Below are positions 1 through 64,000 of a stretch of DNA of 64,000 bases, in pieces. Under the pieces are notes generated by a model. That model was not told the origin of the DNA, did not search any database, and saw nothing but the letters and a program-made list of their open reading frames with translations. The translations under genes were made by a program, and so were the position numbers. Position 1 is the first letter of the stretch, and each line of letters opens with the position of its first letter. The DNA is from Candidatus Synechococcus calcipolaris G9 (GTDB lineage: Bacteria; Cyanobacteriota; Cyanobacteriia; Thermosynechococcales; Thermosynechococcaceae), in the NCBI RefSeq assembly GCF_029582805.1, contig NZ_JAKKUT010000002.1, positions 310,001-374,000 of the forward strand. The letters are read 5' to 3'.

Positions 1-2
1 TA

Positions 3-1202
3 GAGCGGCTTTTTTGTTTACCCGGCAATGGCGGTACAGCCTGCTTAGATCGGTGCGAAAATGTGGCGATCGCCGCAACGGATTTAGATAGTATCTGCCA
101 GTTTGCCCAAAAGGAACGGGTGGATTTGGTCGTCATTGGCCCAGAGGTTCCCTTGGCGGCGGGTCTGGGCGATCGGCTACAGGCCCTAGGTATTGCTGCA
201 TTTGGGCCCACCCAAGCCGGTGCAAAAATTGAAGCCAGCAAGGCCTGGGCAAAAACCCTGATGGTGGAGGCCGGCATCCCCACGGCCCGGGCCCAAACCT
301 TTGATCAAGCTGCCCCGGCCATTACCTATGTCCAGGCCCATGGCGCACCCATTGTCATTAAAGCCGATGGTTTGGCGGCGGGCAAAGGCGTAACGGTGGC
401 TCAAACCCTCGACGGGGCGATCGCGGCCATTCACACCAGTTTTGCCGGTACCTTTGGGGAGGCCGGTTCCCAGGTGGTAATTGAAGAGGTCTTAGTTGGC
501 GAAGAAGTCTCCGTGCTAGCTCTCACCGACGGACAAACCATTCGCCCCCTGTTGCCGGCCCAGGATCACAAACCCATTGGCGAGGGGGATAGGGGCCCCA
601 ATACCGGTGGCATGGGCGTTTATGCTCCCCTACCCCGCATCACTGCTCCGATTATGGCCAAGATTCAAGCAACCATCCTGGAACCCACCTTGGCCGCCCT
701 GCAAAAACGGGGAATTGACTATCGCGGGGTTCTCTACGCTGGCTTGATGATTGACCCAGAGGATAACGTTCAGGTCGTGGAGTTTAATTGCCGCTTCGGG
801 GATCCGGAAACCCAGGTGATTTTGCCCCTCTTGGATACACCCCTACTCGATCTCCTCCTCGCCTGTGTGAATCGCACCCTAGATCAAATCGGGGCGATCG
901 CCTGGAAGCCAGGTGTCGGTATTTCCGTTGTCATGGCGGCGGCCGGATACCCCAATGCCTATCCCAAGGGAGACGAAATAACAGGTATTCCTGGGGCCCT
1001 AGACCAGGGAGTCCTCGTCTTCCATGCCGGGACCCTCTGGAAACAGGGACAATGGCTTACCAATGGCGGCCGGGTCTTAAATGTCACCGCCGTGGCAGAA
1101 AACTTTACCCTTGCCAAAGAAAAGGCCTATGGGGGTATCGCCCAAATACAGTTTCCTGGGGCCTATTATCGCCGGGATATTGGCTATCGATTATTTTCCT
1201 AG
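3..1202 (+). CDS. purD: Phosphoribosylamine--glycine ligase, 5' truncated by window edge
   Basis: PurD joins phosphoribosylamine and glycine with ATP to give GAR in purine synthesis. The frame is open from base 3, and the residues before the first possible start (GTG at 63) read LPGNGGTA, a conserved PurD motif, so the gene enters from the left and only about 35-40 N-terminal residues are missing. ATP-grasp features are visible: IKADGLAAGKGV, the HKPIGEGDRGPNTGGMG glycine-rich loop and VVEFNCRFGDPETQ near the metal site. The C-terminal domain ends normally at 1202. It is convergent with the restriction-modification fragment that ends at 1225. Confidence 0.95.
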   Translation, partial: ERLFCLPGNGGTACLDRCENVAIAATDLDSICQFAQKERVDLVVIGPEVPLAAGLGDRLQALGIAAFGPTQAGAKIEASKAWAKTLMVEAGIPTARAQTFDQAAPAITYVQAHGAPIVIKADGLAAGKGVTVAQTLDGAIAAIHTSFAGTFGEAGSQVVIEEVLVGEEVSVLALTDGQTIRPLLPAQDHKPIGEGDRGPNTGGMGVYAPLPRITAPIMAKIQATILEPTLAALQKRGIDYRGVLYAGLMIDPEDNVQVVEFNCRFGDPETQVILPLLDTPLLDLLLACVNRTLDQIGAIAWKPGVGISVVMAAAGYPNAYPKGDEITGIPGALDQGVLVFHAGTLWKQGQWLTNGGRVLNVTAVAENFTLAKEKAYGGIAQIQFPGAYYRRDIGYRLFS

Positions 1203-1224
1203 ATTTCCGTGTGTCATGGTATAT

Positions 1225-2499
1225 TCAACCTCCCTGATGCTCTACGGTATCGGGCATTTGTTGAATGATCTCAATCGTGCGGACGCTGACGGTGCAGACT
1301 CGATCGAGCAGGTCGATAACCTGTTCTTTATAGTCAGCAAATTTGTAGGTATTGAAAAGTTTGGCGATCGTGGGGTCTTTGGGTTTCTTTTCTTTGTATT
1401 GGTCGAGAATCCATTCTAGGGCGGAGCGGTTGCCGAGTTTGTAGTCCCAGGCAATGGGGGGTACGCCGCTGAGTTGGGTGTTCTCGTCTAGGGTAATGGT
1501 GCCGTGGGTTTTGTCGGCTTTGAGTTTTGCTTTGGGGTTGGCTTTGCTGGCGATGTCGTGGCGGGTTAAGCCGTAGGGTTCGATCGCTTCGTAGTTCAGG
1601 TGCAAGTCCATCAAAGCTCTGCCCCAGGTTGCCCATTGATGAAAGTTGGAATAGAAGGGCAGGCGGGGAAATTCGCGTTTGAGGTTGAGTTCGTATTTTG
1701 TGCGGTAGGCGGGATGGTGGAGAACGGCGTAGGTGTAGTGGAAGATGGCTTCTTTGGTGATGGTGGGGTCGCTGTAGTGGGTTTGGAATTGGGTTAAACC
1801 CCAGTCGGTGATGTTGTCGATGCGGTTTCCGTTTTCGTCATAGCGATAGAGGGGAAGGCATTGGGAACCTCCTATGGTAGTCAAATCAGCTATGTAAGAA
1901 CTAGCAAGACACCAAAACGGTATCGCATCACCAGTTTTTAACCAAATTAAAGTATTTTTAGAGTTTGAAGTTCTAAAAATATTTGACATTTGATAGGTTC
2001 TACCATTTAGATGAGAGTCAAAATATATCTTCTTCTTCACAAATGGTCGATACATTCCATTTCTAATACATTCTCTGTCAAATTCTTTTTGTATTCTCCT
2101 TGCCAAACAAGATTCTAGATTTTCATCCCATTTAATTTTTGATTTTCCACTATTACCCTTCTTCAGCGAAGCCTGATAATCATTAAGTAAAAATTTAATC
2201 TTTTCAATTAAATCATCTTCATTCCAGTCATAAGCCCATTCATCTCGCTGCGTTTTAACCCCTGCTGAAAAAAGCTGAAAAACTGCCTCTTGAGATTTAC
2301 CCGCTTTCACCACCTTATCAATCAACGGCAAAAAACTATCAAAATCGTTATCGGTTAAATTAATCCAATTCGTCTTTTTGTCCGGCGTAATGTGGTCAAA
2401 TGGAATCTGCTCAAACCGGGTGCGTTCAAACCAGTCGAGCTTTTCTTCCTTCGTCTGCTCATCCTGCAACGTAAAGTAAAAAATCTTTGCCTTGCTCAT
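1225..2499 (-). CDS. Type ISP-like restriction-modification enzyme, C-terminal half (split gene)
   Basis: 424 residues that carry on the protein interrupted at 3214: the opening KAKIFYF and EEKLDWF follow directly on the last native residues of the upstream half. The region with YRPFVKKKIYFDSHLNGR resembles the C-terminal target-recognition domain of type ISP enzymes. ATG at 2499 overlaps the TGA of the toxin gene (ATGA), so I prefer it to the GTG at 2505; translation is probably coupled. There is no own SD-like site apart from toxin codons. No internal stop or frameshift is seen, so the half may still be made and might pair with the N-terminal half; a dead remnant is the alternative. Confidence 0.8.
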   Translation of the reverse strand: MSKAKIFYFTLQDEQTKEEKLDWFERTRFEQIPFDHITPDKKTNWINLTDNDFDSFLPLIDKVVKAGKSQEAVFQLFSAGVKTQRDEWAYDWNEDDLIEKIKFLLNDYQASLKKGNSGKSKIKWDENLESCLARRIQKEFDRECIRNGMYRPFVKKKIYFDSHLNGRTYQMSNIFRTSNSKNTLIWLKTGDAIPFWCLASSYIADLTTIGGSQCLPLYRYDENGNRIDNITDWGLTQFQTHYSDPTITKEAIFHYTYAVLHHPAYRTKYELNLKREFPRLPFYSNFHQWATWGRALMDLHLNYEAIEPYGLTRHDIASKANPKAKLKADKTHGTITLDENTQLSGVPPIAWDYKLGNRSALEWILDQYKEKKPKDPTIAKLFNTYKFADYKEQVIDLLDRVCTVSVRTIEIIQQMPDTVEHQGG

Positions 2500-2885
2500 G
2501 TCCACACTCGCTGAACTGGATAGAAATCAAACTTTTTATCACGGCTCACAATATCTAGTGAGTAATCCATTGCTTGGGCAACTAAAATGCGATCGAATGG
2601 ATCTCGATGATCTTTGGAAATCGGCAAGTCTAAATAATTTTCTAGATTCTCAATCTCAATTGGGATAATTTCCGCTCTCATGACTGAGATCCGATCCAGC
2701 AGGCTCTTAAAAGAATAATCAAGCTGGAGCTTACCAACATTGATTTTGATAACTATCTCCCAAAGACTTGCCATACTAAAAAACAAGTCTGATTTCGCAT
2801 CTACGATCGCTTTAGCTCTTTGGCTCAAGCTGGGGTTCTTGGATGCGTACCAAAGAACGACATGGGTATCGAGCAGAAACGCCAT
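2496..2885 (-). CDS. PIN-domain toxin (VapC-like) inserted in restriction-modification gene
   Basis: 129-residue PIN-domain ribonuclease of the VapC type. The acidic active-site residues are present: Asp in LLDTHVVLW (residue 6), Glu in SLWEIVIK (about residue 43), Asp in HRDPFDRILVAQA (about residue 96) and Asp in IVSRDKKF (about residue 115). The length is normal and the frame is intact. It starts one base after the antitoxin stop and its stop codon overlaps the start of the methylase C-terminal half. VapC toxins usually cleave tRNA or rRNA; the target here is unknown. The cassette sits between the two halves of a restriction-modification gene. Confidence 0.9.
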   Translation of the reverse strand: MAFLLDTHVVLWYASKNPSLSQRAKAIVDAKSDLFFSMASLWEIVIKINVGKLQLDYSFKSLLDRISVMRAEIIPIEIENLENYLDLPISKDHRDPFDRILVAQAMDYSLDIVSRDKKFDFYPVQRVWT

Positions 2886-2886
2886 G

Positions 2887-3210
2887 TTACATGTAATCCT
2901 TTAAGTCTTCTAGGGGTTCGTCAAAATCATCAGACATCGTGATTTTTCCAGCTAAACTGCCGTAGCCGTACTTCTTTTCAAGAGCTGCTTTCTGTTCAGC
3001 ATCAAGTAGTTCCATCGGCGTATCGAAGTCTTCTGGCAGAGGTAACTTAAATGTGCCTTTCAAAATGCCAGATCGCCGTTTCTTTAACGGTTCTCCTGCC
3101 TGAGCATGGGAGTATTTTTCATTGAGGTACTTGGCATAATGCAGAACCTCTTGCTGAAGAGATTCTGGCATCTGAGTGAGGGTTTCTAAAAGCTCTGCAT
3201 CGACAGTCAT
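2887..3210 (-). CDS. VapB-like antitoxin (DUF2281-like) with two tail motifs
   Basis: 107-residue antitoxin partner of the PIN toxin. The first 40 residues (MPESLQQEVLHYAKYL) look like the DUF2281 helical domain. Two related tail motifs follow: GTFKLPLPEDFDTPMELL at about residue 52 and GKITMSDDFDEPLEDLKDY at about residue 88. Such acidic tails normally occur once, at the C-terminus, where they wrap the toxin, so this protein looks like a fusion or duplication of two tails. The Shine-Dalgarno AGGAGG lies inside the last codons of the upstream methylase half, three bases after whose stop the ATG begins. Confidence 0.8.
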   Translation of the reverse strand: MTVDAELLETLTQMPESLQQEVLHYAKYLNEKYSHAQAGEPLKKRRSGILKGTFKLPLPEDFDTPMELLDAEQKAALEKKYGYGSLAGKITMSDDFDEPLEDLKDYM

Positions 3211-3213
3211 TGA

Positions 3214-4947
3214 TTACGCCTCCTGTGACCTAACTAAAAACATGACAGCAATTCCAGTTTGAATCCCAAACACGTTATTTTTCGTGCCAGAGATTTTAGG
3301 ATTGTTCCTCACATCGGATTGAGTATCGACAATATAAACATAATCAAACTCGCGATCGATACACTTACGAAAGCCATCAAAAGTTTTGGAATCAATAAAC
3401 GATCGATTGGTAATAAAGGCAATAATACCGTTTTGACCGAGGCGATCGCTTGCCCACCGAAAGAAGCGGGTATACATATCGTAAACAACAATCTGGTTCT
3501 GAGCCGTCCCTTCCTTGATGTAGGTTGCCTTAATGGCTTTATCAATCCCTGCATAGAGACGATTGGCATTACGCTGGTTAAAATTTTCCTGGTGAGCGTT
3601 GTAGGGCGGGTTGCCGATGATGACAGAAATGGTTTTCTCATTTTGCTGCTGAATTCGAGCCGTGTTTTGCACACTCATCGCAAAAAGATCAAATTGATGC
3701 CCTGCGGTCGTGCAATGATCCAGCGTATCGACTAAACAAATATTTTTGAATTCTTCATACTTCCCCATCTTTTGCTGATAGGTAAACTCAATATTCAAAT
3801 TAGCAATGTAATAGGGCAAAATCGCTACTTCATTACAGTGAATTTCATGCTTATATTTATGCTCCAGCTTATCCGCTGGCAAATATTCAATTAGCTCCGT
3901 CACATAGGTTCCTGTCCCCGTACAAGGGTCTAAAATTTCTACCCCCGGATCGCTCAGTAACTTGCCAAAGTGCTTATGGGTCAAATAATCCGCACTCTCA
4001 ATCATAAAGCGGACAATTTCATTCGGCGTATAGACAATCCCCAACCGATCCGCCGCCTTGGGGTTATAGGCTTTGTAGAAATTCTCGTAGACCGCCTTGA
4101 GAAACTTCTGCTTTTCGTGGTGATTGGCGATGTTTTCCGAATGGCGACGAATTACCGCATAGTAGTGTTCGATGCTTTTGAGCGTGTTTTTGCGAGTCGC
4201 TCCCGTGAAAAAGGTGTTGATAATCTCCGACAGTTCCCGCGCAATATTGTTTTCCCGGTGAAACTGCGACTCATGGAAAATATTGGTGAAAATATCCTCC
4301 GTGAGAATGTGCTGAATCAACATCTCATGGATATCGAAGATCTCAATTTCTGGGTTAATCGACTGGCGACACACCGCGAGGAAAGTATTGCGGCGTTCCC
4401 TAAATTGGGGATTGCTCGCTTCTTGCTGGGTAATAATATCCCGTAGCGCCACCAGAATATGGGGAATGTCTTCCTTAAATTTGACGATCGCCGCCCGAAA
4501 GTCACGCACTTCAGGACGTTCATAGTCCACAAACGTACTGATTAGCCCATCTAACGCCTCCGCATCCCCCATGGAAACCCGCAACTGCTCTCGACTGTGC
4601 TGAATCAGGACGGCAATTTGAGAATTTTCAAACAGAATGTTTTCGTCTGGATATCCAGCGGCAAACTTATCTTCAATTTTTCGATCCAGATCATGCTCTA
4701 GTCCCTTACACTCCCACCAGCCATGCTCTAGGCGAATGGCATCCTTCACCGTGCCATCCGGGAAAACCGTCGTATTGAACTTGGTCTTAAAGTCCAGTTC
4801 TGGGATCAGCAGATAGTTGCGGGGTTTGCAGTAGTCATTCAGCAACCGCTCAAAGGCATTGCGAATACTGGTTTCCTTCCTGGAACCGCCATAGCGAATG
4901 ATTTTTTCGACCTCCGCCTGGTACTGTGTCACCAGCAATCTGGACAT
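3214..4947 (-). CDS. Type ISP-like restriction-modification enzyme, N-terminal half (nuclease + N6 methylase)
   Basis: 577 residues. An N-terminal nuclease-like region shows a PD-(D/E)XK pattern (Asp in VKDAIRL, then WWECKG). A helical linker follows, then an N6-adenine methylase core with motif I DPCTGTGTYVTEL and motif IV NPPYN. No helicase is seen, so the layout is nuclease-methylase-specificity as in helicase-less ISP or type IIG enzymes. ATG 4947 is chosen because GGGAG lies 8 bases upstream and family-like sequence starts there; the 24 codons further upstream look non-coding. After MFLVR the frame reads SQEA and stops: those codons are the antitoxin Shine-Dalgarno region, so the end is foreign. 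The remainder continues at 2499. Confidence 0.85.
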   Translation of the reverse strand: MSRLLVTQYQAEVEKIIRYGGSRKETSIRNAFERLLNDYCKPRNYLLIPELDFKTKFNTTVFPDGTVKDAIRLEHGWWECKGLEHDLDRKIEDKFAAGYPDENILFENSQIAVLIQHSREQLRVSMGDAEALDGLISTFVDYERPEVRDFRAAIVKFKEDIPHILVALRDIITQQEASNPQFRERRNTFLAVCRQSINPEIEIFDIHEMLIQHILTEDIFTNIFHESQFHRENNIARELSEIINTFFTGATRKNTLKSIEHYYAVIRRHSENIANHHEKQKFLKAVYENFYKAYNPKAADRLGIVYTPNEIVRFMIESADYLTHKHFGKLLSDPGVEILDPCTGTGTYVTELIEYLPADKLEHKYKHEIHCNEVAILPYYIANLNIEFTYQQKMGKYEEFKNICLVDTLDHCTTAGHQFDLFAMSVQNTARIQQQNEKTISVIIGNPPYNAHQENFNQRNANRLYAGIDKAIKATYIKEGTAQNQIVVYDMYTRFFRWASDRLGQNGIIAFITNRSFIDSKTFDGFRKCIDREFDYVYIVDTQSDVRNNPKISGTKNNVFGIQTGIAVMFLVRSQEA

Positions 4948-5110
4948 ACTACAACTCCCGGAGCCATGAAGTCTAGGTAAAGTGAGGACTAGAGCTTTAA
5001 TATTACCCCTTAATCTCAATTCTGACCCATCGACAAGGTTCCGGCTCTAAAACTGGGCAAGATGGTTTGAGTATCTGCCCCCCCCCACCTGTGATGCCGC
5101 AGATAGAAAA

Positions 5111-5161
5111 TCCCCGATCTTGACTGAAGATGTTTCTCCAAGGCAGTCAGAAAATCGGGGA
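5111..5161 (-). terminator. Rho-independent terminator of the atp operon
   Basis: Long hairpin 41 bases beyond the atpA stop. Outer arms TCCCCGAT (5111-5118) and ATCGGGGA (5154-5161) are perfect complements, with a second helix TGACTG (5121-5126) with CAGTCA (5144-5149). Read on the minus strand the stem is followed by TTTTCT. It separates the atp operon from the restriction-modification gene. Confidence 0.8.
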
Positions 5162-5201
5162 AATGTCAGGAGTAAAGAGAGGGAATATACCAGGTAATAC
5201 C

Positions 5202-7308
<2,107 letters not shown>

Positions 7309-7309
<1 letters not shown>

Positions 7310-7851
7310 CATTTGCCTCCTAGTAGGGCAATACTGCGATCGACAAGCTGTCGCTGCATTTCAGCATTAGCCGATAACTGGGCATTTAAGTCCGCTTCGG
7401 CCTTAGCCAGAGCCAAACTGGCAATGCGATCCCGAATCTCGGCGATCGCCCGTTCTTGGCTGGCGGTTGTGTCTTGACTAGCTGTTTGCTTGAGTCGCTC
7501 AATCTCACGCTTGGCTTGGGCTAAAAGTTCATCCTTAGCGAGCTTCGCCCGAACTTCTGCCTCTTGGCGAATTCGCTGCGCTTCCTGTTGAGCTTGGGCT
7601 AGTTTTTGTTGTTCATCGGCTAAACGAACGGCGGCTTCCTGATTCCGCTCCTCCGCTTCCTTAATTTCAGTGGCAATGGCTGCTTGGCGATCGCCCAGGG
7701 TTTTACCCAAAAAGCCCCGACCAAAATAGACAAGGACACCAATGACAATGGCAAGGTTGATCACATTGGTTTCAAAAATATCAAAATTGAGACCAAAATG
7801 ACCCATCTCCTCCGTTGCCAAAAATAGATTTACGAGATTAACTGCGTCCAT
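7309..7851 (-). CDS. atpF: ATP synthase F0 subunit b
   Basis: Peripheral stalk subunit. 180 residues with one membrane helix near residues 27-47 (NVINLAIVIGVLVYFG) followed by a long, highly charged coiled coil rich in Glu, Gln, Arg and Ala. Cyanobacteria form a b/b' heterodimer, and the b' gene lies directly upstream. The stop overlaps the atpH start region. Confidence 0.97.
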
Positions 7852-7863
7852 GACCCAAACTCC

Positions 7864-8280
7864 TTACGCCAACAGCTTTGTTAAAAGTTGCTGGCTGAAC
7901 GTACCGACCTGAACCTCAAGATCTCTCAGCACTGATTGCTTCTGCTGGTCAATCTCGGCCTGTACATTTAATAATTCTGCCTGAACGATTTTCTGGGCTG
8001 CGGCAATTTCTCCTGTGGCAATCTTTTGAGCATCGGCCCGAGCCTCTTCAAGGAGCACTTGAGCTTGGCGACGGGTCACAGCTAATTCCTGCTCGTACTG
8101 GGCGGCAAGATTTTTGGCCTGCTCTAGCCGATCCTTTGCTTCCCGTAAATTGCCGCGCACATAATCATCGCGATTATCGAGGGCATTACTGAGGGGTTTA
8201 TAGAAAATTGCATTCAAAATGACTGTCAAAATCAAAAACTGAACAGCCATTAAGGGTAGGGTGGCATCGAAATCAAACAT
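7864..8280 (-). CDS. atpG: ATP synthase F0 subunit b'
   Basis: Second stalk subunit (b'), typical of photosynthetic organisms. From ATG 8280 the protein is 138 residues, starting [15 protein letters not shown] as in other cyanobacteria, with one membrane helix and then a coiled coil. AGGAG stands seven bases before this ATG; an in-frame ATG at 8328 would add 16 residues but has only a weak AAGG. Thirteen bases separate it from atpF. Confidence 0.95.
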
Positions 8281-8367
8281 CCGCCTCTCCTGATGGGCAT
8301 GACTTAAGAGGATTGACTGTTCAGACATTGAAGACCTTTAACAGCCAATCCCGATGAAAATGGGTGC

Positions 8368-8628
<261 letters not shown>

Positions 8629-8689
8629 TCAGACAGTAGTGGAGTTTAACAAAATTTCCAGAGATTACAATACCAGGCCGCGGGGCCTT

Positions 8690-9451
8690 TTAGGAGTGGG
8701 CTTCTTCATGTTCTCCCCCATGCCCTTCCATCGCTTCACCGATGTAGGTGGCTGCTAGGGTTGCAAATACTAAGGCTTGAATGGCACTAGTAAATAACCC
8801 CAGAAACATTACAGGTAGAGGGATAAACAAAGGTACCAAAAGCACTAAAACACCAACAACTAACTCGTCTGCGAGAATATTCCCAAATAGACGGAAGCTG
8901 AGGGAGAGGGGCTTGGTGAAGTCTTCCAGGATAGCAATGGGCAGGAGGATAGGGGTTGGCTCAATGTATTTAGTTAAGTACCCCAGTCCTCGCTTGCGGA
9001 AGCCGGCATAGAAGTAAGCCAAAGAAACCAGTAGGGCAAGGGCTACGGTGGTATTGATGTCGTTGGTGGGGGCCGCCAATTCGCCTTCGGGTAACTCAAT
9101 TAGTTTCCAGGGGACGAGGGCACCGGACCAATTACAAACAAAAATGAATAGAAAAAGGGTGCCAATAAACGGAACCCAAGCTCGGTATTCTTTTTCGCCC
9201 ATTTGACCCTTGGCCAAATCCCGGATAAATTCAAGGGCGTACTCCATGAGATTCTGTATTCCAGTGGGAATGCGCTGAATATTTCGGGTGGCGGCCAGGG
9301 CGGCCACAATCAAAATGGCCATAACAATCCAGGTGGTCATAAACACTTGGCCATGCACCTTAAGATTGCCAATATGCCAGTAAAAATGATGCCCAACTTC
9401 TAGTTTAGCTAGGGGCAATAAAATCCATTCAGGGGAATGTATCAAAGGCAT
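8690..9451 (-). CDS. atpB: ATP synthase F0 subunit a
   Basis: Stator channel subunit of F0, about 253 residues with five to six membrane helices. The helix with the essential Arg is present in [23 protein letters not shown] at 9454/9451 follows GGAGG closely; the second has the better spacing. The long N-terminal extension open to 9601 overlaps atp1 in another frame and is not coding. Next downstream is atpE, 73 bases away. Confidence 0.96.
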
Positions 9452-9501
9452 CATGCCTCCGACCTCAAAGTTTGTAGGCTGTACACATTTGCAGACCAGA
9501 A

Positions 9502-9927
9502 CTAGCGGGACAAAACAACCGTGCGCAAGGTATAGACCAAGATGGCTGCTTTGTAGGTGAGAAAACCCAAGAATACGGGTAAAATGTGCAATTGCTGCCA
9601 ACGACTTGCCAGAATAATCACGGCAATAAAGACAACAAGGTGAGTTTTACCCAGTTTTTCCTGCTCCCGGCCTAGTCGCTCAACATTACGGGCCAATAAC
9701 CGTAAATAGAGCATACTGGCACTGGCTCCTAATAGATAATTGCAGGCAGTATCGAGGGAGTAACCCCACCAAACTGCCACAAAAATTATCCCCATGAGAG
9801 CTAGGCTAGTGGTTAATAGCTCCCGACGAAGTTGATAAAATTCAGCCATTGAACCAGAATCTGAGGATTCAGATGAGTCCAGAGATGGCAATGGTTTTGA
9901 ATGGGTATCAGGGTCAGGAACAGCCAC
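9502..9927 (-). CDS. ATP synthase subunit I-like protein (Atp1)
   Basis: First gene of the operon, 141 residues with three to four hydrophobic segments ([43 protein letters not shown] and a C-terminal one). [16 protein letters not shown] followed by NVERLG is typical of cyanobacterial Atp1, thought to help c-ring assembly. The first 26 residues are Ser/Asp-rich; ATG 9849 ([10 protein letters not shown]) is an alternative start. Upstream, GTTAAGTAA occurs twice on the minus strand at about 9991-10015, perhaps in the operon promoter. Confidence 0.85.
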
Positions 9928-10032
9928 AGTGGTAGCAGATCATCCTGGGATGCTTTGAACTGGCCACCTTGAATCCTACCATGGTTGGGCAACATTACTT
10001 AACGAGATTTACTTAACCAGATTTCTACATCC

Positions 10033-10827
10033 CTAACTAATGGAAAAGGTTTGGGGATCAAGGCAGTGGCTGAGGGAGGTGAGTCCCGGTGCGTAGGTGA
10101 GGTTATAGGCAAGGGGGGTAACACTGATCAGATTTTGGGCGATCGCCTCCACGTCCGTGGGCACGAGTCCACTCTCCTGGGGTAATTCTTCCACCACTTC
10201 CCCCGCCAGCCAGTAGTAGGTTTTGCCACGGGGATCAATACGCTTTTGGAAGAGATCATGGTAGCGGCGCAGACCTTGGCGGGTAATGGCCACCCCAGCA
10301 ATATCTTCAGCAGCCAAGGCGGGAACATTGACGTTCAGGAGCATCATTTCCGAAAGCGGTTTCTGCCCCAAGTGCGCGAGTAAACGGGCGACAAAGTCAG
10401 CGGCAGGTTGAAACTCGTGGACGGTAAAACTCGTTAGGCTAATGGCCATACTAGGAATGCCTTCGATAATCCCTTCCATTGCGGCGGAAACGGTGCCGGA
10501 GTAAAGAATATCAGTGCCGAGGTTGGAGCCTTGATTAATCCCGGATACGACAAAATCCGGGGGTTGCTCCAGCAGGGCCCCTAGGGCTAATTTGACGCAA
10601 TCGGAGGGGGTTCCCGAACAGGCCCAGGCTTGAACATTGCTATGAAAGCGATGACTCACCACTTCGGCGCGAATGGGATCAAAGACGGTGAGGCTATGGC
10701 CCGTGGCCGATCGCTCCCGATCGGGGCAGACGACGACTACCTCATGGCCGGCGATCGCCAGGGTATCGGCTAAGCAACGAATACCGGGGGAAAAGACCCC
10801 ATCATCATTGGAAATTAAAAGACGCAT
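10033..10827 (-). CDS. surE: 5'-nucleotidase SurE
   Basis: Nucleoside monophosphate phosphatase of the SurE family; about 264 residues, normal length. The N-terminal metal-binding motif [11 protein letters not shown] and the motif [11 protein letters not shown] are present. It starts five bases after the histidine kinase stop, so the two are probably co-transcribed with the coiled-coil gene further upstream. Confidence 0.95.
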
Positions 10828-10832
10828 GAATA

Positions 10833-12206
10833 CTACGAATCCTGATTGCTTCCATCAGGTTGATTATGGCAGGAAAGGGGAGAGTCAACTGTGTTACTAA
10901 GAAAGGGTGTGTTAATGAGTGCGGGGAGCCGCAGACGAAAGGCGGTTCCGGTGGTGCCGTGGGCAGGGTAAGGACTTTCAACCTGAATGTGAATCCCTAG
11001 GGGTTGGAGCAGGTCTTGGGCGATCGCCAGGCCCAGGCCCGTGCCCGGAATCTCGCCGTTGGCTTGAATACCTCGGTAGCCCCGCTCAAATAAATGGGCC
11101 TGATCGGCGGCAGGGATGCCCGGCCCCGTATCCCAAATCCGCAGGTCATAGTGGGCCGTTTCCTGGGCCTCGCAATCAGGCAGGGAGGGTGAGTCCACCA
11201 CGACTAACTCAATACCAACGCTGCCGCCGCTGGGGGTGTATTTGAAGGCATTATCTAGCAAATTATTCAGGACTTCCCGGAGAACATCGCCATTTAAATG
11301 GAGATCGGGCAAGGGGGTGAGATCGGTTAAGACCAGATGGATATTCTGGGCCTCAGCGCGGGCTTGGGCGGATTGAATCAGGGGTGCCAATATCTCTGCC
11401 AAGGACGTACAGGTCTGGGGAGCCGGTGCCAATCGCAGGGGGTAGTGGGAATGGGGTGGGAGGGGGGGCTGCTCCAAAACCTGGGAAAACTGACTGAGGA
11501 GTTCTTCCATCCGTTCACTTTCTTGCCATATCCCTTCCGCTAGGGCGTGATTGGGATGGCTCAAACGCTTTCGCAGGAGTTTGGCAAAGGTACGTACCGC
11601 TGTCAGGGGGTTACGCAGTTGATGGAGCAGGTTATCCAGAACGGTGTGTTGGCTATCTCGGTGGAGTTCATAGGCTTCGGGGCGACTCAACCACTGTTGC
11701 CGTTGATCCAAAATACAGGCGATCGCCAGGGTATGGGCCACCTGCTCCAGTTGATCCTGCTCCCAGGGAATCCAGGGTTGACCCTCTCGCCCCGCCAGAA
11801 GTAACCCTAAGACCCAGTTTTGATAGATCAAGGGTAGGGCTAACTGATCCGGCCCTAGGGGGGGAATGACAGCAGCCCCAGGGGAATAGTTATCCTTGGG
11901 AATTAAGGAGAGGGGGGGATCACTAGCACTAAAGGTTTGGGATGGGACTAAGTTGTTGGGAGGGGGTAATAATTCAGACTGGGGCGGCTTAAAATCGGAG
12001 ATGGGCGGTGGTAGCAGCGGGGGCGATCGCCAAGCCCTATCGGATTCAGGGTAGGTGGCAACGGGCATCCAGGTTTGGGCGGTGGGATCATCCTCAGCCC
12101 CCTCCGTCAGATAGACCGCCAAGGACGAAGCCCCTAAACCCTTGACGACTAGGGCCAACTGGGAGCGACAAAGGGCAACAAACTCCTCACTGGCCGGTAA
12201 TAGCAT
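10833..12206 (-). CDS. Sensor histidine kinase, Hik2/CSK-like
   Basis: 457 residues. The N-terminal ~170 residues look like a soluble GAF-type sensor interrupted by a Pro-rich stretch (residues ~55-95). The H-box reads [19 protein letters not shown] with the phospho-His at about 191, a variant form (HQxRNPLTA) characteristic of Hik2 and chloroplast sensor kinase. The ATPase boxes follow: [13 protein letters not shown] (N), DTGPGIPA (G1) and GTGLGLAI (G2). No membrane segment is seen. It starts one base after the stop of a coiled-coil gene. Hik2 senses redox or salt in other cyanobacteria; the assignment here rests on the H-box and layout. Confidence 0.8.
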
Positions 12207-12207
12207 T

Positions 12208-12657
12208 CTAGGTTAACAATCCAATATGATCAGTCCCCTCCTCAGATAAAAGAGATTGAAATTCACTGGAGCCGGCAACATATTCTGCCAAAAGTTCTTT
12301 TTCTACGGGCAGTAGGGAGGGATCACTATCCGTTGCCTGCTCCGCAAAGGTGTCTTCCATTAAGGCAATTTGCTCCTCAGCTTCCGCTAGGGCCGCTAGG
12401 AGAGCCTCATCTGCATGATGCCCAGCGTGACTCTCCATTTGTTGACAGCGATCGCGCAGAGCCATCACTTCTGCCTCTAGGGTCAGTTTTTCGTTGGTGA
12501 GTTGTTCCGATAGTCGCTTGTAGTACTTAAATGCCATTAAAAACGGGACGAGCTTCTCCCGTAGAGTCATTTGCTCAACATCTAAATTGTTGTAGCGATC
12601 GGCCAATTGGACATAGGCCTGGGATAGTTTAAGGTAACGTTGGCTGAGATTATCCAT
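12208..12657 (-). CDS. Coiled-coil protein upstream of the kinase
   Basis: 149 residues, not assigned to a known family. Residues ~5-75 are rich in heptad Leu, Gln, Arg and Glu (REKLVPFLMAFKYYKRLSEQL), predicting a coiled coil; the C-terminal half is strongly acidic. ATG 12657 is preferred to 12732 because the first 25 codons of the longer form look non-coding. Its stop is directly followed by the kinase start (CTAGAATG), so the pair is probably translated together and the protein may act with the kinase. Confidence 0.65.
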   Translation of the reverse strand: MDNLSQRYLKLSQAYVQLADRYNNLDVEQMTLREKLVPFLMAFKYYKRLSEQLTNEKLTLEAEVMALRDRCQQMESHAGHHADEALLAALAEAEEQIALMEDTFAEQATDSDPSLLPVEKELLAEYVAGSSEFQSLLSEEGTDHIGLLT

Positions 12658-12755
12658 GGTGATGCCATAACAGCAGTAGTCATTACGAGTCAAAGAAATT
12701 ACGCTTAGTCCTAGACTAGCGTTTTTATCCAAGATATTGTACCCAAAACAATGCC

Positions 12756-12810
12756 AAAAAGGAGAAGAATAACCCTATTCATGGTTAGCCCAGAGCAGGT
12801 ATTCTTCTCC
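12756..12810 (-). terminator. Terminator of fbaA
   Basis: A perfect 11-bp inverted repeat, GGAGAAGAATA (12761-12771) and TATTCTTCTCC (12800-12810), with a 28-base loop. On the minus strand it is followed by TTTTT (12756-12760). It lies 35 bases after the fbaA stop. Confidence 0.8.
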
Positions 12811-12844
12811 CCTTATTAGCTTTTAACGGATACGTTCGCCTAAA

Positions 12845-13924
12845 CTAGACGGCTACAGCTTTTTTGGCAACCTGGGCTAATTCACCCTTGGCATACTTGG
12901 CAGCATACTCTTCTAGGCTCACTTGCTTGATCTTGCTGGCATTTCCAGCGGTACCAAACTGAGTGTAGCGATCGGCACAGACCTTTTCCATGTACTTAAT
13001 GGAGGGCTTGAGGAAGTGACGGGGATCAAATTCCTTGGGATTGGCTGCCAAGGCTTCCCGAACCGCTGCCGTAATCGCTAGGCGGTTATCGGTATCAATA
13101 TTGACCTTGCGGACACCACTCTTAATTCCTTTTTGGATTTCTTCCACGGGCACGCCGTAGGTTTCGGGAATGGCCCCCCCATACTGGTTGATCAGGGCAA
13201 TTAAATCCTCGGGTACGGAGGACGAACCATGCATCACCAAGTGGGTATTGGGTAAGCGGCGGTGAATTTCTTCAATGCGGCTAATGGCCAAGATTTCCCC
13301 CGTGGGCTTGCGGGTAAATTTGTAGGCACCATGGCTGGTTCCGATCGCCACGGCCAGGGCATCCACCTGGGTACGCTCCACAAAGTCCACTGCTTCATCG
13401 GGGTCGGTCAAGAGCATGGAGTGATCCAATTCCCCTTCAAAACCATGGCCATCCTCTGCTTCCCCTTTGCCGGTTTCCAAGGAGCCTAAGCATCCAAGTT
13501 CCCCTTCCACGGAGGCACCAATGGCATGGGCCACTTTCACAACTTCACTGGTGACCGCAACATTGTATTCATAGCTGGCGGGGGTTTTGGCATCGGCTTC
13601 CAAGGAACCATCCATCATCACGCTGGTGAAGCCATTTTTGATCGCCGAATAGCAGGTGGCTGGCTCGTTACCATGATCCTGGTGCATGACAATGGGGATA
13701 TGGGGGTAGGTTTCCACCGCTGCCAAGATTAAGTGACGTAAAAAGTTTTCCCCTGCATATTTACGCGCACCCCGCGAGGCCTGGAGAATCACTGGGCTAT
13801 CGGTGGCATGGGCCGCCTGCATAATCGCCTGGATCTGCTCCATGTTGTTGACGTTAAATGCAGGAATGCCGTATCCGTTTTCTGCGGCGTGGTCAAGTAG
13901 CAACCGCATTGGGACGAGTGCCAT
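12845..13924 (-). CDS. fbaA: Fructose-bisphosphate aldolase, class II
   Basis: Zinc-dependent aldolase of the Calvin cycle and glycolysis, also able to make sedoheptulose bisphosphate in cyanobacteria. 359 residues as expected. Metal and substrate motifs are seen: [34 protein letters not shown] and [11 protein letters not shown], and NIDTDNRLA near the end. Single-gene unit with its own terminator; GGAGGAC stands before the ATG. Confidence 0.97.
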
Positions 13925-14025
13925 AAAAGTCCTCCTAATTGAGAGCGTGTTAGCCGTAAACCAACATTAAATCTTATGGATGATCTTAGGCTACTTTGTC
14001 CTTTTATGTTAGAGTCTTGGGCAAG

Positions 14026-14574
14026 ATGAATTTCTCTATCCCTTTACTGGTCACAATTTTAGCGTTGGTCAGCTTTCCCTTACTGGGGTGCAATACAACC
14101 AACGCATCGGACGATAGGGCCCAATCCCAGGACGGGGCCAATGGGAACCCGCAGGTTCTCACCACGGCTCCAGAGGCTTTGGAGAATCGGGAAGATTACG
14201 ATGAAATCAACTTAGAAGAACTTCCCGCCGATGGGCCACTGGTTGGTGTTGATCCCGAAGCCCTAGCGGTGGCGGTATTTATGCCCCCCGTCCCACCGGA
14301 AGAAGCCCGTGAAGTTCGTCCGGTCGATACCGTAATGGTGGTGAATCCCTCTAGGACGGATCAAGCCATTGATCAAACCGTTGTCGTCGTCCTGAGCCGC
14401 GTCGGCCTGCTGGATGATTCTGTCCGCGGTATTCGCTACCGAGTTGAGCTTCAGCCCACATCTAGCACCAATGACTCTGAAACCCCTGAGTGGCAAATGG
14501 TTTGGGCCGGTCGTCAGTACCTCTGCCAACCGATGCGGGGGTCACAGGATTGGTCATCCGACCTCTGTTCTTGA
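14026..14574 (+). CDS. Predicted lipoprotein of unknown function
   Basis: 182 residues from ATG 14026. A signal peptide with lipobox FPLLGC (Cys about residue 22) predicts a lipid-anchored protein. The mature part is acidic and then carries a beta-rich domain ending in conserved-looking Trp and Cys residues (QMVWAGRQYLCQPMRG). Ten extra N-terminal codons from 13996 would spoil the signal peptide. Family not recognised. It is convergent with the gene ending at 14580, five bases away. Confidence 0.7.
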   Translation: MNFSIPLLVTILALVSFPLLGCNTTNASDDRAQSQDGANGNPQVLTTAPEALENREDYDEINLEELPADGPLVGVDPEALAVAVFMPPVPPEEAREVRPVDTVMVVNPSRTDQAIDQTVVVVLSRVGLLDDSVRGIRYRVELQPTSSTNDSETPEWQMVWAGRQYLCQPMRGSQDWSSDLCS

Positions 14575-14579
14575 TATTT

Positions 14580-14924
14580 CTACTGTTCCTGTAGGGCCAT
14601 GGCAAGGGTACAGAGACTAAATCCCATGATTAAGGGCAAGGGAGACTGGAAAACGTAGCTAAAAAGGGTGCTCGCCAAACCGATGCCAATGGCAATTCCG
14701 TGGAGTTGGGATTGTCGGGGCGTTAGGCGCAGAGCGGGATCAATGGATTCAAGGGCTTGATGGGGCAACGGTAAGGGCATGACACCCCCTGGAGGAAAGG
14801 CCCAGTATTGATATTGCTCAACAAATAGATCCGTCCAGCCATGATTGTCACACCAATCTAGGGCGACATCGTAGGAATATTTAAGGAGGGGCATGGGGTT
14901 TTTAACGGATTGCTGAGCGTCCAT
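14580..14924 (-). CDS. Small predicted membrane protein, unknown function
   Basis: 114 residues from ATG 14924; a longer form from 14966 is possible. The N-terminal half is soluble, with DWCDNHGWTDLFVEQYQYWAF-type aromatic sequence, and the C-terminal half has two hydrophobic segments (IAIGIGLASTLFSYVF and LPLIMGFSLCTLAMAL). Family not recognised, probably a conserved cyanobacterial hypothetical. No Shine-Dalgarno is evident at either start. Confidence 0.6.
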   Translation of the reverse strand: MDAQQSVKNPMPLLKYSYDVALDWCDNHGWTDLFVEQYQYWAFPPGGVMPLPLPHQALESIDPALRLTPRQSQLHGIAIGIGLASTLFSYVFQSPLPLIMGFSLCTLAMALQEQ

Positions 14925-15027
14925 AGGAGTAAAATTAATTGATAACCAGTATTTATTTTTGACCATACCAGACGCTCCCCAGAGATTTGCCCAGGGATTA
15001 CAACTCTTAACAGGAGAGGCCTTGTTT

Positions 15028-16353
15028 CTAGAGAAATGTTAAGGACTTACCCCGCACCTGGGTCTTTAATTCGCCGCGATCGTAGGCAATGTGCCCCCCC
15101 ACCACGGTATAGACGGGCCAACCCGTGAGTCGCCAGCCTTCAAAGGGACTCCAACCGCATTTACTGACTAATTCCTGGCGCAAAACCGGCCGATAGGTTT
15201 GCAAATCTACAATCACTAAATCCGCATCATAGCCGGGAGAGATCGCCCCCTTATCGGGAATTTTATAGGCCTCAGCCACGGCCGTAGACATCCAGCGGAC
15301 GACTTGGGCCAAGGAACAGCGACCAGCTTGGGATTGGGTGAGCATAAGGGGTAAGGATGTTTCTACCCCTGGCATTCCTGATGGGCTTTGGGGATAGGGT
15401 TGGGCCTTTTCTTCTAGGGTATGGGGGGCATGATCCGTGGCAATAAAGTCCAGCACACCGTCTAAAAGGCCTTGCCAGAGGAGGTGATTATCTTCGGCGG
15501 TGCGGAGGGGAGGATTCATCTGGGCCAGGGAACCAATGTCCCGATAGGCTTCCTGATTGAGGAGTAAATGCTGGGGTGTCACTTCCGCTGTCACCCAAGC
15601 GGGTTTATCCTGGCGCAACAACTCCACTTCTAGACCCGTCGATAGGTGGAGAATATGGAGACGACGTTGATATTTTTTAGACAGTTTCAGGGCTAACTGG
15701 CTGGCATTGAGGGCAGCTTGGGCATCTTGAATCACGGAGTGGGCGGCCACATCTTGGCGATCGCTAAACTGTTTTCGTCGCTCTAAAATTCGCCCTTGAT
15801 CCTCGGCATGAACCGCAATCAGGCGATCGCCCCGACTAAAAATTTGATCTAGGATGGGTTCTTCATCCACAAGCAACGGGCCGTGCATGGATCCCATAAA
15901 AATTTTGATGCCACAGGTGGGGTTCACCTGATTTAAGACATCCAGATTGTCCTTGGTGGCCCCAATAAAAAAACCATAGTTGACTAAGCATTTCGCAGCG
16001 GCCCGTTTTAATTTATCATCTAGAGCCCCTTGATCCGTAGTGAGGGGGCGGGTATTGGGCATTTCCAGGAAGGATGTCACCCCTCCCTTGGCGCAGGCGC
16101 AACTGGCGGTATGGAGATCCTCCTTATGCTCTAGGCCCGGTTCACGAAAATGTACCTGGGGATCAATGACTCCGGGCAAAACCGTTAACCCCTGGGCTGA
16201 AATTAGAGTTGTTCCCGGTTCTGGCTCCAGGGTTTCCGCCAGTTGGATTATTTTACCTTGGTTGATTTGTATATCCATGGTTCGGCAGGAGCCGTCGGGT
16301 AGACAGACCCGACCACCCTGAATTAAAAGGTCTGGAGCATCGGTTGGGAGCAT
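15028..16353 (-). CDS. pyrC: Dihydroorotase
   Basis: Zinc amidohydrolase of pyrimidine synthesis; 441 residues, the longer class I type. Metal motifs DPQVHFREPG (residue ~65) and ATDHAPHT (residue ~305), with KIFMGSMHGPLL around the carbamylated Lys. The C-terminal amidohydrolase beta-sandwich is complete. It is divergent from sigF, with 253 bases between them. Confidence 0.95.
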   Translation of the reverse strand: MLPTDAPDLLIQGGRVCLPDGSCRTMDIQINQGKIIQLAETLEPEPGTTLISAQGLTVLPGVIDPQVHFREPGLEHKEDLHTASCACAKGGVTSFLEMPNTRPLTTDQGALDDKLKRAAAKCLVNYGFFIGATKDNLDVLNQVNPTCGIKIFMGSMHGPLLVDEEPILDQIFSRGDRLIAVHAEDQGRILERRKQFSDRQDVAAHSVIQDAQAALNASQLALKLSKKYQRRLHILHLSTGLEVELLRQDKPAWVTAEVTPQHLLLNQEAYRDIGSLAQMNPPLRTAEDNHLLWQGLLDGVLDFIATDHAPHTLEEKAQPYPQSPSGMPGVETSLPLMLTQSQAGRCSLAQVVRWMSTAVAEAYKIPDKGAISPGYDADLVIVDLQTYRPVLRQELVSKCGWSPFEGWRLTGWPVYTVVGGHIAYDRGELKTQVRGKSLTFL

Positions 16354-16478
16354 GGGAGAAGATTATATTAGGTGAGATTAGTCCTGTGGTCTGATTCTGA
16401 CATTTCCGGGAAACCCTGGCAAAGGTTAAGATAATGTAAAGGTTTGGCGATAACAGGTTAACTAAACTTAGGGTTCAT

Positions 16479-16494
16479 TGTGGTATCGATCACA
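16479..16494. promoter_or_regulatory. CRP-like palindrome upstream of sigF
   Basis: TGTGGTATCGATCACA differs in one base from the TGTGA-N6-TCACA consensus of CRP proteins, including cyanobacterial SYCRP1, and sits 113 bases before the sigF start. It could also serve the divergent pyrC gene. Prediction only. Confidence 0.45.
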
Positions 16495-16606
16495 ATGTTA
16501 TTCATCACGACCTGAGATACTAGAGGGTACGTTAAGCTATAACGAATTCATAAAACTTAAAACTATGTAAAATCTGCAAAATCAAAGGAAGAGTGTTCCT
16601 CAACCT

Positions 16607-17407
16607 ATGTCTGTTCAAACCTCCAGTTACGAAATCAAGGAATCTACCCTGGTATTGCTGCAAGCCTATCAGAACGATCCCCAGCTTTCTTTGCGTAATC
16701 GCTTGGTTCAATTAAATCTAGGCCTTGTCCGCAAGGAAGCCCACCGCTGGCTCAACTATAGTCAAGAATCCTTTGATGATCTGATGCAGGTCGGTAGCTT
16801 GGGTTTGATTCGGGCGATCGAGCGGTTTGAGCCGAGTAAGGGAGCCGCCTTTAGCTCTTTTGCCATGCCCTATATCCGTGGCGAAATTCAGCATTATCTA
16901 CGGGATAAAAGTCCCCACATTCGCGTCCCCCGCCGTTGGCAATCCCTACAACGCCAAGGCTATCGGATGAAACAGGAGCTACGCCAAACCCTAAATCGTG
17001 CCCCCAGTGATACTGAAATTGCGGCGGCCCTAGAGGTTCCCCTCGAAGACTGGCAGGAAGCACAGCAGGTCAATCAGCATTGCTCCCCCCTCAGTTTAGA
17101 TGCCCCATCCATGGATCTGGAAGAAGAAAGCGCCAGCTTGGGGGATCTCGTTCCCGATCATCGCTATCAAAGTTTCCAATTAGCCCAAGAAGATCAAATC
17201 CGGTTGCAGCAATGCCTGCAAAAGCTAGAGGGGCGCACCTGTGAAATTTTAGAGTTTGTGTTTCTCCAGGATCTGACCCAGAAGGAAACGGCGGAACTCT
17301 TGGGACTAAGTGCGGTGACGGTCTCACGACAAGTAAAAAAAGGTTTAGCTGCTCTGCGGCGGATGATGCAGCAGGATATTTTCCCGGATCATAAAAACAA
17401 GGACTAA
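16607..17407 (+). CDS. sigF: RNA polymerase sigma factor SigF (group 3)
   Basis: 266-residue alternative sigma factor. Region 2 is seen in DDLMQVGSLGLIRAIERF with FSSFAMPYIRGEIQHYLRD, a sporulation/flagellar-type (sigma-28/37) pattern; region 3 in PRRWQSLQRQGYRMK and TEIAAALEV; region 4 in LTQKETAELLGLSAVTVSR. In Synechocystis SigF controls type IV pili and phototaxis. A CRP-like palindrome lies upstream. fmt follows after 12 bases and may be co-transcribed. Confidence 0.88.
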   Translation: MSVQTSSYEIKESTLVLLQAYQNDPQLSLRNRLVQLNLGLVRKEAHRWLNYSQESFDDLMQVGSLGLIRAIERFEPSKGAAFSSFAMPYIRGEIQHYLRDKSPHIRVPRRWQSLQRQGYRMKQELRQTLNRAPSDTEIAAALEVPLEDWQEAQQVNQHCSPLSLDAPSMDLEEESASLGDLVPDHRYQSFQLAQEDQIRLQQCLQKLEGRTCEILEFVFLQDLTQKETAELLGLSAVTVSRQVKKGLAALRRMMQQDIFPDHKNKD

Positions 17408-17419
17408 CGGGGATCTGAT

Positions 17420-18412
17420 TTGAGCCTGAGGGTTGTTTTCTTTGGTACCCCCAATTTTGCTGTTCCGACCCTAGAGCAGTTAATAGATCATAGGGATATA
17501 TCTGTGGTGGGGGTGGTCACTCAACCCGATAAACGGCGGGGTCGGGGCCAGCAGTTTTCACCGTCTCCCGTGAAAAAAATTGCCCAAGCCCACGATATTC
17601 CCCTGTGGCAGCCGACAAAAATCAAACGCAGCCCAGAAGTCATTCAGGAGCTACGTTCCCTGGACGCTGATTTTTTTGTGGTGGTAGCCTACGGTCAAAT
17701 TCTCTCCCAAGAGATCCTAGATATTCCCCGCTATGGCTGTGTGAATAACCATGGGTCTCTGTTGCCAGCCTATCGGGGGGCGGCTCCAATTCAGTGGGCC
17801 CTCTACGATGGTGAAAGGGAAACCGGAATGACAACGATGCTGATGGATGCGGGGATGGATACGGGGGCCATTTTATTGCAAGAGCGTTTAGGTATCTCCC
17901 TGACGGATAATGCCCAAACCCTGGGGGAGAAATTAGCGGCGGTGGGGGCAGAGTTGATGATTCCCACGTTACTTCAACTCCAGAGTGGCGAGATCACACC
18001 CCAAGCCCAAAATGAGCAAGATGCCACCTATGCCCGCTTAATTCAAAAAGAGGATTATGTCTTGGATTGGTCTAGGAATGCTTTGGCACTCCATCATCAA
18101 ATTCGCGGATTTTATCCCCATTGTTATGGGACCTGGAACGGAGTGTCCCTCAAGGCGATCGCCAGCTTACCCCTAGTTCCTGAGTGTGGGGATCAGTTAC
18201 CTCCAGAGCTTGGGGCATGGCTGGGGGCAGCAAAGATAACCGCTGGTGTTGCCGGTGAAGTGGTGGGTCTAGTGAAGGGGAGGGGGCCAGTGATTCAAAC
18301 GGGTCAGGGGGGCCTACTTCTAGAGCAGGTGCAGCTGAGTGGAAAACGGGTGCAATCGGGCTGGGATTTTGTGAATGGGGTACGACTGGCCCTGGGCGAT
18401 CTCCTGGGTTAA
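17420..18412 (+). CDS. fmt: Methionyl-tRNA formyltransferase
   Basis: Formylates initiator Met-tRNA with 10-formyl-THF. 330 residues. N-terminal motif [18 protein letters not shown], catalytic region [19 protein letters not shown] with the Asn and His, and the hydrolase-fold motif MDAGMDTG. The C-terminal OB-fold domain follows. The start is a TTG at 17420 preceded by GGGGA; no ATG or GTG fits the family start. Confidence 0.95.
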
Positions 18413-18518
18413 GGCAGCGAGAGATATCCGTGAACCTGAGAATGACCTATTGTGATATGATTTATCGCGAAGTATGGAGCATGGTTTAGAAACTCCATAC
18501 ATCATAAATTTAGGTTTT

Positions 18519-19328
18519 ATGAATATTAAATTTTTATCTCCCCTGCTGGCGATCGCCCTCGCGGTGTCAAGTTTTGGGAATCTTCCTGCCCTCGCCTCTC
18601 GGACAAGGGGACGCTCCCTCAGTGGTGAACGGAGTCTGGGAAATCGAGTCCCTAATACTACTCGTAGTCGCCCAGTCAACATTGATCGTAGTAATATTAA
18701 TCGATCTAACATTAATCGCAGCAATGTTAATCAATCCAATATTAATCGAAGTAACATTAATCGATCTAACATTAATCAAAATATTAACCGCAACAATATC
18801 CGCAATACTAATCTGAGTAATGACATTAACGTCAATCGCAACAATGTCAATTTGCGTAATCGTGTCACTGATGTCAATCCTCGCACGATTCAGCGACCTA
18901 ATAATGTGAATATTGATCGCTCGGTGAATGTCAATCGCTGGAATCGGAATAATATCATCGTTAATCCCCGTGGCGTGAATCGCGGTAATTGGTGGTGGAA
19001 TGGTAGCCGTGCCTGGTATCCTGCCCCTAACTACTGGGGGGGCGGTTTTTGGGGTAATTTAGCCATTGGTGTCACCTCCGCTGCCGTGGCCGGGGCGATC
19101 GCCGGTAGTTTCAGTAATGCCAATTCCAACAATTCCCCTGTTATCGTCGTTAATAGTCCAGGGGGGCAGCTATTTTCCAGTTATGGTTTAGTGCAAACTG
19201 ATTGTGATGGCCCCGTTGTGGTGATTTATGGCCCTTCCAATAGTATGATTTGTGCCGAGCCAACGGCTTCGGTTCCCGCCGGTCTCTATGTCATTGATAC
19301 GGAAACCCTATCTCTTATTCCTATTTAA
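18519..19328 (+). CDS. Exported Asn/Arg-rich pentapeptide-type repeat protein
   Basis: 269 residues from ATG 18519, which opens a clear signal peptide (LLAIALAVSSFG, cleavage after ALA). Residues ~50-85 are tandem five-residue units SNINR/SNVNQ coded by 15-bp DNA units (about 18672-18785), then looser Asn-rich sequence to ~150. A WWW/aromatic patch (GNWWWNGSRAWYP), a Gly/Ala-rich hydrophobic segment (~190-205) and a C-terminal domain with two Cys (QTDCDGPV, SMICAEP) follow. The C-terminal part probably folds by a disulfide outside the cytoplasm. Family not recognised. Confidence 0.7.
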   Translation: MNIKFLSPLLAIALAVSSFGNLPALASRTRGRSLSGERSLGNRVPNTTRSRPVNIDRSNINRSNINRSNVNQSNINRSNINRSNINQNINRNNIRNTNLSNDINVNRNNVNLRNRVTDVNPRTIQRPNNVNIDRSVNVNRWNRNNIIVNPRGVNRGNWWWNGSRAWYPAPNYWGGGFWGNLAIGVTSAAVAGAIAGSFSNANSNNSPVIVVNSPGGQLFSSYGLVQTDCDGPVVVIYGPSNSMICAEPTASVPAGLYVIDTETLSLIPI

Positions 19329-19349
19329 GAACCCCTAAGGTTAAATGCA

Positions 19350-19832
19350 ATGCGTAAAATTTTTGGTTTTCTTCTAGGTAGTCTTGTTGTGGCTGGTTCT
19401 ACCCTAGCTCCATTGATTGCCCAATCCGCCGGACTGGTGACGGTTGTTTTTGATGATGGTGAAACCGTTGAGTATAACCAGGTGAGGATTATTAGCGATG
19501 CCAAGACCCTAATGATCACCGATACGTCGGAAAGTTCCCTGGGTGAAAACTTTAGAATTGAAAAACAGAACTGTCGCCAAAGTGAAAATCTCCAATTCTG
19601 CGATCAAGCCATTGTCCATCTCTATCGCCATCAGGTGAGTGAAGTGATCCAGTTAACGGATTTTGCGGTTTATACCAATACCACCAATCGCTCAATTCAA
19701 ATTCCGGGAACCTTTGTCACCCTCGGCCCCAATACCCTGATGCTAGAAATGAATACCCTAAATGGCACCTATATTAGTGCCTTTGGTCAAATTGATAGTA
19801 CTCAATTTAGTTCTGAATCACCCAGGCCATGA
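19350..19832 (+). CDS. Exported protein of unknown function
   Basis: 160 residues with a signal peptide (IFGFLLGSLVVAGSTLAPLIAQSA). The mature part is beta-rich with two Cys (QNCRQSENLQFCDQ) likely to pair. Twenty-one bases follow the Asn-repeat gene, so the two may form one exported pair. Its last 31 bases overlap the 3' end of the hydrolase gene on the other strand. Family not recognised. Confidence 0.65.
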   Translation: MRKIFGFLLGSLVVAGSTLAPLIAQSAGLVTVVFDDGETVEYNQVRIISDAKTLMITDTSESSLGENFRIEKQNCRQSENLQFCDQAIVHLYRHQVSEVIQLTDFAVYTNTTNRSIQIPGTFVTLGPNTLMLEMNTLNGTYISAFGQIDSTQFSSESPRP

Positions 19833-20782
19833 TCGGCCATCCAGGCTAAAATTTCCCGGTTAACCATCTCAGGCTGTTCATCCTGGGGACAATGGCCGGC
19901 GTTTTCTAACTCCAATAGTTTGATCCTAGAGTTATGGCGGCAAAACTCTGGGCCAAATCGCGGCGGAATCAATCGATCCTGTTGTCCCCAAATTAAAAGG
20001 ATAGGAATAGTTAAATCCCCAAGGGTTTGCTTGACAGCGGGGCCAAAGCTCACCTGGGTCATGGAGCTAATAATTTGGACAAAGGCGCGATCGGCGTGGG
20101 TATCCCTGGCAGGGGTTAACAAAATGTCCAATAGTTGGTCATCCACCTTTGTTGGATCTGCGTAGGCTAATCCAGCCCAAGGGCGGACAATTCCGGGACG
20201 GCGAATCAGATAAAACAGCGGCCGCAGGAGCCAGCCGGAGGTAAAGAATCGTTCAATGGATTGCATGATTGGGGCGATCGCCCTGGGAATGAGTTCTTCC
20301 CGCACCGCCGGATCTGGCAAGCTCAATAAAACAAGGCCCGCCACCATGTCTGGATATTGTTTGGCAACGGTCAGGGCAATGAGGGAGCCAATGGAGTTGC
20401 CCACGAGTACCACGGGCCGGTTAATCAACTGCCGCCAAAATTGATAGATCTGCTCTGCCCAAAAGTAGGCATTGTAATCGGCGATCGGTTTTTCTGACCC
20501 ACCAAAGCCAACGAGATCAAGGGCGTAGACCGGCTGATGCTCTGCCAAAACAGAAATGTTATACCGCCAATGGGCGATCGCCGCCCCGAAGCCATGCAAC
20601 AGGATCAGGGGTGTCCCTGGGGAGGGATTCGGCTGATCAGGCGTTCCAGAGGAGCTTGTCCCAGGCTTCATAAACGTATAACGGGTCTGCCATCCCCGCC
20701 AGGCCCAATCCCGCTGTTGACCAATATTGAGAGGACGTACAGCATTTAGGGGGCGTTGTTGATCAGGGAGTGCCTCCGCCAT
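19802..20782 (-). CDS. Alpha/beta hydrolase
   Basis: 326 residues. The alpha/beta-hydrolase fold shows the oxyanion motif LLHGFGAAIAHWRYN, the nucleophile elbow VGNSIGSL (Ser), Asp in ILLIWGQQDRLIPP and His in ENAGHCPQDEQP, a full triad. Substrate cannot be read from the sequence. Its stop region overlaps the exported protein gene in antisense, and its start codon overlaps the stop of the upstream yccF-like gene by one base, so the two are coupled. Confidence 0.88.
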   Translation of the reverse strand: MAEALPDQQRPLNAVRPLNIGQQRDWAWRGWQTRYTFMKPGTSSSGTPDQPNPSPGTPLILLHGFGAAIAHWRYNISVLAEHQPVYALDLVGFGGSEKPIADYNAYFWAEQIYQFWRQLINRPVVLVGNSIGSLIALTVAKQYPDMVAGLVLLSLPDPAVREELIPRAIAPIMQSIERFFTSGWLLRPLFYLIRRPGIVRPWAGLAYADPTKVDDQLLDILLTPARDTHADRAFVQIISSMTQVSFGPAVKQTLGDLTIPILLIWGQQDRLIPPRFGPEFCRHNSRIKLLELENAGHCPQDEQPEMVNREILAWMADHGLGDSELN

Positions 20783-21150
20783 TACTTAAACTCTCGCCCA
20801 AAGGGAAGTAGGGCCAAAATCATCAACTTGAAATGCTGTTTTGCAAAGGGAAGACCCACAATCGTAATGGCCAGAATTAAGCCCCAAAATAAATGATTGA
20901 GGGCAATTCCCCAACCAATCACCGCAATCCAAATAATATTAAAAATTGTCGTTAAAACACTATTGGCTTCGGGCTTCTCAATGACGTCTTTACCAAAGGG
21001 AAAAAAGGTGCTAAATCCTAGCTCAATAGCCTTAAGGCCAAAGGGAATACCAATAATCGTTAGACAAAGACCAATGCCACCAATAATGTAGCCAACCCCA
21101 CTGATCAGCCCCCCGAAAACCAACCAAATAATATTTCCTAATAAACTCAT
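20782..21150 (-). CDS. YccF-domain inner membrane protein
   Basis: 122 residues with paired copies of the YccF motif: GIPFGLKAIELGFSTFFPFG and, near the end, GLPFAKQHFKLMILALLPFG. Three to four membrane segments. Function unknown in the family. It heads a two-gene unit with the alpha/beta hydrolase and is divergent from the ABC exporter, with a repeat-rich spacer. Confidence 0.88.
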   Translation of the reverse strand: MSLLGNIIWLVFGGLISGVGYIIGGIGLCLTIIGIPFGLKAIELGFSTFFPFGKDVIEKPEANSVLTTIFNIIWIAVIGWGIALNHLFWGLILAITIVGLPFAKQHFKLMILALLPFGREFK

Positions 21151-21165
21151 GGATGCGTACTCCTG

Positions 21166-21239
21166 TATTTAGATCAAGTATTTAGATCAGGTTTATTTAG
21201 TCCGGATTTGTTTAGAGCAGGCATTTAGGCCTTTAGAGC
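21166..21239. repeat. Six short (T)ATTTAG-type repeats between divergent genes
   Basis: TATTTAGATCA occurs at 21166 and 21179; degenerate relatives follow at 21194 (TATTTAG), 21209 (TGTTTAG), 21222 (CATTTAG) and 21230 (CCTTTAG), mostly spaced 13 or 15 bases. They fill the spacer between yccF and the ABC exporter and might bind a regulator. Confidence 0.5.
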
Positions 21240-21287
21240 GAATGGTCGTTATCATAGAATTTACTATAGATCCTTAGAGCTTTGAGA

Positions 21288-23114
21288 ATGGTTTCTGATT
21301 CTGCTAGTCTAGTATCCCGTCAAGATCAAAGTGACTGGCAATTGTTTCGACGAGTAGTTCCCTATGCCCGTCCCTACACCTTAGCACTGGTTTTTAGTGG
21401 ACTGCTCCTCATTCCCTTGGCGGCATCCGCAGCCCTCCAACCCATTATTATTGGTCAGGCCATTTCATTCCTGCGGGGTGAAGAGAGTACCTATGCCTTT
21501 CTGAAAGCCCTTAGCCTCACCCAGGGAATTGACCTCCTCAGTTTGCTGTTATTACTCACGGTCTTAACCCGCTTTAGTCTCCAAGCGATTCAAGGGTACT
21601 GGGTACAAAAAATTGGTCAGTGGATTACGACGGATATTCGCCAAGACCTGTTTACCCATGTGAGCCAACTCTCTGCCCGCTTCTTTGATCGTACGCCCGT
21701 GGGCAAGCTAATTACCCGTCTCACCAGTGATGTGGATGCCCTAGGGGACGTCTTTGCCACCGGGGCCGTGGGGGTGATTAGTGATCTCTTTTCAATTCTG
21801 GTGGTGATTCTGACGATGTTTGTGCTGGACTGGCGACTGGCCAGCCTCCTAGTCACCTTTATCATTCCGGTGACGGGGTTAATTATTTATTTTCAGCATC
21901 GTTTTCGCCTGGCCAACTATAAGGCACGGGAAGAACTGTCCGTTCTCAATGCAAATCTCCAGGAAAATATTATTGGTATTGGTGTTGTCCAACTGTTTCG
22001 CCGGGAGGCCGTTAATAGCAATCTCTTTCGCCAGCGGAATCGTAAGTACATCAAGGAGGTGGATCGCACGATCTTTTATGATTCTGCGGTTTCGGCCACG
22101 TTGGAATGGATTGCCTTTGTGGCGATCGCCGGGGTGTTGTACCTAGGGGGTAGCTTAGTGGAGCAGGGACAGATTGATTTTGGTATCCTGGCCACCTTTA
22201 TCCTTTTTTCTCAGCGGGTATTTGACCCATTACGGCAATTAGCGGAAAAATTTACTACTGTCCAAGCTGGGTTTACGGCGGTTGAACGGATTACCGATAT
22301 TCTGAATCAACCCATTGAAATCCAGGATCCCGACTATCCCCAATGTGAGTTGAGTGGTCAGAAAGATACCGATGCCTATCTAGGGAAAGTGGAATTTAAC
22401 CATGTCTGGTTAGCCTACAAGGATGATGAATATATTCTTGAGGATCTGAACTTCACGATTCATCCAGGGGAAAAGGTGGCGATCGTTGGCCCCACTGGTG
22501 CTGGAAAAAGTTCTCTGATTCGTTTGCTCTGTCGTCTTTATGAAGCCACCCGGGGTCAAGTATTGGTGGATGGGATTGATGTACGGGATTTGCCCCAGGC
22601 AAGTCTCCGTCGCCATGTGGGGGTAATTCTCCAAGATAATTTTCTGTTCTCAGGGGATGTGAAAACCAATATTGCCCTAGGAGATGACTATAGTTTTGCC
22701 GAGATCCGGGCGATCGCCGAACAGATGAATATTTCTGCCTTTATTGAGCAACTGCCCCAAGGCTACGACACCCTATTGCGTCAACGGGGAACCAATCTTT
22801 CCGCCGGTCAGAAACAACTCCTGGCCTTCGCCCGGGTCGCCATTCGTAATCCCCGCATTCTGGTGCTAGACGAAGCCACCGCCAACTTAGACGTGGGCAC
22901 GGAAGCCATGATTCAAGCTGCCCTAGACAAACTTCTGATCAACCGTACCGCCATTATTATTGCCCATCGCCTCGCTACCATTCGCAATGTGGATCGCATT
23001 CTCGTCCTGAAACGGGGGCGGCTGATTGAACAGGGTTCCCACAATGAATTAATGGACGCCAATGGTGTCTATGCCAATCTTTACCATCTCCAATCCCTGA
23101 CGGCTTCCCAATAA
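21288..23114 (+). CDS. ABC exporter, fused membrane and ATPase domains
   Basis: 608 residues: a six-helix exporter domain (residues 1-330) and an ATPase domain with Walker A GPTGAGKSS, Q-loop VGVILQDNFLF, signature LSAGQ, Walker B ILVLDEAT and switch His in IAHRLATI. It is MsbA/multidrug-like and works as a dimer; the substrate is not clear. ATG 21288 is taken rather than the upstream TTG 21282. Short repeats lie in the promoter region. Confidence 0.92.
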   Translation: MVSDSASLVSRQDQSDWQLFRRVVPYARPYTLALVFSGLLLIPLAASAALQPIIIGQAISFLRGEESTYAFLKALSLTQGIDLLSLLLLLTVLTRFSLQAIQGYWVQKIGQWITTDIRQDLFTHVSQLSARFFDRTPVGKLITRLTSDVDALGDVFATGAVGVISDLFSILVVILTMFVLDWRLASLLVTFIIPVTGLIIYFQHRFRLANYKAREELSVLNANLQENIIGIGVVQLFRREAVNSNLFRQRNRKYIKEVDRTIFYDSAVSATLEWIAFVAIAGVLYLGGSLVEQGQIDFGILATFILFSQRVFDPLRQLAEKFTTVQAGFTAVERITDILNQPIEIQDPDYPQCELSGQKDTDAYLGKVEFNHVWLAYKDDEYILEDLNFTIHPGEKVAIVGPTGAGKSSLIRLLCRLYEATRGQVLVDGIDVRDLPQASLRRHVGVILQDNFLFSGDVKTNIALGDDYSFAEIRAIAEQMNISAFIEQLPQGYDTLLRQRGTNLSAGQKQLLAFARVAIRNPRILVLDEATANLDVGTEAMIQAALDKLLINRTAIIIAHRLATIRNVDRILVLKRGRLIEQGSHNELMDANGVYANLYHLQSLTASQ

Positions 23115-23154
23115 ATGAGATAAAGTAAACTCATGCAACTGGGGAGGTTTAGCC

Positions 23155-23403
23155 GTGTGCATCTGTGTTAATTGTGCCTACGTCGATCGCTGCCATACGT
23201 ACCATGCCGTGGAAGAGCAGCATCAACAACCCCACCTCACCGCTGACCCCACCTTTGAACCCCTTGAACCGACGATTAATGTGAATATCCGCACCATTGA
23301 CGAAGAAATTCAATTGGAGTGGGATGTGGTTGGTTGTGCCAGTTTTAGTCTAGAGTCCGGCCGCTGGGCCCAATTGCGTCCTGGAGAACTGGTTCCCACC
23401 TGA
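23155..23403 (+). CDS. ycf34: Ycf34 iron-sulfur protein
   Basis: 82 residues starting at a GTG. The N-terminus MCICVNCAYVDRCHTYHAVE carries four Cys and is diagnostic of Ycf34, a small cyanobacterial and plastid protein that binds an Fe-S cluster and affects photosynthetic electron flow. TAGCCGTG precedes the start and a GGGAGG lies just upstream. Single-gene unit after the exporter. Confidence 0.92.
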   Translation: MCICVNCAYVDRCHTYHAVEEQHQQPHLTADPTFEPLEPTINVNIRTIDEEIQLEWDVVGCASFSLESGRWAQLRPGELVPT

Positions 23404-23449
23404 ATCTTTCCCCAGTCTGAGCTTTTTCCCAGTTTCTAAACTTAAGCAC

Positions 23450-24211
23450 TCATAATTTGCGGCCGCGGTAACGCATTTGATAGCGATAACCATTTTGCTG
23501 AAAAAATAGTTTAATGTCCGGCGATCGCCCCAGGGTAATGACCGTATCTTGGCTTTCTAGGGTAAAGGCCATCCCCAACTGGTTCACTAACTCCCCACTA
23601 TAGCGACGGATGGCAATGACAATAAAGGCCCCCTTACCCTTGGCCTCTAGATCGGCGATCGCCAGGCCCATCAAGGGGGAATCCGGGGGAAGGGTAAACT
23701 GCTCAATTTGTACATCCAACTGGGTCAATAACTCAATTAAATGACTCCGTTCTGCCTTCGCTTCTAGAAAATCTAAAATGGTGGGCCGGGTAATCAACTG
23801 CACCATCCGCTGGGCACTGATACTGGCGGGCAAAATCACATGATCCGCCCCCGCCAAACGTAATTTGGGTTCAGTGGCGGGTAAATCACCCCGGGCTAAG
23901 ATGCGGAGATGGGGATTCAGCCCCCGGGCCGTTAGGGTGACAAAGACATTACTGGCATCATCGGGGAGAACCGCCGCCAAGGTAGTGGCCCGCTCAATTC
24001 CCACCGCCAAAAGTTCCGTTTCATCCATGAGGTCATCGCCGCCATGGATCAGATAGCCCTTGTGTTCCCCTTGGCGCAGATGCTCCGGGTCATTGTCAAT
24101 CACCACAAAGGTGAGACCGGCGGCGGTTAATTCACTGGCGAGACTACGCCCAAGATAACCAAAACCACAAATAATAATGTGTTGATTTAGGGCCGCCATC
24201 GCATCCGTCAT
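23450..24211 (-). CDS. RCK (TrkA-type) NAD-binding potassium regulatory protein
   Basis: 253 residues: Rossmann RCK_N domain opening with IIICGFGYLGRSLA and an RCK_C domain from about residue 150 (TQLDVQIEQFTLPPDSPLMG). No membrane segment. It is a paralogue of the cytoplasmic part of the preceding channel, sharing LTARG.NPHLRILARGDLPATEPKLRLAGADHV-like sequence in pieces. Its ATG overlaps the channel stop (TGATG), so both are made together, probably forming a mixed gating ring. Confidence 0.9.
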   Translation of the reverse strand: MTDAMAALNQHIIICGFGYLGRSLASELTAAGLTFVVIDNDPEHLRQGEHKGYLIHGGDDLMDETELLAVGIERATTLAAVLPDDASNVFVTLTARGLNPHLRILARGDLPATEPKLRLAGADHVILPASISAQRMVQLITRPTILDFLEAKAERSHLIELLTQLDVQIEQFTLPPDSPLMGLAIADLEAKGKGAFIVIAIRRYSGELVNQLGMAFTLESQDTVITLGRSPDIKLFFQQNGYRYQMRYRGRKL

Positions 24212-25317
24212 CAGCCCTTTGCTCCCCGATATTGCAACTGTCCCCGGGCACTATATTCCCGCACAAATTTAGGACTATCCTGGCAATGGCCGAGGACAAT
24301 CAGGGTATCCCCCACTTCCACAATGGGATTACTGCTGGGGGGCAAGAGGATTCCGTTATGTTTCCGTAGACCGACAATCACAAAGGCTCCCTGGCCCCGT
24401 ACCTCTAGACCCGCTAATCGCCAACCAATGTAGGGATAATTGGGGGTAATGGGTAATTCTTCTAACTGAACATCAATGTGGCCAAGAAGTTGGTTGAGGG
24501 CTTGGCGATCGCCGGTTTGTTCCAGAAAATCAATGCCACTGGGTTGCAGAATCAGATTTGCCATTTGGGTCGCACCAATGCGGGTGGGTAATACCACATG
24601 ATCGGCTCCGGCAAGGCGTAACTTTTCTTCTGTGGCGGGTAGATTGGCCCGCGCTAAAATGAGCAGATTGGCTTTGACATGGCGGGCGGTGAGGGTGATA
24701 AAGACATTCATGGTGTCATTGGGCAGAACCGTAGCCAGGGCGATCGCCCGATCAATGCCCACCATCCGTAAACAGTCTTCTTCCGTGGCACTGCCTAAAT
24801 AGGCCAGGTAGCCCAATTCCTCCGCCAGAATCACCCGTTGACTATCATTATCCAGAATAACAAAGGGGGTTTGGGTTGCCATGAGTTGCTTCGCCATGAC
24901 TTGACCAATCCGGCCAAACCCACAGACAATAACATGCTGATTGAGCTTACTAATATCGCGGGCGGCCCGCTGCACATCTAACAGTCGCTTGATTTCCCCC
25001 TCAGTGAAGATCTGCAAAACCGCACCCACAATATAAATGGCAGAGGATGTTCCCGCCACAATCACAAACATATTGAAGATACGTTGCTCCGGGGAAAGGA
25101 GGGGGTGAACTTCGCCGTAACCCACACCAAAAACGGTGATCACATACATGTAGGCGGCATCGATCGCACTCCAGCCAAAGCCCATGTAACCAAACACCGC
25201 GATCGCCATGGTGGCAATAAATAGGCCAATCCCCACCATTAACCGCTGAAGGGATTTTTTCATCGGCTGGGACTTTTCTAACCCTTGGCGCAGTCGTTCG
25301 CGTTTTTCAACGTCCAT
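24211..25317 (-). CDS. Two-helix potassium channel with RCK domain
   Basis: 368 residues, MthK-like: a first helix (LMVGIGLFIATMAIAVFGYM), pore loop with filter FGVGYGEV, a second helix (FNMFVIVAGTSSAIYIVGAV), then RCK_N (VIVCGFGRIGQVMA) and RCK_C. The filter is GVGYGE instead of the usual TVGYGD. The downstream RCK gene overlaps the stop. The first 14 codons and the upstream 89 bases are duplicated at 25867-25996, beyond the orphan antitoxin. Confidence 0.9.
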   Translation of the reverse strand: MDVEKRERLRQGLEKSQPMKKSLQRLMVGIGLFIATMAIAVFGYMGFGWSAIDAAYMYVITVFGVGYGEVHPLLSPEQRIFNMFVIVAGTSSAIYIVGAVLQIFTEGEIKRLLDVQRAARDISKLNQHVIVCGFGRIGQVMAKQLMATQTPFVILDNDSQRVILAEELGYLAYLGSATEEDCLRMVGIDRAIALATVLPNDTMNVFITLTARHVKANLLILARANLPATEEKLRLAGADHVVLPTRIGATQMANLILQPSGIDFLEQTGDRQALNQLLGHIDVQLEELPITPNYPYIGWRLAGLEVRGQGAFVIVGLRKHNGILLPPSSNPIVEVGDTLIVLGHCQDSPKFVREYSARGQLQYRGAKG

Positions 25318-25406
25318 GGGAATCGTTGCCCCAGCAGAAGGAGAGTGATTTTGACTCTAGCGGGGTCATCCTTGGGGATAATGTATCAAAACATACGAAT
25401 GGAATT
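25277..25406. repeat. 130-bp direct repeat, copy 1
   Basis: Runs from inside codon 14 of the potassium-channel gene through its start and promoter. Copy 2 is at 25867-25996, exactly 590 bases on, with no indel and about nine mismatches. The pair brackets the DUF433 gene and toxin stump. Confidence 0.95.
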
Positions 25407-25572
25407 AAAAATCCCCGTAACATTATTCATTGGTAAAATAGAGACAGATAAAATACCTTCAAGATTTCTCCCCTGCCCCCTACTATTTTCATGCCCTATG
25501 AGAATCTTGATGGATGTACCCATTAATCAGTACTACCATTTTGTTAGAGAGTAAGACGTTGACAGGCACTTT

Positions 25573-25788
25573 ATGAAGTTAGAGCGAATTACATTAAATC
25601 CAAATGTGATGGGTGGGAAGCCTTGTATTCGAGGATTGAGAGTCACTGTGGGTACCATTGTTGGCTTAGTAGCGTCTGGACAGTCTCTTGAAAACATCTT
25701 GATGGCCTATCCATATTTAGAGCGAGATGACATCCTAGCCGTATTAGCCTATGCCGCTTGGCGCGCTGAGGAATACGAAGTTAGCTAA
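25573..25788 (+). CDS. DUF433 antitoxin, orphan
   Basis: 71 residues with the DUF433 helix-turn-helix pattern: ITLNPNVMGGKPCIRGLRVTV, VASGQSLENILMAYPYLERDDI and LAYAAWRAEE. These proteins normally accompany a DUF5615 PIN-like toxin encoded directly downstream. Here only the last 25 codons of such a toxin remain. The gene lies between two 130-bp direct repeats. Confidence 0.9.
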   Translation: MKLERITLNPNVMGGKPCIRGLRVTVGTIVGLVASGQSLENILMAYPYLERDDILAVLAYAAWRAEEYEVS

Positions 25789-25790
25789 AA

Positions 25791-25871
25791 CGATTTGGGG
25801 ATGACTTAAAATCTGGAGCTTTGGTCACGGTGGACATTGAACGAGTAAGAGTCCGCATTCTTGCGATCTAA
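25791..25871 (+). pseudogene. 3' stump of DUF5615 PIN-like toxin
   Basis: In the frame beginning at 25794 the sequence reads FGDDLKSGALVTVDIERVRV and ends RILAI-stop at 25871. This matches the typical end of DUF5615 toxins. No start or N-terminal three quarters (with the catalytic Asp residues) is present: the stump begins six bases after the antitoxin stop, so an internal deletion has removed the active part. The stop codon lies at the edge of repeat copy 2. Confidence 0.75.
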
Positions 25872-25996
25872 CCCTTGGCGCAATCCTTCGCGTTTTTCAA
25901 CGTCCATGGGAATCGTGGCCCCAACAGAAGGAGAGTGATCCTGACTCTAGCGGGGTCATCCGTGGGGATAATGTATCAAAACATACGAATGAAATT
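25867..25996. repeat. 130-bp direct repeat, copy 2
   Basis: Second copy of 25277-25406, about 93% identical by eye. On the minus strand it still contains an ATG and 13 channel codons (MDVEKREGLRQGL), then runs into the toxin stump, so it cannot make a channel. Confidence 0.95.
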
Positions 25997-26087
25997 GGAA
26001 CACACCTTAGGTTTTTATTGGGTATGGCATGAGTTTTTTCTCGCCTAATTTAAGTTAAATAACATCAAATATTTATCCATTCAAAAA

Positions 26088-26173
26088 TTTAGCATGAAAT
26101 CTTTTTTAAGAAAAGCATAAAATTGTTATATTTAGCATGAAATCTTTTTTAAGAAAAGCATAAAATTGTTATA
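26088..26173. repeat. Perfect tandem duplication of a 43-bp unit
   Basis: Two identical 43-bp AT-rich units, 26088-26130 and 26131-26173, each starting TTTAGCATGAAATC. They lie in the 290-base spacer before the NACHT gene, otherwise without a visible gene. Could alter promoter spacing. Confidence 0.95.
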
Positions 26174-26285
26174 TTTTGTAAATTAAGTTACAATGAAAAT
26201 ATACAAAAAACATTAAATATTGGCAAAAATGTTTCAGTATCGTTCTAGGTCTTAATTATGATCTTAATTATGAGTTGTATAGGTT

Positions 26286-28667
26286 ATGGGCAAGCGATCG
26301 CTTCGAGCTTCGGCATCGGGTATTCAACGGGCTAAACGGGCCTTTTTTGTAAAGGGTTGGACCCAGGACAATTTAGCTGGGGAAGTGGCTCTAAAAACCC
26401 GTCAACCTATTTGGCGATTTTTCACTGGAAAACCCGTTGATCGTTATACCTTTATAGAAATTTGCTCTGTCCTAGAGTTAGAATGGCGAGACATTGCAGA
26501 TAATCCCCCGGCAGATTTTCCTGAAACTGGAACCAGTGTTCAGAAGCACTTATTAGAGATGGATGCCCTAGTGGAAAAGGTGCGCTTTCACTATCGGGAA
26601 ACGCTTGAGAGCCAGTGCGGTATCTTGCAACTTCTGGATGTTAATCGTCCGGTCAAAATCGATGACATTTATGTGGATGTCAACATTTTAGAAGAAATCG
26701 TCAGTCTCCAAAACCTTGAGATTTCTGATTTTAATAATATTGATCTTGCCCACTTCGATCGCATTGGTTTAGGAGCCGTTGACCTTAAGCAAATTCCTGG
26801 ACTTCAGGCGGTGGAAACCTATAAAAAACTTAGGGTGTTAGGTAAGCCCGGTGTCGGCAAAACCACCTTCCTAAAATATCTGGCGATTCAGTGTAATCGA
26901 GGTGAGTTTGCTAGGGATCTGGTTCCATTTTTTATATCTCTAAGAGATTTTTGTGAAGAATCAAAACAACAAGAATCAAAACAACAAGAATCAAAACAAC
27001 AAGAATCAAAACAACAAGAATCAAAACAACAAGAATCAAAACAACACAGTAGCTTCAATCTGTTTCACTACATCCATCAGGCATTCATCACCGCCGGTAT
27101 TCCTGAGTTATCGTCCCTAGATACATTATTGCAAAAAGGGCGAGTTCTCTTGTTGCTGGATGGTCTGGATGAAGTTCCTAGTAAAGACATCGCGGCTGTT
27201 GTAAACCAAATCCGCAAATTTGCCAATCGCAATCCTCGCAATCATTTTATTGCTTCTTGTCGGACAGCGGCCCAACAGTTGCAACTCCAAGGCTTTACGG
27301 ATGTAGAAATTGCCCCCTTTACCCAGGCCCAAATTACGATCTTTGCCCAAAAGTGGTTTGTTGCCGTTGCCCAAAAAACATCCCTATTATCGGGTCAGGA
27401 ACAGGCAGAGCAATTTATCGAAAAGTTAGAGCTACCGGACAATTGGCAGTTTCGTCAACTGGTGGTCACTCCCCTATTTTTGCATCTGGCCTGTTGGGTT
27501 TTTCAGGGTCGGAATACCTTTCCGATCAAGCGGACAGATTTTTATAAACAAGGGTTAGATCTCCTCTTGGGAAAATGGGATGCCACAAAAGGGATGGAAC
27601 GGGATACCCTATACCGCGACTTTTTAGTTCCCCAGAAATTAAGGCTCCTCAGTCATTTAGCCGCTATTACCTTTACCCAAGGTCAATTCTTTTTTGAACA
27701 AAGTACGCTGGAAAACTATATTAGCGATTATTTATCCACCACCTCTTACACCGATCTCCAATCCGAAGAACTAGAACTGGCCAGTAAGGCCATTCTCAAG
27801 GCGATCGAGGCCCAACACGGATTTTTAATTGAACGGGCCCGGGGGATTTTTTCCTTTTCCTATCTGGTCTTTCAGGAATATTTTACTGCCCGTAAAATTG
27901 TGGCCAATCATAATCTTCAATCCTTGGATCAGGCCCTAGGGGATTTGGTTAGTCACATTACGGATCCCCACTGGCGAGAAATCTTTCTACTCACCGCATC
28001 AATGCTGCGGAGTGCGGATTCCCTGATTCAACTCATGAAGCAACGAATTGATGCCCTGGTCTCCGAAGATTCCTATCTACAGGAATTTTTAATGTGGGTC
28101 AGCAGAAAATCCCAAACGATCCCCAGATATCCCAAACTAGCCACTACTCGGGCCTTTTATCTAGCTCTGACCCAAGCTCCCCAAATCACCAAGCACTTTA
28201 CCCTTGCCAGTACCTTAGATCAGGGAATTCTCCTGGATGCGGCCCTAGATCATTTAGTCCTGATGCAGGGAGATCGCCTCGATGTAGATGCTGTAGATGC
28301 CTGCAATAGCTCTTTGAAGTCCATTTTAGTCATGATTATCGAGCCTGGATTCGCCAAAGCTCTGGAACAGTTAAGGGAACAATTACCGGTTGATCAAAGC
28401 AGCGATCGCATCAATGAGTGGTGTGATGAATATTATGGCGTTTGGGTAGAACAACTACAGGGGGCGATCGCCAACTATCGCAATATTAGCCATCCCTGGG
28501 AATTTACGACTGATCAGCAACGTATCCTACGAAGCTATTACGACGCAAATCAACTCCTAGTGGATTGCTTAAATAGTCCCTGTGAAATCACCAAAAGCAT
28601 TCGTCAAGATATTGAAGCCACCTTGCTTTTGCCCAAGAAAGAATTAGAAGATCGAGAATGGGAATAG
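26286..28667 (+). CDS. NACHT NTPase (bacterial NLR-like) with N-terminal HTH
   Basis: 793 residues. Residues 1-75 form an HTH-like cyanobacterial domain (RAKRAFFVKGWTQDNLA). The NACHT ATPase follows with Walker A GKPGVGKTTFL (~residue 192), Walker B LLLLDGLDEVP (~290) and sensor-like FIASCRTAA. The C-terminal third is helical (LIQLMKQRIDALVSED), like the NCH2 domain of cyanobacterial NACHT proteins. Related bNACHT proteins act in phage defence. Between Walker A and B lies a repeat of six ESKQQ units. No effector domain is obvious, so the HTH or C-terminus may play that part. Neighbours are an antitoxin remnant and small stress genes. Confidence 0.88.
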   Translation: MGKRSLRASASGIQRAKRAFFVKGWTQDNLAGEVALKTRQPIWRFFTGKPVDRYTFIEICSVLELEWRDIADNPPADFPETGTSVQKHLLEMDALVEKVRFHYRETLESQCGILQLLDVNRPVKIDDIYVDVNILEEIVSLQNLEISDFNNIDLAHFDRIGLGAVDLKQIPGLQAVETYKKLRVLGKPGVGKTTFLKYLAIQCNRGEFARDLVPFFISLRDFCEESKQQESKQQESKQQESKQQESKQQESKQHSSFNLFHYIHQAFITAGIPELSSLDTLLQKGRVLLLLDGLDEVPSKDIAAVVNQIRKFANRNPRNHFIASCRTAAQQLQLQGFTDVEIAPFTQAQITIFAQKWFVAVAQKTSLLSGQEQAEQFIEKLELPDNWQFRQLVVTPLFLHLACWVFQGRNTFPIKRTDFYKQGLDLLLGKWDATKGMERDTLYRDFLVPQKLRLLSHLAAITFTQGQFFFEQSTLENYISDYLSTTSYTDLQSEELELASKAILKAIEAQHGFLIERARGIFSFSYLVFQEYFTARKIVANHNLQSLDQALGDLVSHITDPHWREIFLLTASMLRSADSLIQLMKQRIDALVSEDSYLQEFLMWVSRKSQTIPRYPKLATTRAFYLALTQAPQITKHFTLASTLDQGILLDAALDHLVLMQGDRLDVDAVDACNSSLKSILVMIIEPGFAKALEQLREQLPVDQSSDRINEWCDEYYGVWVEQLQGAIANYRNISHPWEFTTDQQRILRSYYDANQLLVDCLNSPCEITKSIRQDIEATLLLPKKELEDREWE
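26958..27047 (+). repeat. In-frame 15-bp minisatellite in the NACHT gene
   Basis: Six head-to-tail units GAATCAAAACAACAA (last one ending CAC) coding ESKQQ. Five units are identical. Unit length is a multiple of three, so slippage would change protein length but not frame. Confidence 0.97.
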
Positions 28668-28824
28668 AGCATGGACAACAAAATCAAAGCAAAGGACATA
28701 ATCAGTTGCAAAAACTAGACAAATAAAACAAATCAAACAATCAATCCAACCTAAAATATACCTGATTTCAAACAACCCCTTGCTATACTCAAGGAGAAAC
28801 ATTTCAAATAGAGTAAACACTATA

Positions 28825-29547
28825 ATGAATGCCAATGATCCTAAAAATCCGAATCGTACTATCCATCGACAGTATAAGGATTCATCAGGAATTGTTCATA
28901 CAGAATATAAAGATGCCCATGGGAACATTAGAACTGAATATCGGGATGCTCAAGGAGTATTGCACAATGATGACAATGCATTTCTCGATAGTAGCCCTGC
29001 GGAACAGCGACGCATTAATGCCGACAGTAACATCACCAAGACTGTCCTAGTTGGGATCCTTTTTGTCTTTTTTGGCAGCCTCATTGCCGGAACCGTCTAC
29101 TACATGACCCAACGCAATAATCCCCAGTCTGTCACGGTCATGAATGTGCCGGATTATGCAAAGGATGAACCCCAGCCATCTCCCCAAGCCCCCCAATCTA
29201 CGGAGACCAATATCAATATCACCTCTGAACCTAGTTCTTCCCAACCAGCCCAAGCTCCTCAGTCCAGTGAAACCAATGTAACGGTTTTACCTTCGTCCCA
29301 GTCCTCTCCCGAAGCTGCCACCCCCTCTCCAGGGCGATCGGACAGTGACATCAAGGGTGAAATCACCTCTAAGTTTCAAGCTAGCTTGCCGAATAATCGT
29401 CTCAATGTTGCCGTTCAAAATGGCAATGTCACGGTATCAGGGACAGTAGAAAAACCCGAGCAAATGCAACAGATTCAATCTTTGGCCAGCTCTGTTTCAG
29501 GAGTCAAAAATGTCAACGTGAGTGCAGCCACAGTCTCATCATTTTAG
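28825..29547 (+). CDS. Membrane-anchored BON-domain protein
   Basis: 240 residues from ATG 28825 (a longer form from 28780 is possible). The N-terminal ~70 residues hold repeated YKD/YRD motifs (RQYKDSSGIVHTEYKDAHGN, then IRTEYRDAQGVLH). A membrane helix (TVLVGILFVFFGSLIAGTVYY) follows, then a Pro/Ser/Gln-rich spacer and a C-terminal BON domain (SKFQASLPNNRLNV, NVTVSGTVEKPEQ). BON domains bind phospholipid or other envelope parts and are often stress-induced. Confidence 0.8.
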   Translation: MNANDPKNPNRTIHRQYKDSSGIVHTEYKDAHGNIRTEYRDAQGVLHNDDNAFLDSSPAEQRRINADSNITKTVLVGILFVFFGSLIAGTVYYMTQRNNPQSVTVMNVPDYAKDEPQPSPQAPQSTETNINITSEPSSSQPAQAPQSSETNVTVLPSSQSSPEAATPSPGRSDSDIKGEITSKFQASLPNNRLNVAVQNGNVTVSGTVEKPEQMQQIQSLASSVSGVKNVNVSAATVSSF

Positions 29548-29568
29548 CCCCTTGCCCCATAACAACAA

Positions 29569-29724
29569 ATGAGCGGCAGAACAGTTATGTCCAAAGATAA
29601 AAAAGACAATAAAGAGCCGAAGAAAACTAAATCTCCCTCGGATGCTACAAAAAAGGCAAAGAAAGATCCCAAGCGTCATGATGGCCCCGTACAGCGCCTA
29701 TTTGATCATTCCCGTGAAAAATAG
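29569..29724 (+). CDS. Small lysine-rich protein (51 residues)
   Basis: ATG 29569 to TAG 29724. About a third of residues are Lys (KDKKDNKEPKKTKSPSD), with a different C-terminus GPVQRLFDHSREK. Likely disordered and basic, perhaps nucleic-acid binding, but the function is unknown. ATG 29587 is an alternative start. It lies 21 bases after the BON gene and before a terminator, so the two probably form an operon. Coding is inferred from the clean frame and position only. Confidence 0.5.
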   Translation: MSGRTVMSKDKKDNKEPKKTKSPSDATKKAKKDPKRHDGPVQRLFDHSREK

Positions 29725-29840
29725 TTCTCTGGTCTAGGGTGCAAAATAACAGTCATTCTGTTTCCTTCAATCGATCCTCATAATTTATACACGCGGTAGT
29801 CTATTCCTTGGAATGATTACCGTTTCTTCATGGTTGATCT

Positions 29841-29867
29841 GACCCTAGAGTTAGGGTCTTTATTTTT
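29841..29867 (+). terminator. Terminator after BON/Lys-rich genes
   Basis: Hairpin GACCCTA (29841-29847), loop GAGT, TAGGGTC (29852-29858), followed by TTTATTTTT. Ends the 28825-29724 unit. The rest of 29725-30095 shows no convincing gene. Confidence 0.8.
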
Positions 29868-30095
29868 CAGAATTTTCAGGTCACTGGTGATGACAAGACC
29901 AAGGGAGACTGAAGAGGTATCCATTCACCCAATGTTTTATTTAGAACAGCTTATTCAGGATCAAGGGATTACAAATATAACGATTTGCATCAAAATCAAC
30001 CAACTTATACATTTCTTAGCAAATCACTCTGGAAATAAAACATCGATGTATCAAAGTAATACATAGGGTACGTTATTTACCCCTTGGTGATAGTC

Positions 30096-30209
30096 ATGGT
30101 AGTCAAACAAAAACAAAGACACGTAAAAAGCTTTTTAACGACCTTTGTGCTGCTAAGTTGTTTTACTTTCATTTATCTATCCCAAAAATCTGGTAAGCGT
30201 CTCTCTTAA
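30096..30209 (+). CDS. Very small predicted membrane protein (37 residues)
   Basis: ATG 30096 to TAA 30207-30209. A basic N-terminus (VVKQKQRHVKS) precedes one hydrophobic segment FLTTFVLLSCFTFIYL and a basic tail. It ends 28 bases before the CsbD gene. Membrane-topology features are good, but so short a frame could be chance. Confidence 0.4.
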   Translation: MVVKQKQRHVKSFLTTFVLLSCFTFIYLSQKSGKRLS

Positions 30210-30237
30210 ATTCAATCTAATTAAATGGGAATTCATT

Positions 30238-30420
30238 ATGGGTTTGCAAGATCGCGCTAAGGCAACTGCCAAAAATGTCGAAGGTAAAGTCCAAGAGGGT
30301 GTCGGTAATATGACAGGAGACTCAGAGGCTAAAGTAGAGGGCAAGAAAAAGCAGGTCGAAGCTAATATTGGCCATGCAATCGAAGATGTCAAAGATGCCG
30401 TCAAAGACATTATTGATTAA
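30238..30420 (+). CDS. CsbD family stress protein
   Basis: 60 residues of typical CsbD sequence: QDRAKATAKNVEGKVQEGVG, then NMTGDSEAKVEGKKKQ and a helical tail. CsbD-like proteins are general-stress proteins of unknown biochemistry. Small, charged, cytoplasmic. A second, exported CsbD-like gene follows at 30710. Confidence 0.88.
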   Translation: MGLQDRAKATAKNVEGKVQEGVGNMTGDSEAKVEGKKKQVEANIGHAIEDVKDAVKDIID

Positions 30421-30528
30421 TTGAGTGATGGGATTTAGGCAAACGTCATTCAGAGAAATAATTCAAGCATAATGCTTGCATTTTTCTTCTTGTGAACGAT
30501 TAATTTCTTTTTCCTGAACACTCAATGG

Positions 30529-30612
30529 GGCGGCGTATATAAAAACAATGGCATCACGATTTTAACTTTCTTACCGAGTTAAAGGGCCATTGCTTCATAC
30601 ATCTACGCCGCC
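30529..30612. repeat. Nested palindrome between the two csbD-like genes
   Basis: Outer arms GGCGGCGTA (30529-30537) and TACGCCGCC (30604-30612) extend imperfectly inward to CAATGGC (30546-30552) with GCCATTG (30586-30592). The loop contains a second hairpin TTTAACT (30561-30567) with AGTTAAA (30577-30583). There is no T-run on either side, so it is not a standard terminator. Could be a MITE-like element or a structured leader. The rest of 30421-30709 shows nothing else. Confidence 0.7.
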
Positions 30613-30709
30613 AAATCAAAAATTTTCATTCTATTGGTCTATCCAAATCTACCGTTTATTGCCCTACCATTGATTGTTTTGTGTTATTCATTTATTGAAG
30701 GTCAAGAAC

Positions 30710-31036
30710 ATGAATTCATTTCGTCAGGTGAGTGGCTTTTTCATGATGATGGGCCTAGCTATTATGCTGGCAATCACGATCACGTTTAATTTCGGGAATA
30801 CCGATAGCTGGGCCGCAGAATTACCCTTGCAATCTACAGGTTCTTCCATCCAGATTGCAACCCAGAATCAAGCCAGGGCTAACCAAAAAGAACTAGAAGG
30901 CAAAGTGCAAGAAGGGTTTGGTAAAGCCACAAATAATCGCCAGGAGCAGTTGATTGGCAAAAGCAAGCAGGTTGAAAGTCAGGTTCGCAACGCGATCGAA
31001 GATGTCAAAAACAATATTCAAGATGCCATGAATTAA
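30710..31036 (+). CDS. CsbD-like protein with N-terminal export signal
   Basis: 108 residues from ATG 30710. A hydrophobic N-terminal segment (FFMMMGLAIMLAITITFNFG) ending near SWAAE suggests a signal peptide or anchor. The C-terminal half is a CsbD-like domain (KELEGKVQEGFGKATNNRQE, then LIGKSKQVESQV) closely related to the 60-residue protein upstream. A CsbD domain outside the cytoplasm is uncommon. Forty bases downstream begins the lmo0937-like gene. Confidence 0.8.
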   Translation: MNSFRQVSGFFMMMGLAIMLAITITFNFGNTDSWAAELPLQSTGSSIQIATQNQARANQKELEGKVQEGFGKATNNRQEQLIGKSKQVESQVRNAIEDVKNNIQDAMN

Positions 31037-31075
31037 CGTTCCATCCTTTTATTTCAAGTGTAAATGGAGAATACC

Positions 31076-31231
31076 ATGTCAAATCTAGTTTGGACGATTG
31101 TTGTAGTCCTTTTCATTCTTTGGTTGTTAGGTTTTTCGATTAATATTGGCGGCGGCTTGATCCATCTCCTTTTGGTTTTAGTATTGATTGGTATTGTTTA
31201 TAACTTATTTACGGGGCGACGAATAGGATAG
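31076..31231 (+). CDS. lmo0937-family small membrane protein
   Basis: 51 residues: two hydrophobic helices (VWTIVVVLFILWLLGF and LIHLLLVLVLIGIVYNLF) joined by INIGGG, ending in GRRIG. This is the pattern of the lmo0937/DUF5670 family, which is often next to CsbD or BON genes. AATGGAGA precedes the start. Confidence 0.85.
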   Translation: MSNLVWTIVVVLFILWLLGFSINIGGGLIHLLLVLVLIGIVYNLFTGRRIG

Positions 31232-31374
31232 GATCATCTTTTTATCTTTATCTCCATCTCCACTGTTATCAAGAAATGGATCCCTGTGAAAAATTTTTAT
31301 TCCCTCCTTCCCTGTTGATGATTATCTAACTCATGCAATGCCATGTCATTTTTTTTCTCATAATGGTTATGAAA

Positions 31375-31614
31375 ATGTCATACTCTACCACAGATTCAAA
31401 ATCCAAAATGAATTTACCTCGGCAACATTATGACTGCCATGATTGTGGGCAATATTCTATGGAAGATGATCAAACCCAGTACATTCCGCTTGTGATTCGT
31501 CAGCTAGTAGATCGATTTTTAGAAGAACAACTAGCTTTTACTCATATTACTCGTGTTACTGGTGTTCCCGAACCTTGGCTAAAGCAATACATCCATACCT
31601 ATCCAAGTGATTAA
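31375..31614 (+). CDS. IS1 InsA-like helix-turn-helix fragment
   Basis: About 79 residues (start uncertain: ATGs at 31333, 31369, 31375 and 31408). DCHDCGQYS and LAFTHITRVTGVPEPWLKQY match the end of the zinc finger and the helix-turn-helix of IS1-family InsA proteins. The first zinc-finger Cys pair and any InsB DDE frame are missing. It is either a decayed IS1-type element or a free-standing derived DNA-binding protein; no terminal inverted repeats were found. Confidence 0.55.
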   Translation: MSYSTTDSKSKMNLPRQHYDCHDCGQYSMEDDQTQYIPLVIRQLVDRFLEEQLAFTHITRVTGVPEPWLKQYIHTYPSD

Positions 31615-31661
31615 ATTATGGATTGTTTTCAATTTATAAATTTAAAATAGGAATATTCTGA

Positions 31662-32136
31662 TTTCTTGAGTACTTTAATGACAGCAATGAGTTAATGTGG
31701 TATCGCCATACGGGCTGGCAAGATGGTTCGGATCGTTGGGTGAATACCACAGGGATGAAAGTTGGCTCTGACTGGGATTTTGAAAACGTCTTTGTTGGTG
31801 GCAATGGTGTCATCTACGGACTGAAGTCAAATGGTGATTTATATTGGTTCCGCCATGATGGCTGGCAAAATGGTTCCAACCAGTGGGCCAATGGTGGAAA
31901 TGGTATAAAAATCGCCTCTGGCTGGGACGTTAAAACTGCCTTTTCAGACAGCAAGGGCCTGATCTATGGAGTTAAGCCCAATGGTGATTTACATTTATAT
32001 CGTCATATATCATATAGGCTGGCAAGATGGAACCAATCGCTGGGGCAATAATAATGGCGTAAAAATTGGCTCCGGCTGGAACTTCCGCTCTGCCTTTACC
32101 GGCAGTGATGGTACGATTTTCGGCATTCTTCCCTAG
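31662..32136 (+). pseudogene. Tachylectin-like beta-propeller lectin remnant, frameshifted
   Basis: Three repeats of about 45 residues are visible, each with a WYRHTGWQDGS-type start and a GVIYGLKSNGDL-type end, as in tachylectin-2-like sugar-binding propellers. The first repeat begins without a start codon after a stop at 31659. In the third repeat a 7-base insertion near 32010 (ATATCAT) shifts the frame; translation resumes as GWQDGTNRW in the next frame and ends GILP-stop at 32136. Five blades would be normal. Broken at both levels, so called a pseudogene. Confidence 0.7.
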
Positions 32137-32264
32137 GTTGAATTCCCGTCGATCTTAGGGGCAGCCCACTGGGGTAGACCTTCACTCCCAATCTCTCTCC
32201 CAAAACGGGGAAGGGATTTTTTTATCCGGGTACCCCTCCTATTTCGGGAGTAGTCCAAAGAATC

Positions 32265-32273
32265 TGCTACAAT
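32265..32273 (+). promoter_or_regulatory. Extended -10 promoter of rpsT
   Basis: TGCTACAAT (TG-N-TACAAT) stands 58 bases before the rpsT GTG. No clear -35 hexamer is seen, as allowed for extended -10 promoters. Confidence 0.45.
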
Positions 32274-32330
32274 GGTTGTTTGTCGAGATACATCCTGACC
32301 TAAAGAACATTAAGAGAACAAAGGTGTCCT

Positions 32331-32627
32331 GTGGCCAACATTAAATCTGCCATCAAGCGCATTGACATCACCGAGCGGAATCGCTTGCGGAATAAGGCGT
32401 ATAAATCCGCGGTCAAAACCCTGACCAAGAATTACATTCAAGCGGTGAACGATTATAGTAGTAATCCCGAACCCGAAGCCCTCGTTGAGGTGCAGTCTCG
32501 CCTATCTACGGTGGTCAGTAAAATTGATAAAGCAGTGAAGCGGGGCGTTCTTCACCGGAATACCGGTGCGCGGCGGAAGGCCCGTCTAGATCGGATTTTG
32601 AACCAGGCGATCGCCCCCAAGGGTTAA
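32331..32627 (+). CDS. rpsT: 30S ribosomal protein S20
   Basis: 98 residues, start GTG at 32331 ([10 protein letters not shown]). Basic helical-bundle protein of the small subunit with the typical [18 protein letters not shown]-like end. tatD starts eight bases after its stop, the usual cyanobacterial pair. Confidence 0.97.
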
Positions 32628-32635
32628 AGCTAACC

Positions 32636-33451
32636 ATGACATTGCTCCTCGCGGATACCCATGTTCATTTGAACTTTCCTGACTTTGGGGCAGATATCGA
32701 AGAGGTCGCCCAGCGATGGCGGGCAGCTGGCGTTGTGCGGTTGGTTCACTCCTGTGTCGAACCCAAGGAATTTCCGGCCATTCAAACCCTGGCTCAACAG
32801 TTTGATGAACTGTACTATGCCCTGGGTCTCCACCCCCTAGATGCAGAGCAGTGGCAACCCGACATCCAGCGGGAGATTCGTCACCAGGCAACCACGGCCC
32901 AGGAAACCGATGCAAAATTTGTGGCGATCGGGGAAACGGGTCTGGATTTCTATAAAGCAGATAACCGCGAGCAACAAACGGCGGCCTTCTGGGGACAGTT
33001 ACAAATTGCCCATGACCTGGATCGCCCCGTCATTATTCACTGCCGAGATGCTGCCCCGGAGATGGCCCAAATTCTACACCGATTTTGGCAAGAGTATGGC
33101 CCCGTTCGTGGTGTCATGCATTGTTGGGGAGGGACACCGGCCGAGACAGAATGGTTCTTAGACCTCGGTTTTTATATTAGCTTTAGTGGCACGGTGACAT
33201 TTAAGAAAGCCCTCACCATCCAAGCATCAGCCCAGATGGTTCCCAGCGATCGCCTACTATTGGAAACCGACTGTCCTTTTTTAGCTCCGGTGCCCAAGCG
33301 GGGAGCCAAGCGCAATGAACCCAGCTATGTGGCCCATGTCGCCCAGCAGGTCTCCCAATTACGCCAGGTTGATCTAGAAGAACTAGGCCGTCAGACCACC
33401 CTCAATGCCTGCCAGTTGTTTAACTTGCCTGTACCCAGTGGCCTAGTCTGA
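32636..33451 (+). CDS. tatD: TatD family metal-dependent hydrolase
   Basis: 271-residue TIM-barrel DNase-like enzyme. Metal ligands are visible: [35 protein letters not shown] and [10 protein letters not shown]. Co-transcribed with rpsT. In many cyanobacteria rpoB-rpoC1-rpoC2 follows; here an hli gene on the other strand follows instead. The 280 bases after it show no clear gene. Confidence 0.95.
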
Positions 33452-33663
33452 AGTTTCTTTCTAACTACCAACACGCCTCATCCAGTCCCGGAACCCCTAG
33501 ACATCTCTAGACATCTGGGGTGGGAAGAGCCAGCAGCAGCTGAGTTCACCAATGGTATTGTTTAGGAACTGTTCAATGCAGACCATCAAGCTCAGGAAAT
33601 TAACGAGCTGTGGCCAGGGACTCGTTATCAGCCATAAATTCTAACCAGCCAAATCGTTCAATA

Positions 33664-33690
33664 AAGAAAAGAGGTCTGAAACCAGACCCC
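33664..33690 (-). terminator. Terminator of the hli gene
   Basis: GGTCTG (33673-33678) pairs with CAGACC (33683-33688) around a four-base loop. On the minus strand the stem is followed by TCTTTTCTTT. It lies 46 bases after the hli stop. Confidence 0.7.
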
Positions 33691-33733
33691 TTAAAACACT
33701 TTGACCGCTGAAATTTGGGAGAATATCTAGAAC

Positions 33734-33904
33734 CTAGAGCAGGCCCCAGAAATGTAGCACCCCTTGCTGGGTTAGTAATTCTGTCAATAGAGCGGCAACA
33801 AAACCAATCATGGCTAGGCGGCCGTTCCAGATTTCGGCTTGGGGAGTAAACCCAAATACCCAAGCGTTGCGATCTTCTGTCTTGATAGTTTTTGTGTCTT
33901 CCAT
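33734..33904 (-). CDS. High-light-inducible protein (Hli/Scp)
   Basis: 56 residues from ATG 33904 preceded by AGGAG. A single chlorophyll-binding helix carries the family motif AEIWNGRLAMIGFVAAL. These one-helix proteins protect photosystem II assembly and are induced by strong light. The upstream 14 codons of a longer frame are not needed. An HLR1-like sequence is found in the promoter region. Confidence 0.93.
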   Translation of the reverse strand: MEDTKTIKTEDRNAWVFGFTPQAEIWNGRLAMIGFVAALLTELLTQQGVLHFWGLL

Positions 33905-33960
33905 GGTTTTGACTCCTGATTTAACCCTGTGACTACACTGTAACAATTCTTCACCGATTT

Positions 33961-33976
33961 CGCAACATCTCTTAAC
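33961..33976 (-). promoter_or_regulatory. HLR1-like direct repeat upstream of hli
   Basis: Read on the minus strand, GTTAAG-AGAT-GTTGCG has the spacing of the RpaB-binding HLR1 element (two GTTACA-type halves four bases apart) but with several mismatches. A possible -10, TACAGT, is at 33942-33937. Weak call. Confidence 0.3.
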
Positions 33977-34107
33977 AAAATTTCGCTACGGTCTCCCCTT
34001 TTCTCGGCTCAATCAGGTTTCTGTCCCTGTTCTGGGCGATCGCCCGGCCATAGAAACATCGCCATGGCACAATGAATAGGGCAATTTTGACCCCAATTGG
34101 GATGAGT

Positions 34108-34803
34108 ATGACGACCCTTGAGCAGCCCCAGGACGATAAAACAATTGTCCAGAACTATTTCAACAATATTGGCTTTGATCGCTGGCAACGGATCTATGGC
34201 ACTGGAGACGTCAGCAAAGTACAGGCCGATATTCGCCTGGGCCACCAACAGACCATTGACACCGTTTTGGCCTGGCTACGGCAAGAGGGCAACCTGAAGG
34301 GGCGGCTGATCTGTGATGCTGGTTGTGGTGTGGGTAGTTTGAGTATTCCCCTAGCCCAAATGGGTGCGAGGGTCTATGCCAGTGACCTATCCGCAAAAAT
34401 GGTGGATGAGACCCGTCGCCGCTCCCAGGACATCCTCGGACCAAAGGATGAACTCATTCTTTCGGTTGCGGATCTAGAAACCCTCGTTGGCCGATACCAC
34501 ACGGTTATTTGCTTAGATGTCCTCATTCACTATCCTGATTCCCAAATGGCCGCCATGCTCAACCACCTCAGCAACCTAGCCGATCGTCAGCTAATTCTAA
34601 GTTTTGCCCCTAAAACCGTGAAATATACCTTACTAAAAAAAGTAGGTGAATTTTTCCCTGGCTCTAGTAAAGCCACCCGTGCCTATCTCCACCCGGAAAC
34701 GGCGATCGCCGAAATTTTGCATCAATTGGGTTGGCGCATTGAGCGGACAGCAATGACCAAGACTCGTTTTTATTTTTCCCAGTTAATTGAGGCCCGCCGC
34801 TAA
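34108..34803 (+). CDS. chlM: Mg-protoporphyrin IX methyltransferase
   Basis: 231 residues. SAM-dependent methylation of Mg-protoporphyrin in chlorophyll synthesis. The SAM motif DAGCGVGSLSIPLA and the family start IVQNYFNNIGFDRWQRIYG with C-terminal RTAMTKTRFYFSQLIEA are diagnostic. ATG 34108 (MTTLEQ) is preferred; ATG 34102 is close. No membrane segment. Followed 33 bases on by the first Uma2 gene. Confidence 0.95.
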   Translation: MTTLEQPQDDKTIVQNYFNNIGFDRWQRIYGTGDVSKVQADIRLGHQQTIDTVLAWLRQEGNLKGRLICDAGCGVGSLSIPLAQMGARVYASDLSAKMVDETRRRSQDILGPKDELILSVADLETLVGRYHTVICLDVLIHYPDSQMAAMLNHLSNLADRQLILSFAPKTVKYTLLKKVGEFFPGSSKATRAYLHPETAIAEILHQLGWRIERTAMTKTRFYFSQLIEARR

Positions 34804-34836
34804 AGTAAAGATAATACAGGCTTTGGCATCATCGAT

Positions 34837-35415
34837 ATGGCAGCTTTAACCCTTCATCTTCCGCCAACATGGTCCCTCACCCCCGATCAGTTTGAAACCC
34901 TTGTGCAGGAAAATCGTGATCTACGCCTAGAAATGAGTGCAAGGGGAGAATTAGTCATTATGCCACCCACGGGCGGGGAAACGGGCAACCGCAATTTTGA
35001 ACTGTATCTTGATCTGGGATATTGGAATCGTCAAACAGGACTAGGCAAAGCCTTTGACTCCTCAACTGGTTTTGTGCTTCCCAATGGGGCGCGGCGATCG
35101 CCGGATATGAGTTGGATTCCCCTTGATCGATGGCAGGCCCTTTCTAGCCAACAACGGCGCAAGTTTTTACCCCTATGCCCCGATTTTGCGGTAGAACTCC
35201 TGTCCGACTCCGATGATCGGCAGGACACCCAGGCAAAAATGCAGGAATACCTGGCCAATGGACTCCGCCTCGGTTGGTTGATTATCCCCGACACTAAGGA
35301 GGTGGAAATTTATCGCCCCCACCAAGATGTAGAGTATCTCACCGAGGCGATCGCCCTATCGGGAGAAGTTATTTTACCAGGGTTTGTCGTGAATTTGAAA
35401 CCCATTTTTGGGTAA
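34837..35415 (+). CDS. Uma2 family nuclease-fold protein, tandem copy 1
   Basis: 192 residues of the Uma2/DUF820 family, expanded in cyanobacteria, with a PD-(D/E)XK-like core: GELVIMPPTGGETGNRNFE, PDMSWIPLDRW, PDFAVELLSDSDDRQDTQ and KMQEYLANGLRLGWLI. True function unknown. The gene and its ~40-base leader are repeated as copy 2 at 35517. Confidence 0.85.
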   Translation: MAALTLHLPPTWSLTPDQFETLVQENRDLRLEMSARGELVIMPPTGGETGNRNFELYLDLGYWNRQTGLGKAFDSSTGFVLPNGARRSPDMSWIPLDRWQALSSQQRRKFLPLCPDFAVELLSDSDDRQDTQAKMQEYLANGLRLGWLIIPDTKEVEIYRPHQDVEYLTEAIALSGEVILPGFVVNLKPIFG

Positions 35416-35516
35416 GGAAACGAGTTCTCCAAGAATGGTACGACACTATCCTACGCTGAACGGCATTAGTGAACTACATTAAAGTAAAAATTGATATAGG
35501 CTTTGGCAGCGTCGGT

Positions 35517-36092
35517 ATGGCAGTTTTGACCCTTCATCTTCCCCCAACATGGTCTCTCACCCCCGATCAGTTTGAAACCCTTGTGCAGGAAAATCGTGAT
35601 CTACGCTTAGAAATGAGTGCGAGGGGAGAACTAATCATTATGCCACCCACAGGCGGGGAAACGGGTAACCGTAATTTTGAATTAGCTGGACAACTTTGGT
35701 TATGGAACCGTCAAGCAGGACTAGGTAAGGCCTTTGACTCCTCAACTGGTTTTGTGCTTCCCAATGGGGCACGGCGATCGCCGGATATGAGTTGGATTCC
35801 CCTAGAGCGATGGCAAGCCCTTTCTAGCCAACAACGGCGCAAGTTTTTACCCCTATGTCCCGATTTTGCCGTGGAACTCCTGTCCGACTCCGATGATCGG
35901 CGCGACACCCAGGTAAAAATGCAGGAATACCTGGCTAATGGCCTCCGTCTCGGTTGGTTGATTATCCCCGACACTAAGGAGGTGGAAATTTATCGCCCCC
36001 ACCAAGATGTAGAGTATCTCACCGAGGCGATCGCCCTATCGGGAGAAGACGTTCTACCGGGCTTTGTCGTGAATCTTCAAAATATTTGGTAA
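35517..36092 (+). CDS. Uma2 family nuclease-fold protein, tandem copy 2
   Basis: 191 residues from ATG 35517 (the open frame from 35469 includes the duplicated leader). Nearly identical to copy 1 except for a divergent patch at residues ~52-62 (AGQLWLWNRQA against YLDLGYWNRQT) and the last few residues. The core motifs are kept. It is convergent with rpmB, nine bases away. Confidence 0.85.
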   Translation: MAVLTLHLPPTWSLTPDQFETLVQENRDLRLEMSARGELIIMPPTGGETGNRNFELAGQLWLWNRQAGLGKAFDSSTGFVLPNGARRSPDMSWIPLERWQALSSQQRRKFLPLCPDFAVELLSDSDDRRDTQVKMQEYLANGLRLGWLIIPDTKEVEIYRPHQDVEYLTEAIALSGEDVLPGFVVNLQNIW

Positions 36093-36100
36093 ATAGAACC

Positions 36101-36337
36101 CTAAAGCTTGCGTAGATCCAAACCCGCTTCCTTGGCAAAGGCACTTAATCCTTTCCGTTCCAGGGTTTTAATCGCTTTTGTTGAAAGACGTAAACGCACC
36201 CAACGCTTACCTTCCGGCCACCAAATCCGCTTCCACTGTAGATTCACTTCCTGGAGCTTTTTGGTACGCCGATGGGAGTGGGAAATGGCATAGGCATTAT
36301 TTGCTTTTTTTCCGGTTAACTGACAAACACGACTCAT
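36101..36337 (-). CDS. rpmB: 50S ribosomal protein L28
   Basis: 78 residues, starting [20 protein letters not shown] and ending GLDLRKL; typical L28 length for cyanobacteria. Single gene, convergent with the Uma2 tandem pair. Confidence 0.96.
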
Positions 36338-36755
36338 GACATTAACATCCTAAATACTTGCTCACAGAATTCACGGACAGGCGTAACGAAACAGGACTTA
36401 CTCTAGCACCTGATCTATACCGGAGACTTACCCAGAATTTTTAGAGTAACATAAACTCAGCGATCGCGACAAACTTTTTCCCAGCAAAATTTTAGGCAGT
36501 GATCTGAGTAGTTCTGGGCAGTATGATTATGAAGGCTATCGCCTTTTACCAAAATAGAACCCAAAATGGACGCTTTTCCAAGTCTCCAGGTAATATAAGG
36601 GCATTAGCAGGTAATGCCAGCTGCAAAATTCCCCAAGGGTCAACAGAATGATTTCTTGATTTTTTATTCTTTAGTTAATTCATTCTCACTTGTGCGGGGA
36701 ACAGGGTAGCCTATCTGCTAAAATTCTGGAGGATTTTGTCATAAGAGTTCAGGAC
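36338..36755. other. Intergenic region between rpmB and plsX
   Basis: Divergent promoter space of about 420 bases without a gene. It holds a perfect 7-bp hairpin GGCATTA (36600-36606), loop GCAGG, TAATGCC (36612-36618), without T-run, and an extended -10 candidate TGCTAAAAT at 36716-36724, about 30 bases before plsX. Confidence 0.5.
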
Positions 36756-37781
36756 ATGACTCGCGCACGCATTGCTATTGATGCCATGGGCGGCGACTAC
36801 GCCCCCGATGAAATTGTCGCCGGAGCCTTAAGGGCGCGGGAAGAACTGGATGTCGAAGTCCTTCTCGTTGGTGACCCAGAAAAAATCAATCGCTATCTCC
36901 AGGAACACGCCCCCAGCACCACCCCCGAAATTATCCCCGCCACCGACGTTGTGGAGATGAATGAAGTTCCCCTCGTTGCCCTCAAGCGTAAGCCCAATGC
37001 GTCGATCAACGTGGCCATGGAGTTGGTAAAAGCGGGGCAAGCCGATGCGGTGGTTTCCGCCGGACATTCTGGGGCCGCCATGGCCGCAGCCCTACTTCGC
37101 CTAGGTCGTTTACCAGGGATTGATCGGCCGGCGATCGGAGCAGTTTTGCCCACCTTGATGGCCGGAAAGTCCGTTTTGGTCTTAGATGTGGGGGCAAACG
37201 TAGACTGTCGCCCCAAATACCTAGAGCAATTTGCGATCATGGGGTCTATCTACAGTAAGTATGTTTTAGACGTGCCCGATCCCAAGGTGGGCCTCCTCAA
37301 TATTGGTGAAGAAGACTGTAAAGGGAATGATATTGCCGTTGGCGCGAATCAACTCCTGCGGAAAAATAAGCAAATTTCATTCCTGGGCAATGCCGAAGGG
37401 CGGGATGTGATGTCAGGCCAGTTTGATGTGATTGTCTGCGATGGTTTTGTGGGCAATATTCTGCTCAAATTTGCCGAATCCCTCGGTAGTGTCCTCGTCC
37501 AAATCCTCCGGGAAGAATTGCCACGGGGCTGGCGGGGGCGCATAGGGACGGCCTTCCTCCGACCCAACCTCCGCAAGATTAAGCAGCGAATGGATCACGC
37601 CGAGCATGGCGGTGGTTTACTCCTCGGCGTAGATGGGATTTGCATCATTAGCCATGGTAGTTCCCAAGCACCCTCTATTTTTAATGCCATTCGCCTGGCC
37701 CAAGAGGCGGTTGATCATCAGGTTTCTCAACGTATTCAAGCCTGCTATCAACAAGCCGTTGCCCTTGAGGATCAAAATTAG
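36756..37781 (+). CDS. plsX: Phosphate acyltransferase PlsX
   Basis: 341 residues. Makes acyl-phosphate from acyl-ACP for membrane lipid synthesis. Start ATG 36756 (MTRARIAIDAMGGDYAPDE) with AGGA just before; 22 codons upstream in frame are not family-like. Motifs AIDAMGGD, VVSAGHSGAAMA, CDGFVGNILLK and HAEHGGGLLLG are seen. Its stop overlaps the fabH start. Confidence 0.96.
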   Translation: MTRARIAIDAMGGDYAPDEIVAGALRAREELDVEVLLVGDPEKINRYLQEHAPSTTPEIIPATDVVEMNEVPLVALKRKPNASINVAMELVKAGQADAVVSAGHSGAAMAAALLRLGRLPGIDRPAIGAVLPTLMAGKSVLVLDVGANVDCRPKYLEQFAIMGSIYSKYVLDVPDPKVGLLNIGEEDCKGNDIAVGANQLLRKNKQISFLGNAEGRDVMSGQFDVIVCDGFVGNILLKFAESLGSVLVQILREELPRGWRGRIGTAFLRPNLRKIKQRMDHAEHGGGLLLGVDGICIISHGSSQAPSIFNAIRLAQEAVDHQVSQRIQACYQQAVALEDQN

Positions 37782-38779
37782 TGACGTGGCAGTCGGGCCA
37801 GGGTCTTAAAATGATTGGGGTGGGGGGCGCAACACCCTTACCTGTCCTAGATAACCATGCCCTCAGTGCCCTAGTCGATACCTCCGATGACTGGATTCGC
37901 TCCCGAACGGGCATTACCCAGCGTCACCTAGCCAGTTCCGATGTGTCCCTCGTGGATTTAGCCAGTGAAGCGGCTCAGGCGGCTTTGGTTCATGCAGGCG
38001 TTGCAACCGAGTCCGTGGATTTAATCCTTCTGGCCACTTCTACTCCCGATGATTTATTCGGAACAGCCAGTTTAGTCCAAGCTCGCCTAGGGGCCCACAA
38101 TGCGGTGGCTTTTGATTTGACCGCCGCCTGTTCCGGTTTTATTTTTGGCTTAGTAACGGCCGCCCAGTATCTTCGGGCCGGAACCTACCGAACCGTCGTT
38201 TTGATTGGGGCTGATATTCTCTCCCGCTGGGTAGACTGGAGCGATCGCCGCACCTGTATTTTATTTGGTGACGGAGCAGGAGCCGTGGTGTTACAGGCCG
38301 ATGCCACCGATCAGTTACTTGGCTTTGAACTCCGCAGTGATGGCCGGCTCAATCATTATCTAACCCTTGGATACGAGCCAGACCCCCAAACCCTAGTGGA
38401 GTCAGTGACCATTGGTCAAGGCAAATTTAAGCCTATTTTCATGAATGGTCGGGAAGTTTACCGTTTTGCCGTCACCCAAGTCCCCGAAGTCATTGAGAAA
38501 GCCCTATTCCGGGCTGGACTTACCACCGATGATATTGACTGGCTCCTCCTCCACCAGGCCAATCAACGCATACTGGATGCAGTTGCCGATCGCCTGGGTA
38601 TTCCCAGGGAAAAAGTGATTAGTAATGTGAGCGACTACGGCAATACGTCCGCCGCCTCAATTCCCCTCGCCCTTTCAGAGGTCGTAGCCAATGGACAGAT
38701 CAAACCGGGGGATGTGGTTGCCGCGGCCGGCTTTGGGGCCGGTTTGACCTGGGGAGCGGCAATTTTCCGTTGGCACTGA
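37781..38779 (+). CDS. fabH: 3-oxoacyl-ACP synthase III
   Basis: 332 residues. Starts fatty acid synthesis by joining acetyl-CoA with malonyl-ACP. Active-site Cys in LTAACSGFIFG, His in LLLHQANQRI and Asn in VSDYGNTSAASIP. The GTG start shares a base with the plsX stop (TAGTG), so the pair is coupled, the usual plsX-fabH order. Confidence 0.96.
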   Translation: MTWQSGQGLKMIGVGGATPLPVLDNHALSALVDTSDDWIRSRTGITQRHLASSDVSLVDLASEAAQAALVHAGVATESVDLILLATSTPDDLFGTASLVQARLGAHNAVAFDLTAACSGFIFGLVTAAQYLRAGTYRTVVLIGADILSRWVDWSDRRTCILFGDGAGAVVLQADATDQLLGFELRSDGRLNHYLTLGYEPDPQTLVESVTIGQGKFKPIFMNGREVYRFAVTQVPEVIEKALFRAGLTTDDIDWLLLHQANQRILDAVADRLGIPREKVISNVSDYGNTSAASIPLALSEVVANGQIKPGDVVAAAGFGAGLTWGAAIFRWH

Positions 38780-38876
38780 TCCACGGAGCAAAATAACCGT
38801 ACCTGTCAGCAGAATCACCTCATCGGGTGATGTTGAATATAGCTGCTATCCCCCATACTAAGGACATAGACAAATG

Positions 38877-38934
38877 AATCGTTCATCTTCTCTCAACGGA
38901 AGACGGAAGTAGGGAAACCCCGAAGGAACGCGCC
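38877..38934 (+). ncRNA. Glutamine-riboswitch-like RNA (glnA/downstream-peptide type)
   Basis: The leader reads ATCGTTCATCTTC, then ACGGAAGTAGGG, GAAA, CCCCGAAGGAACGCG. These are the conserved blocks of the cyanobacterial glutamine-binding glnA/downstream-peptide RNAs: closing stem CGTTC (38880-38884) with GAACG (38926-38930), an inner stem TCTTC with GAAGA, and a GGG-GAAA-CCC hairpin. It ends 42 bases before a 40-codon DUF4278 gene, the usual kind of target. Recognised from memory, not by a covariance search. Confidence 0.8.
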
Positions 38935-38976
38935 CTCAGTTGCATATCAAATCTACCTAATTGAGAGGCGAAGAAC

Positions 38977-39099
38977 ATGAAACTTACCTACCGCGGCCAA
39001 GACTACGAAGCAAATCAAGTCCATGTCGATACAGTGGAAACCGATACCACCGCTAAATATCGCGGTCAATCCTACAAGGTTCGGGATTTAGTTCACTAG
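38977..39099 (+). CDS. DUF4278 peptide (40 residues)
   Basis: ATG 38977 to TAG 39097-39099. Sequence KLTYRGQDYEANQ and AKYRGQSYKVRDL shows two YRG(Q)xY motifs, the DUF4278 signature, also found in PirA, a PII-binding regulator of arginine synthesis. The GAGGCG before the start is the ribosome site. With the riboswitch upstream it is likely a nitrogen-responsive regulator. Confidence 0.85.
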   Translation: MKLTYRGQDYEANQVHVDTVETDTTAKYRGQSYKVRDLVH

Positions 39100-39291
39100 A
39101 ACCCTTCCTTATAAGTCATCTTTTGGGTGTCATCTCCTAACTTTCTTGGTTTCAAGCTCAGATTTCAAACATCAGTATCGGACGTAAATTCAAGAGTAGG
39201 GTCAGCAATGTTTGATCCTACTTTTTTATTTATTTTCCGGTGCGATACTATAGGAAATAACAAATTTGAATTGTAACCCAGACCAGCCTCT

Positions 39292-39762
39292 ATGTCCCTC
39301 TTACCAACTGACACCACCCATAATCTCTATGAATGTGATTTAGTGCTGTGGTATCAAGAAACAGTCACAAGGCTACAACAACGTGATTTTAGTCATTTAG
39401 ATGTTGAACATTTAATTGAGGAAATTGAAAGTTTGGCGAATCGGGAACGGCGAGAGTTAAGAAGTCGTCTGTTTGTCCTGCTCTGTCATTACCTGAAGCG
39501 TCTTTACATTCCTTCTGTCCCGGATTATCGAGGTTGGGAGATTACCATTCGGGAACAACAGCGACAACTCCGACCAATGCTAAAAGACTCGCCCAGCTTA
39601 AAAAATTATGCCTCTGAAAATTTTAATGAAATTTGGGATGATGCCCTTGCAGAAGTAAAAGCAAACTACCCTGGGGTGGAGTTGCCTCTGGACTGGACAT
39701 TTAGCCAAACCATTGAAGATTTAATTTCCCTAAAGCTATTCTCGTCGTCCTTGTTCCAGTAG
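39292..39762 (+). CDS. DUF29 family protein
   Basis: 156 residues with the DUF29 pattern: [47 protein letters not shown] and [14 protein letters not shown]. All-alpha cyanobacterial family of unknown function, often beside mobile or toxin genes. The last 27 bases overlap ccmP on the other strand. A second DUF29 gene is at 57972. Confidence 0.88.
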
Positions 39763-40377
39763 GTTTCGTCCTGGTAATCGTTCCATGGCCGCGAGTACGG
39801 CCCGTTGAGCGGCAAGAATATCTTGTTCGGCGCCCCCTAAAAAAAGTCGGCCAAAGCTACCCACCGATGAAATTTGTAGAATATTGATCAGTGCAGCCTT
39901 CTCGGCTTCGTTAGCAGCTAGGGACGCATAGGCAGCAGGTTCCACTTCAAAGACATAGAGGGTTTGTCCCGACAGGATCATATTCCCCCGCCGCGATCGG
40001 TTAATCAACTGGGTGTGGTTGGGATCAATGTTGCGAATGATTTGGCTGGAAATCACCCGCGGCCGTAGCGAATCCTGGGAACGGGCATTGAGAGCCTGTA
40101 GCACCGCTGTTCCGGCAGCTTGGACTTCTCCCTGATTCCCAGAATGCACTTCTAGTAAGCCATAGAGTCGCTCAATAAATAGGACTCCTGGCCGCACAAC
40201 CGCTGCTTTCAGGGCAATATCTAAGAGACGATTTACATCAATACCAGGGGAAATTTCAATCCAGAGGGAACAATCCCCAGGTAAGGGCAAAAACCCTTGG
40301 GCTACGGTTCCCAAATAGGCAGCGTGTTGAGGTTGAAGTGAATCAATATAGACATAGCTACGGAGATCGATGCCCAA
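39736..40377 (-). CDS. ccmP: Carboxysome shell protein CcmP (tandem BMC)
   Basis: 213 residues, the same length as known CcmP. Two BMC-type domains ([18 protein letters not shown].. and [20 protein letters not shown]..) form a trimer with a gated pore in the beta-carboxysome shell. [19 protein letters not shown] is typical of such double-domain shell proteins. As usual it is far from the main ccm cluster. Its 3' end overlaps the DUF29 gene in antisense. Confidence 0.88.
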
Positions 40378-40476
40378 AGTAGAGTCCTAAGCGAAGGCCA
40401 ATGAGAAATAAACAAGCAGATTGATTGCGTCCTTAGTATATCCTGGAGAGTGTTATGGGCAAAGCGAGAGGAGCCT

Positions 40477-41049
40477 ATGCTGGAACTATTAGAACTAGCT
40501 CGATTCATGACAACATCTCCTGTGGGAGAGCCACCGCCATCGCCCCCGCTCCATCAATGGCTGAGTCAGGCACTTTTTTCAGGACAAACCTCTGCCTACA
40601 GTGATGCCGCCCAAGGATTTAAGGTAGATATTCCCATTGAATTTAACCAGACAATGCAGGGGATTAATACCCACTGGCATGGCCCGATGACCGATGGAAT
40701 TGCCACCACGATTACGGTGAATGCTGCCCCCTTACCTGGGGTTCCGGCGGATGTGGTTTACAACGCCAATCTTAATGCCAAGAAAAATGACCCGGCCTAT
40801 ACAGAAATTGTGCCCATGCGGGTGAAGTTTGGGAATTCAACGGCACCAGCCCTGCGATTTAAGGAAGTTAATACGGATCGGGCGACGGGAACCCAAAAAG
40901 CGGACGAAGAAATTCACCGCTGGCATTTGCTAGTTTTTGGTAACGAAAAACTGTACACTTGGGGGTTTACGGGTTCCTTTAAGGCCTTTGAAGATAATAT
41001 TTTGCCGCCAGTATTTGAGCAAGCCATTAACTCCGTCAATCTAATGTAG
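40477..41049 (+). CDS. Protein of unknown function
   Basis: 190 residues from ATG 40477, with AGGAG four bases before. No signal peptide. The C-terminal two thirds are beta-rich with VPMRVKFGNSTAPALRFKEV, HRWHLLVFGNEKLYTWGFTG and a final amphipathic helix, a layout reminiscent of the Mog1/PsbP fold, but the likeness is weak. Followed 13 bases on by a PLP enzyme gene, perhaps one operon. Confidence 0.6.
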   Translation: MLELLELARFMTTSPVGEPPPSPPLHQWLSQALFSGQTSAYSDAAQGFKVDIPIEFNQTMQGINTHWHGPMTDGIATTITVNAAPLPGVPADVVYNANLNAKKNDPAYTEIVPMRVKFGNSTAPALRFKEVNTDRATGTQKADEEIHRWHLLVFGNEKLYTWGFTGSFKAFEDNILPPVFEQAINSVNLM

Positions 41050-41062
41050 CCTCGTTATATTC

Positions 41063-42226
41063 ATGGCTTTTGCAACATCTGATATTTTGGCCTGCCGGCA
41101 GGTCTACCCCGCCCTCAGGGGAAAAACCTACCTAAATTATGGTGGCCAGGGGCCCCTATGTGAGATGGCATGGCAAGTGCTTCAGGAGGGCTACGACCAT
41201 ATCCAAACCCAGGGTCCCTTTGCCTCGCGGGTTTTTCCTTGGATTTCGTGCCAACTCCAGACCCTACGCCAGTCCCTGGCACTTCTTTTAGGGACGACGC
41301 CGGCAACGATCGCCCTGACGGATTCAGTGACAATGGGCTGCAATATTGCCATGTGGGGTCTGAATTGGCAACCAGGGGATCATTTACTCATTAGTAACTG
41401 TGAGCATCCTGGAGTTTTGGCGATCGCGGCCCAATTGGAACATCGCCTCGGCATTACCGTCGATATTGTGCCCCTGTGGCCCTACGTGGAGAATGTGGCA
41501 TCCCACCTAGAGGGCTATCTTCATCCCCGCACTCGTTTACTTGTAATTAGCCATTTGCTCTGGAACAGTGGCCAGATTTTGCCCCTGAAAGAGATTGTGG
41601 ATCGGTGTCATCACAATGGAACCCAGGTTTTGGCGGATGGGGCCCAAAGTGTGGGGATGATTCCCCTAGATTTACCAGGGTTAGGGGTTGACTACTATGC
41701 CTTTACGGGCCATAAGTGGTGCTGCGGCCCTGGGGGATTGGGGGGGATGTATATTCATCCTGATCAGATAGATCAACTTGAACCTACCTTTGTTGGCTGG
41801 CGAGGTATTCATCAAAATCGTCAGGGATTGCCCGCCGGTTGGAAAGAGGATGCCAGTCGCTATGAAGTGGCCACCATTGCCTTTCCCCTCATTCCGGCCC
41901 TAACGGCGGCCCTAGAGGTGCATCAGGGATGGGGGGGCGTGGGCGATCGCCACCAGCGCATTTGTGAATTGAGTGACTATCTCTGGCAAAATCTGCAACA
42001 GTTGCCGGGGATCACCTGTTTGAGTCCGGTACCACCCCCTTCCGGATTGATTTCCTTTCAGTTGGCCGATGGTCGCCATGGGGAACTGGTGGAATTCTTA
42101 GAGGCTGAAAATGTGCTGGTACGGGAGATTTTGAATCCCCCAGCGGTGCGAGCCTGTGTCCATTATTTTAGTTTGCGTCAGGAGTGTGATTTATTTTTGG
42201 AACGGGTGGCAAGCTTTTTAGCTTAG
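41063..42226 (+). CDS. PLP-dependent class V lyase, C-DES-like
   Basis: 387 residues of the aminotransferase class V fold. The PLP Lys is in FTGHKWCCGPGG, with Asp-Gly-Ala-Gln in VLADGAQSVG. The N-terminal YLNYGGQGPL and overall layout match cyanobacterial cysteine/cystine C-S lyases (C-DES) rather than IscS. It may release sulfur for Fe-S clusters. ATG at 41063. Confidence 0.82.
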   Translation: MAFATSDILACRQVYPALRGKTYLNYGGQGPLCEMAWQVLQEGYDHIQTQGPFASRVFPWISCQLQTLRQSLALLLGTTPATIALTDSVTMGCNIAMWGLNWQPGDHLLISNCEHPGVLAIAAQLEHRLGITVDIVPLWPYVENVASHLEGYLHPRTRLLVISHLLWNSGQILPLKEIVDRCHHNGTQVLADGAQSVGMIPLDLPGLGVDYYAFTGHKWCCGPGGLGGMYIHPDQIDQLEPTFVGWRGIHQNRQGLPAGWKEDASRYEVATIAFPLIPALTAALEVHQGWGGVGDRHQRICELSDYLWQNLQQLPGITCLSPVPPPSGLISFQLADGRHGELVEFLEAENVLVREILNPPAVRACVHYFSLRQECDLFLERVASFLA

Positions 42227-42355
42227 AAAACTTAGAACCGATCTGAGTTGACCCTTGGGCTATAATTTCTGCTACGGGCAGGGCCAGACTTATGAGAGGA
42301 TAGGGGGTAGCCCCCATGGGGGATCTATCGATGATACGAGCAGGGATGGATAGGT

Positions 42356-42601
42356 GTGGCTGATAAAACTGTATTGACCGTGGGTACAAGGGTACGAGTC
42401 AAATCCTCAATTATGGTCTATCATCATCCTCAGCATCGCAATCAACCCCTTGATATTAAGGGTATGGAGGGGGAAATCATTGCCGTTCTAGAAACATGGC
42501 AAGGGCGGGTTATTAGTCCTAATTTTCCCTATCAAGTTCGCTTTGCCCCGAAATTTTTGGCCCATTTACAACCAGATGAACTGGACGTTATCGAAAATTA
42601 G
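42356..42601 (+). CDS. ftrV: Ferredoxin-thioredoxin reductase, variable chain
   Basis: 81 residues, GTG start. SH3-like barrel subunit that supports the catalytic FtrC chain, passing electrons from ferredoxin to thioredoxin. Motifs VGTRVRVKSSIMVYHHP and DIKGMEGEIIAVL are diagnostic. ftrC is not in this window. A TATAAT (42644-42649) downstream may belong to pipX. Confidence 0.93.
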   Translation: MADKTVLTVGTRVRVKSSIMVYHHPQHRNQPLDIKGMEGEIIAVLETWQGRVISPNFPYQVRFAPKFLAHLQPDELDVIEN

Positions 42602-42894
42602 CCCCTAAATTCATCTTCTTGCTGCGAATTGGGAACAATTCTGTATAATTTGAACAGTTTTTCAATTACTTGCCTAGATGCTCTCATAAAAATCGTGGGG
42701 TATTACGGCTTAGGTTTTGCGATCGCTCGAATGTTCATCAATGGGGAAATAGTGAAGGATGGTGGACACCATCTCAAGTCCCTTAGATTATGAGTACCTC
42801 AGCGTTGAATTGCTCTCCTCACAGGTTAATTGTTCAATGATTCTGCTAACTAATCTGCCAGCGACGGCTGCGCTTTGTCCTGATGAAACCCCCC

Positions 42895-43164
42895 ATGGCT
42901 ACGGAAACCTATCTTAATCACCCTACATTTGGCCTATTGTTTAGTGTTTGCGCCATTGAAGAGCATCGTGATTTATTTACGACCCTCTATGCCCAGCGTT
43001 TATTTTTCCTGGTGACTACGGGGGTCAATGGAGTTGAATTTGAACCTGTGAGTCGTACCGATGCCCGGATGTTAATTGAAACGCGGATGCGATTTTTGCG
43101 GCGAATGGGCAAAATGGTGGACTACCAGAATCTGCAAGCCATGTACAAGCAGACGTTTTTTTAG
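42895..43164 (+). CDS. pipX: PipX, PII- and NtcA-binding coactivator
   Basis: 89 residues from ATG 42895 (MATETYLNHPTFGLLF). The Tudor-like domain with LFTTLYAQRLFFLV and the two C-terminal helices (TRMRFLRRMGKM) match PipX. It binds NtcA when 2-oxoglutarate is high and is held by PII otherwise. The 290-base leader has a TATAAT at 42644 but no clear NtcA box. trmJ follows after 47 bases. Confidence 0.95.
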   Translation: MATETYLNHPTFGLLFSVCAIEEHRDLFTTLYAQRLFFLVTTGVNGVEFEPVSRTDARMLIETRMRFLRRMGKMVDYQNLQAMYKQTFF

Positions 43165-43211
43165 TGGAGCTTTTAGGTTTTTTGCCCCTTGATGGTTGCC
43201 TAGGGTGATCC

Positions 43212-43943
43212 ATGGCTGATTCCCGTTTGTCCGCTGTGCGGATCGTTTTGGTGGAACCCCTGGGCCCAATCAATGTGGGCGGTGTGGCCCGGGTGATGAA
43301 AAATATGGGGTTATCACACTTGGTTTTAGTTGATCCCCGTTGTGATCCCCAGGGGGAGGAGGCGCGACGGTGGGCTGTCCATGGCCAGGATATTTTAGGG
43401 CAGGGCCAGGTGGTGGCCACCTTACCCCAGGCCCTTGAAGGGTGTGAGCGGATTTTGGCCACGGTGGGGCGTGGAGTGGCCGATGTCGCATTACCCCAAT
43501 ATTCCCCCCGCCAGGGGTTGCCCCAATTAATCACGGGAAGGGCAACGGCGTTAATTTTTGGGCGGGAAGATCGGGGGCTAACCAATCAAGAGTTAGGCTA
43601 TGCCCACGGTCTGGTGGCTATTCCGGCCCATGAGGATTACCCATCTTTGAATCTAGCCCAAGCTGTGGGCGTATGTTGCTATGAATTGCGGCAATGTCTG
43701 GGCCAATCCACCTCGACGGTAGAAGCGTCTACGGGCGTGACTTTTGAGGCCTTGGAGGGCTTTTATGACCATTTGGAAAATCTACTTTTGGCGGTGGGTT
43801 TTTTATATCCCCATACAGCCCCAAGTCGGATGGCAAAGGTGCGATCGCTCCTGGCCCGGGCCGAAATGAGTCCGGCGGAGTTAGCCCTATTACGGGGAAT
43901 GGTGCATCAAATTGAATGGGCATTAAGGTCACAATCTAGTTAA
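43212..43943 (+). CDS. trmJ: tRNA/rRNA methyltransferase, TrmJ/TrmH group 1
   Basis: 243-residue SPOUT methyltransferase. IVLVEPLGPINVGGVARVMK at the start, ALIFGREDRGLTNQEL and IPAHEDYPSLNLAQAVGV form the knotted SAM site. In bacteria TrmJ makes 2'-O-methyl at tRNA position 32. ATG 43212 follows pipX closely. Confidence 0.88.
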   Translation: MADSRLSAVRIVLVEPLGPINVGGVARVMKNMGLSHLVLVDPRCDPQGEEARRWAVHGQDILGQGQVVATLPQALEGCERILATVGRGVADVALPQYSPRQGLPQLITGRATALIFGREDRGLTNQELGYAHGLVAIPAHEDYPSLNLAQAVGVCCYELRQCLGQSTSTVEASTGVTFEALEGFYDHLENLLLAVGFLYPHTAPSRMAKVRSLLARAEMSPAELALLRGMVHQIEWALRSQSS

Positions 43944-43973
43944 AACAGCGTTAAATATGATTACAGTGATGGC

Positions 43974-45089
43974 ATGGGTGTCCGGTATCGTTCTATGGTG
44001 CAGCAAAGTCTCCTTCCCCAAGCATACAAATCGCGTCCAAAGGCGTTACAACCAAAAAAGCGCATTGTTTTGCCCCCCTTACCTAAGGAAGAGACCACAG
44101 TTTCAGCGGTGTCAGGGCCCCGTCCCAATCTGATTCTGGTAGCCTTGAGGGTGATCATTGCCACGGTTGCCTTGGCGGCGATCGCCGGTACAGTGATTTC
44201 AGCCCTCCATCCCGAAGAGAGCCAGAACGAAGGGGAGCCAGAATCCATCCAGCCGGTCAGTTCCTTGGAGGCCCCCTTAGAGCCAGAACTGCCACCGGAA
44301 CAACCCCTAGCCGATGTCCAAAATCAAGTTCAGCAACTGATCACCGCCCGCCCTACCCTAGAAGCGGGCCTGTATTTTTTTAACTTAGATAGTGGTGCTG
44401 CCGTAGACGTGAAGGGAGATCAGATCTTTCCTGCGGCCTCAACGATTAAAATTCCGGTTCTTGTGGCCTTTTTCCAGGCGATCGATAGTGGCCAAATTGA
44501 CCTGAATGAAGCCTTAGTGATGCGTCCAGATTTGATTGCCCCAGAAGCGGGAACCATGCAGTATCAAAAACCGGGCACAAAATTCCCAGCCCTAGAAGTT
44601 GCAGATTTGATGATTACGATTAGTGATAACACCGCCACCAATATGCTGATCGATCGCTTGGGGGGTGCGGATGTTCTCAATCAAAAATTTATAGAGTGGG
44701 GTTTAACGGATACAGCCATTCATAACCTACTGCCGGATATGAAGGGAACCAATACCACTAGCCCAAAAGACCTGGCCACCCTCATGCTCAAGATTTCCCA
44801 GGGAGATTTAGTAACTCCCCGTAGCCGCGATCGCCTGTTGGATATTATGCGCCGCACCGTAACCAACACCCTTCTACCCCAAGGCATTGGCGAGGGAGCA
44901 ACGATTGCCCATAAAACAGGGGATATTGGCATCGTGGTCGGGGATGCGGGAATGGTGGATATGGCCAATGGTCAACGCTATGTTGCGGCGATGATGGTGA
45001 AGCGGCCCTACAACGATCCCCAGGGAAGTGAACTGATTCGACAGGTATCCCGGCTCACCTATCAGGCCTTTGAAAAAGGCTCTCAGTAA
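43974..45089 (+). CDS. Membrane-anchored class A beta-lactamase-fold serine hydrolase
   Basis: 371 residues. A cytoplasmic basic N-terminus, a membrane helix (LILVALRVIIATVALAAIAG) and a Pro/Glu-rich linker lead to a beta-lactamase/transpeptidase-like domain with SxxK in STIK, SDN in ISDNTATN and KTG in AHKTGDIG. The omega-loop position reads LPDMKGTNTTSP, without the Glu used for deacylation by true class A lactamases, so it is more likely a penicillin-binding or peptidase-like enzyme of the cell wall. Confidence 0.85.
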   Translation: MGVRYRSMVQQSLLPQAYKSRPKALQPKKRIVLPPLPKEETTVSAVSGPRPNLILVALRVIIATVALAAIAGTVISALHPEESQNEGEPESIQPVSSLEAPLEPELPPEQPLADVQNQVQQLITARPTLEAGLYFFNLDSGAAVDVKGDQIFPAASTIKIPVLVAFFQAIDSGQIDLNEALVMRPDLIAPEAGTMQYQKPGTKFPALEVADLMITISDNTATNMLIDRLGGADVLNQKFIEWGLTDTAIHNLLPDMKGTNTTSPKDLATLMLKISQGDLVTPRSRDRLLDIMRRTVTNTLLPQGIGEGATIAHKTGDIGIVVGDAGMVDMANGQRYVAAMMVKRPYNDPQGSELIRQVSRLTYQAFEKGSQ

Positions 45090-45143
45090 AGTCTCCGTAG
45101 AAGCCGATAGTTTTATCTCAACTATTTTTGTCTAGTTTAAGTT

Positions 45144-45989
45144 TTATCCTAGTTCAAAGGTGGTGATCCCATAGATGTGAGATAGGGGTAAATCGGGAAT
45201 TGCTCCTTTATACATACGGGCCGTTGCAAAGATAGGTGTCATAGAATAGTTCTTCCCTAATTCAATGCCCATGGGGTTAAGGGTGGGAATATCTAAAAAG
45301 ATGGTTGAGCCGGCGGGAATTCGGGACATTAGGGCCAAGAAGATGGCCTCGGCAATATCGGGGCGATCGCAAAAGAGGGGGCCAATACGGTAGCCAGAAT
45401 GGGAAGGGCGAATCACTCCATAGCCTAGCAGTTGATGATTGTCCTGGTAGCCGAGGGCATGATGTCCCCTTTGGGTGAGCCAGCATTGTAAAAAAACGTG
45501 GCGATCGCCAGGGAAAAATCGTTGATCATATATCAAGATGTCTTTTAAGGGATATTGGGCTAAATCGATAATATTTTCATGAATAGATGGCACAGGGCGG
45601 CTCACCCCCTGATACCGCATATTGTTATGGGCTAGGACAAAGCCAGATTTTTGATAGTTTGACTGCTGAGCCACCACACCATCTAGGCCAATAGAGCGAT
45701 CTCCCAGATATTCAAGGGCCGCATTCCAAATTTTCAGACCATAGCCCTGGCCGCGATAGCCGGGTTTGACGATATAAAAACCAATAAAACCAAAGGCATC
45801 CCCATAGGTTACGGCGGAAATGGTGGCAATGGGTTCATTGTTGAACAAACCGATGAAAAATCCCTGGGGATCCATGGCATAAAAACAATCCCCATCCTGT
45901 CGCCCCGGTTCCCAGCCTTCCTCCCTAGCCCAATCCACCACCAGGTCTAGCTGTTGGCGGCTCATTGTTTCGATGCGATAGGAACCCAT
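45144..45989 (-). CDS. GNAT acetyltransferase (with C-terminal second domain)
   Basis: 281 residues. The N-terminal GNAT domain shows the acetyl-CoA motif VKPGYRGQGYGLKIWNAAL; the C-terminal ~130 residues form a second domain (YGVIRPSHSGYRIGPLFCD), as in the GNAT/Acetyltransf_18 two-domain enzymes. ATG 45989 lies nine bases after GGAGG; ATG 45998 would be too close to it. Substrate unknown. Confidence 0.82.
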   Translation of the reverse strand: MGSYRIETMSRQQLDLVVDWAREEGWEPGRQDGDCFYAMDPQGFFIGLFNNEPIATISAVTYGDAFGFIGFYIVKPGYRGQGYGLKIWNAALEYLGDRSIGLDGVVAQQSNYQKSGFVLAHNNMRYQGVSRPVPSIHENIIDLAQYPLKDILIYDQRFFPGDRHVFLQCWLTQRGHHALGYQDNHQLLGYGVIRPSHSGYRIGPLFCDRPDIAEAIFLALMSRIPAGSTIFLDIPTLNPMGIELGKNYSMTPIFATARMYKGAIPDLPLSHIYGITTFELG

Positions 45990-46115
45990 GATGCCCATCC
46001 TCCATAATTTTTAGTTGATGATTTTCAATGATCGGCAACCCCTTACCCATCCCCTCTACCCTAAATTTTCGCCCATCTTCTGTCCGACCCCAGCATTCCC
46101 CCTTAATATGGGAAT

Positions 46116-47270
46116 ATGTCGTTCCACCTGCCTATGTTCTCCGATCTTCCCCAAACTCCTGATCCTATGATTCGCTCAATTGCCTACCGAGATATTGAAG
46201 CAGTGGAGCGTTTATTTGCTGACCATAGCTGTCATGTGGCCACTGGAACGGGCGATCGCCCATTGGGGAACCTCCATCAGTGGTATGCCCCTCTGCAACT
46301 TCTCAATATTTTGCCCGGCCCCTCGCCATTGCGGGTGTACGTGGCGGAAAAGGCCGATCGCCTCTTGGGGGCTATTCAAGTTGCGCCCTTCAATGATAGT
46401 CGTAGTACCTGGCAAGTCGAACAGTTAGGGGTCATGGGGGAAGAGGGAGAGGTGGGAACCCAACTCCTGCGCCACTGTTTTAGTCATATTCTAGAAGCCC
46501 GCACCTGGGTCTTAGAAGTCAATATTCAAAACCGCTTTGCCCTGAGCCTCTATCGTCAAAATGGCTTCCAACCCCTAGCCCAGTTGACCTACTGGGCCCT
46601 ATCGGCGGCCCAACTTGCTACCCTGGCGGAGCATGAACCGAAGTTACCTAATTTACTTTCGGTGACAAATGCCGATGCGGCTCTGTTGTGTCAGTTAGAT
46701 ACGGCAGCGATGCCAGCCCTAGTTCGCCAAGTCTTCGATCGCCACAATCGCGATTTCAAAACTGGCTTTTTTGATTGGTTCCGCCAAGGACTTCAGCAAT
46801 GGGGCAGTCAAACCCATCTGTTACGGGCCTACGTTTTTGAGCCTCAACGGAAGGCAGCCATTGGTTACTATGCCCTGCGCTACTGTCAAGATGGCTCCCA
46901 CCCCCACTGGGCAGAATTAACGGTACATCCGGCCTATACCTGGCTGTATCCTGAGCTATTGGCCCAATTAGCGGGATTGGTGCGATCGCTACCAGCTAAT
47001 GGACTCCATTTAGCCTCCACGGATTATCAACCGGAACGGGAAGCCTACCTGGAAGAAATCGGCGCGGAGCGCATGGGCCATAGCTTGATGATGTCTCGGT
47101 CAGTTTGGCATAAAGTCCGAGAAGTGCGATCGCCCCTGCCGGAAGGCCTCACCCTTTCAGAAGTCCTACAGGGCTTTCAACCCAGCCATCGCCCCCAACC
47201 CGGCCGCATCGGCCACCCCCCACCCCATCGCTTTGACTCCCATCATCAGCAATCCCAGAAACCGGAATGA
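46116..47270 (+). CDS. GNAT family acetyltransferase
   Basis: 384 residues with a first GNAT domain (QLGVMGEEGEVGTQLLRHCF, WVLEVNIQNRFALSLYRQNG) and a second, more divergent one from about residue 185. The last ~40 residues are His/Pro-rich and probably disordered. Its stop overlaps the start of the DUF1838 gene by four bases (ATGA), so the two are co-translated. Typical of a cyanobacterial conserved pair. Confidence 0.82.
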   Translation: MSFHLPMFSDLPQTPDPMIRSIAYRDIEAVERLFADHSCHVATGTGDRPLGNLHQWYAPLQLLNILPGPSPLRVYVAEKADRLLGAIQVAPFNDSRSTWQVEQLGVMGEEGEVGTQLLRHCFSHILEARTWVLEVNIQNRFALSLYRQNGFQPLAQLTYWALSAAQLATLAEHEPKLPNLLSVTNADAALLCQLDTAAMPALVRQVFDRHNRDFKTGFFDWFRQGLQQWGSQTHLLRAYVFEPQRKAAIGYYALRYCQDGSHPHWAELTVHPAYTWLYPELLAQLAGLVRSLPANGLHLASTDYQPEREAYLEEIGAERMGHSLMMSRSVWHKVREVRSPLPEGLTLSEVLQGFQPSHRPQPGRIGHPPPHRFDSHHQQSQKPE

Positions 47271-48106
47271 CTTCAGAGGCAGCATTACCTCTAGGAGAAT
47301 CCCGGCAGGAAATGTTACCGGCCCGAGATTGGGTACGGGTACGGGCAGATCTAAGCAGCAAAACCACCTACATTGTCTGGCAGGGAGCCATTTATAGCTT
47401 TGAACCGGGTCAACCCCGCCAGCACCTTTTTAATATTGTTGGCATGAGTGCGGCACGCTGCCTAGCCCAAGCAGAAGACACCTGGGATTTTATGTCGCGG
47501 GAGCTTACCTTTTATCTGGATCCAGCCACCAACGCCATTTTGCACCAATGGCTGAATCCCTGGTTAGGAGAATCAGTGCCCGTTGTCCATGTGGCCAATG
47601 ATCCCGTCCAAGGATGCTTCCGCCGTCCCCTACCGGCCCAAGTGAGTTCAACTACCACCACCTTCCGTTTTGACCTGTTTCCGTCCTATGCGAATCCCTT
47701 GGCAGATGATCCTCGCTTTGCCGACTATAGCCCTCAACCCCTCTACCAAGCCGTTGAACTCTTTAAGCTGGCGATCGCCACCGCAGATTTAGAGGATCCA
47801 ACCCCCTCGGCGATCGCCCAAGTCTCCCTAGCCTGGAGCCGCATTGGCCCTTGGCTCCCCTGGATGAAAATGGGGGCGCGGCCCGGTCAACTCATCTATA
47901 GTGCTACGGGTCAAAAAGTCTTAAAGATTAACGATTTACCCCAACTTCTCCAAGAGCAAATTCGCGATCGCCTGCCCCAGTATCAAGAAGCACCCAGCCA
48001 ATTAAATGACGGCGAAGACATGACCTCTTGGCTTTATTTTCGTCAGCATTTTGAAGCCTATCTCCGGGGGGATATTTTTCCCATTGGCGAGACTCAATCC
48101 TCCTAG
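47267..48106 (+). CDS. DUF1838 family protein
   Basis: 279 residues. YIVWQGAIYSFEPGQPRQHLF, RELTFYLDPATNAILHQW and GPWLPWMKMGARPGQLIYSA match the DUF1838 family, whose members have no known activity. No signal peptide. Coupled with the GNAT gene upstream and convergent with the metal-binding lipoprotein, eight bases away. Confidence 0.85.
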   Translation: MTSEAALPLGESRQEMLPARDWVRVRADLSSKTTYIVWQGAIYSFEPGQPRQHLFNIVGMSAARCLAQAEDTWDFMSRELTFYLDPATNAILHQWLNPWLGESVPVVHVANDPVQGCFRRPLPAQVSSTTTTFRFDLFPSYANPLADDPRFADYSPQPLYQAVELFKLAIATADLEDPTPSAIAQVSLAWSRIGPWLPWMKMGARPGQLIYSATGQKVLKINDLPQLLQEQIRDRLPQYQEAPSQLNDGEDMTSWLYFRQHFEAYLRGDIFPIGETQSS

Positions 48107-48113
48107 GAAAATT

Positions 48114-49046
48114 TCAAAAGGGAGTGCAGTTTCCCCCTAAGCCCTCGGCAATGACACAGGTATTTTGAATTAACATGCCTTGATAGCTACCGGCCGGGGT
48201 TCTTGCTGGGCCAATGCCATCGGCAATTAAGACCTGATCGGAAACCTTTACCCCCGCTTCCTTGGCAACATTTTGGAGAACCCGATCATTGGTCGTTAAC
48301 TCTGTAAAGACCGTGGGTACACCCGTATCTCGAATAGCCTGAATCAGGGTGCGAACTTGGGCCGCCGTTGGTTCCTGTTCCGTGGAAAACCCTAAGAGAG
48401 TTCCTTCAATGGTTAAGCCATAGGCCTGGGCATAGTAGCCAAAGGCATCATGGGTGGTAACTAATCGCCGCTGTTCATCGGGGATGGTGGCAATTTGGGC
48501 CGGCATCCAGGTGTGTATCTGGTTTAACTCTTGGATCAATGCCTCTGCATTAGCCTGGTACTGGGGCGCATTCTCTGGATCCTGTTGGGACAGGGTTGCT
48601 TGGATTAACCCCACCATTTCAATGCCATGGGCGGCATTATGCCAAATATGGGGATCGGGATTGCCGACCTCATCAACCAAAAAATCAGTGACTGCCTGCT
48701 CGTGAATCGGAATTTTAGGTGCGGCGGATTGGGTTGCAGCCACCATCTGAATAATGGAGGGTTCAAAGTCCATGCCACCATAAAAGATAACATCAGCCCG
48801 TTCTAGGGCACGGCGATCAGCAGGAGTTGCATCATAAGTATGGGGGTCGCGATCGTAGTTGATTAAACAGGTGAGATGGATCGCCGTTGCGGCAATTTGT
48901 TCCACCATGCTACACAAAACGCTGTAAGAGGCCACCACATTAAGCTTGCCGTCCATGGAATCCATTCTCGGAGATGGGGCATTGCAGCCAATCAGGAGAG
49001 AGCATAACCCCAGTAGACCCAGCCCCTTAAGCTTGGATAGAACCAT
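48114..49046 (-). CDS. Metal-binding lipoprotein of an Mn/Zn ABC importer
   Basis: 310 residues. Signal peptide with lipobox SLLIGC. Cluster A-I (ZnuA/MntC) fold: ligand regions DPHTYDATPADRRAL (His), NPDPHIWHNAAH (His), VTTHDAFGYYAQ and VFTELTTND, and Asp in LIADGIG. The C-terminus has two Cys (QNTCVIAEGLGGNC) that may pair. Zn or Mn cannot be decided. No ATPase or permease gene is adjacent, so it must use a partner elsewhere. The upstream spacer is very AT-rich. Confidence 0.88.
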   Translation of the reverse strand: MVLSKLKGLGLLGLCSLLIGCNAPSPRMDSMDGKLNVVASYSVLCSMVEQIAATAIHLTCLINYDRDPHTYDATPADRRALERADVIFYGGMDFEPSIIQMVAATQSAAPKIPIHEQAVTDFLVDEVGNPDPHIWHNAAHGIEMVGLIQATLSQQDPENAPQYQANAEALIQELNQIHTWMPAQIATIPDEQRRLVTTHDAFGYYAQAYGLTIEGTLLGFSTEQEPTAAQVRTLIQAIRDTGVPTVFTELTTNDRVLQNVAKEAGVKVSDQVLIADGIGPARTPAGSYQGMLIQNTCVIAEGLGGNCTPF

Positions 49047-49168
49047 TGACCTTACCTAAAAATATGCCCATGGGCAGAACAATGAAAAGATAATGAATTA
49101 AAAATGAAAGAAATATGAAATATTTATATATGATCGTACCATGACCCGGCGATCGCCCCTAGGGGGAC

Positions 49169-49411
49169 TCATCCTTGGATGGCGAGGTTGAGGCTTTCGG
49201 TGGCACCGGAGGTGAAAATTACATTGCGGGGAGAGGCACCCACTAGGTCAGCAACCTGGCAAGCCGCTTGTTTGACGGCAACTTCAGCGCGATCGCCTAC
49301 CTCATGATCAATACTGCTGGCGTTGCCAAAGTCATCGGTCATGGTACGAAGAATTTTCTGAGCAACTCTAGGATCAACTGGGGTGGTAGCGTGGTAGTCA
49401 AGACAGATCAT
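49169..49411 (-). pseudogene. Cysteine desulfurase, N-terminal stump
   Basis: 80 residues: [31 protein letters not shown] and [16 protein letters not shown] match the first fifth of IscS/NifS enzymes of ~390 residues, then a stop. The PLP-Lys and catalytic-Cys parts are absent downstream, so it cannot be active. It lies in a debris-rich zone between the metal-binding lipoprotein and a Uma2 gene. Confidence 0.85.
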
Positions 49412-49439
49412 GAGTTAGTATCGGAGGCAAAACTTGTAG

Positions 49440-50012
49440 CTAAGTCAGCAGATTCGTATTCTCGTATAGAGTTGCAACCATGCCCGAAAACCCTATGCTC
49501 TTAAGCTCAAGGATGTCTCTATCGCGAACAATTTGAGGCATCCAAAGATTATTCGACTTGCGCTCAAACCGTTCTACTAACAGTTGCTTTTGGTGAACAA
49601 GAACGTATTCTTGTAGTTCTGGAATTGTTTTATAGTCCGCAAACTTATCCCCCCGGTCAAAGGCTTCTGTGGACTCTGATAATACCTCCACAATCAGCTT
49701 AGGATGAAGAATGAAATCTTCCTCAGAGTTGCGATCATGTTCATCGCAGGTAACGGCAATATCTGAATAGTAGAAAATACCCAGATCAGGCAACCGTACT
49801 TTCATATCAGTGGCATAGGGCAAACAGCCCGTACCCCGAAGATGGTTTACTAATAGAGCCGAGAAATTGCCCACAATAATAACGTGAGCCTTGCTGGCCC
49901 CAGCCATCGCCACTAGTTGTCCCTGGTAATATTCATGCTTAATTGGACTAATCCGCTCAATTTCCAGGTATTCTTCAGGGGTGAAATTAGTATGGCGTTG
50001 AACTAGGGGCAT
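49440..50012 (-). CDS. Uma2 family nuclease-fold protein
   Basis: 190 residues of the other common Uma2 subgroup: FTPEEYLEIERISPIKHEYY, KVRLPDLGIFYYSDIAV, LIVEVLSESTEAFDRGDKF and YKTIPELQEYVLVHQ. The Asp-(x)-Glu-x-Lys-like nuclease pattern is retained. It is not a close copy of the 34837/35517 pair. Function unknown. Confidence 0.88.
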   Translation of the reverse strand: MPLVQRHTNFTPEEYLEIERISPIKHEYYQGQLVAMAGASKAHVIIVGNFSALLVNHLRGTGCLPYATDMKVRLPDLGIFYYSDIAVTCDEHDRNSEEDFILHPKLIVEVLSESTEAFDRGDKFADYKTIPELQEYVLVHQKQLLVERFERKSNNLWMPQIVRDRDILELKSIGFSGMVATLYENTNLLT

Positions 50013-50375
50013 GGCTGTGCGCTCCTATTCAGGAAATACTTAAGGGTATGAGAGCTTGGCGGCGGTGACCCAACCGTCATATTAAGTCTAGGGCGGTTTG
50101 GGCCATTTGCTGAAGTGTGGCGCGATCGCCCTCGGTAAGCTGCCGCCATAGCACTGAATTAAACCTCAGTCGGCTAAGTTTTTTACTTCGCCGTAAAAAT
50201 TTACGTCGCTTAAGTTTTTCAAAGGGCATGGCCAGCATGATGCGCTCGATGTCGTTGAGTTCGGCAATATAAGGGCACCTCGATTAATTCAAAATTTTGG
50301 GAGATCGCAAACGAGATTTCAATGGTTTCAGCCTCTATTTTTTGCAGATCAAGCAATTTTTCGAAGTGCCCTTGA
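50013..50375. other. Intergenic zone with unrecognised coding debris
   Basis: About 360 bases without an intact gene. On the minus strand an open stretch (about 50340-50270) reads IEAETIEISFAISQNFELI, then shifts frame and reads YIAELNDIERIMLAMPFEKL and further basic sequence to a stop near 50081. It looks like the worn remains of one gene, but no family is recognised. Confidence 0.35.
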
Positions 50376-50717
50376 TTAATATCGGGGCATCGTTTCATCC
50401 ACATGGCAGGCATAGGCTTCAATGCCACCGACAATATTTTTGACATCGGTAAAGCCTTGATGAAGGAGCCATTGGCCAAACTGGGCCGATCGCACCCCAT
50501 GGTGGCAGAGGACAAGGGTTTCTTTGTGGGGATCCAGTAAGGTAGCTAGTTGTCCCGACCAATCGGAAAATTGACTGAGGGGTAGGGCTAAAAAACCAGG
50601 AATATGGGCGATCGCTAACTCTTCGGGTTCACGAACATCAATGAGTTGCAGTTTGTCATCCCCATTTCCTAAGCGTTCAGCCAGTTCAATGACTGAGATG
50701 GCTCCTAAGCTACTCAT
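50376..50717 (-). CDS. Rhodanese-like sulfurtransferase
   Basis: 113-residue single rhodanese domain. Active-site loop with Cys in VLCHHGVRSAQ, DVREPEE at the N-terminal half and GGIEAYACHVD near the end. It overlaps the anti-sigma gene by eight bases and so is likely in the sigG operon; this order suggests a link to redox or sulfide signals. Confidence 0.9.
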   Translation of the reverse strand: MSSLGAISVIELAERLGNGDDKLQLIDVREPEELAIAHIPGFLALPLSQFSDWSGQLATLLDPHKETLVLCHHGVRSAQFGQWLLHQGFTDVKNIVGGIEAYACHVDETMPRY

Positions 50718-51240
50718 TCTCGGTTGAGTGTTCTACTGAAGTGACAGAGTCGTCCACTAGAATCACATCAGGAATTTCAATGGGGGGACGATCCAGACTC
50801 AGCATTAAACCTAGCCCCTGGAGATTTTCCGGCAAGGTTGGCTCTATGGCGTTGGGATTCGGCTCCAAGCTGGCGGACGTGGTGACAGCCAATTGGGGCA
50901 TGGGTGCATTTCCCGGCAAGACATTGGTAATGACGCCCACCGCAGCGGCAGCAATGGCCGCACCTAGCCCCCCCCAAACTAAAAGTAAACGAGGACGGCG
51001 TTGCTGGGCTTTGCAAATAACTTGACTGGCCAGGCGATCCGCTGAAAGACTAGGGGCGATCGCAGGCATATCCTGGAACCCAGACTGAAGAGTGAGTAAG
51101 CGTCGGTAGAGGCGTTGGCTTTCCGAGTCCGTGGCTAGCCAGGTTTCCACCTGTTGCCGTTCGACCGGAGTTACTTCCCCATCTAGGTAGGCGCTCAAGA
51201 GTTCAAATCGATCCCGTTTTAGAACATCTAAATCATCCAT
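50710..51240 (-). CDS. Anti-sigma factor of SigG
   Basis: 176 residues: an N-terminal anti-sigma domain (FELLSAYLDGEVTPVERQQV), one membrane helix (LLVWGGLGAAIAAAAVGVIT at ~84-103) and a C-terminal periplasmic or lumenal tail. This is the RseA-type layout. It follows the ECF sigma gene by 101 bases, matching the sigG/sapG pair of other cyanobacteria. The His-Cys-Cys zinc motif is absent. Confidence 0.82.
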   Translation of the reverse strand: MDDLDVLKRDRFELLSAYLDGEVTPVERQQVETWLATDSESQRLYRRLLTLQSGFQDMPAIAPSLSADRLASQVICKAQQRRPRLLLVWGGLGAAIAAAAVGVITNVLPGNAPMPQLAVTTSASLEPNPNAIEPTLPENLQGLGLMLSLDRPPIEIPDVILVDDSVTSVEHSTENE

Positions 51241-51341
51241 AATTGTTGTTTCTCCTCAGGTTTTCAGGGTAGATCATTTTTGGGCATCTGTCGAAGGTTG
51301 GGATGAAAACCTTGACTGGATAGGGGTTAGGGCCGCTCCAC

Positions 51342-52001
51342 CTAGAAGCCATCGAGATGGGGCTGAAGTTCACTTTGAAGTCGTTGCCGGGCCCGGGCGA
51401 TGCGCGACTTCACGGTGCCCAGGGAGACCCCGGTAATTTGGGCAATGTCTTCGTAGGTTAGTCCCTCAATTTCCCGGAGGACGATCGTGGTACGAAAGGT
51501 TTCCGGCAAGGCGGCGATCGCCTGACGCAGTTGCTCATAGAATTCACCGGTGGTTAGGGCATCGTCGGGGCCAGGGTCTGGGGCAGCAATTTCCCAGTTG
51601 AGTTCCCCGTCCATGGTCTGTAGGGGGGCATCCAGGGAAAGGGGAGTCTGATGCCGTTTCCGTTTGCGTAGTTCATCGTAAAACAGGTTGGTGGCAATGC
51701 GACTCAACCAGCCGCGAAACTTACTCGGATCCTGAAGCTTTTTAATATTGCGATAAACCCGAATCCACACTTCTTGGACTAAATCTGCCCGATCATCCCA
51801 GTCTGGAGCCAAATGGTACATGACCCGTTCAATGTGGGATTGATGCCGACGGAGTAGCTCGGTAAAGGCAGCGCGATCGGGGGTTGCTCCGCTCTGACAG
51901 CGTAAAACCAACTCATGGGGAGTAAGTTTAGTTAGCGGCACAGTCACCCTGAAATAGGTCTCCTCAACACTGGGCCAAGAAATAGGGATCGTGGATGTCA
52001 T
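51342..52001 (-). CDS. sigG: ECF sigma factor SigG
   Basis: 219 residues from ATG 52001; 22 upstream codons are open but unlike the family. Region 2 is in RADLVQEVWIRVYRNIKKL with RGWLSRIATNLFYDELRKR, region 4 in LTYEDIAQITGVSLGTVKSR. SigG is the conserved envelope-stress ECF factor of cyanobacteria. It sits upstream of its anti-sigma factor and a rhodanese gene and is divergent from hisS. Confidence 0.88.
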   Translation of the reverse strand: MTSTIPISWPSVEETYFRVTVPLTKLTPHELVLRCQSGATPDRAAFTELLRRHQSHIERVMYHLAPDWDDRADLVQEVWIRVYRNIKKLQDPSKFRGWLSRIATNLFYDELRKRKRHQTPLSLDAPLQTMDGELNWEIAAPDPGPDDALTTGEFYEQLRQAIAALPETFRTTIVLREIEGLTYEDIAQITGVSLGTVKSRIARARQRLQSELQPHLDGF

Positions 52002-52262
52002 GGGCAAAAGTGACCTTAGAACATTCCCTAGTCTTGACGCGAACATGGTACAAATGTTCCGCTGCAACTCGGCTGCTTTGAAACAGGGCTGCTTTGCAAC
52101 GTAACTTATCTTATGCCTTTATGCTTCGATCTCCCTAACGACCACCGCCCAGCACAATCTTGCCCAGTATGATCTTGGAGGTATTCTTGTGGACGTTAGG
52201 TTTTTTCGAGACACTGGTAAAGAGCATATCGTCAACCGCACCTAAGGACACAAGAGAATTTT

Positions 52263-53570
52263 ATGACTGGTCTTCAGGCTCCTCGGGGCACTCGTGATAT
52301 TCTACCGGAAGAGCAAATGTATTGGCAGACCCTAGAAACCCAGGCCTGTCAGATATTGGAACGGGCGGCCTATCGGCAGATCTGTACCCCCATTTTTGAG
52401 CAGACCGCCCTCTTTGAACGGGGGATTGGTGAAGCCACGGATATTGTCGGTAAGGAAATGTATACCTTTAGCGATCGCGGTCAGCGGTCGTTAACGCTGC
52501 GTCCAGAAGGTACGGCGGGGGTTGTGCGCGCCTACATTGAGCATGGCTTACATCAGCAGGGGGGGGTTCAGCGACTCTGGTATACGGGCCCGATGTTTCG
52601 TTATGAGCGGCCCCAGTCCGGTCGCTATCGTCAGTTTCACCAGTTGGGGGTGGAGGTTTTGGGTAGTGGGGATGCCCGGGCCGATGTGGAGGTGATTGCC
52701 CTGGCCTTTGATATTCTCAAAGGTCTGGGGTTAGCTGACCTAACCTTAATGCTCAATTCCGTGGGCGATCGCAGCGATCGCAGTGACTACCGCCAAGCCC
52801 TCATTGACTATTTAACGCCCTACCGCCAAGACCTGGATAAGGATTCCCAGGAACGCCTCGATCGCAACCCCCTGCGAATTTTAGATAGCAAAGATGCCCG
52901 CACCCAAGAGATTGCCCAGGCTGCCCCCAAGCTCTTAGACTTTCTCAGCCCTGACTCCCAGGAACATTTTCAACGGGTAAAAACCTATCTGGATCAATTG
53001 GGCATTGCCTACACCATTAATCCCTGCCTTGTCCGGGGTTTAGACTATTACACCCATACCGCCTTTGAGTTTCAGAGTCGCAGTTTAGGGGCAGAGGCAA
53101 CGGTGTGTGGTGGCGGTCGCTATGATCATCTTGTCACTGAATTAGGGGGGCCGGAAACCCCAGCCATTGGTTGGGCCATGGGCCTAGAGCGATTAATTCT
53201 TTTGCTGCAACAACAGTCGTCTTCCCCAACCACTAACCTAGATTTTTATCTGGTCTCCCGCGGTGAAACAGCGGAACAACAGGGATTAATCTTGGCCCAA
53301 CATTTACGCCATCGTGGTTTTCGGGTAGAAATGGATCTCAGCGGCAGTGCCTTTGGTAAGCAACTTAAGCGGGCCGATCGCAGTGGTGCCCCCGGCTGCC
53401 TGATTATTGGCGAGAGTGAAGCGGCGGCGGCAACGGTACAACTTAAATGGCTGGCCCAGGGCCAACAGACGGTGGTGTCCCAAGGGGAGCTGCTGACATT
53501 GGATCTCCGCTCCCACCTTGACCAGGCGCGGGAATTCGCCACCGAACAATCAACCTCTGATGCGCCCTAA
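52263..53570 (+). CDS. hisS: Histidyl-tRNA synthetase
   Basis: 435 residues. Class II synthetase motifs: motif 1 near GTRDILPEEQ, motif 2 MFRYERPQSGRYRQFHQ, the His-specific LVRGLDYYTHTAFEFQ and motif 3 GWAMGLERLILL, then the anticodon-binding domain. Followed by sirB and csaB in the same direction. Confidence 0.97.
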   Translation: MTGLQAPRGTRDILPEEQMYWQTLETQACQILERAAYRQICTPIFEQTALFERGIGEATDIVGKEMYTFSDRGQRSLTLRPEGTAGVVRAYIEHGLHQQGGVQRLWYTGPMFRYERPQSGRYRQFHQLGVEVLGSGDARADVEVIALAFDILKGLGLADLTLMLNSVGDRSDRSDYRQALIDYLTPYRQDLDKDSQERLDRNPLRILDSKDARTQEIAQAAPKLLDFLSPDSQEHFQRVKTYLDQLGIAYTINPCLVRGLDYYTHTAFEFQSRSLGAEATVCGGGRYDHLVTELGGPETPAIGWAMGLERLILLLQQQSSSPTTNLDFYLVSRGETAEQQGLILAQHLRHRGFRVEMDLSGSAFGKQLKRADRSGAPGCLIIGESEAAAATVQLKWLAQGQQTVVSQGELLTLDLRSHLDQAREFATEQSTSDAP

Positions 53571-53606
53571 TCCTATGCTCTTGCCATCCCATGACTGTGT
53601 AATTCT

Positions 53607-54407
53607 ATGACTGTGGCTATTTTTTTGGTTGCCCACGGCAGCTATGACCCCCGCCCTGCCATTGCCCTCAGGAAATTCTACCAAGGACTGGGCGATCGCC
53701 TGGCCCCATGGGCCGATTTAGCGGATCCTAGCCATCTGGGTGTAGGCATTTTAGACTGCGCCCCCATTCCCCTAGGGGAGCAACTTTGCCAATTTATCCA
53801 GGGGCTAGAAACCCAGGTTGAGCGGGTAGGGGTGGTGCCCCTATTTTTATTACCGGGGATCCATGTGATGGAGGATATTCCCAGGGCGATCGCCCGGGCC
53901 CAGAAGAGTTGTTCCATTCCCCTAGAACTCCTGCCTTTTTTGGGGTCTTGGCCCCCCTTTCGCCACCTGATTCAGGCCCATTTAAGCCCATCCGCAAACT
54001 GGATACTCATTGCCCATGGAAGTCGCCGCCCCCAAGCCCAGGAATGGCTGCAAACCCTGGCCCAAACCTGTGGTGCCAAGCTGGCGGTGTGGTCCCAGGA
54101 GCACTCCCTAGAAGGGGCAATTCAAGGGATTCTAGCTGAAGAGAAGGGGCATCCACCCTGTTCCATTTCGATCTTTCCCTATTTTCTCTTTGCCGGTAAG
54201 ACCGTTGAAGCCATTGGCCAGCGGGTTCAGGAACTGCAAGGGCAGTATCCCCAGGTACGGCTCCATATCCATCCCAGTGTAGAGGTTACAGCAGAATTAC
54301 TCGATTGTGTTGCCCACCATATTACCCATGGGATTGAGGCATTGGATTTCCCTACGACAGCCGGGGAACAAGGGTTGAGTTTCTCTGGCGTGGATAGAAC
54401 GCCATGA
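53607..54407 (+). CDS. sirB: Sirohydrochlorin ferrochelatase (CbiX/SirB family)
   Basis: 266 residues with two CbiX-type halves. Metal-binding His in LVAHGSYDPRP and IAHGSRRPQA, and the central LFLLPGIHVMEDIP. It inserts Fe into sirohydrochlorin to form siroheme for nitrite and sulfite reductases; a cobaltochelatase role cannot be excluded. csaB starts inside its last codons (four-base overlap). Confidence 0.87.
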   Translation: MTVAIFLVAHGSYDPRPAIALRKFYQGLGDRLAPWADLADPSHLGVGILDCAPIPLGEQLCQFIQGLETQVERVGVVPLFLLPGIHVMEDIPRAIARAQKSCSIPLELLPFLGSWPPFRHLIQAHLSPSANWILIAHGSRRPQAQEWLQTLAQTCGAKLAVWSQEHSLEGAIQGILAEEKGHPPCSISIFPYFLFAGKTVEAIGQRVQELQGQYPQVRLHIHPSVEVTAELLDCVAHHITHGIEALDFPTTAGEQGLSFSGVDRTP

Positions 54408-55519
54408 GCCTATCTCCCCCAGAGTCATCTTCTCCAATCAGGGTGCTGTTGTGCGGCTACTACGGCTATGGGAATGGCGGCGATGAGGCTTTGTTGGCCA
54501 CCCTTTTGCAAATGCTCCCGGCATCGGTTACGCCGATTGTGCTGACCAGTGATCCCACGACTACCGCAGCCCTCCATGGGGTGGACACCTGCGATCGCCG
54601 CGATTGGCGAAAACTTCTCAAACTTTTAGGGCAGTGTGATGGTTTTATTTGGGGTGGGGGCAGTCTCATTCAAGATGTCACCAGTTGGCGTAGTCCCCTC
54701 TATTACCTAGGCTTAATGGCCTTGGCCCAGGGTTCTGGAGCAATAACATTGGCCTGGGGGCAAGGTATTGGCCCGCTGAGATCGCCCCTCAATCAAATGC
54801 TAACGAAACACTTATTAAAAAACTGTCGTGCAGTGACGGTCAGAGATGACACCTCTGGCGCACTTTTAACCCGTTGGCGCATTCCCTACACCCAGGGAGC
54901 CGATCCCGTATGGGCCCTCGATGGAGTTCCTGTTTCCCTAGACAATCTGCCCTCGCCCCGGATCGCCCTATCCCTGCGGAGTCATCGAACCCTTACCCCA
55001 GAACGTCTAGGGGTGTTGTGCCAGGCCCTCGATCAGTTTCAGCAAATAACCCAGGCGTTTATCCTACTGTTGCCTTTTCAAAAGTCCCAGGATTTGGCCA
55101 TTGCCGAGGAAATTCATGCCTTCCTGGGCGATCGCGCCACAACCAAGGATGCCCTCCCCAGTCAAAGGAGTCAAATTTTAATCCTCGAAAATCCCAGGGA
55201 CCTGAAGGGGGTATTTGCAACCATTGACTTTGCGATCGCCATGCGCCTCCATGCCCTAATTATGGCGGCGGCGGAAGGTTGTCCCTGCTTTGCCCTCAGC
55301 TACGATCCCAAGGTCACAAGCTTAATGACGGAACTGAATTTACCCGGTCTAGAAATGACTGAGTTACCCATGGAGCCAACCCACCTGGCCCACCACTGGA
55401 CAAGGGCCTATTCCCAAGGGGCGATCGCCCCCAATCAACGCCAAACCCTAAGAACATCTGCTCTGAATCATCAACGAATACTGGAAACGATTACCACGAA
55501 AAAGAGAGCAATATCCTAA
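54404..55519 (+). CDS. csaB: Polysaccharide pyruvyl transferase CsaB
   Basis: 371 residues. CsaB adds pyruvate to cell-wall polysaccharide, by which SLH-domain proteins bind. Motifs LLCGYYGYGNGGDEALL, FIWGGGSLIQD, LAWGQGIGPLRS and IAMRLHALIMAA are typical. Overlaps sirB by four bases, so co-translated. Outer-membrane SLH porins are the expected partners. Confidence 0.93.
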   Translation: MSLSPPESSSPIRVLLCGYYGYGNGGDEALLATLLQMLPASVTPIVLTSDPTTTAALHGVDTCDRRDWRKLLKLLGQCDGFIWGGGSLIQDVTSWRSPLYYLGLMALAQGSGAITLAWGQGIGPLRSPLNQMLTKHLLKNCRAVTVRDDTSGALLTRWRIPYTQGADPVWALDGVPVSLDNLPSPRIALSLRSHRTLTPERLGVLCQALDQFQQITQAFILLLPFQKSQDLAIAEEIHAFLGDRATTKDALPSQRSQILILENPRDLKGVFATIDFAIAMRLHALIMAAAEGCPCFALSYDPKVTSLMTELNLPGLEMTELPMEPTHLAHHWTRAYSQGAIAPNQRQTLRTSALNHQRILETITTKKRAIS

Positions 55520-55590
55520 TTAGGGACATTCGGACAAGCTCTCAAAATATTTAGTAATGGAGTAATGTTTAATCGTAGATTTAAGGTTTC

Positions 55591-55716
55591 TTATTTTTTG
55601 GTGAGAGGGTCAAATACCCCATCAAACTGTTTCAAAGCAAGGGGAAGGATATTCCGAACCGCCCAGCCTGCGGCTAATAACACCGGCAGGAGCACAAGTA
55701 AAACCCGCCAATCCAT
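55591..55716 (-). CDS. psbY: Photosystem II protein PsbY
   Basis: 41 residues, ATG 55716 to TAA 55593-55591. MDWRVLLVLLPVLLAAGWAV is the single membrane helix typical of PsbY, followed by RNILPLALKQF. A peripheral low-mass subunit near cytochrome b559. Found by reading the minus strand; too short for usual gene calls. Confidence 0.9.
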   Translation of the reverse strand: MDWRVLLVLLPVLLAAGWAVRNILPLALKQFDGVFDPLTKK

Positions 55717-56186
55717 AGGTCATGTTCTCCTAAAAGCGTGTCAAAAATTAAAAAAGTCTTAATAAATATCTTACAACAATTTACAATGATTGATCCAAAT
55801 AGTGATCCAAATTGATCCAAAAGCAGGATGTTGATCACCCTATTCCTACCAATTTTTATAAATTTTTATAGCTGTCGCCTGTTTCCTTAGGATATTGCAG
55901 ATCAGGGGGTGTGTTGGCTCTCGCCCCCAGTCAGGGGTTCCACCCCTGCACCCCGTCCTAAACTAAGCAACGATAGCTATACGAGTGGACCGGTTAGGAC
56001 AGTTGGTATCGTTGAAAAACCTGCACAGGGCCCCCACGGCGTTTTACTGCCGCAGCCTAGAATAAAACTAGCGATTGCCCCCTAGTAGGGATCAGGAGTG
56101 ATCTATCTTGAGTCTCTCAGATGGGATTCAGATAACCCTACCCTGCAAGACCGATCAATTTTGGACACCTTCAGGAGAACGAACCT
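55717..56186. other. Intergenic region with hairpins
   Basis: 470 bases without a gene. CAGGGG (55932-55937) pairs with CCCCTG (55943-55948); CAACGATA (55968-55975) pairs with TATCGTTG (56007-56014) over a 31-base gap. An AT stretch ATAAATTTTTAT lies near 55860. It may hold psbY and downstream promoters or a small repeat family member; no transcript can be asserted. Confidence 0.4.
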
Positions 56187-56654
56187 ATGCGTGTGAGGCT
56201 TGGCCCATTGGCCTGTGCAGTAACCCTTGGCTGGCTTATGTTGATGCCCGCAGCATCCGCCCAACGCCGCCGAAACCTTGATAATGACCCCCTAGATATT
56301 CCCACTATCCCGGAAGCCTTTACCCGCATTGATGGTGAACGGGGCTTTTATCGTGACCAGTCCATTTTAGGAGATTCCATCTTTCTCTTTGGTTTACCCT
56401 CCTTTAAGGATAACGACTTAGCGAAAGTGGGTCGTCAGGTTAACATCCTTTATCAGGATATGATGCAGCAGCAGGGCGGCTCCGAGGTTTTGCGTACCCG
56501 TGATCTGGATACTCCTTTCTGTACGTCCCTCTATGGCAATACTCCGCCTTGTAATTTTGTGGTAGACAACCCCATTCCACCGCCGGCTCCCACCTATTAC
56601 TTCCCGGAACCGGTACCGTTCACACCAGCCCCCCCTGTACCAGCCCTCTACTAA
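56187..56654 (+). CDS. Exported protein of unknown function
   Basis: 155 residues. Signal peptide (LACAVTLGWLMLMPAASA, cleavage about residue 25). The mature protein contains LDTPFCTSLYGNTPPCNF with two Cys, likely paired, and a Pro-rich C-terminal tail. Family not recognised, but its length and layout suit a small conserved cyanobacterial secreted or lumenal protein. Caution: AGGAGAACGAACCTATG provides a clear ribosome site. Confidence 0.65.
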   Translation: MRVRLGPLACAVTLGWLMLMPAASAQRRRNLDNDPLDIPTIPEAFTRIDGERGFYRDQSILGDSIFLFGLPSFKDNDLAKVGRQVNILYQDMMQQQGGSEVLRTRDLDTPFCTSLYGNTPPCNFVVDNPIPPPAPTYYFPEPVPFTPAPPVPALY

Positions 56655-56662
56655 GCCATCCC

Positions 56663-57856
56663 CTAGGGAGCGATCGCCACGACTGTTGCCGAACCCGCTT
56701 GGCTGGAATGTATCACGGCTTGGCGGGCCCAGCGATCGGCGGACAGAATATCCTCGAGGGTTGGCTCCGATGGATTATCTAAACGGTAGCGATCGCAGGT
56801 GGTTTCAATGAGGCGAGGAATATCGAGGAAGTCAATTTTCTCTTCTAAAAATAGGGCCACGGCCTGTTCATTGGCTGCATTTAGAACCGCTGGCATGGCT
56901 CCCCCGGCCCGGCCCGCTGCATATGCCAAACCCATACAGGGATATTTTTGGTGATCAGGGGCGCGGAAGGTCAAATCCCCGGACTTGACTAAATCTAGGC
57001 GGGGCCAATCTGTGGTGATCCGTTCTGGCCAGGAGAGGGCATAGAGCAGGGGTAATCGCATATCCGGCCATCCCAACTGGGCCAGAACCGAGGTGTCCTG
57101 TAGCTCAATGAGTGAATGGATAATACTTTGGGGATGGATGACAATATCAATGTGGTCATAGCCCACACCAAATAGATAGTGGGCCTCAATCACTTCCAGG
57201 CCCTTATTCATCAGGGTGGCAGAATCAACGGTAATTTTGGGCCCCATGGACCAGTTCGGGTGCTTGAGGGCATCGGCGACCGTCACCTGGGCAAGTTTTT
57301 CTACGGGCCAGTCTCGAAATGCGCCACCGGAGGCCGTCAGGATGATTTTTTTCAGTCCCCCCACGGGAACCCCCTGCAAGCATTGAAAAATAGCAGAATG
57401 TTCCGAATCTGCGGGTAATAGTTTCACGCCATGTTTTTCGATCAGGGGTAAAACCACTGGGCCGCCAGCAATGAGGGTTTCTTTATTGGCGAGGGCAATA
57501 TCTTTGCCAGCTTTAATGGCCGTTAGGGTGGGCAGCAAACCGGCACAGCCGACAATTCCGGTGACAACGGCTTCCGCATCTCCGTAGGCAGCAACCTCAT
57601 TTAAGCCACTGGGGCCAGCAACCAGAATCGGGGCTGGGTCGAGATCGGCGATCGCTGTTTTCAGGTCTGGTAATTGGTCAGGGTCGCTAATACTGGCAAT
57701 TGCTGGACGGAACTGACGAATTTGGGGAATCAATCGCTCTAAATTGCGGCCCGCCGCTAGACCAACAATGCGAAAGCGATCGGGGTGATGCTCAACAATA
57801 TCAAGGGTCTGGGTGCCAATGGAGCCTGTTGAGCCAAGGAGAGTCAGTGCCTTCAC
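56663..57856 (-). CDS. dxr: 1-deoxy-D-xylulose 5-phosphate reductoisomerase
   Basis: 397 residues. Makes MEP from DXP with NADPH in the isoprenoid pathway. NADPH motif [15 protein letters not shown], substrate/metal region [24 protein letters not shown] and [17 protein letters not shown] are all present. Convergent with the exported protein gene. Confidence 0.97.
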
Positions 57857-57971
57857 AATTTTTTAAGCTTTCCCTGTGAGAATTACCACCTCCATATCTA
57901 CAACAGCCGGGGACAGAAGGCAAACATTTCCCCATGCTAGTCTGGAAGCAGATCTAACTCAATCGTTGACT

Positions 57972-58418
57972 ATGACAGTCTTGCCCCTCTCCCCATCCCT
58001 CTACGATCGCGACTATGCCCTATGGATTGAGGATACCCTGACCCATCTACGGAATCGGGATGGAACGTCCTTGGATTGGCAGAACTTAGTCGAGGAAATG
58101 GATGCCTTGGGCAAGTCTCAAAAGCGGGAAATTGAAAGTCGGCTCCGGGTTTTGTTAACCCATCTATTAAAGCGGTGTTATGTCCCTAGCCCTGAAGATT
58201 ATCGTGGCTGGCAAAACACGATTGCAGAGCAACGCAGCGAACTAGAACTCCTGCTGAAACAATCCCCCAGCTTGAAGGCCTATTTTCTCAATGTCCTCCC
58301 CCCCGCCTATGCCTATGCCGACCAGAGGGTTCGGGCTGATTATCCCCATATTCCCTTCCCCCAGGTTTGTCCCTTTGAATTAGATATGGAGATCATTGGC
58401 GATCGCCGGTTTTGGTAA
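57972..58418 (+). CDS. DUF29 family protein
   Basis: 148 residues from ATG 57972; an earlier TTG/GTG-type frame to 57876 adds unlikely residues. LYDRDYALWIEDTLTHLRNR, NLVEEMDALGKSQKREIE, LLTHLLKRCY and YRGWQNTIAEQRSELE show it to be a DUF29 member, divergent from the one at 39292. Function unknown. It ends six bases before nrdR on the other strand. Confidence 0.88.
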   Translation: MTVLPLSPSLYDRDYALWIEDTLTHLRNRDGTSLDWQNLVEEMDALGKSQKREIESRLRVLLTHLLKRCYVPSPEDYRGWQNTIAEQRSELELLLKQSPSLKAYFLNVLPPAYAYADQRVRADYPHIPFPQVCPFELDMEIIGDRRFW

Positions 58419-58423
58419 GCATT

Positions 58424-58972
58424 CTATTGAGGGGCCGTAGCCCTAGCCAAATAGTGATCTTCGGGATTGTCTTGATCCTGTTTGAGCGGTTGTTTGACCT
58501 CTTGTTTGATATTTTGCTTAATATCTTGTTTGAGAAAATCCAATTCTTCAACAAAATCACTAATGCCCTGAAACTGGCGATAGACCGATGCAAAACGAAC
58601 GTAGGCCACTTCACTTAGTTGTCGCAGACGGGTTAAGGCCGCTTCACCAATTTCCGCACTGGCCACCTCCCGCAGCGATCGCAATTGCAGATCCGCTTCA
58701 ATTTCATCCACCAAGGTTTCGATGGCATGACTAGAAATGCCGGTTTTTTCACAGGCGGTGACAATGCCCCGCAACAGTTTGGATCGATCAAAGGATTCGC
58801 GATCGCCATTCCGCTTGATCACTGAAATGGGTACAAACTCAATTCGCTCGTAGGTGGTAAACCGGCGATCGCAGTGCAAACATTCCCGTCGTCGCCGCAC
58901 ACTTTGACCCGCTTCAGCGGATCGGGACTCAAGCACCCGACTATCGGTATGGTGACAAAAGGGACACTGCAT
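58424..58972 (-). CDS. nrdR: Ribonucleotide reductase repressor NrdR, long C-terminus
   Basis: 182 residues. Zinc ribbon [15 protein letters not shown] and [12 protein letters not shown], then the ATP-cone domain ([19 protein letters not shown]). NrdR binds NrdR boxes and represses nrd genes by ATP/dATP level. The last ~30 residues repeat (x)[20 protein letters not shown], beyond the usual ~155-residue length. ATG 58972 follows an in-frame TTG. Confidence 0.93.
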
Positions 58973-59043
58973 CAATATTTCCCTCAGATCGAGGACTACC
59001 TATAGCCTAGGATAAAATGGAGGAATAAAGGATGGACAAACCT

Positions 59044-59424
59044 ATGACTCAAGTAACACAGGCACAACCAACACAGTCAGGCCCACAGTCCGAAAAGGGC
59101 ATTTTAATGACGGAAGCCGCCCTGCGCCATGTTTTAGAACTGCGGGAAAAACAGGGGAGCGATCTCTGTCTGCGGGTCGGTGTCCGTGGGGGCGGTTGCT
59201 CAGGCATGTCCTACACCATGGACTTTGAAGACCCCAAGAATATTCGCCCCGAGGATCAGGTCTTTGACTACGATGGCTTTCAGGTGGTGTCTGATCCCAA
59301 GAGTATGCTCTATATCTACGGCCTGGTTTTAGACTATAGTAATGCCCTCATTGGTGGCGGTTTTCAATTTACTAATCCCAATGCGGCCCAAACCTGTGGC
59401 TGTGGCACGTCTTTTTCTACATAA
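59044..59424 (+). CDS. Iron-sulfur cluster carrier, IscA/SufA type
   Basis: 126 residues from ATG 59044 (an ATG at 59032 is also possible). The A-type carrier fold has the three Cys: GGGCSGMSY and TCGCGTSF. An N-terminal ~20-residue Gln/Thr-rich extension precedes the fold. IscA or SufA cannot be told apart here. The TPR gene that follows five bases on is a frequent neighbour in cyanobacteria. Confidence 0.9.
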   Translation: MTQVTQAQPTQSGPQSEKGILMTEAALRHVLELREKQGSDLCLRVGVRGGGCSGMSYTMDFEDPKNIRPEDQVFDYDGFQVVSDPKSMLYIYGLVLDYSNALIGGGFQFTNPNAAQTCGCGTSFST

Positions 59425-59429
59425 AACCT

Positions 59430-59846
59430 ATGACCGAGATCGAAGATCAATTTCAAGCGGCGATCGAGCAGTACAAGGGCGGTGCTCCCGTCCCAGAACT
59501 GATTCCGACGTTCAAGGATATTTGTCAGCGGGCCCAAAAGAGTAGCTCCGCCTGGACGTGCTTGGCCTGGCTATATCTCTTGGATGAAAAACCCCACCAG
59601 GCCTATAAAGCGGCCCAACGGGCGGTAAAGCTAAATCCAGAGGATCCCCAAGCCCGGATTAATTTAGCCATGGCGATGCTGGAAACGGGGAAAAAAGGGG
59701 TGCGTCCCCACATTGAATTGGCCCAAACCATTGTCAATGCCGTCCCGGAGTTACGCCAGGAAGTGACGGACAATTTTGCCGATGGCCTCAGTCGCAAACC
59801 AGAGTGGGATAGTTTACAGCGGTTGCAGATGCTTGTCTTGGGCTAA
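59430..59846 (+). CDS. TPR-repeat protein
   Basis: 138 residues. Tetratricopeptide-like helices: SAWTCLAWLYLLDEKPHQAYK and AAQRAVKLNPEDPQARINLA. Binding platform for other proteins. It follows the A-type carrier with five bases between, suggesting an operon and perhaps a role with that protein. Confidence 0.85.
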   Translation: MTEIEDQFQAAIEQYKGGAPVPELIPTFKDICQRAQKSSSAWTCLAWLYLLDEKPHQAYKAAQRAVKLNPEDPQARINLAMAMLETGKKGVRPHIELAQTIVNAVPELRQEVTDNFADGLSRKPEWDSLQRLQMLVLG

Positions 59847-59934
59847 ATGAAACCCATTACTTGGAGCAGTCATTTTAAATTGCTTCACGAGCAATCTTCA
59901 CTGAAAATCATGTAACTTAGGTGGAATCGGAACA

Positions 59935-60177
59935 ATGGCAAGAGGGCTTCTGGATAGACTGAACTGGCTATTAGTCATTGACAGCTTTTTTGTTCTCGCT
60001 AGTTTTGTCTGGTTTGTGCTTGCCCTACTGGGGCGATCGCTGGATATTCCCCTGGGGTTTGATCTATGGTTGCGACTTTGGGATCCGGTCTTTACTCCCG
60101 CCTTGGGACTACTCATGGCTGGGGCTATCCTCAGTGGTCTATTTAGCTATGTGCAAAAACGCTGGTTTCTCAATTAA
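59935..60177 (+). CDS. Small two-helix membrane protein
   Basis: 80 residues. Two hydrophobic segments (LLVIDSFFVLASFVWFVLAL and FTPALGLLMAGAILSGLFSY) with a Leu/Trp/Asp-rich link. Unknown function, possibly conserved in cyanobacteria. Its stop is immediately followed by the TTG start of queG, so translation is likely coupled. Confidence 0.7.
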   Translation: MARGLLDRLNWLLVIDSFFVLASFVWFVLALLGRSLDIPLGFDLWLRLWDPVFTPALGLLMAGAILSGLFSYVQKRWFLN

Positions 60178-61152
60178 TTGAAGCATCCTGCCTTAAATGC
60201 CTCTGCTGTGAAAGCCCAGGCCCGATCCCTCGGATTTCATCGGGTGGGTATTGTTGCCCTTGGGGAGAGTGCATCGGCTGATCTTCAATCTGAGCATAGA
60301 TCTGGGCCGGTGGCCCTGCAAGAATGGTTAGACCAAGGCTACCAGGCCGATATGGATTGGATGGCCGACCCGCGCCGTCAGGATATTCATCGTGTTTTAC
60401 CGGGGGTTCAGTCGGTGATTGCCGTGGCCTTAAACTACTACAGTCCCCACTCCCGTGCTGATGGGCCAAACCATGGCAAAATTTCCCGCTATGCCTGGGG
60501 ACGAGACTACCATCGCGTCTTAACCACGCGACTCAAGGCCCTGGCCCAATGGCTCCATGACCAGGACTCTGACATTAAAACTCGTTACTACGTGGACACT
60601 GGCCCCGTCCAGGATAAGGTTTGGGCGGAGCGGGCCGGTCTGGGTTGGATTGGTAAACATAGTAATTTAATTACCCGAGATTATGGCTCCTGGGTCTTTT
60701 TAGGGGAACTATTAACCACCTTGCCCTTAGCGGGCGATCGCCCCCATGGGGAACATTGCGGAACCTGCCGCCGCTGTTTAGATGCCTGTCCAACCCAGGC
60801 CATTACGCGCCCCTTTGTTGTCGATGCCAATCGCTGTATTGCCTACCACACCATTGAAAATCGCGCCGAAACCCTGCCTGCCAGTATTAGCGATCGCCTT
60901 GAGGGGTGGGTGGCCGGCTGTGATATTTGTCAGGATGTTTGCCCCTGGAATCAACGGTTTGCCCAACCCACGGATATTTCTGATTTTGAACCCTATGCCA
61001 CTAATCTGGCCCCATCTCTTCAGGAGCTTGCCCACCTCCGAGATGAAGACTGGCACAAGCGCTTTCCAGCTTCCGCCCTGCGCCGCATTAAGCCAGCCAT
61101 GTGGCGACGAAATGCCCAGGCAAACCTAAATCAGGTTCCCACTCCAGAGTAA
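60178..61152 (+). CDS. queG: Epoxyqueuosine reductase
   Basis: 324 residues, TTG start right after the previous stop. Cobalamin-dependent iron-sulfur enzyme for the last step of queuosine in tRNA. Two 4Fe-4S motifs: [13 protein letters not shown] and [11 protein letters not shown]; the N-terminal cobalamin part includes YADMDWM-like sequence ([15 protein letters not shown]). Normal length. Confidence 0.92.
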
Positions 61153-61159
61153 AACCGCC

Positions 61160-62101
61160 CTAGAGACAAATTCCTGAAAGGTCTGAATCTACCGCTTCCT
61201 GTAGTTTTAGGAGCGTACTGGTGAGGGCCTCCGCATTGATTTGATGCCAATCCACACCCCTGAAAATCGTTTGTAACCGCTCCGTAATCCGGGTGAGATC
61301 CCCAAATAAATTTTCCCGAGGTAAACCCGGCAATAGGGCCGTTGCCCCTTGATTGATGGCCCACTTACATTCGGAATCATGGACGGATTGGCGCATACCG
61401 CTCAACAGAATAACCTGTAAATCAGGGTAGGTTTCATGGTAGCGACGGCAAAAGTCATAGGGATTTGTTTTTGGCATCCCCAGATCTAGGAGTAATAGAT
61501 TAGGGGCATTATGGAGGGACTCAATGTGAGCCATCACTTTTTCTAACTCAAAGTGAGAGGTTCCCCAGATGGTGGATAGGCCCTGGGAGTTGAGGAGTTC
61601 TCGCCACATTTCACCCTGGGTACGGGAGGAATGGGTCATGAGGATAAATTTGGCTTCATTATGGGTGGTTGCCGGGGGCGGGGTTCCCGAGCTAAGCCAG
61701 ACAAATTCCAGTTCGGTTTCACCCACCATCATGCGATCGCCATGCTTGAGCAGGTAGGGATCAAACACCCGCTGATTATTGACAAAGGAACCGTTCATGC
61801 TTTTGTTGTCAAGAAAGTGATACCCCTTTTGCGGATCAACCCGAATGATGGAATGGTGACGGGATGCCCAGCGATCCGGGAGGACAATATCACAATCCTT
61901 GCTTCGACCAATGCTCCATTCTGGTCGTTGCGTCAGGACAATGGAACGTTGCATATAGGGAGAATGCAGTAAAACCCGAGGAACAGGTGCGGCTATGATA
62001 AGTTCCACTGGACGAACAAAACCCTTAGCACCCTGGGTTGAGCCCGTCGGTTTTTGCATTTCAGGTACGTAGGTATCAGATTTTTTAGGAGGTGATTCCA
62101 T
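61160..62101 (-). CDS. FHA-domain protein with degenerate receiver domain
   Basis: 313 residues. The N-terminal half has an FHA phosphothreonine-binding domain (WSIGRSKDCDIVLPDRWASR, HHSIIRV, KSMNGSFVNN). From ~175 a receiver-like domain follows: the phospho-Asp is present in LLLLDLGMP, but the acidic pair at the start of such domains is replaced by MTHSS, so it may not be phosphorylated. Convergent with queG. Confidence 0.85.
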   Translation of the reverse strand: MESPPKKSDTYVPEMQKPTGSTQGAKGFVRPVELIIAAPVPRVLLHSPYMQRSIVLTQRPEWSIGRSKDCDIVLPDRWASRHHSIIRVDPQKGYHFLDNKSMNGSFVNNQRVFDPYLLKHGDRMMVGETELEFVWLSSGTPPPATTHNEAKFILMTHSSRTQGEMWRELLNSQGLSTIWGTSHFELEKVMAHIESLHNAPNLLLLDLGMPKTNPYDFCRRYHETYPDLQVILLSGMRQSVHDSECKWAINQGATALLPGLPRENLFGDLTRITERLQTIFRGVDWHQINAEALTSTLLKLQEAVDSDLSGICL

Positions 62102-62234
62102 AGATCGGTATGAATTATGTCTTTATTTTAAGGATGGAGAAGCGATCGCAAGGTCTTGTCGTGTTTTTAACAAGTTATTTTTCCAGTGTACACAGCTATT
62201 GCTAAACGAGGTATCCCAAATGACGCAGTTTTGC

Positions 62235-64000
62235 TTAAAAGTTTAGTTCTCCTTGGGCTATTTTACTGGAATCAGCCGGGCTGTCTACGGTAGCGTTTAT
62301 TGTAGATTTGGGCGTACTTTTGCGTAAGCCAACGGCAATCTTACTATGTTTCTCAATTTGGGCCATCACCTGCCGGGCCCGTTGGATCACCTCTGCCGGT
62401 AAACCCGCTAGACGACCGGCTTCAATACCATAGGAGCGATCGGCTCCCCCGGGCTGGACTTGGTGTAGAAAAATAATCTCATCCGGTAGTTCTTTGACCA
62501 CGACTTGGTAATTGGCCACGTTGGTTAAAATCATCGCCAGTTCATTGAGTTCATGGTAGTGGGTAGCAAAAATGGTGCGGGCCCTGAGGGTGACCGCTAG
62601 GTATTCGGCCACGGCCCAGGCGATCGCCAGGCCATCAAAGGTGGCGGTGCCCCGGCCAATTTCGTCCAGTAAAACCAGGGAGCGATCGCTGGCATGGTTC
62701 AAAATGTTGGCGGTTTCATTCATTTCCACCATAAATGTGGATTGGCCGGTCGCTAAATCATCTACGGCTCCCACACGGGTAAAAATGCGATCGCACAGGG
62801 CCATCTGGGCCCCTTGGGCCGGTACAAAACTCCCCATCTGGGCCAGGAGTTGGATCAGACCCACTTGGCGCAGATAACAACTTTTACCACTGGCATTGGG
62901 GCCGGTCAAAATCATTAAATCCGCCAGACCCCCTAGATGGGTATCATTGGGGACAAAAAAGCCCACGGGCAAGGATTGCTCCACCACGGGATGGCGACCC
63001 TGGTGAACGTGAATCTGGCGATCCTCGGATAAGGCCGGACAGACATAACCCTGATAGATAGCCACCTCCGCCAACCCCAAGAGTACATCCACTGCGGCTA
63101 CGGCCGCCGCCACCTCCCGAATCACACTGGCCTGCTCGGCCACCTGTTGGCGTAACTCTAGGAAAATTTCGTACTCTAGTTGATACAACGCCGTTTGGGC
63201 AGAGAATAGCCGGGCTTCCCGTTCCTTCAGTTCGGTGGTAATGTAGCGTTCTTCATTGGTGAGGGTTTGCTTCCGCAGATAATCCTCCGGCAGGTTTTGG
63301 GCCTTGGCCCGAGACACACTGATATAGTAGCCAGCGACTTTGGTAAAGCCCACCTTGAGGGTCGAAATCCCGGTGCGTTGCCGTTCCTGGGTCTCCAAAT
63401 TTAGAAACCACTGTTGATCCTGCTCCAACTGTTGTCGCTGTTGATCCAGTTCCGGGGAGGCCCCCGGGCGAATCATCCCCCCTTCCATCAGTGCCATGGG
63501 TGGGGATTCAACGAGGGCGGCGTAGAGCCGCTCACCTAAGTGATCCAGGGCGGGGGGCACGGTAGCCAGGGTTTGGAAAAAGGGGGATGTGGTTCCCACC
63601 ACAGCGGTACTTAAATCCAACAGGGTGCGAAAGGAATCCCGTAGTGCGGCCAGATCTCGGGCATTGGCCGATCCGGAGCCGGCCCGGCCCGCTAATCGCT
63701 CTAGATCATAAACATTCTGGAGATGGCGATTTAAGACCTGTCGCAGTTGGGGTTGATCCATCAGTTCTTGGATGGCCCCCTGCCTGGCTTGAATTTCTCC
63801 TAGATCTAACAGGGGTTGAAGTAGCCACCGACGCAGAAGTCGCCCCCCCATTGCTGTGACGGTGCGATCGATAGCCCACAGGAGGGAACCATGGTAGCTC
63901 CCTTCCCGGGATGTTTGGGTTAATTCAAGATTGCGGCGGGTTGAGGAATCTAAGAAAAGGTAATGGCTGAGGTGATAGGTACTCAGGGGTTGTAGGGGAA
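62235..64000 (-). CDS. mutS: DNA mismatch repair protein MutS, 5' end beyond window
   Basis: C-terminal ~590 residues; the frame stays open to the right edge ([12 protein letters not shown] and [16 protein letters not shown]). Walker [16 protein letters not shown], Walker [17 protein letters not shown], and [10 protein letters not shown] of the ATPase are visible, with the clamp and lever region before. The last ~50 residues ([14 protein letters not shown]) form a Ser/Thr-rich tail. Full MutS is about 870 residues. Confidence 0.96.

Follow-up and report, generated by a model that had tools for sequence, protein, structure and literature searches.

Pili and phototaxis in Synechocystis require both cAMP–CRP and SigF. 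At the class II CRP-dependent promoters of Escherichia coli, the activator site is located at −41.5, with a −10 element downstream and without a −35 element. An earlier note on the DNA presented here had placed a CRP-type palindrome upstream of sigF and proposed that it joins the two circuits at the level of sigF transcription. The Synechocystis background invoked by that note agrees with the available text of published reports, in which SigF drives pilA1 and phototaxis (PMC7690835) and Sycrp1 controls motility (PMC7076178).

Two described modes of sigF control serve as points of comparison. Synechocystis sigF is reported to be autoregulated, with a promoter named PsigF-22/-21 (PMC2758279), and in Nostoc punctiforme a sigJ–sigC–sigF cascade has been described, with no J-Box found at the sigF promoter according to the available part of that report (PMC6495340). 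Both resemble the locus described here in that this sigma factor is controlled through its transcription. On the CRP side, the SYCRP1 (sll1371) target slr1667 of Synechocystis carries the box TGTGATCTGGGTCACA, and cyanobacterial CRP targets have a −10 box approximately 22 bp downstream (PMC2633013). For Thermosynechococcus BP-1, 29 CRP sites were predicted at p < 0.01; in the available text of the same paper, pilus-assembly and phototaxis signalling genes are not among the predictions and sigF is not named among the SYCRP1 targets (PMC2633013). The sigF site shares with SYCRP1 targets a CRP-type box, the −10 spacing and the motility and pili theme, but SYCRP1 targets have A at position 5, whereas the sigF sites found here never do. 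The class of mechanism is already known; for the link between sigF and CRP, no earlier report was found in the titles and abstract openings of the open-licence literature (supplements excluded), and CRP control of sigF is not reported in the available portions of PMC2633013, PMC6495340, PMC2758279, PMC7690835, PMC4759255 and PMC7076178.

The palindrome upstream of sigF and its promoter layout

The palindrome lies exactly where the earlier note had placed it in the window, the whole 64,000-nucleotide stretch that was analysed (Table 1). As that note had said, TGTGGTATCGATCACA is one base off the consensus TGTGAN6TCACA, with A replaced by G at position 5; it differs from the fuller palindrome TGTGATCNNGATCACA by two mismatches, and the genome contains a single copy of the exact 16-mer. 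The start codon 112 nt downstream belongs to a gene whose product is SigF by NCBIfam NF005644 (389.6 bits, cut-off 261). On its other side, the gap is bounded by a divergently oriented gene for an amidohydrolase (Pfam PF01979), which starts at 16353 and is dihydroorotase-like by eye.

Table 1. Positions of the sigF promoter features in the window and of the candidate small RNA region elsewhere in the genome.
Feature	Position	Strand	Remarks
CRP-type site TGTGGTATCGATCACA	16479..16494	+	centre 16486.5; TGTGAN6TCACA match
Imperfect palindrome, 22 bp	16476..16497	.	encloses TGTGGTATCGATCACA; from sequence
Putative −10 element GATACT	16516..16521	+	21 nt past the site; −10 role predicted
Predicted transcription start	16528..16528	+	7 nt past the end of GATACT; 79-nt leader
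sigF, group 3 sigma factor, 266 aa	16607..17407	+	
Candidate small RNA region	L047 1501-1650 = G000:C2:995393-995542		outside the window

With SATACT taken as the −10 element, the centre of the site falls at −41.5. No two-hexamer plus-strand promoter with a −35 element was found in 16340-16620, as expected for an activator-dependent promoter. The layout therefore shares with E. coli class II CRP promoters the −41.5 centre, the missing −35 element and a −10 element downstream on the same strand, and differs from them in having one half-site that departs from TGTGA and a group 3 sigma factor as its target. The J-Box of N. punctiforme (GGGaAtacT in the available text) resembles SATACT, but most sequences here are without its three G, and a J-Box or SigJ promoter reading of sigF was set aside because the likeness is only partial. 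Shared control of the divergent amidohydrolase gene is unlikely as well, since the minus-strand hexamer at the equal distance is CCTGTT and the neighbour in Thermosynechococcus differs by eye.

Rarity in the window was dropped as an argument for TGTGGTATCGATCACA, as the site is no rarer there than by chance: the fuller palindrome TGTGATCNNGATCACA with up to three mismatches is found once where 2.04 occurrences are expected. When the 250 bp before sigF were subjected to dinucleotide shuffling, a site with up to one mismatch arose in 27 of 4,000, and a site followed by ATACT at the correct distance in none of the same 4,000. The sigF site is taken as real because of its conservation rather than its rarity across the window.

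Conservation among relatives and in wider scans

The SigF search gave matches in all 97 genomes, from which 30 loci were fetched, 29 of them with readable upstream sequence. The site was present in 12 of these 29 upstreams, namely in this genome, in the sister genus (G009) and in 10/10 readable Thermosynechococcus; the sequence of an eleventh Thermosynechococcus (G028) stops 25 nt before sigF and is left out of that count. No site with up to one mismatch was found in the other 17, of which 11 are in the strain's own family and 7 of those 11 are Acaryochloris. The check that the earlier note had named, conservation of the site in relatives, thus came out in its favour for all ten readable Thermosynechococcus and one sister genus, with 11 other family members lacking the site. 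When the 12 sequences were aligned on the site, TGTGG-N4-GATCACA was followed by ATAST invariably 22 nt past TCACA, and invariant columns made up 16 of the 22 in the site and −10 hexamer versus 1 of the 114 other columns. The distance from this block to the aligned sigF start ranges from 93 to 191 bp (n = 12), while its internal spacing is constant. In Thermosynechococcus, the end of a same-strand gene precedes the site by eye, unlike in this strain; because the preceding region differs in this way, the site seems to move with sigF. The comparison supports a putative CRP-type, class II-like sigF promoter kept in Thermosynechococcus and two related genera and matched in certain lineages further away, and direct cAMP control of sigF is probable since, in thermophilic cyanobacteria and a number of remote relatives, the site was kept while the surrounding DNA changed.

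Scanning 388 cyanobacterial genomes for TGTGRN6TCACAN22ATACT returned 17 hits in 17 genomes (two for the reversed control), of which 11 precede a SigF gene and six, which all read TGTGA, are located elsewhere. With a second pattern, 10 of 13 hits lay before SigF. G026, whose site is paired with ATAGT, escapes both patterns and G018 escapes the second. In G018, a Thermosynechococcus, TGTGGAGCAATTCACA occurs seven times, as though one element had been copied. Among 79 named sigF upstreams no shorter than 250 nt, a site with up to one mismatch is present in five (two of the five Thermosynechococcus). Removal of two Thermosynechococcus and one upstream that was too short from 80 loci left 77 test upstreams, and 24 of these contain a site with up to two mismatches, compared to 8.7 in mononucleotide shuffles. 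With the 99th percentile of mononucleotide shuffles as threshold, a weight matrix trained only on the 12 aligned sequences placed 12 of the 77 above it, where 0.8 were expected, and 65 under it. All 12 positives are located at −71 to −91; five of them (Laspinema, Oscillatoria and Phormidium) are TGTGTTAGAGATCACT-N21-GATACT and near-identical among themselves, so that the number of independent positives is nearer eight, and the weakest (L067) is scarcely over the threshold.

The presence of CRP was rejected as the cause of this distribution, as a CRP match at E ≤ 1e-60 is present in 79 of the 97 genomes, most of which are site-less. Across ten genomes, forward plus reverse site counts exceeded the reversed control by approximately 1.8- to 4-fold with palindromes counted twice, an enrichment that is at most mild. 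Many site-less sigF upstreams of other genera (L028-L036, L041-L043 and others) share a GTTCCGTGGAAATGC- or GTTCCGTGGATTTGCTGATG-like stretch that is not seen by eye in this strain or Thermosynechococcus and is perhaps a different sigF control element.

CRP-type boxes before a candidate small RNA and other genes

A palindrome, TGTGATCTATATCACA, at G000:C2:995393 (L047) precedes an apparent small RNA of approximately 75–83 nt, which has a hairpin at its 5′ end, an almost unvarying segment that includes ACAGGGAACACA, and a hairpin terminator followed by a T-run. When the 150-base region was searched at the DNA level, 49 of 97 genomes were matched, giving 54 matches in 53 loci (L197-L215, L217-L249 and L047); ten loci, mostly Acaryochloris, could not be anchored and 43 were examined. 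A CRP box with up to one mismatch lies within approximately 160 nt upstream at 38 of the 43 loci (0.18 expected), and 17 of the boxes are perfect. Relative to the approximate RNA start, they begin at about −46 in the anchored loci of the strain's family and at about −66 to −68 in most others, two positions some 20 bp apart, like class II versus class I sites; two of the 38 (L227 and L231) are positioned elsewhere, L231 being doubtful because of a loose anchor. The same −10 element (CATACT, AATACT) recurs with these boxes, at a box-to-ATACT spacing of 23 nt in the aligned loci, one more than at sigF, and serves as an internal control for the sigF promoter. Three of the loci were searched against Rfam 15 and gave no match up to E = 1. 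This has the appearance of a small RNA that is conserved across cyanobacteria and controlled by CRP, for which no report was found in the titles and abstract openings of the open-licence literature.

Two further palindromes were recorded in passing. In Thermosynechococcus (L180-L186 and L192), an FHA-domain gene is preceded by a conserved perfect CRP palindrome (TGTGATCAATATCACA or a variant), and the GGTARAAGT that follows the TGTGATCAATATCACA-type palindrome resembles the SigF −12 box GGTAA. Another perfect palindrome, TGTGATTATTGTCACA (G000:C2:1399666-1399681, L048), is located between two minus-strand genes, the upstream one being like an ammonium transporter by eye.

Predicted activator, competing readings and consequences for sigF control

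The genome has nine matches to the cNMP-binding domain, eight above cut-off, and class III cyclase domains at four loci. Four CRP/FNR-like proteins were compared, including NtcA and one that is nearest PtrA, below the PtrA cut-off; the R-E-x3-R recognition helix is found in L004 alone. L004 combines a cNMP-binding domain (PF00027, 77.9 bits) with a Crp-type helix-turn-helix (PF13545, 60.1 bits), both above cut-off, and scores 86.8 bits against the NCBIfam CRP model, far under its cut-off of 266. Counterparts 85–88% identical to it occur in 11/11 Thermosynechococcus and in G009. The residues with which E. coli CRP reads DNA (R180, E181, R185) are kept in L004 and 12 orthologues. Of those that contact cAMP, L004 keeps G71, E72, R82 and S83, but the orthologues have L or V in place of T127 and N in place of S128, which makes cAMP a possible rather than an assured ligand.

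Taken together, the sigF palindrome is probably the site of a CRP-family activator in a class II-like promoter, where it would raise sigF transcription. The strain's activator, for which the 231-aa product of G000:C2:1343886-1344578 is the likeliest candidate, would bind the palindrome at −41.5 of a promoter that has GATACT as its −10 element and lacks an evident −35. Probably in its cyclic AMP-loaded form, CRP would bring in RNA polymerase in the class II manner and so raise transcription of sigF and, via SigF, of pilus genes too. A cAMP–CRP input to sigF is the most economical reading given the class II layout, the L004 helix with its orthologues and the cyclase domains; what we infer from these comparisons is that CRP binds, that it needs cAMP to do so, that its effect is positive and not repressive, where transcription starts and what follows from a rise in SigF.

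The distal half-site requires separate consideration. Among 24 sigF sites, 12 have G at position 5, 8 have T, 4 have C and none has A, and the sites are therefore filed as CRP-type rather than consensus; the matrix training sites all have G at this position, so T or C was not favoured over A. Other conserved CRP sites in the same genomes carry TGTGA, and a lineage-wide preference for TGTGG was rejected because TGTGA precedes the small RNA and the FHA-domain gene in those genomes. At the small-RNA sites, position 5 is A in 41/41 (L218 and L231 dropped before counting), a result partly built in as these sites were selected by likeness to TGTGA. We read the distal half-site of sigF as weakened, presumably with lowered affinity, and sigF might then respond to high cAMP–CRP only. 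It is distinctly unlikely, though conceivable, that the operator is asymmetric, with the canonical GATCACA beside polymerase and both halves recognised by a CRP–paralogue heterodimer (L004/L002-like) that would combine cAMP with a second signal; in Synechocystis, Sycrp2 possibly interacts with Sycrp1 (PMC7076178). If such a heterodimer reads the site, CRP would stand above both sigF and a conserved small RNA.

Absence of A at position 5 of the sigF sites, set beside TGTGA at the other conserved sites, is also what would be seen if another CRP/FNR member read the palindrome, whether L002 (alone or paired with CRP), NtcA or the PtrA-like protein. All three proteins are encoded in the genome, and it has been suggested that in some cyanobacteria CRP-like sites may be recognised by further members of the family (PMC2633013). 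We regard this as unlikely, because the invariant TGTG and TCACA are CRP half-sites and L002 is without R180, E181 and R185. NtcA recognises GTA-N8-TAC, and this motif is not present in the site. That CRP binds but represses or merely modulates sigF, for example by standing in the way of a second promoter within the gap, is very improbable: sigF of Synechocystis has a gene-proximal promoter used by SigF itself, so that other promoters are possible (PMC2758279), but the constant spacing to a conserved −10-like hexamer suits activation.

The window and shuffling counts given above, by which the site is not rare and an equally good one arises in 27 of 4,000 shuffled upstreams, are what a functionless chance palindrome would predict; such an origin is scarcely credible in view of the invariance over 12 genomes of three genera with diverged surroundings and of the 12 further upstreams out of 77 where 0.8 were expected. 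Equally hard to sustain is a role of the inverted repeat as RNA, in the form of a terminator or leader hairpin, even though a scan labels the repeat terminator-like in this strain and a G-U wobble would arise in RNA from the G/T pair at position 5. No T-run follows the repeat in Thermosynechococcus by eye, no same-strand gene ends before it in this strain, C at position 6 in G018 breaks a pair and the repeat lies upstream of the predicted transcription start. A search of the sigF gap against Rfam gave no match up to E = 1.

A CRP-family activator at a class II-like promoter thus remains the reading that we favour, and the link between CRP and sigF proposed in the earlier note gains support from the conservation in relatives and the class II spacing to a −10-like element, a feature absent from that note. 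As Synechocystis sigF is reported to be autoregulated, the link is argued, from sequence comparison, for lineages other than Synechocystis. There, a conserved CRP-type sigF promoter would chain cAMP–CRP and SigF in the relatives of Thermosynechococcus and several other lineages, and would suggest a route from a change in cAMP to SigF-dependent genes.

Follow-up and report, generated by a model that had tools for sequence, protein, structure and literature searches.

The NACHT gene and its surroundings

The region described here lies within a 64,000-nucleotide window of the Candidatus Synechococcus calcipolaris G9 genome. An ORF on the forward strand of this window (26286–28667) encodes a 793-residue protein with full-length homologues in many cyanobacteria, and these homologues together with Pfam matches identify it as an HTH-NACHT-NCH2 gene of the XssQ-type STAND class. 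The NACHT domain (PF05729) covers residues 184–358 with an E-value of 1e-14 and a score of 55.2 bits against a cut-off of 26.7. The NACHT C-terminal helical domain 2, NCH2 (PF22727, E=1.4e-29), covers residues 690–783 (28353–28634, forward strand). Walker A and Walker B were both read directly from the sequence and both are on the forward strand. The former, GKPGVGKT (residues 186–193, 26841–26864), is invariant at nearly every position in the homologue alignment, and the latter, LLLLDGLDE (residues 288–296, 27147–27173), aligns with LLLLDGMDE of the homologues. With both Walker motifs intact and the Pfam domain scoring over its cut-off, the protein falls within the NACHT STAND ATPases.

The first 75 residues (26286–26510, forward strand) form an HTH-like region, as judged from conservation within the subfamily and with the transcriptional activator XssQ described below. 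Across these residues the protein has a mean identity of 73% with the subfamily and is 55% identical to XssQ, and this is the best-conserved region that the window protein has in common with XssQ. The conserved pattern is MxKRSLxAS...GWTQ..LA.E..LKTRQPIWRFFTG.PVDR...EIC..L.L.WRDIA. Because the homologues share the N-terminal motif MxKRSLxAS, the start codon at 26286 is supported. No Pfam HTH model matches the N-terminus. Structure modeling gave a pLDDT of 45 for the full-length protein and 63 for the domain model, and a PDB fold search with the structure model returned no significant match.

The next gene downstream (28780–29547, forward strand) encodes a BON-domain protein (PF04972, E=4.4e-14) and is a candidate target of the NACHT protein. 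It is followed by a CsbD-like gene at 30674, and a second CsbD-like ORF is visible by eye at 30238. A search of Rfam found nothing within positions 25200–31700. Upstream, a DUF433 gene (25573–25788) has on either side one copy of a 143-nucleotide direct repeat that is 90% identical (25277–25419 and 25867–26009). This arrangement suggests that an insertion or duplication took place in the interval separating the channel gene from the NACHT gene.

Several other features of the window are worth recording. A Type ISP restriction-modification enzyme occurs in two parts on the reverse strand (1225–5019), with the coupler/methylase at 3214–5019 and the Type_ISP_C specificity portion at 1225–2505. Between them is a toxin-antitoxin-like pair of DUF2281 (2887–3210) and PIN-domain (2496–2885) genes that appears to have been inserted into the Type ISP gene. 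An imperfect 15/30-bp tandem repeat at 18678–18779 encodes an Asn-rich NINRS-type stretch within the ORF at 18474–19328. A tachylectin-like repeat ORF at 31695–32136 is apparently split into overlapping frames (31695–32051 and 31966–32136), and is perhaps a decayed gene.

A six-unit repeat array between the Walker motifs

Between Walker A and Walker B, within the NACHT domain, the gene contains six 15-bp units arranged head to tail (26958–27047, forward strand), as determined by direct reading of the sequence and codons. The first five units are identical copies of GAATCAAAACAACAA. The sixth, GAATCAAAACAACAC, is changed only in its last base, so that CAA becomes CAC and glutamine becomes histidine. 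The array is in frame and its product, (ESKQQ)5-ESKQH, occupies residues 225–254. Tandem Repeats Finder reports 91 bp at 26956–27046 with a period of 15, 6.1 copies, 100% match and no indels. Direct reading and the program therefore both confirm the six near-perfect ESKQQ units of the preliminary description, whereas the label 'length-variable-type' given to them there is an interpretation rather than an observation. As identical tandem units with a length that is a multiple of three, located inside an ORF, they constitute an in-frame coding minisatellite. In the low-confidence structure models a helix extends from residue 220 to 239–243, crossing the initial part of the array, with coil after it.

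We found no further perfect tandem array of at least 2.8 copies and at least 36 bp in a 320 kb sample of the same genome. A degenerate pattern covering two units has no other site in the genome and no match in 390 genomes sampled from the class. Since a comparable array is missing from the sample and the two-unit pattern is unique, the array exceeds what would be expected by chance. A lone two-unit match in viral contigs (L091) was set aside as a probable chance match. Viral contigs yielded no homologues of the window protein.

Length of the loop across the family

The array is absent from every sequence in the homologue alignments, which include many cyanobacteria. At the corresponding position the subfamily homologues carry one pentapeptide, reading FAEESRxx...FSLF compared with FCEESKQ...FNLF in the window protein. 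Exactly 23 residues span this stretch in 57 of the 70 aligned sequences, with 18–22 in the others and 0 in one partial sequence, compared with 48 in the protein with the array. As a second measure of length, a 165-residue segment of a homologue was searched against the 390 genomes of the class. The net indel is zero in 93 of the 106 strongest (subfamily) matches and lies between -4 and +1 in the other 13; among the 150 matches listed it ranges from -6 to +9. These values do not support the earlier proposal of a length-variable loop: in the sequences compared, the family shows no variable-length site in the connection joining the two Walker motifs. Arrays of differing length at this site in related species were likewise absent, both from all aligned homologues and from the 390 genomes.

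Across this region the window protein is exactly 25 residues longer than the family, and in the BLAST alignment XssQ lacks 25 residues precisely where the array lies. If the six units are cut to one, the family length is obtained, and for this reason the five added copies can be traced to one ancestral pentapeptide. Judged from these alignments, the array is a single pre-existing unit that has been multiplied, and not a foreign insertion.

Relationship to XssQ

A full-length relative turned up in a protein search of plasmid records; it is carried by pSYSM of Synechocystis PCC 6803 (34% identity, 99% coverage) and is encoded between a sugar transferase gene and two response-regulator genes. Based on its position, domain order and HTH, this relative is probably XssQ (probably slr5058; MYO_RS16825). 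The synechan cluster comprises sll5042-60, and the place of XssQ within it matches the location of the pSYSM relative (PMC8205485). XssQ is an HTH-STAND transcriptional activator of the synechan genes in Synechocystis sp. PCC 6803, with a described N-terminal HTH; null mutants lose the polysaccharide, target gene expression falls by qPCR, and purified XssQ shifts DNA in EMSA (PMC8205485). Its DNA consensus, AAGTTXXAC (AAGTTNNAC), occurs singly or in tandem (PMC8205485).

The window protein has the same HTH-like N-terminus, NACHT domain and NCH2 domain in the same order over its full length. The N-terminus conserved with XssQ, followed by NACHT and a C-terminal NCH2, places it with the XssQ-type HTH-STAND proteins. 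In addition, both proteins are associated with an AT-rich 9-bp site that can be tandem, AAGTTNNAC for XssQ and the candidate AAATCAAAC for the window protein. However, XssQ has no array and belongs to a remote paralogue clade at a tree distance of 2.9. We considered and rejected the possibility that the window gene is an XssQ orthologue proper, and hence a synechan regulator. It has neither adjacent XssR/XssS genes nor a sulfated exopolysaccharide cluster, and its neighbours encode channel/TrkA-type, DUF433, BON and CsbD proteins.

The only sequence match with a solved structure is NLRC4 (PDB 8fvu/8fw2), which aligns with NACHT residues 184–419 of the profile (E=7.5e-4). NLRC4 is remote, has no HTH, and has a short connection where the window protein has the array. 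The animal immune switches are related to the window gene, yet the known transcription regulator XssQ resembles it more. The window protein is most likely a transcription activator that, judging from its sequence and that of its surroundings, would recognise direct repeats of 9 bp close to the gene encoding it and to stress genes, the neighbouring BON gene among them.

A candidate operator

The heptamer TCAAACA is present in 25 of 41 distinct orthologue promoters, where 4.4 would be expected and none of 100 dinucleotide shuffles gave more than 10; the promoters of close relatives in this count are not independent of one another. Extended, the motif reads AAATCAAACA, which has AA.T...AC in common with the XssQ site AAGTTNNAC. 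It is found upstream of L004, L006, L007, L009, L013, L031, L033, L035, L051, L056 and other orthologues, often near -155 or -58 relative to the start codon, and in L009 and L013 it is tandem with a 9-bp spacing. The genome studied here contains 27 occurrences of AAATCAAACA versus 5 of the pattern read backwards. The motif was not found in the promoter of the window NACHT gene itself. The best tandem match in the genome, with 1 mismatch, is formed by the 9-mers AAATAAAAC and AAATCAAAC (28721–28738, forward strand), and we regard it as a candidate operator. It is located just 3' of the NACHT gene and ahead of the BON gene, a comparison that is partly post hoc.

Looser matches to the motif total no more than the control. 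The XssQ site AAGTTNNAC has 4 matches in the window, which is below the chance expectation, and is absent from the gaps that flank the gene. No 9-mers are common to the gaps of the window gene cluster. A further sequence, CGATCGC, is also enriched in the orthologue upstream regions; we take it to be the cyanobacterial HIP1-type octamer.

The neighbours of the orthologues include CsbD (L032, L034), fatty-acid hydroxylase or desaturase (L031, L032, L033), TMEM175 together with holin-4 superfamily proteins (L036), and fasciclin together with a universal stress protein (L038).

Origin of the array

We consider it probable that the array is a recent expansion from one copy to six, confined to one lineage, in an XssQ-type regulator that tolerates it, with no role in tuning. 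A single 15-bp coding stretch would have been copied until six were present, adding 25 residues, through replication slippage or unequal recombination. The near-perfect identity of the units and their absence from all homologues point to recent growth by one of these routes, in keeping with the slippage suggested in the preliminary description. The expansion is likely recent, as read from unit identity and absence in relatives with one genome representing the genus.

Within the NACHT ATPase, the array sits on the connection leading on from the strand behind Walker A, where it is probably exposed to solvent, and it probably forms a polar, partly helical arm that is presumably neutral. In this explanation the function as a regulator and the operator are both putative. 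With a root-to-tip z of about 3.7, the gene is evolving more rapidly than its relatives, and in the AT-rich DNA upstream of it Tandem Repeats Finder identified a perfect tandem duplication of 43 bp (26087–26172), a second recent duplication at the locus. Both observations fit reduced constraint, or a locus where duplications have recently occurred. The open frame and the intact Walker motifs have been kept, so the insert may have a function.

The array is of an ordinary kind, a coding minisatellite, in an uncommon place. Bacterial coding minisatellites such as the Bacillus stress-protein repeats (PMC8161180) also consist of in-frame, near-identical units with a patchy distribution among lineages. 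However, the Bacillus repeats are within a repeat protein (PMC8161180), while the array described here is inside an otherwise length-constant ATPase core.

Alternative interpretations

The array could be a contingency locus, in which units are gained and lost rapidly, the length of the arm determines how active the STAND switch is, and heritable diversity in target expression results. Perfect 15-bp in-frame repeats are of the slippage-prone type, an insert in the ATPase domain could influence how nucleotides are exchanged or how oligomer contacts are made, and the helix predicted by the domain model (residues 220–243) would span most of the array. However, no homologue with an array is found in the alignments or in the 390 genomes of the class, and a change by whole units preserves the frame and so provides no on/off switch. 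We therefore consider this unlikely. It is more doubtful that the array acts as a rheostat, with slippage of 15 bp changing the NACHT arm in steps of five residues and shifting the activation threshold of the XssQ-type regulator. If true, there would be heritable diversity in a stress regulon.

The preliminary description proposed an immune sensor, that is, an anti-phage NACHT protein with a loop length tuned by slippage of the repeat. Consistent with this are the NACHT domain itself, a weak PADLOC match to the candidate defence family PDC-S60 (residues 254–544, E=4e-9), and a weak match to antiphage_EruA that is below the cut-off. However, the N-terminus is a conserved XssQ-like HTH in place of an effector, of the homologues found, the best characterised acts as a transcription activator, and the genes nearby are associated with stress and lipids, with no defence genes among the neighbours examined of the window gene or its orthologues. 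Similarly, the bNACHT anti-phage proteins (e.g. bNACHT25, PMC12169576) share the NACHT ATPase module, but the window protein has no nuclease or other effector domain and no defence neighbourhood, and it ends in NCH2 where they have NCH1 or SNaCT. This reading is not borne out and we regard it as very improbable.

An assembly or sequencing artefact, with a different real number of units, is scarcely to be expected. Repeat arrays are typically prone to assembly error, but a typical short read is longer than the 91 bp of this one, which stands on a contig of 1.94 Mb in a genome that is 99.97% complete in 8 contigs, and the reading frame is preserved. Finally, we reject the suggestion that the array acts as DNA, providing six binding sites for its own protein or another factor, as highly implausible: the unit holds AATCAAA, part of the orthologue promoter motif, but GAATCAAAA is two mismatches from AAATCAAAC, including the highly conserved first A (100%) and final C (94%), and the array has a period of 15 compared with 9 for the motif.

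Implications

The array provides a natural 25-residue insertion at a position of near-constant length in a STAND ATPase, and lets one ask what this connection tolerates. The comparison with XssQ reassigns the NACHT protein to the cyanobacterial HTH-STAND transcription regulators, away from demonstrated phage sensors. The motif AAATCAAACA is in turn a candidate operator for a widespread and mostly uncharacterised subfamily of cyanobacterial regulators.
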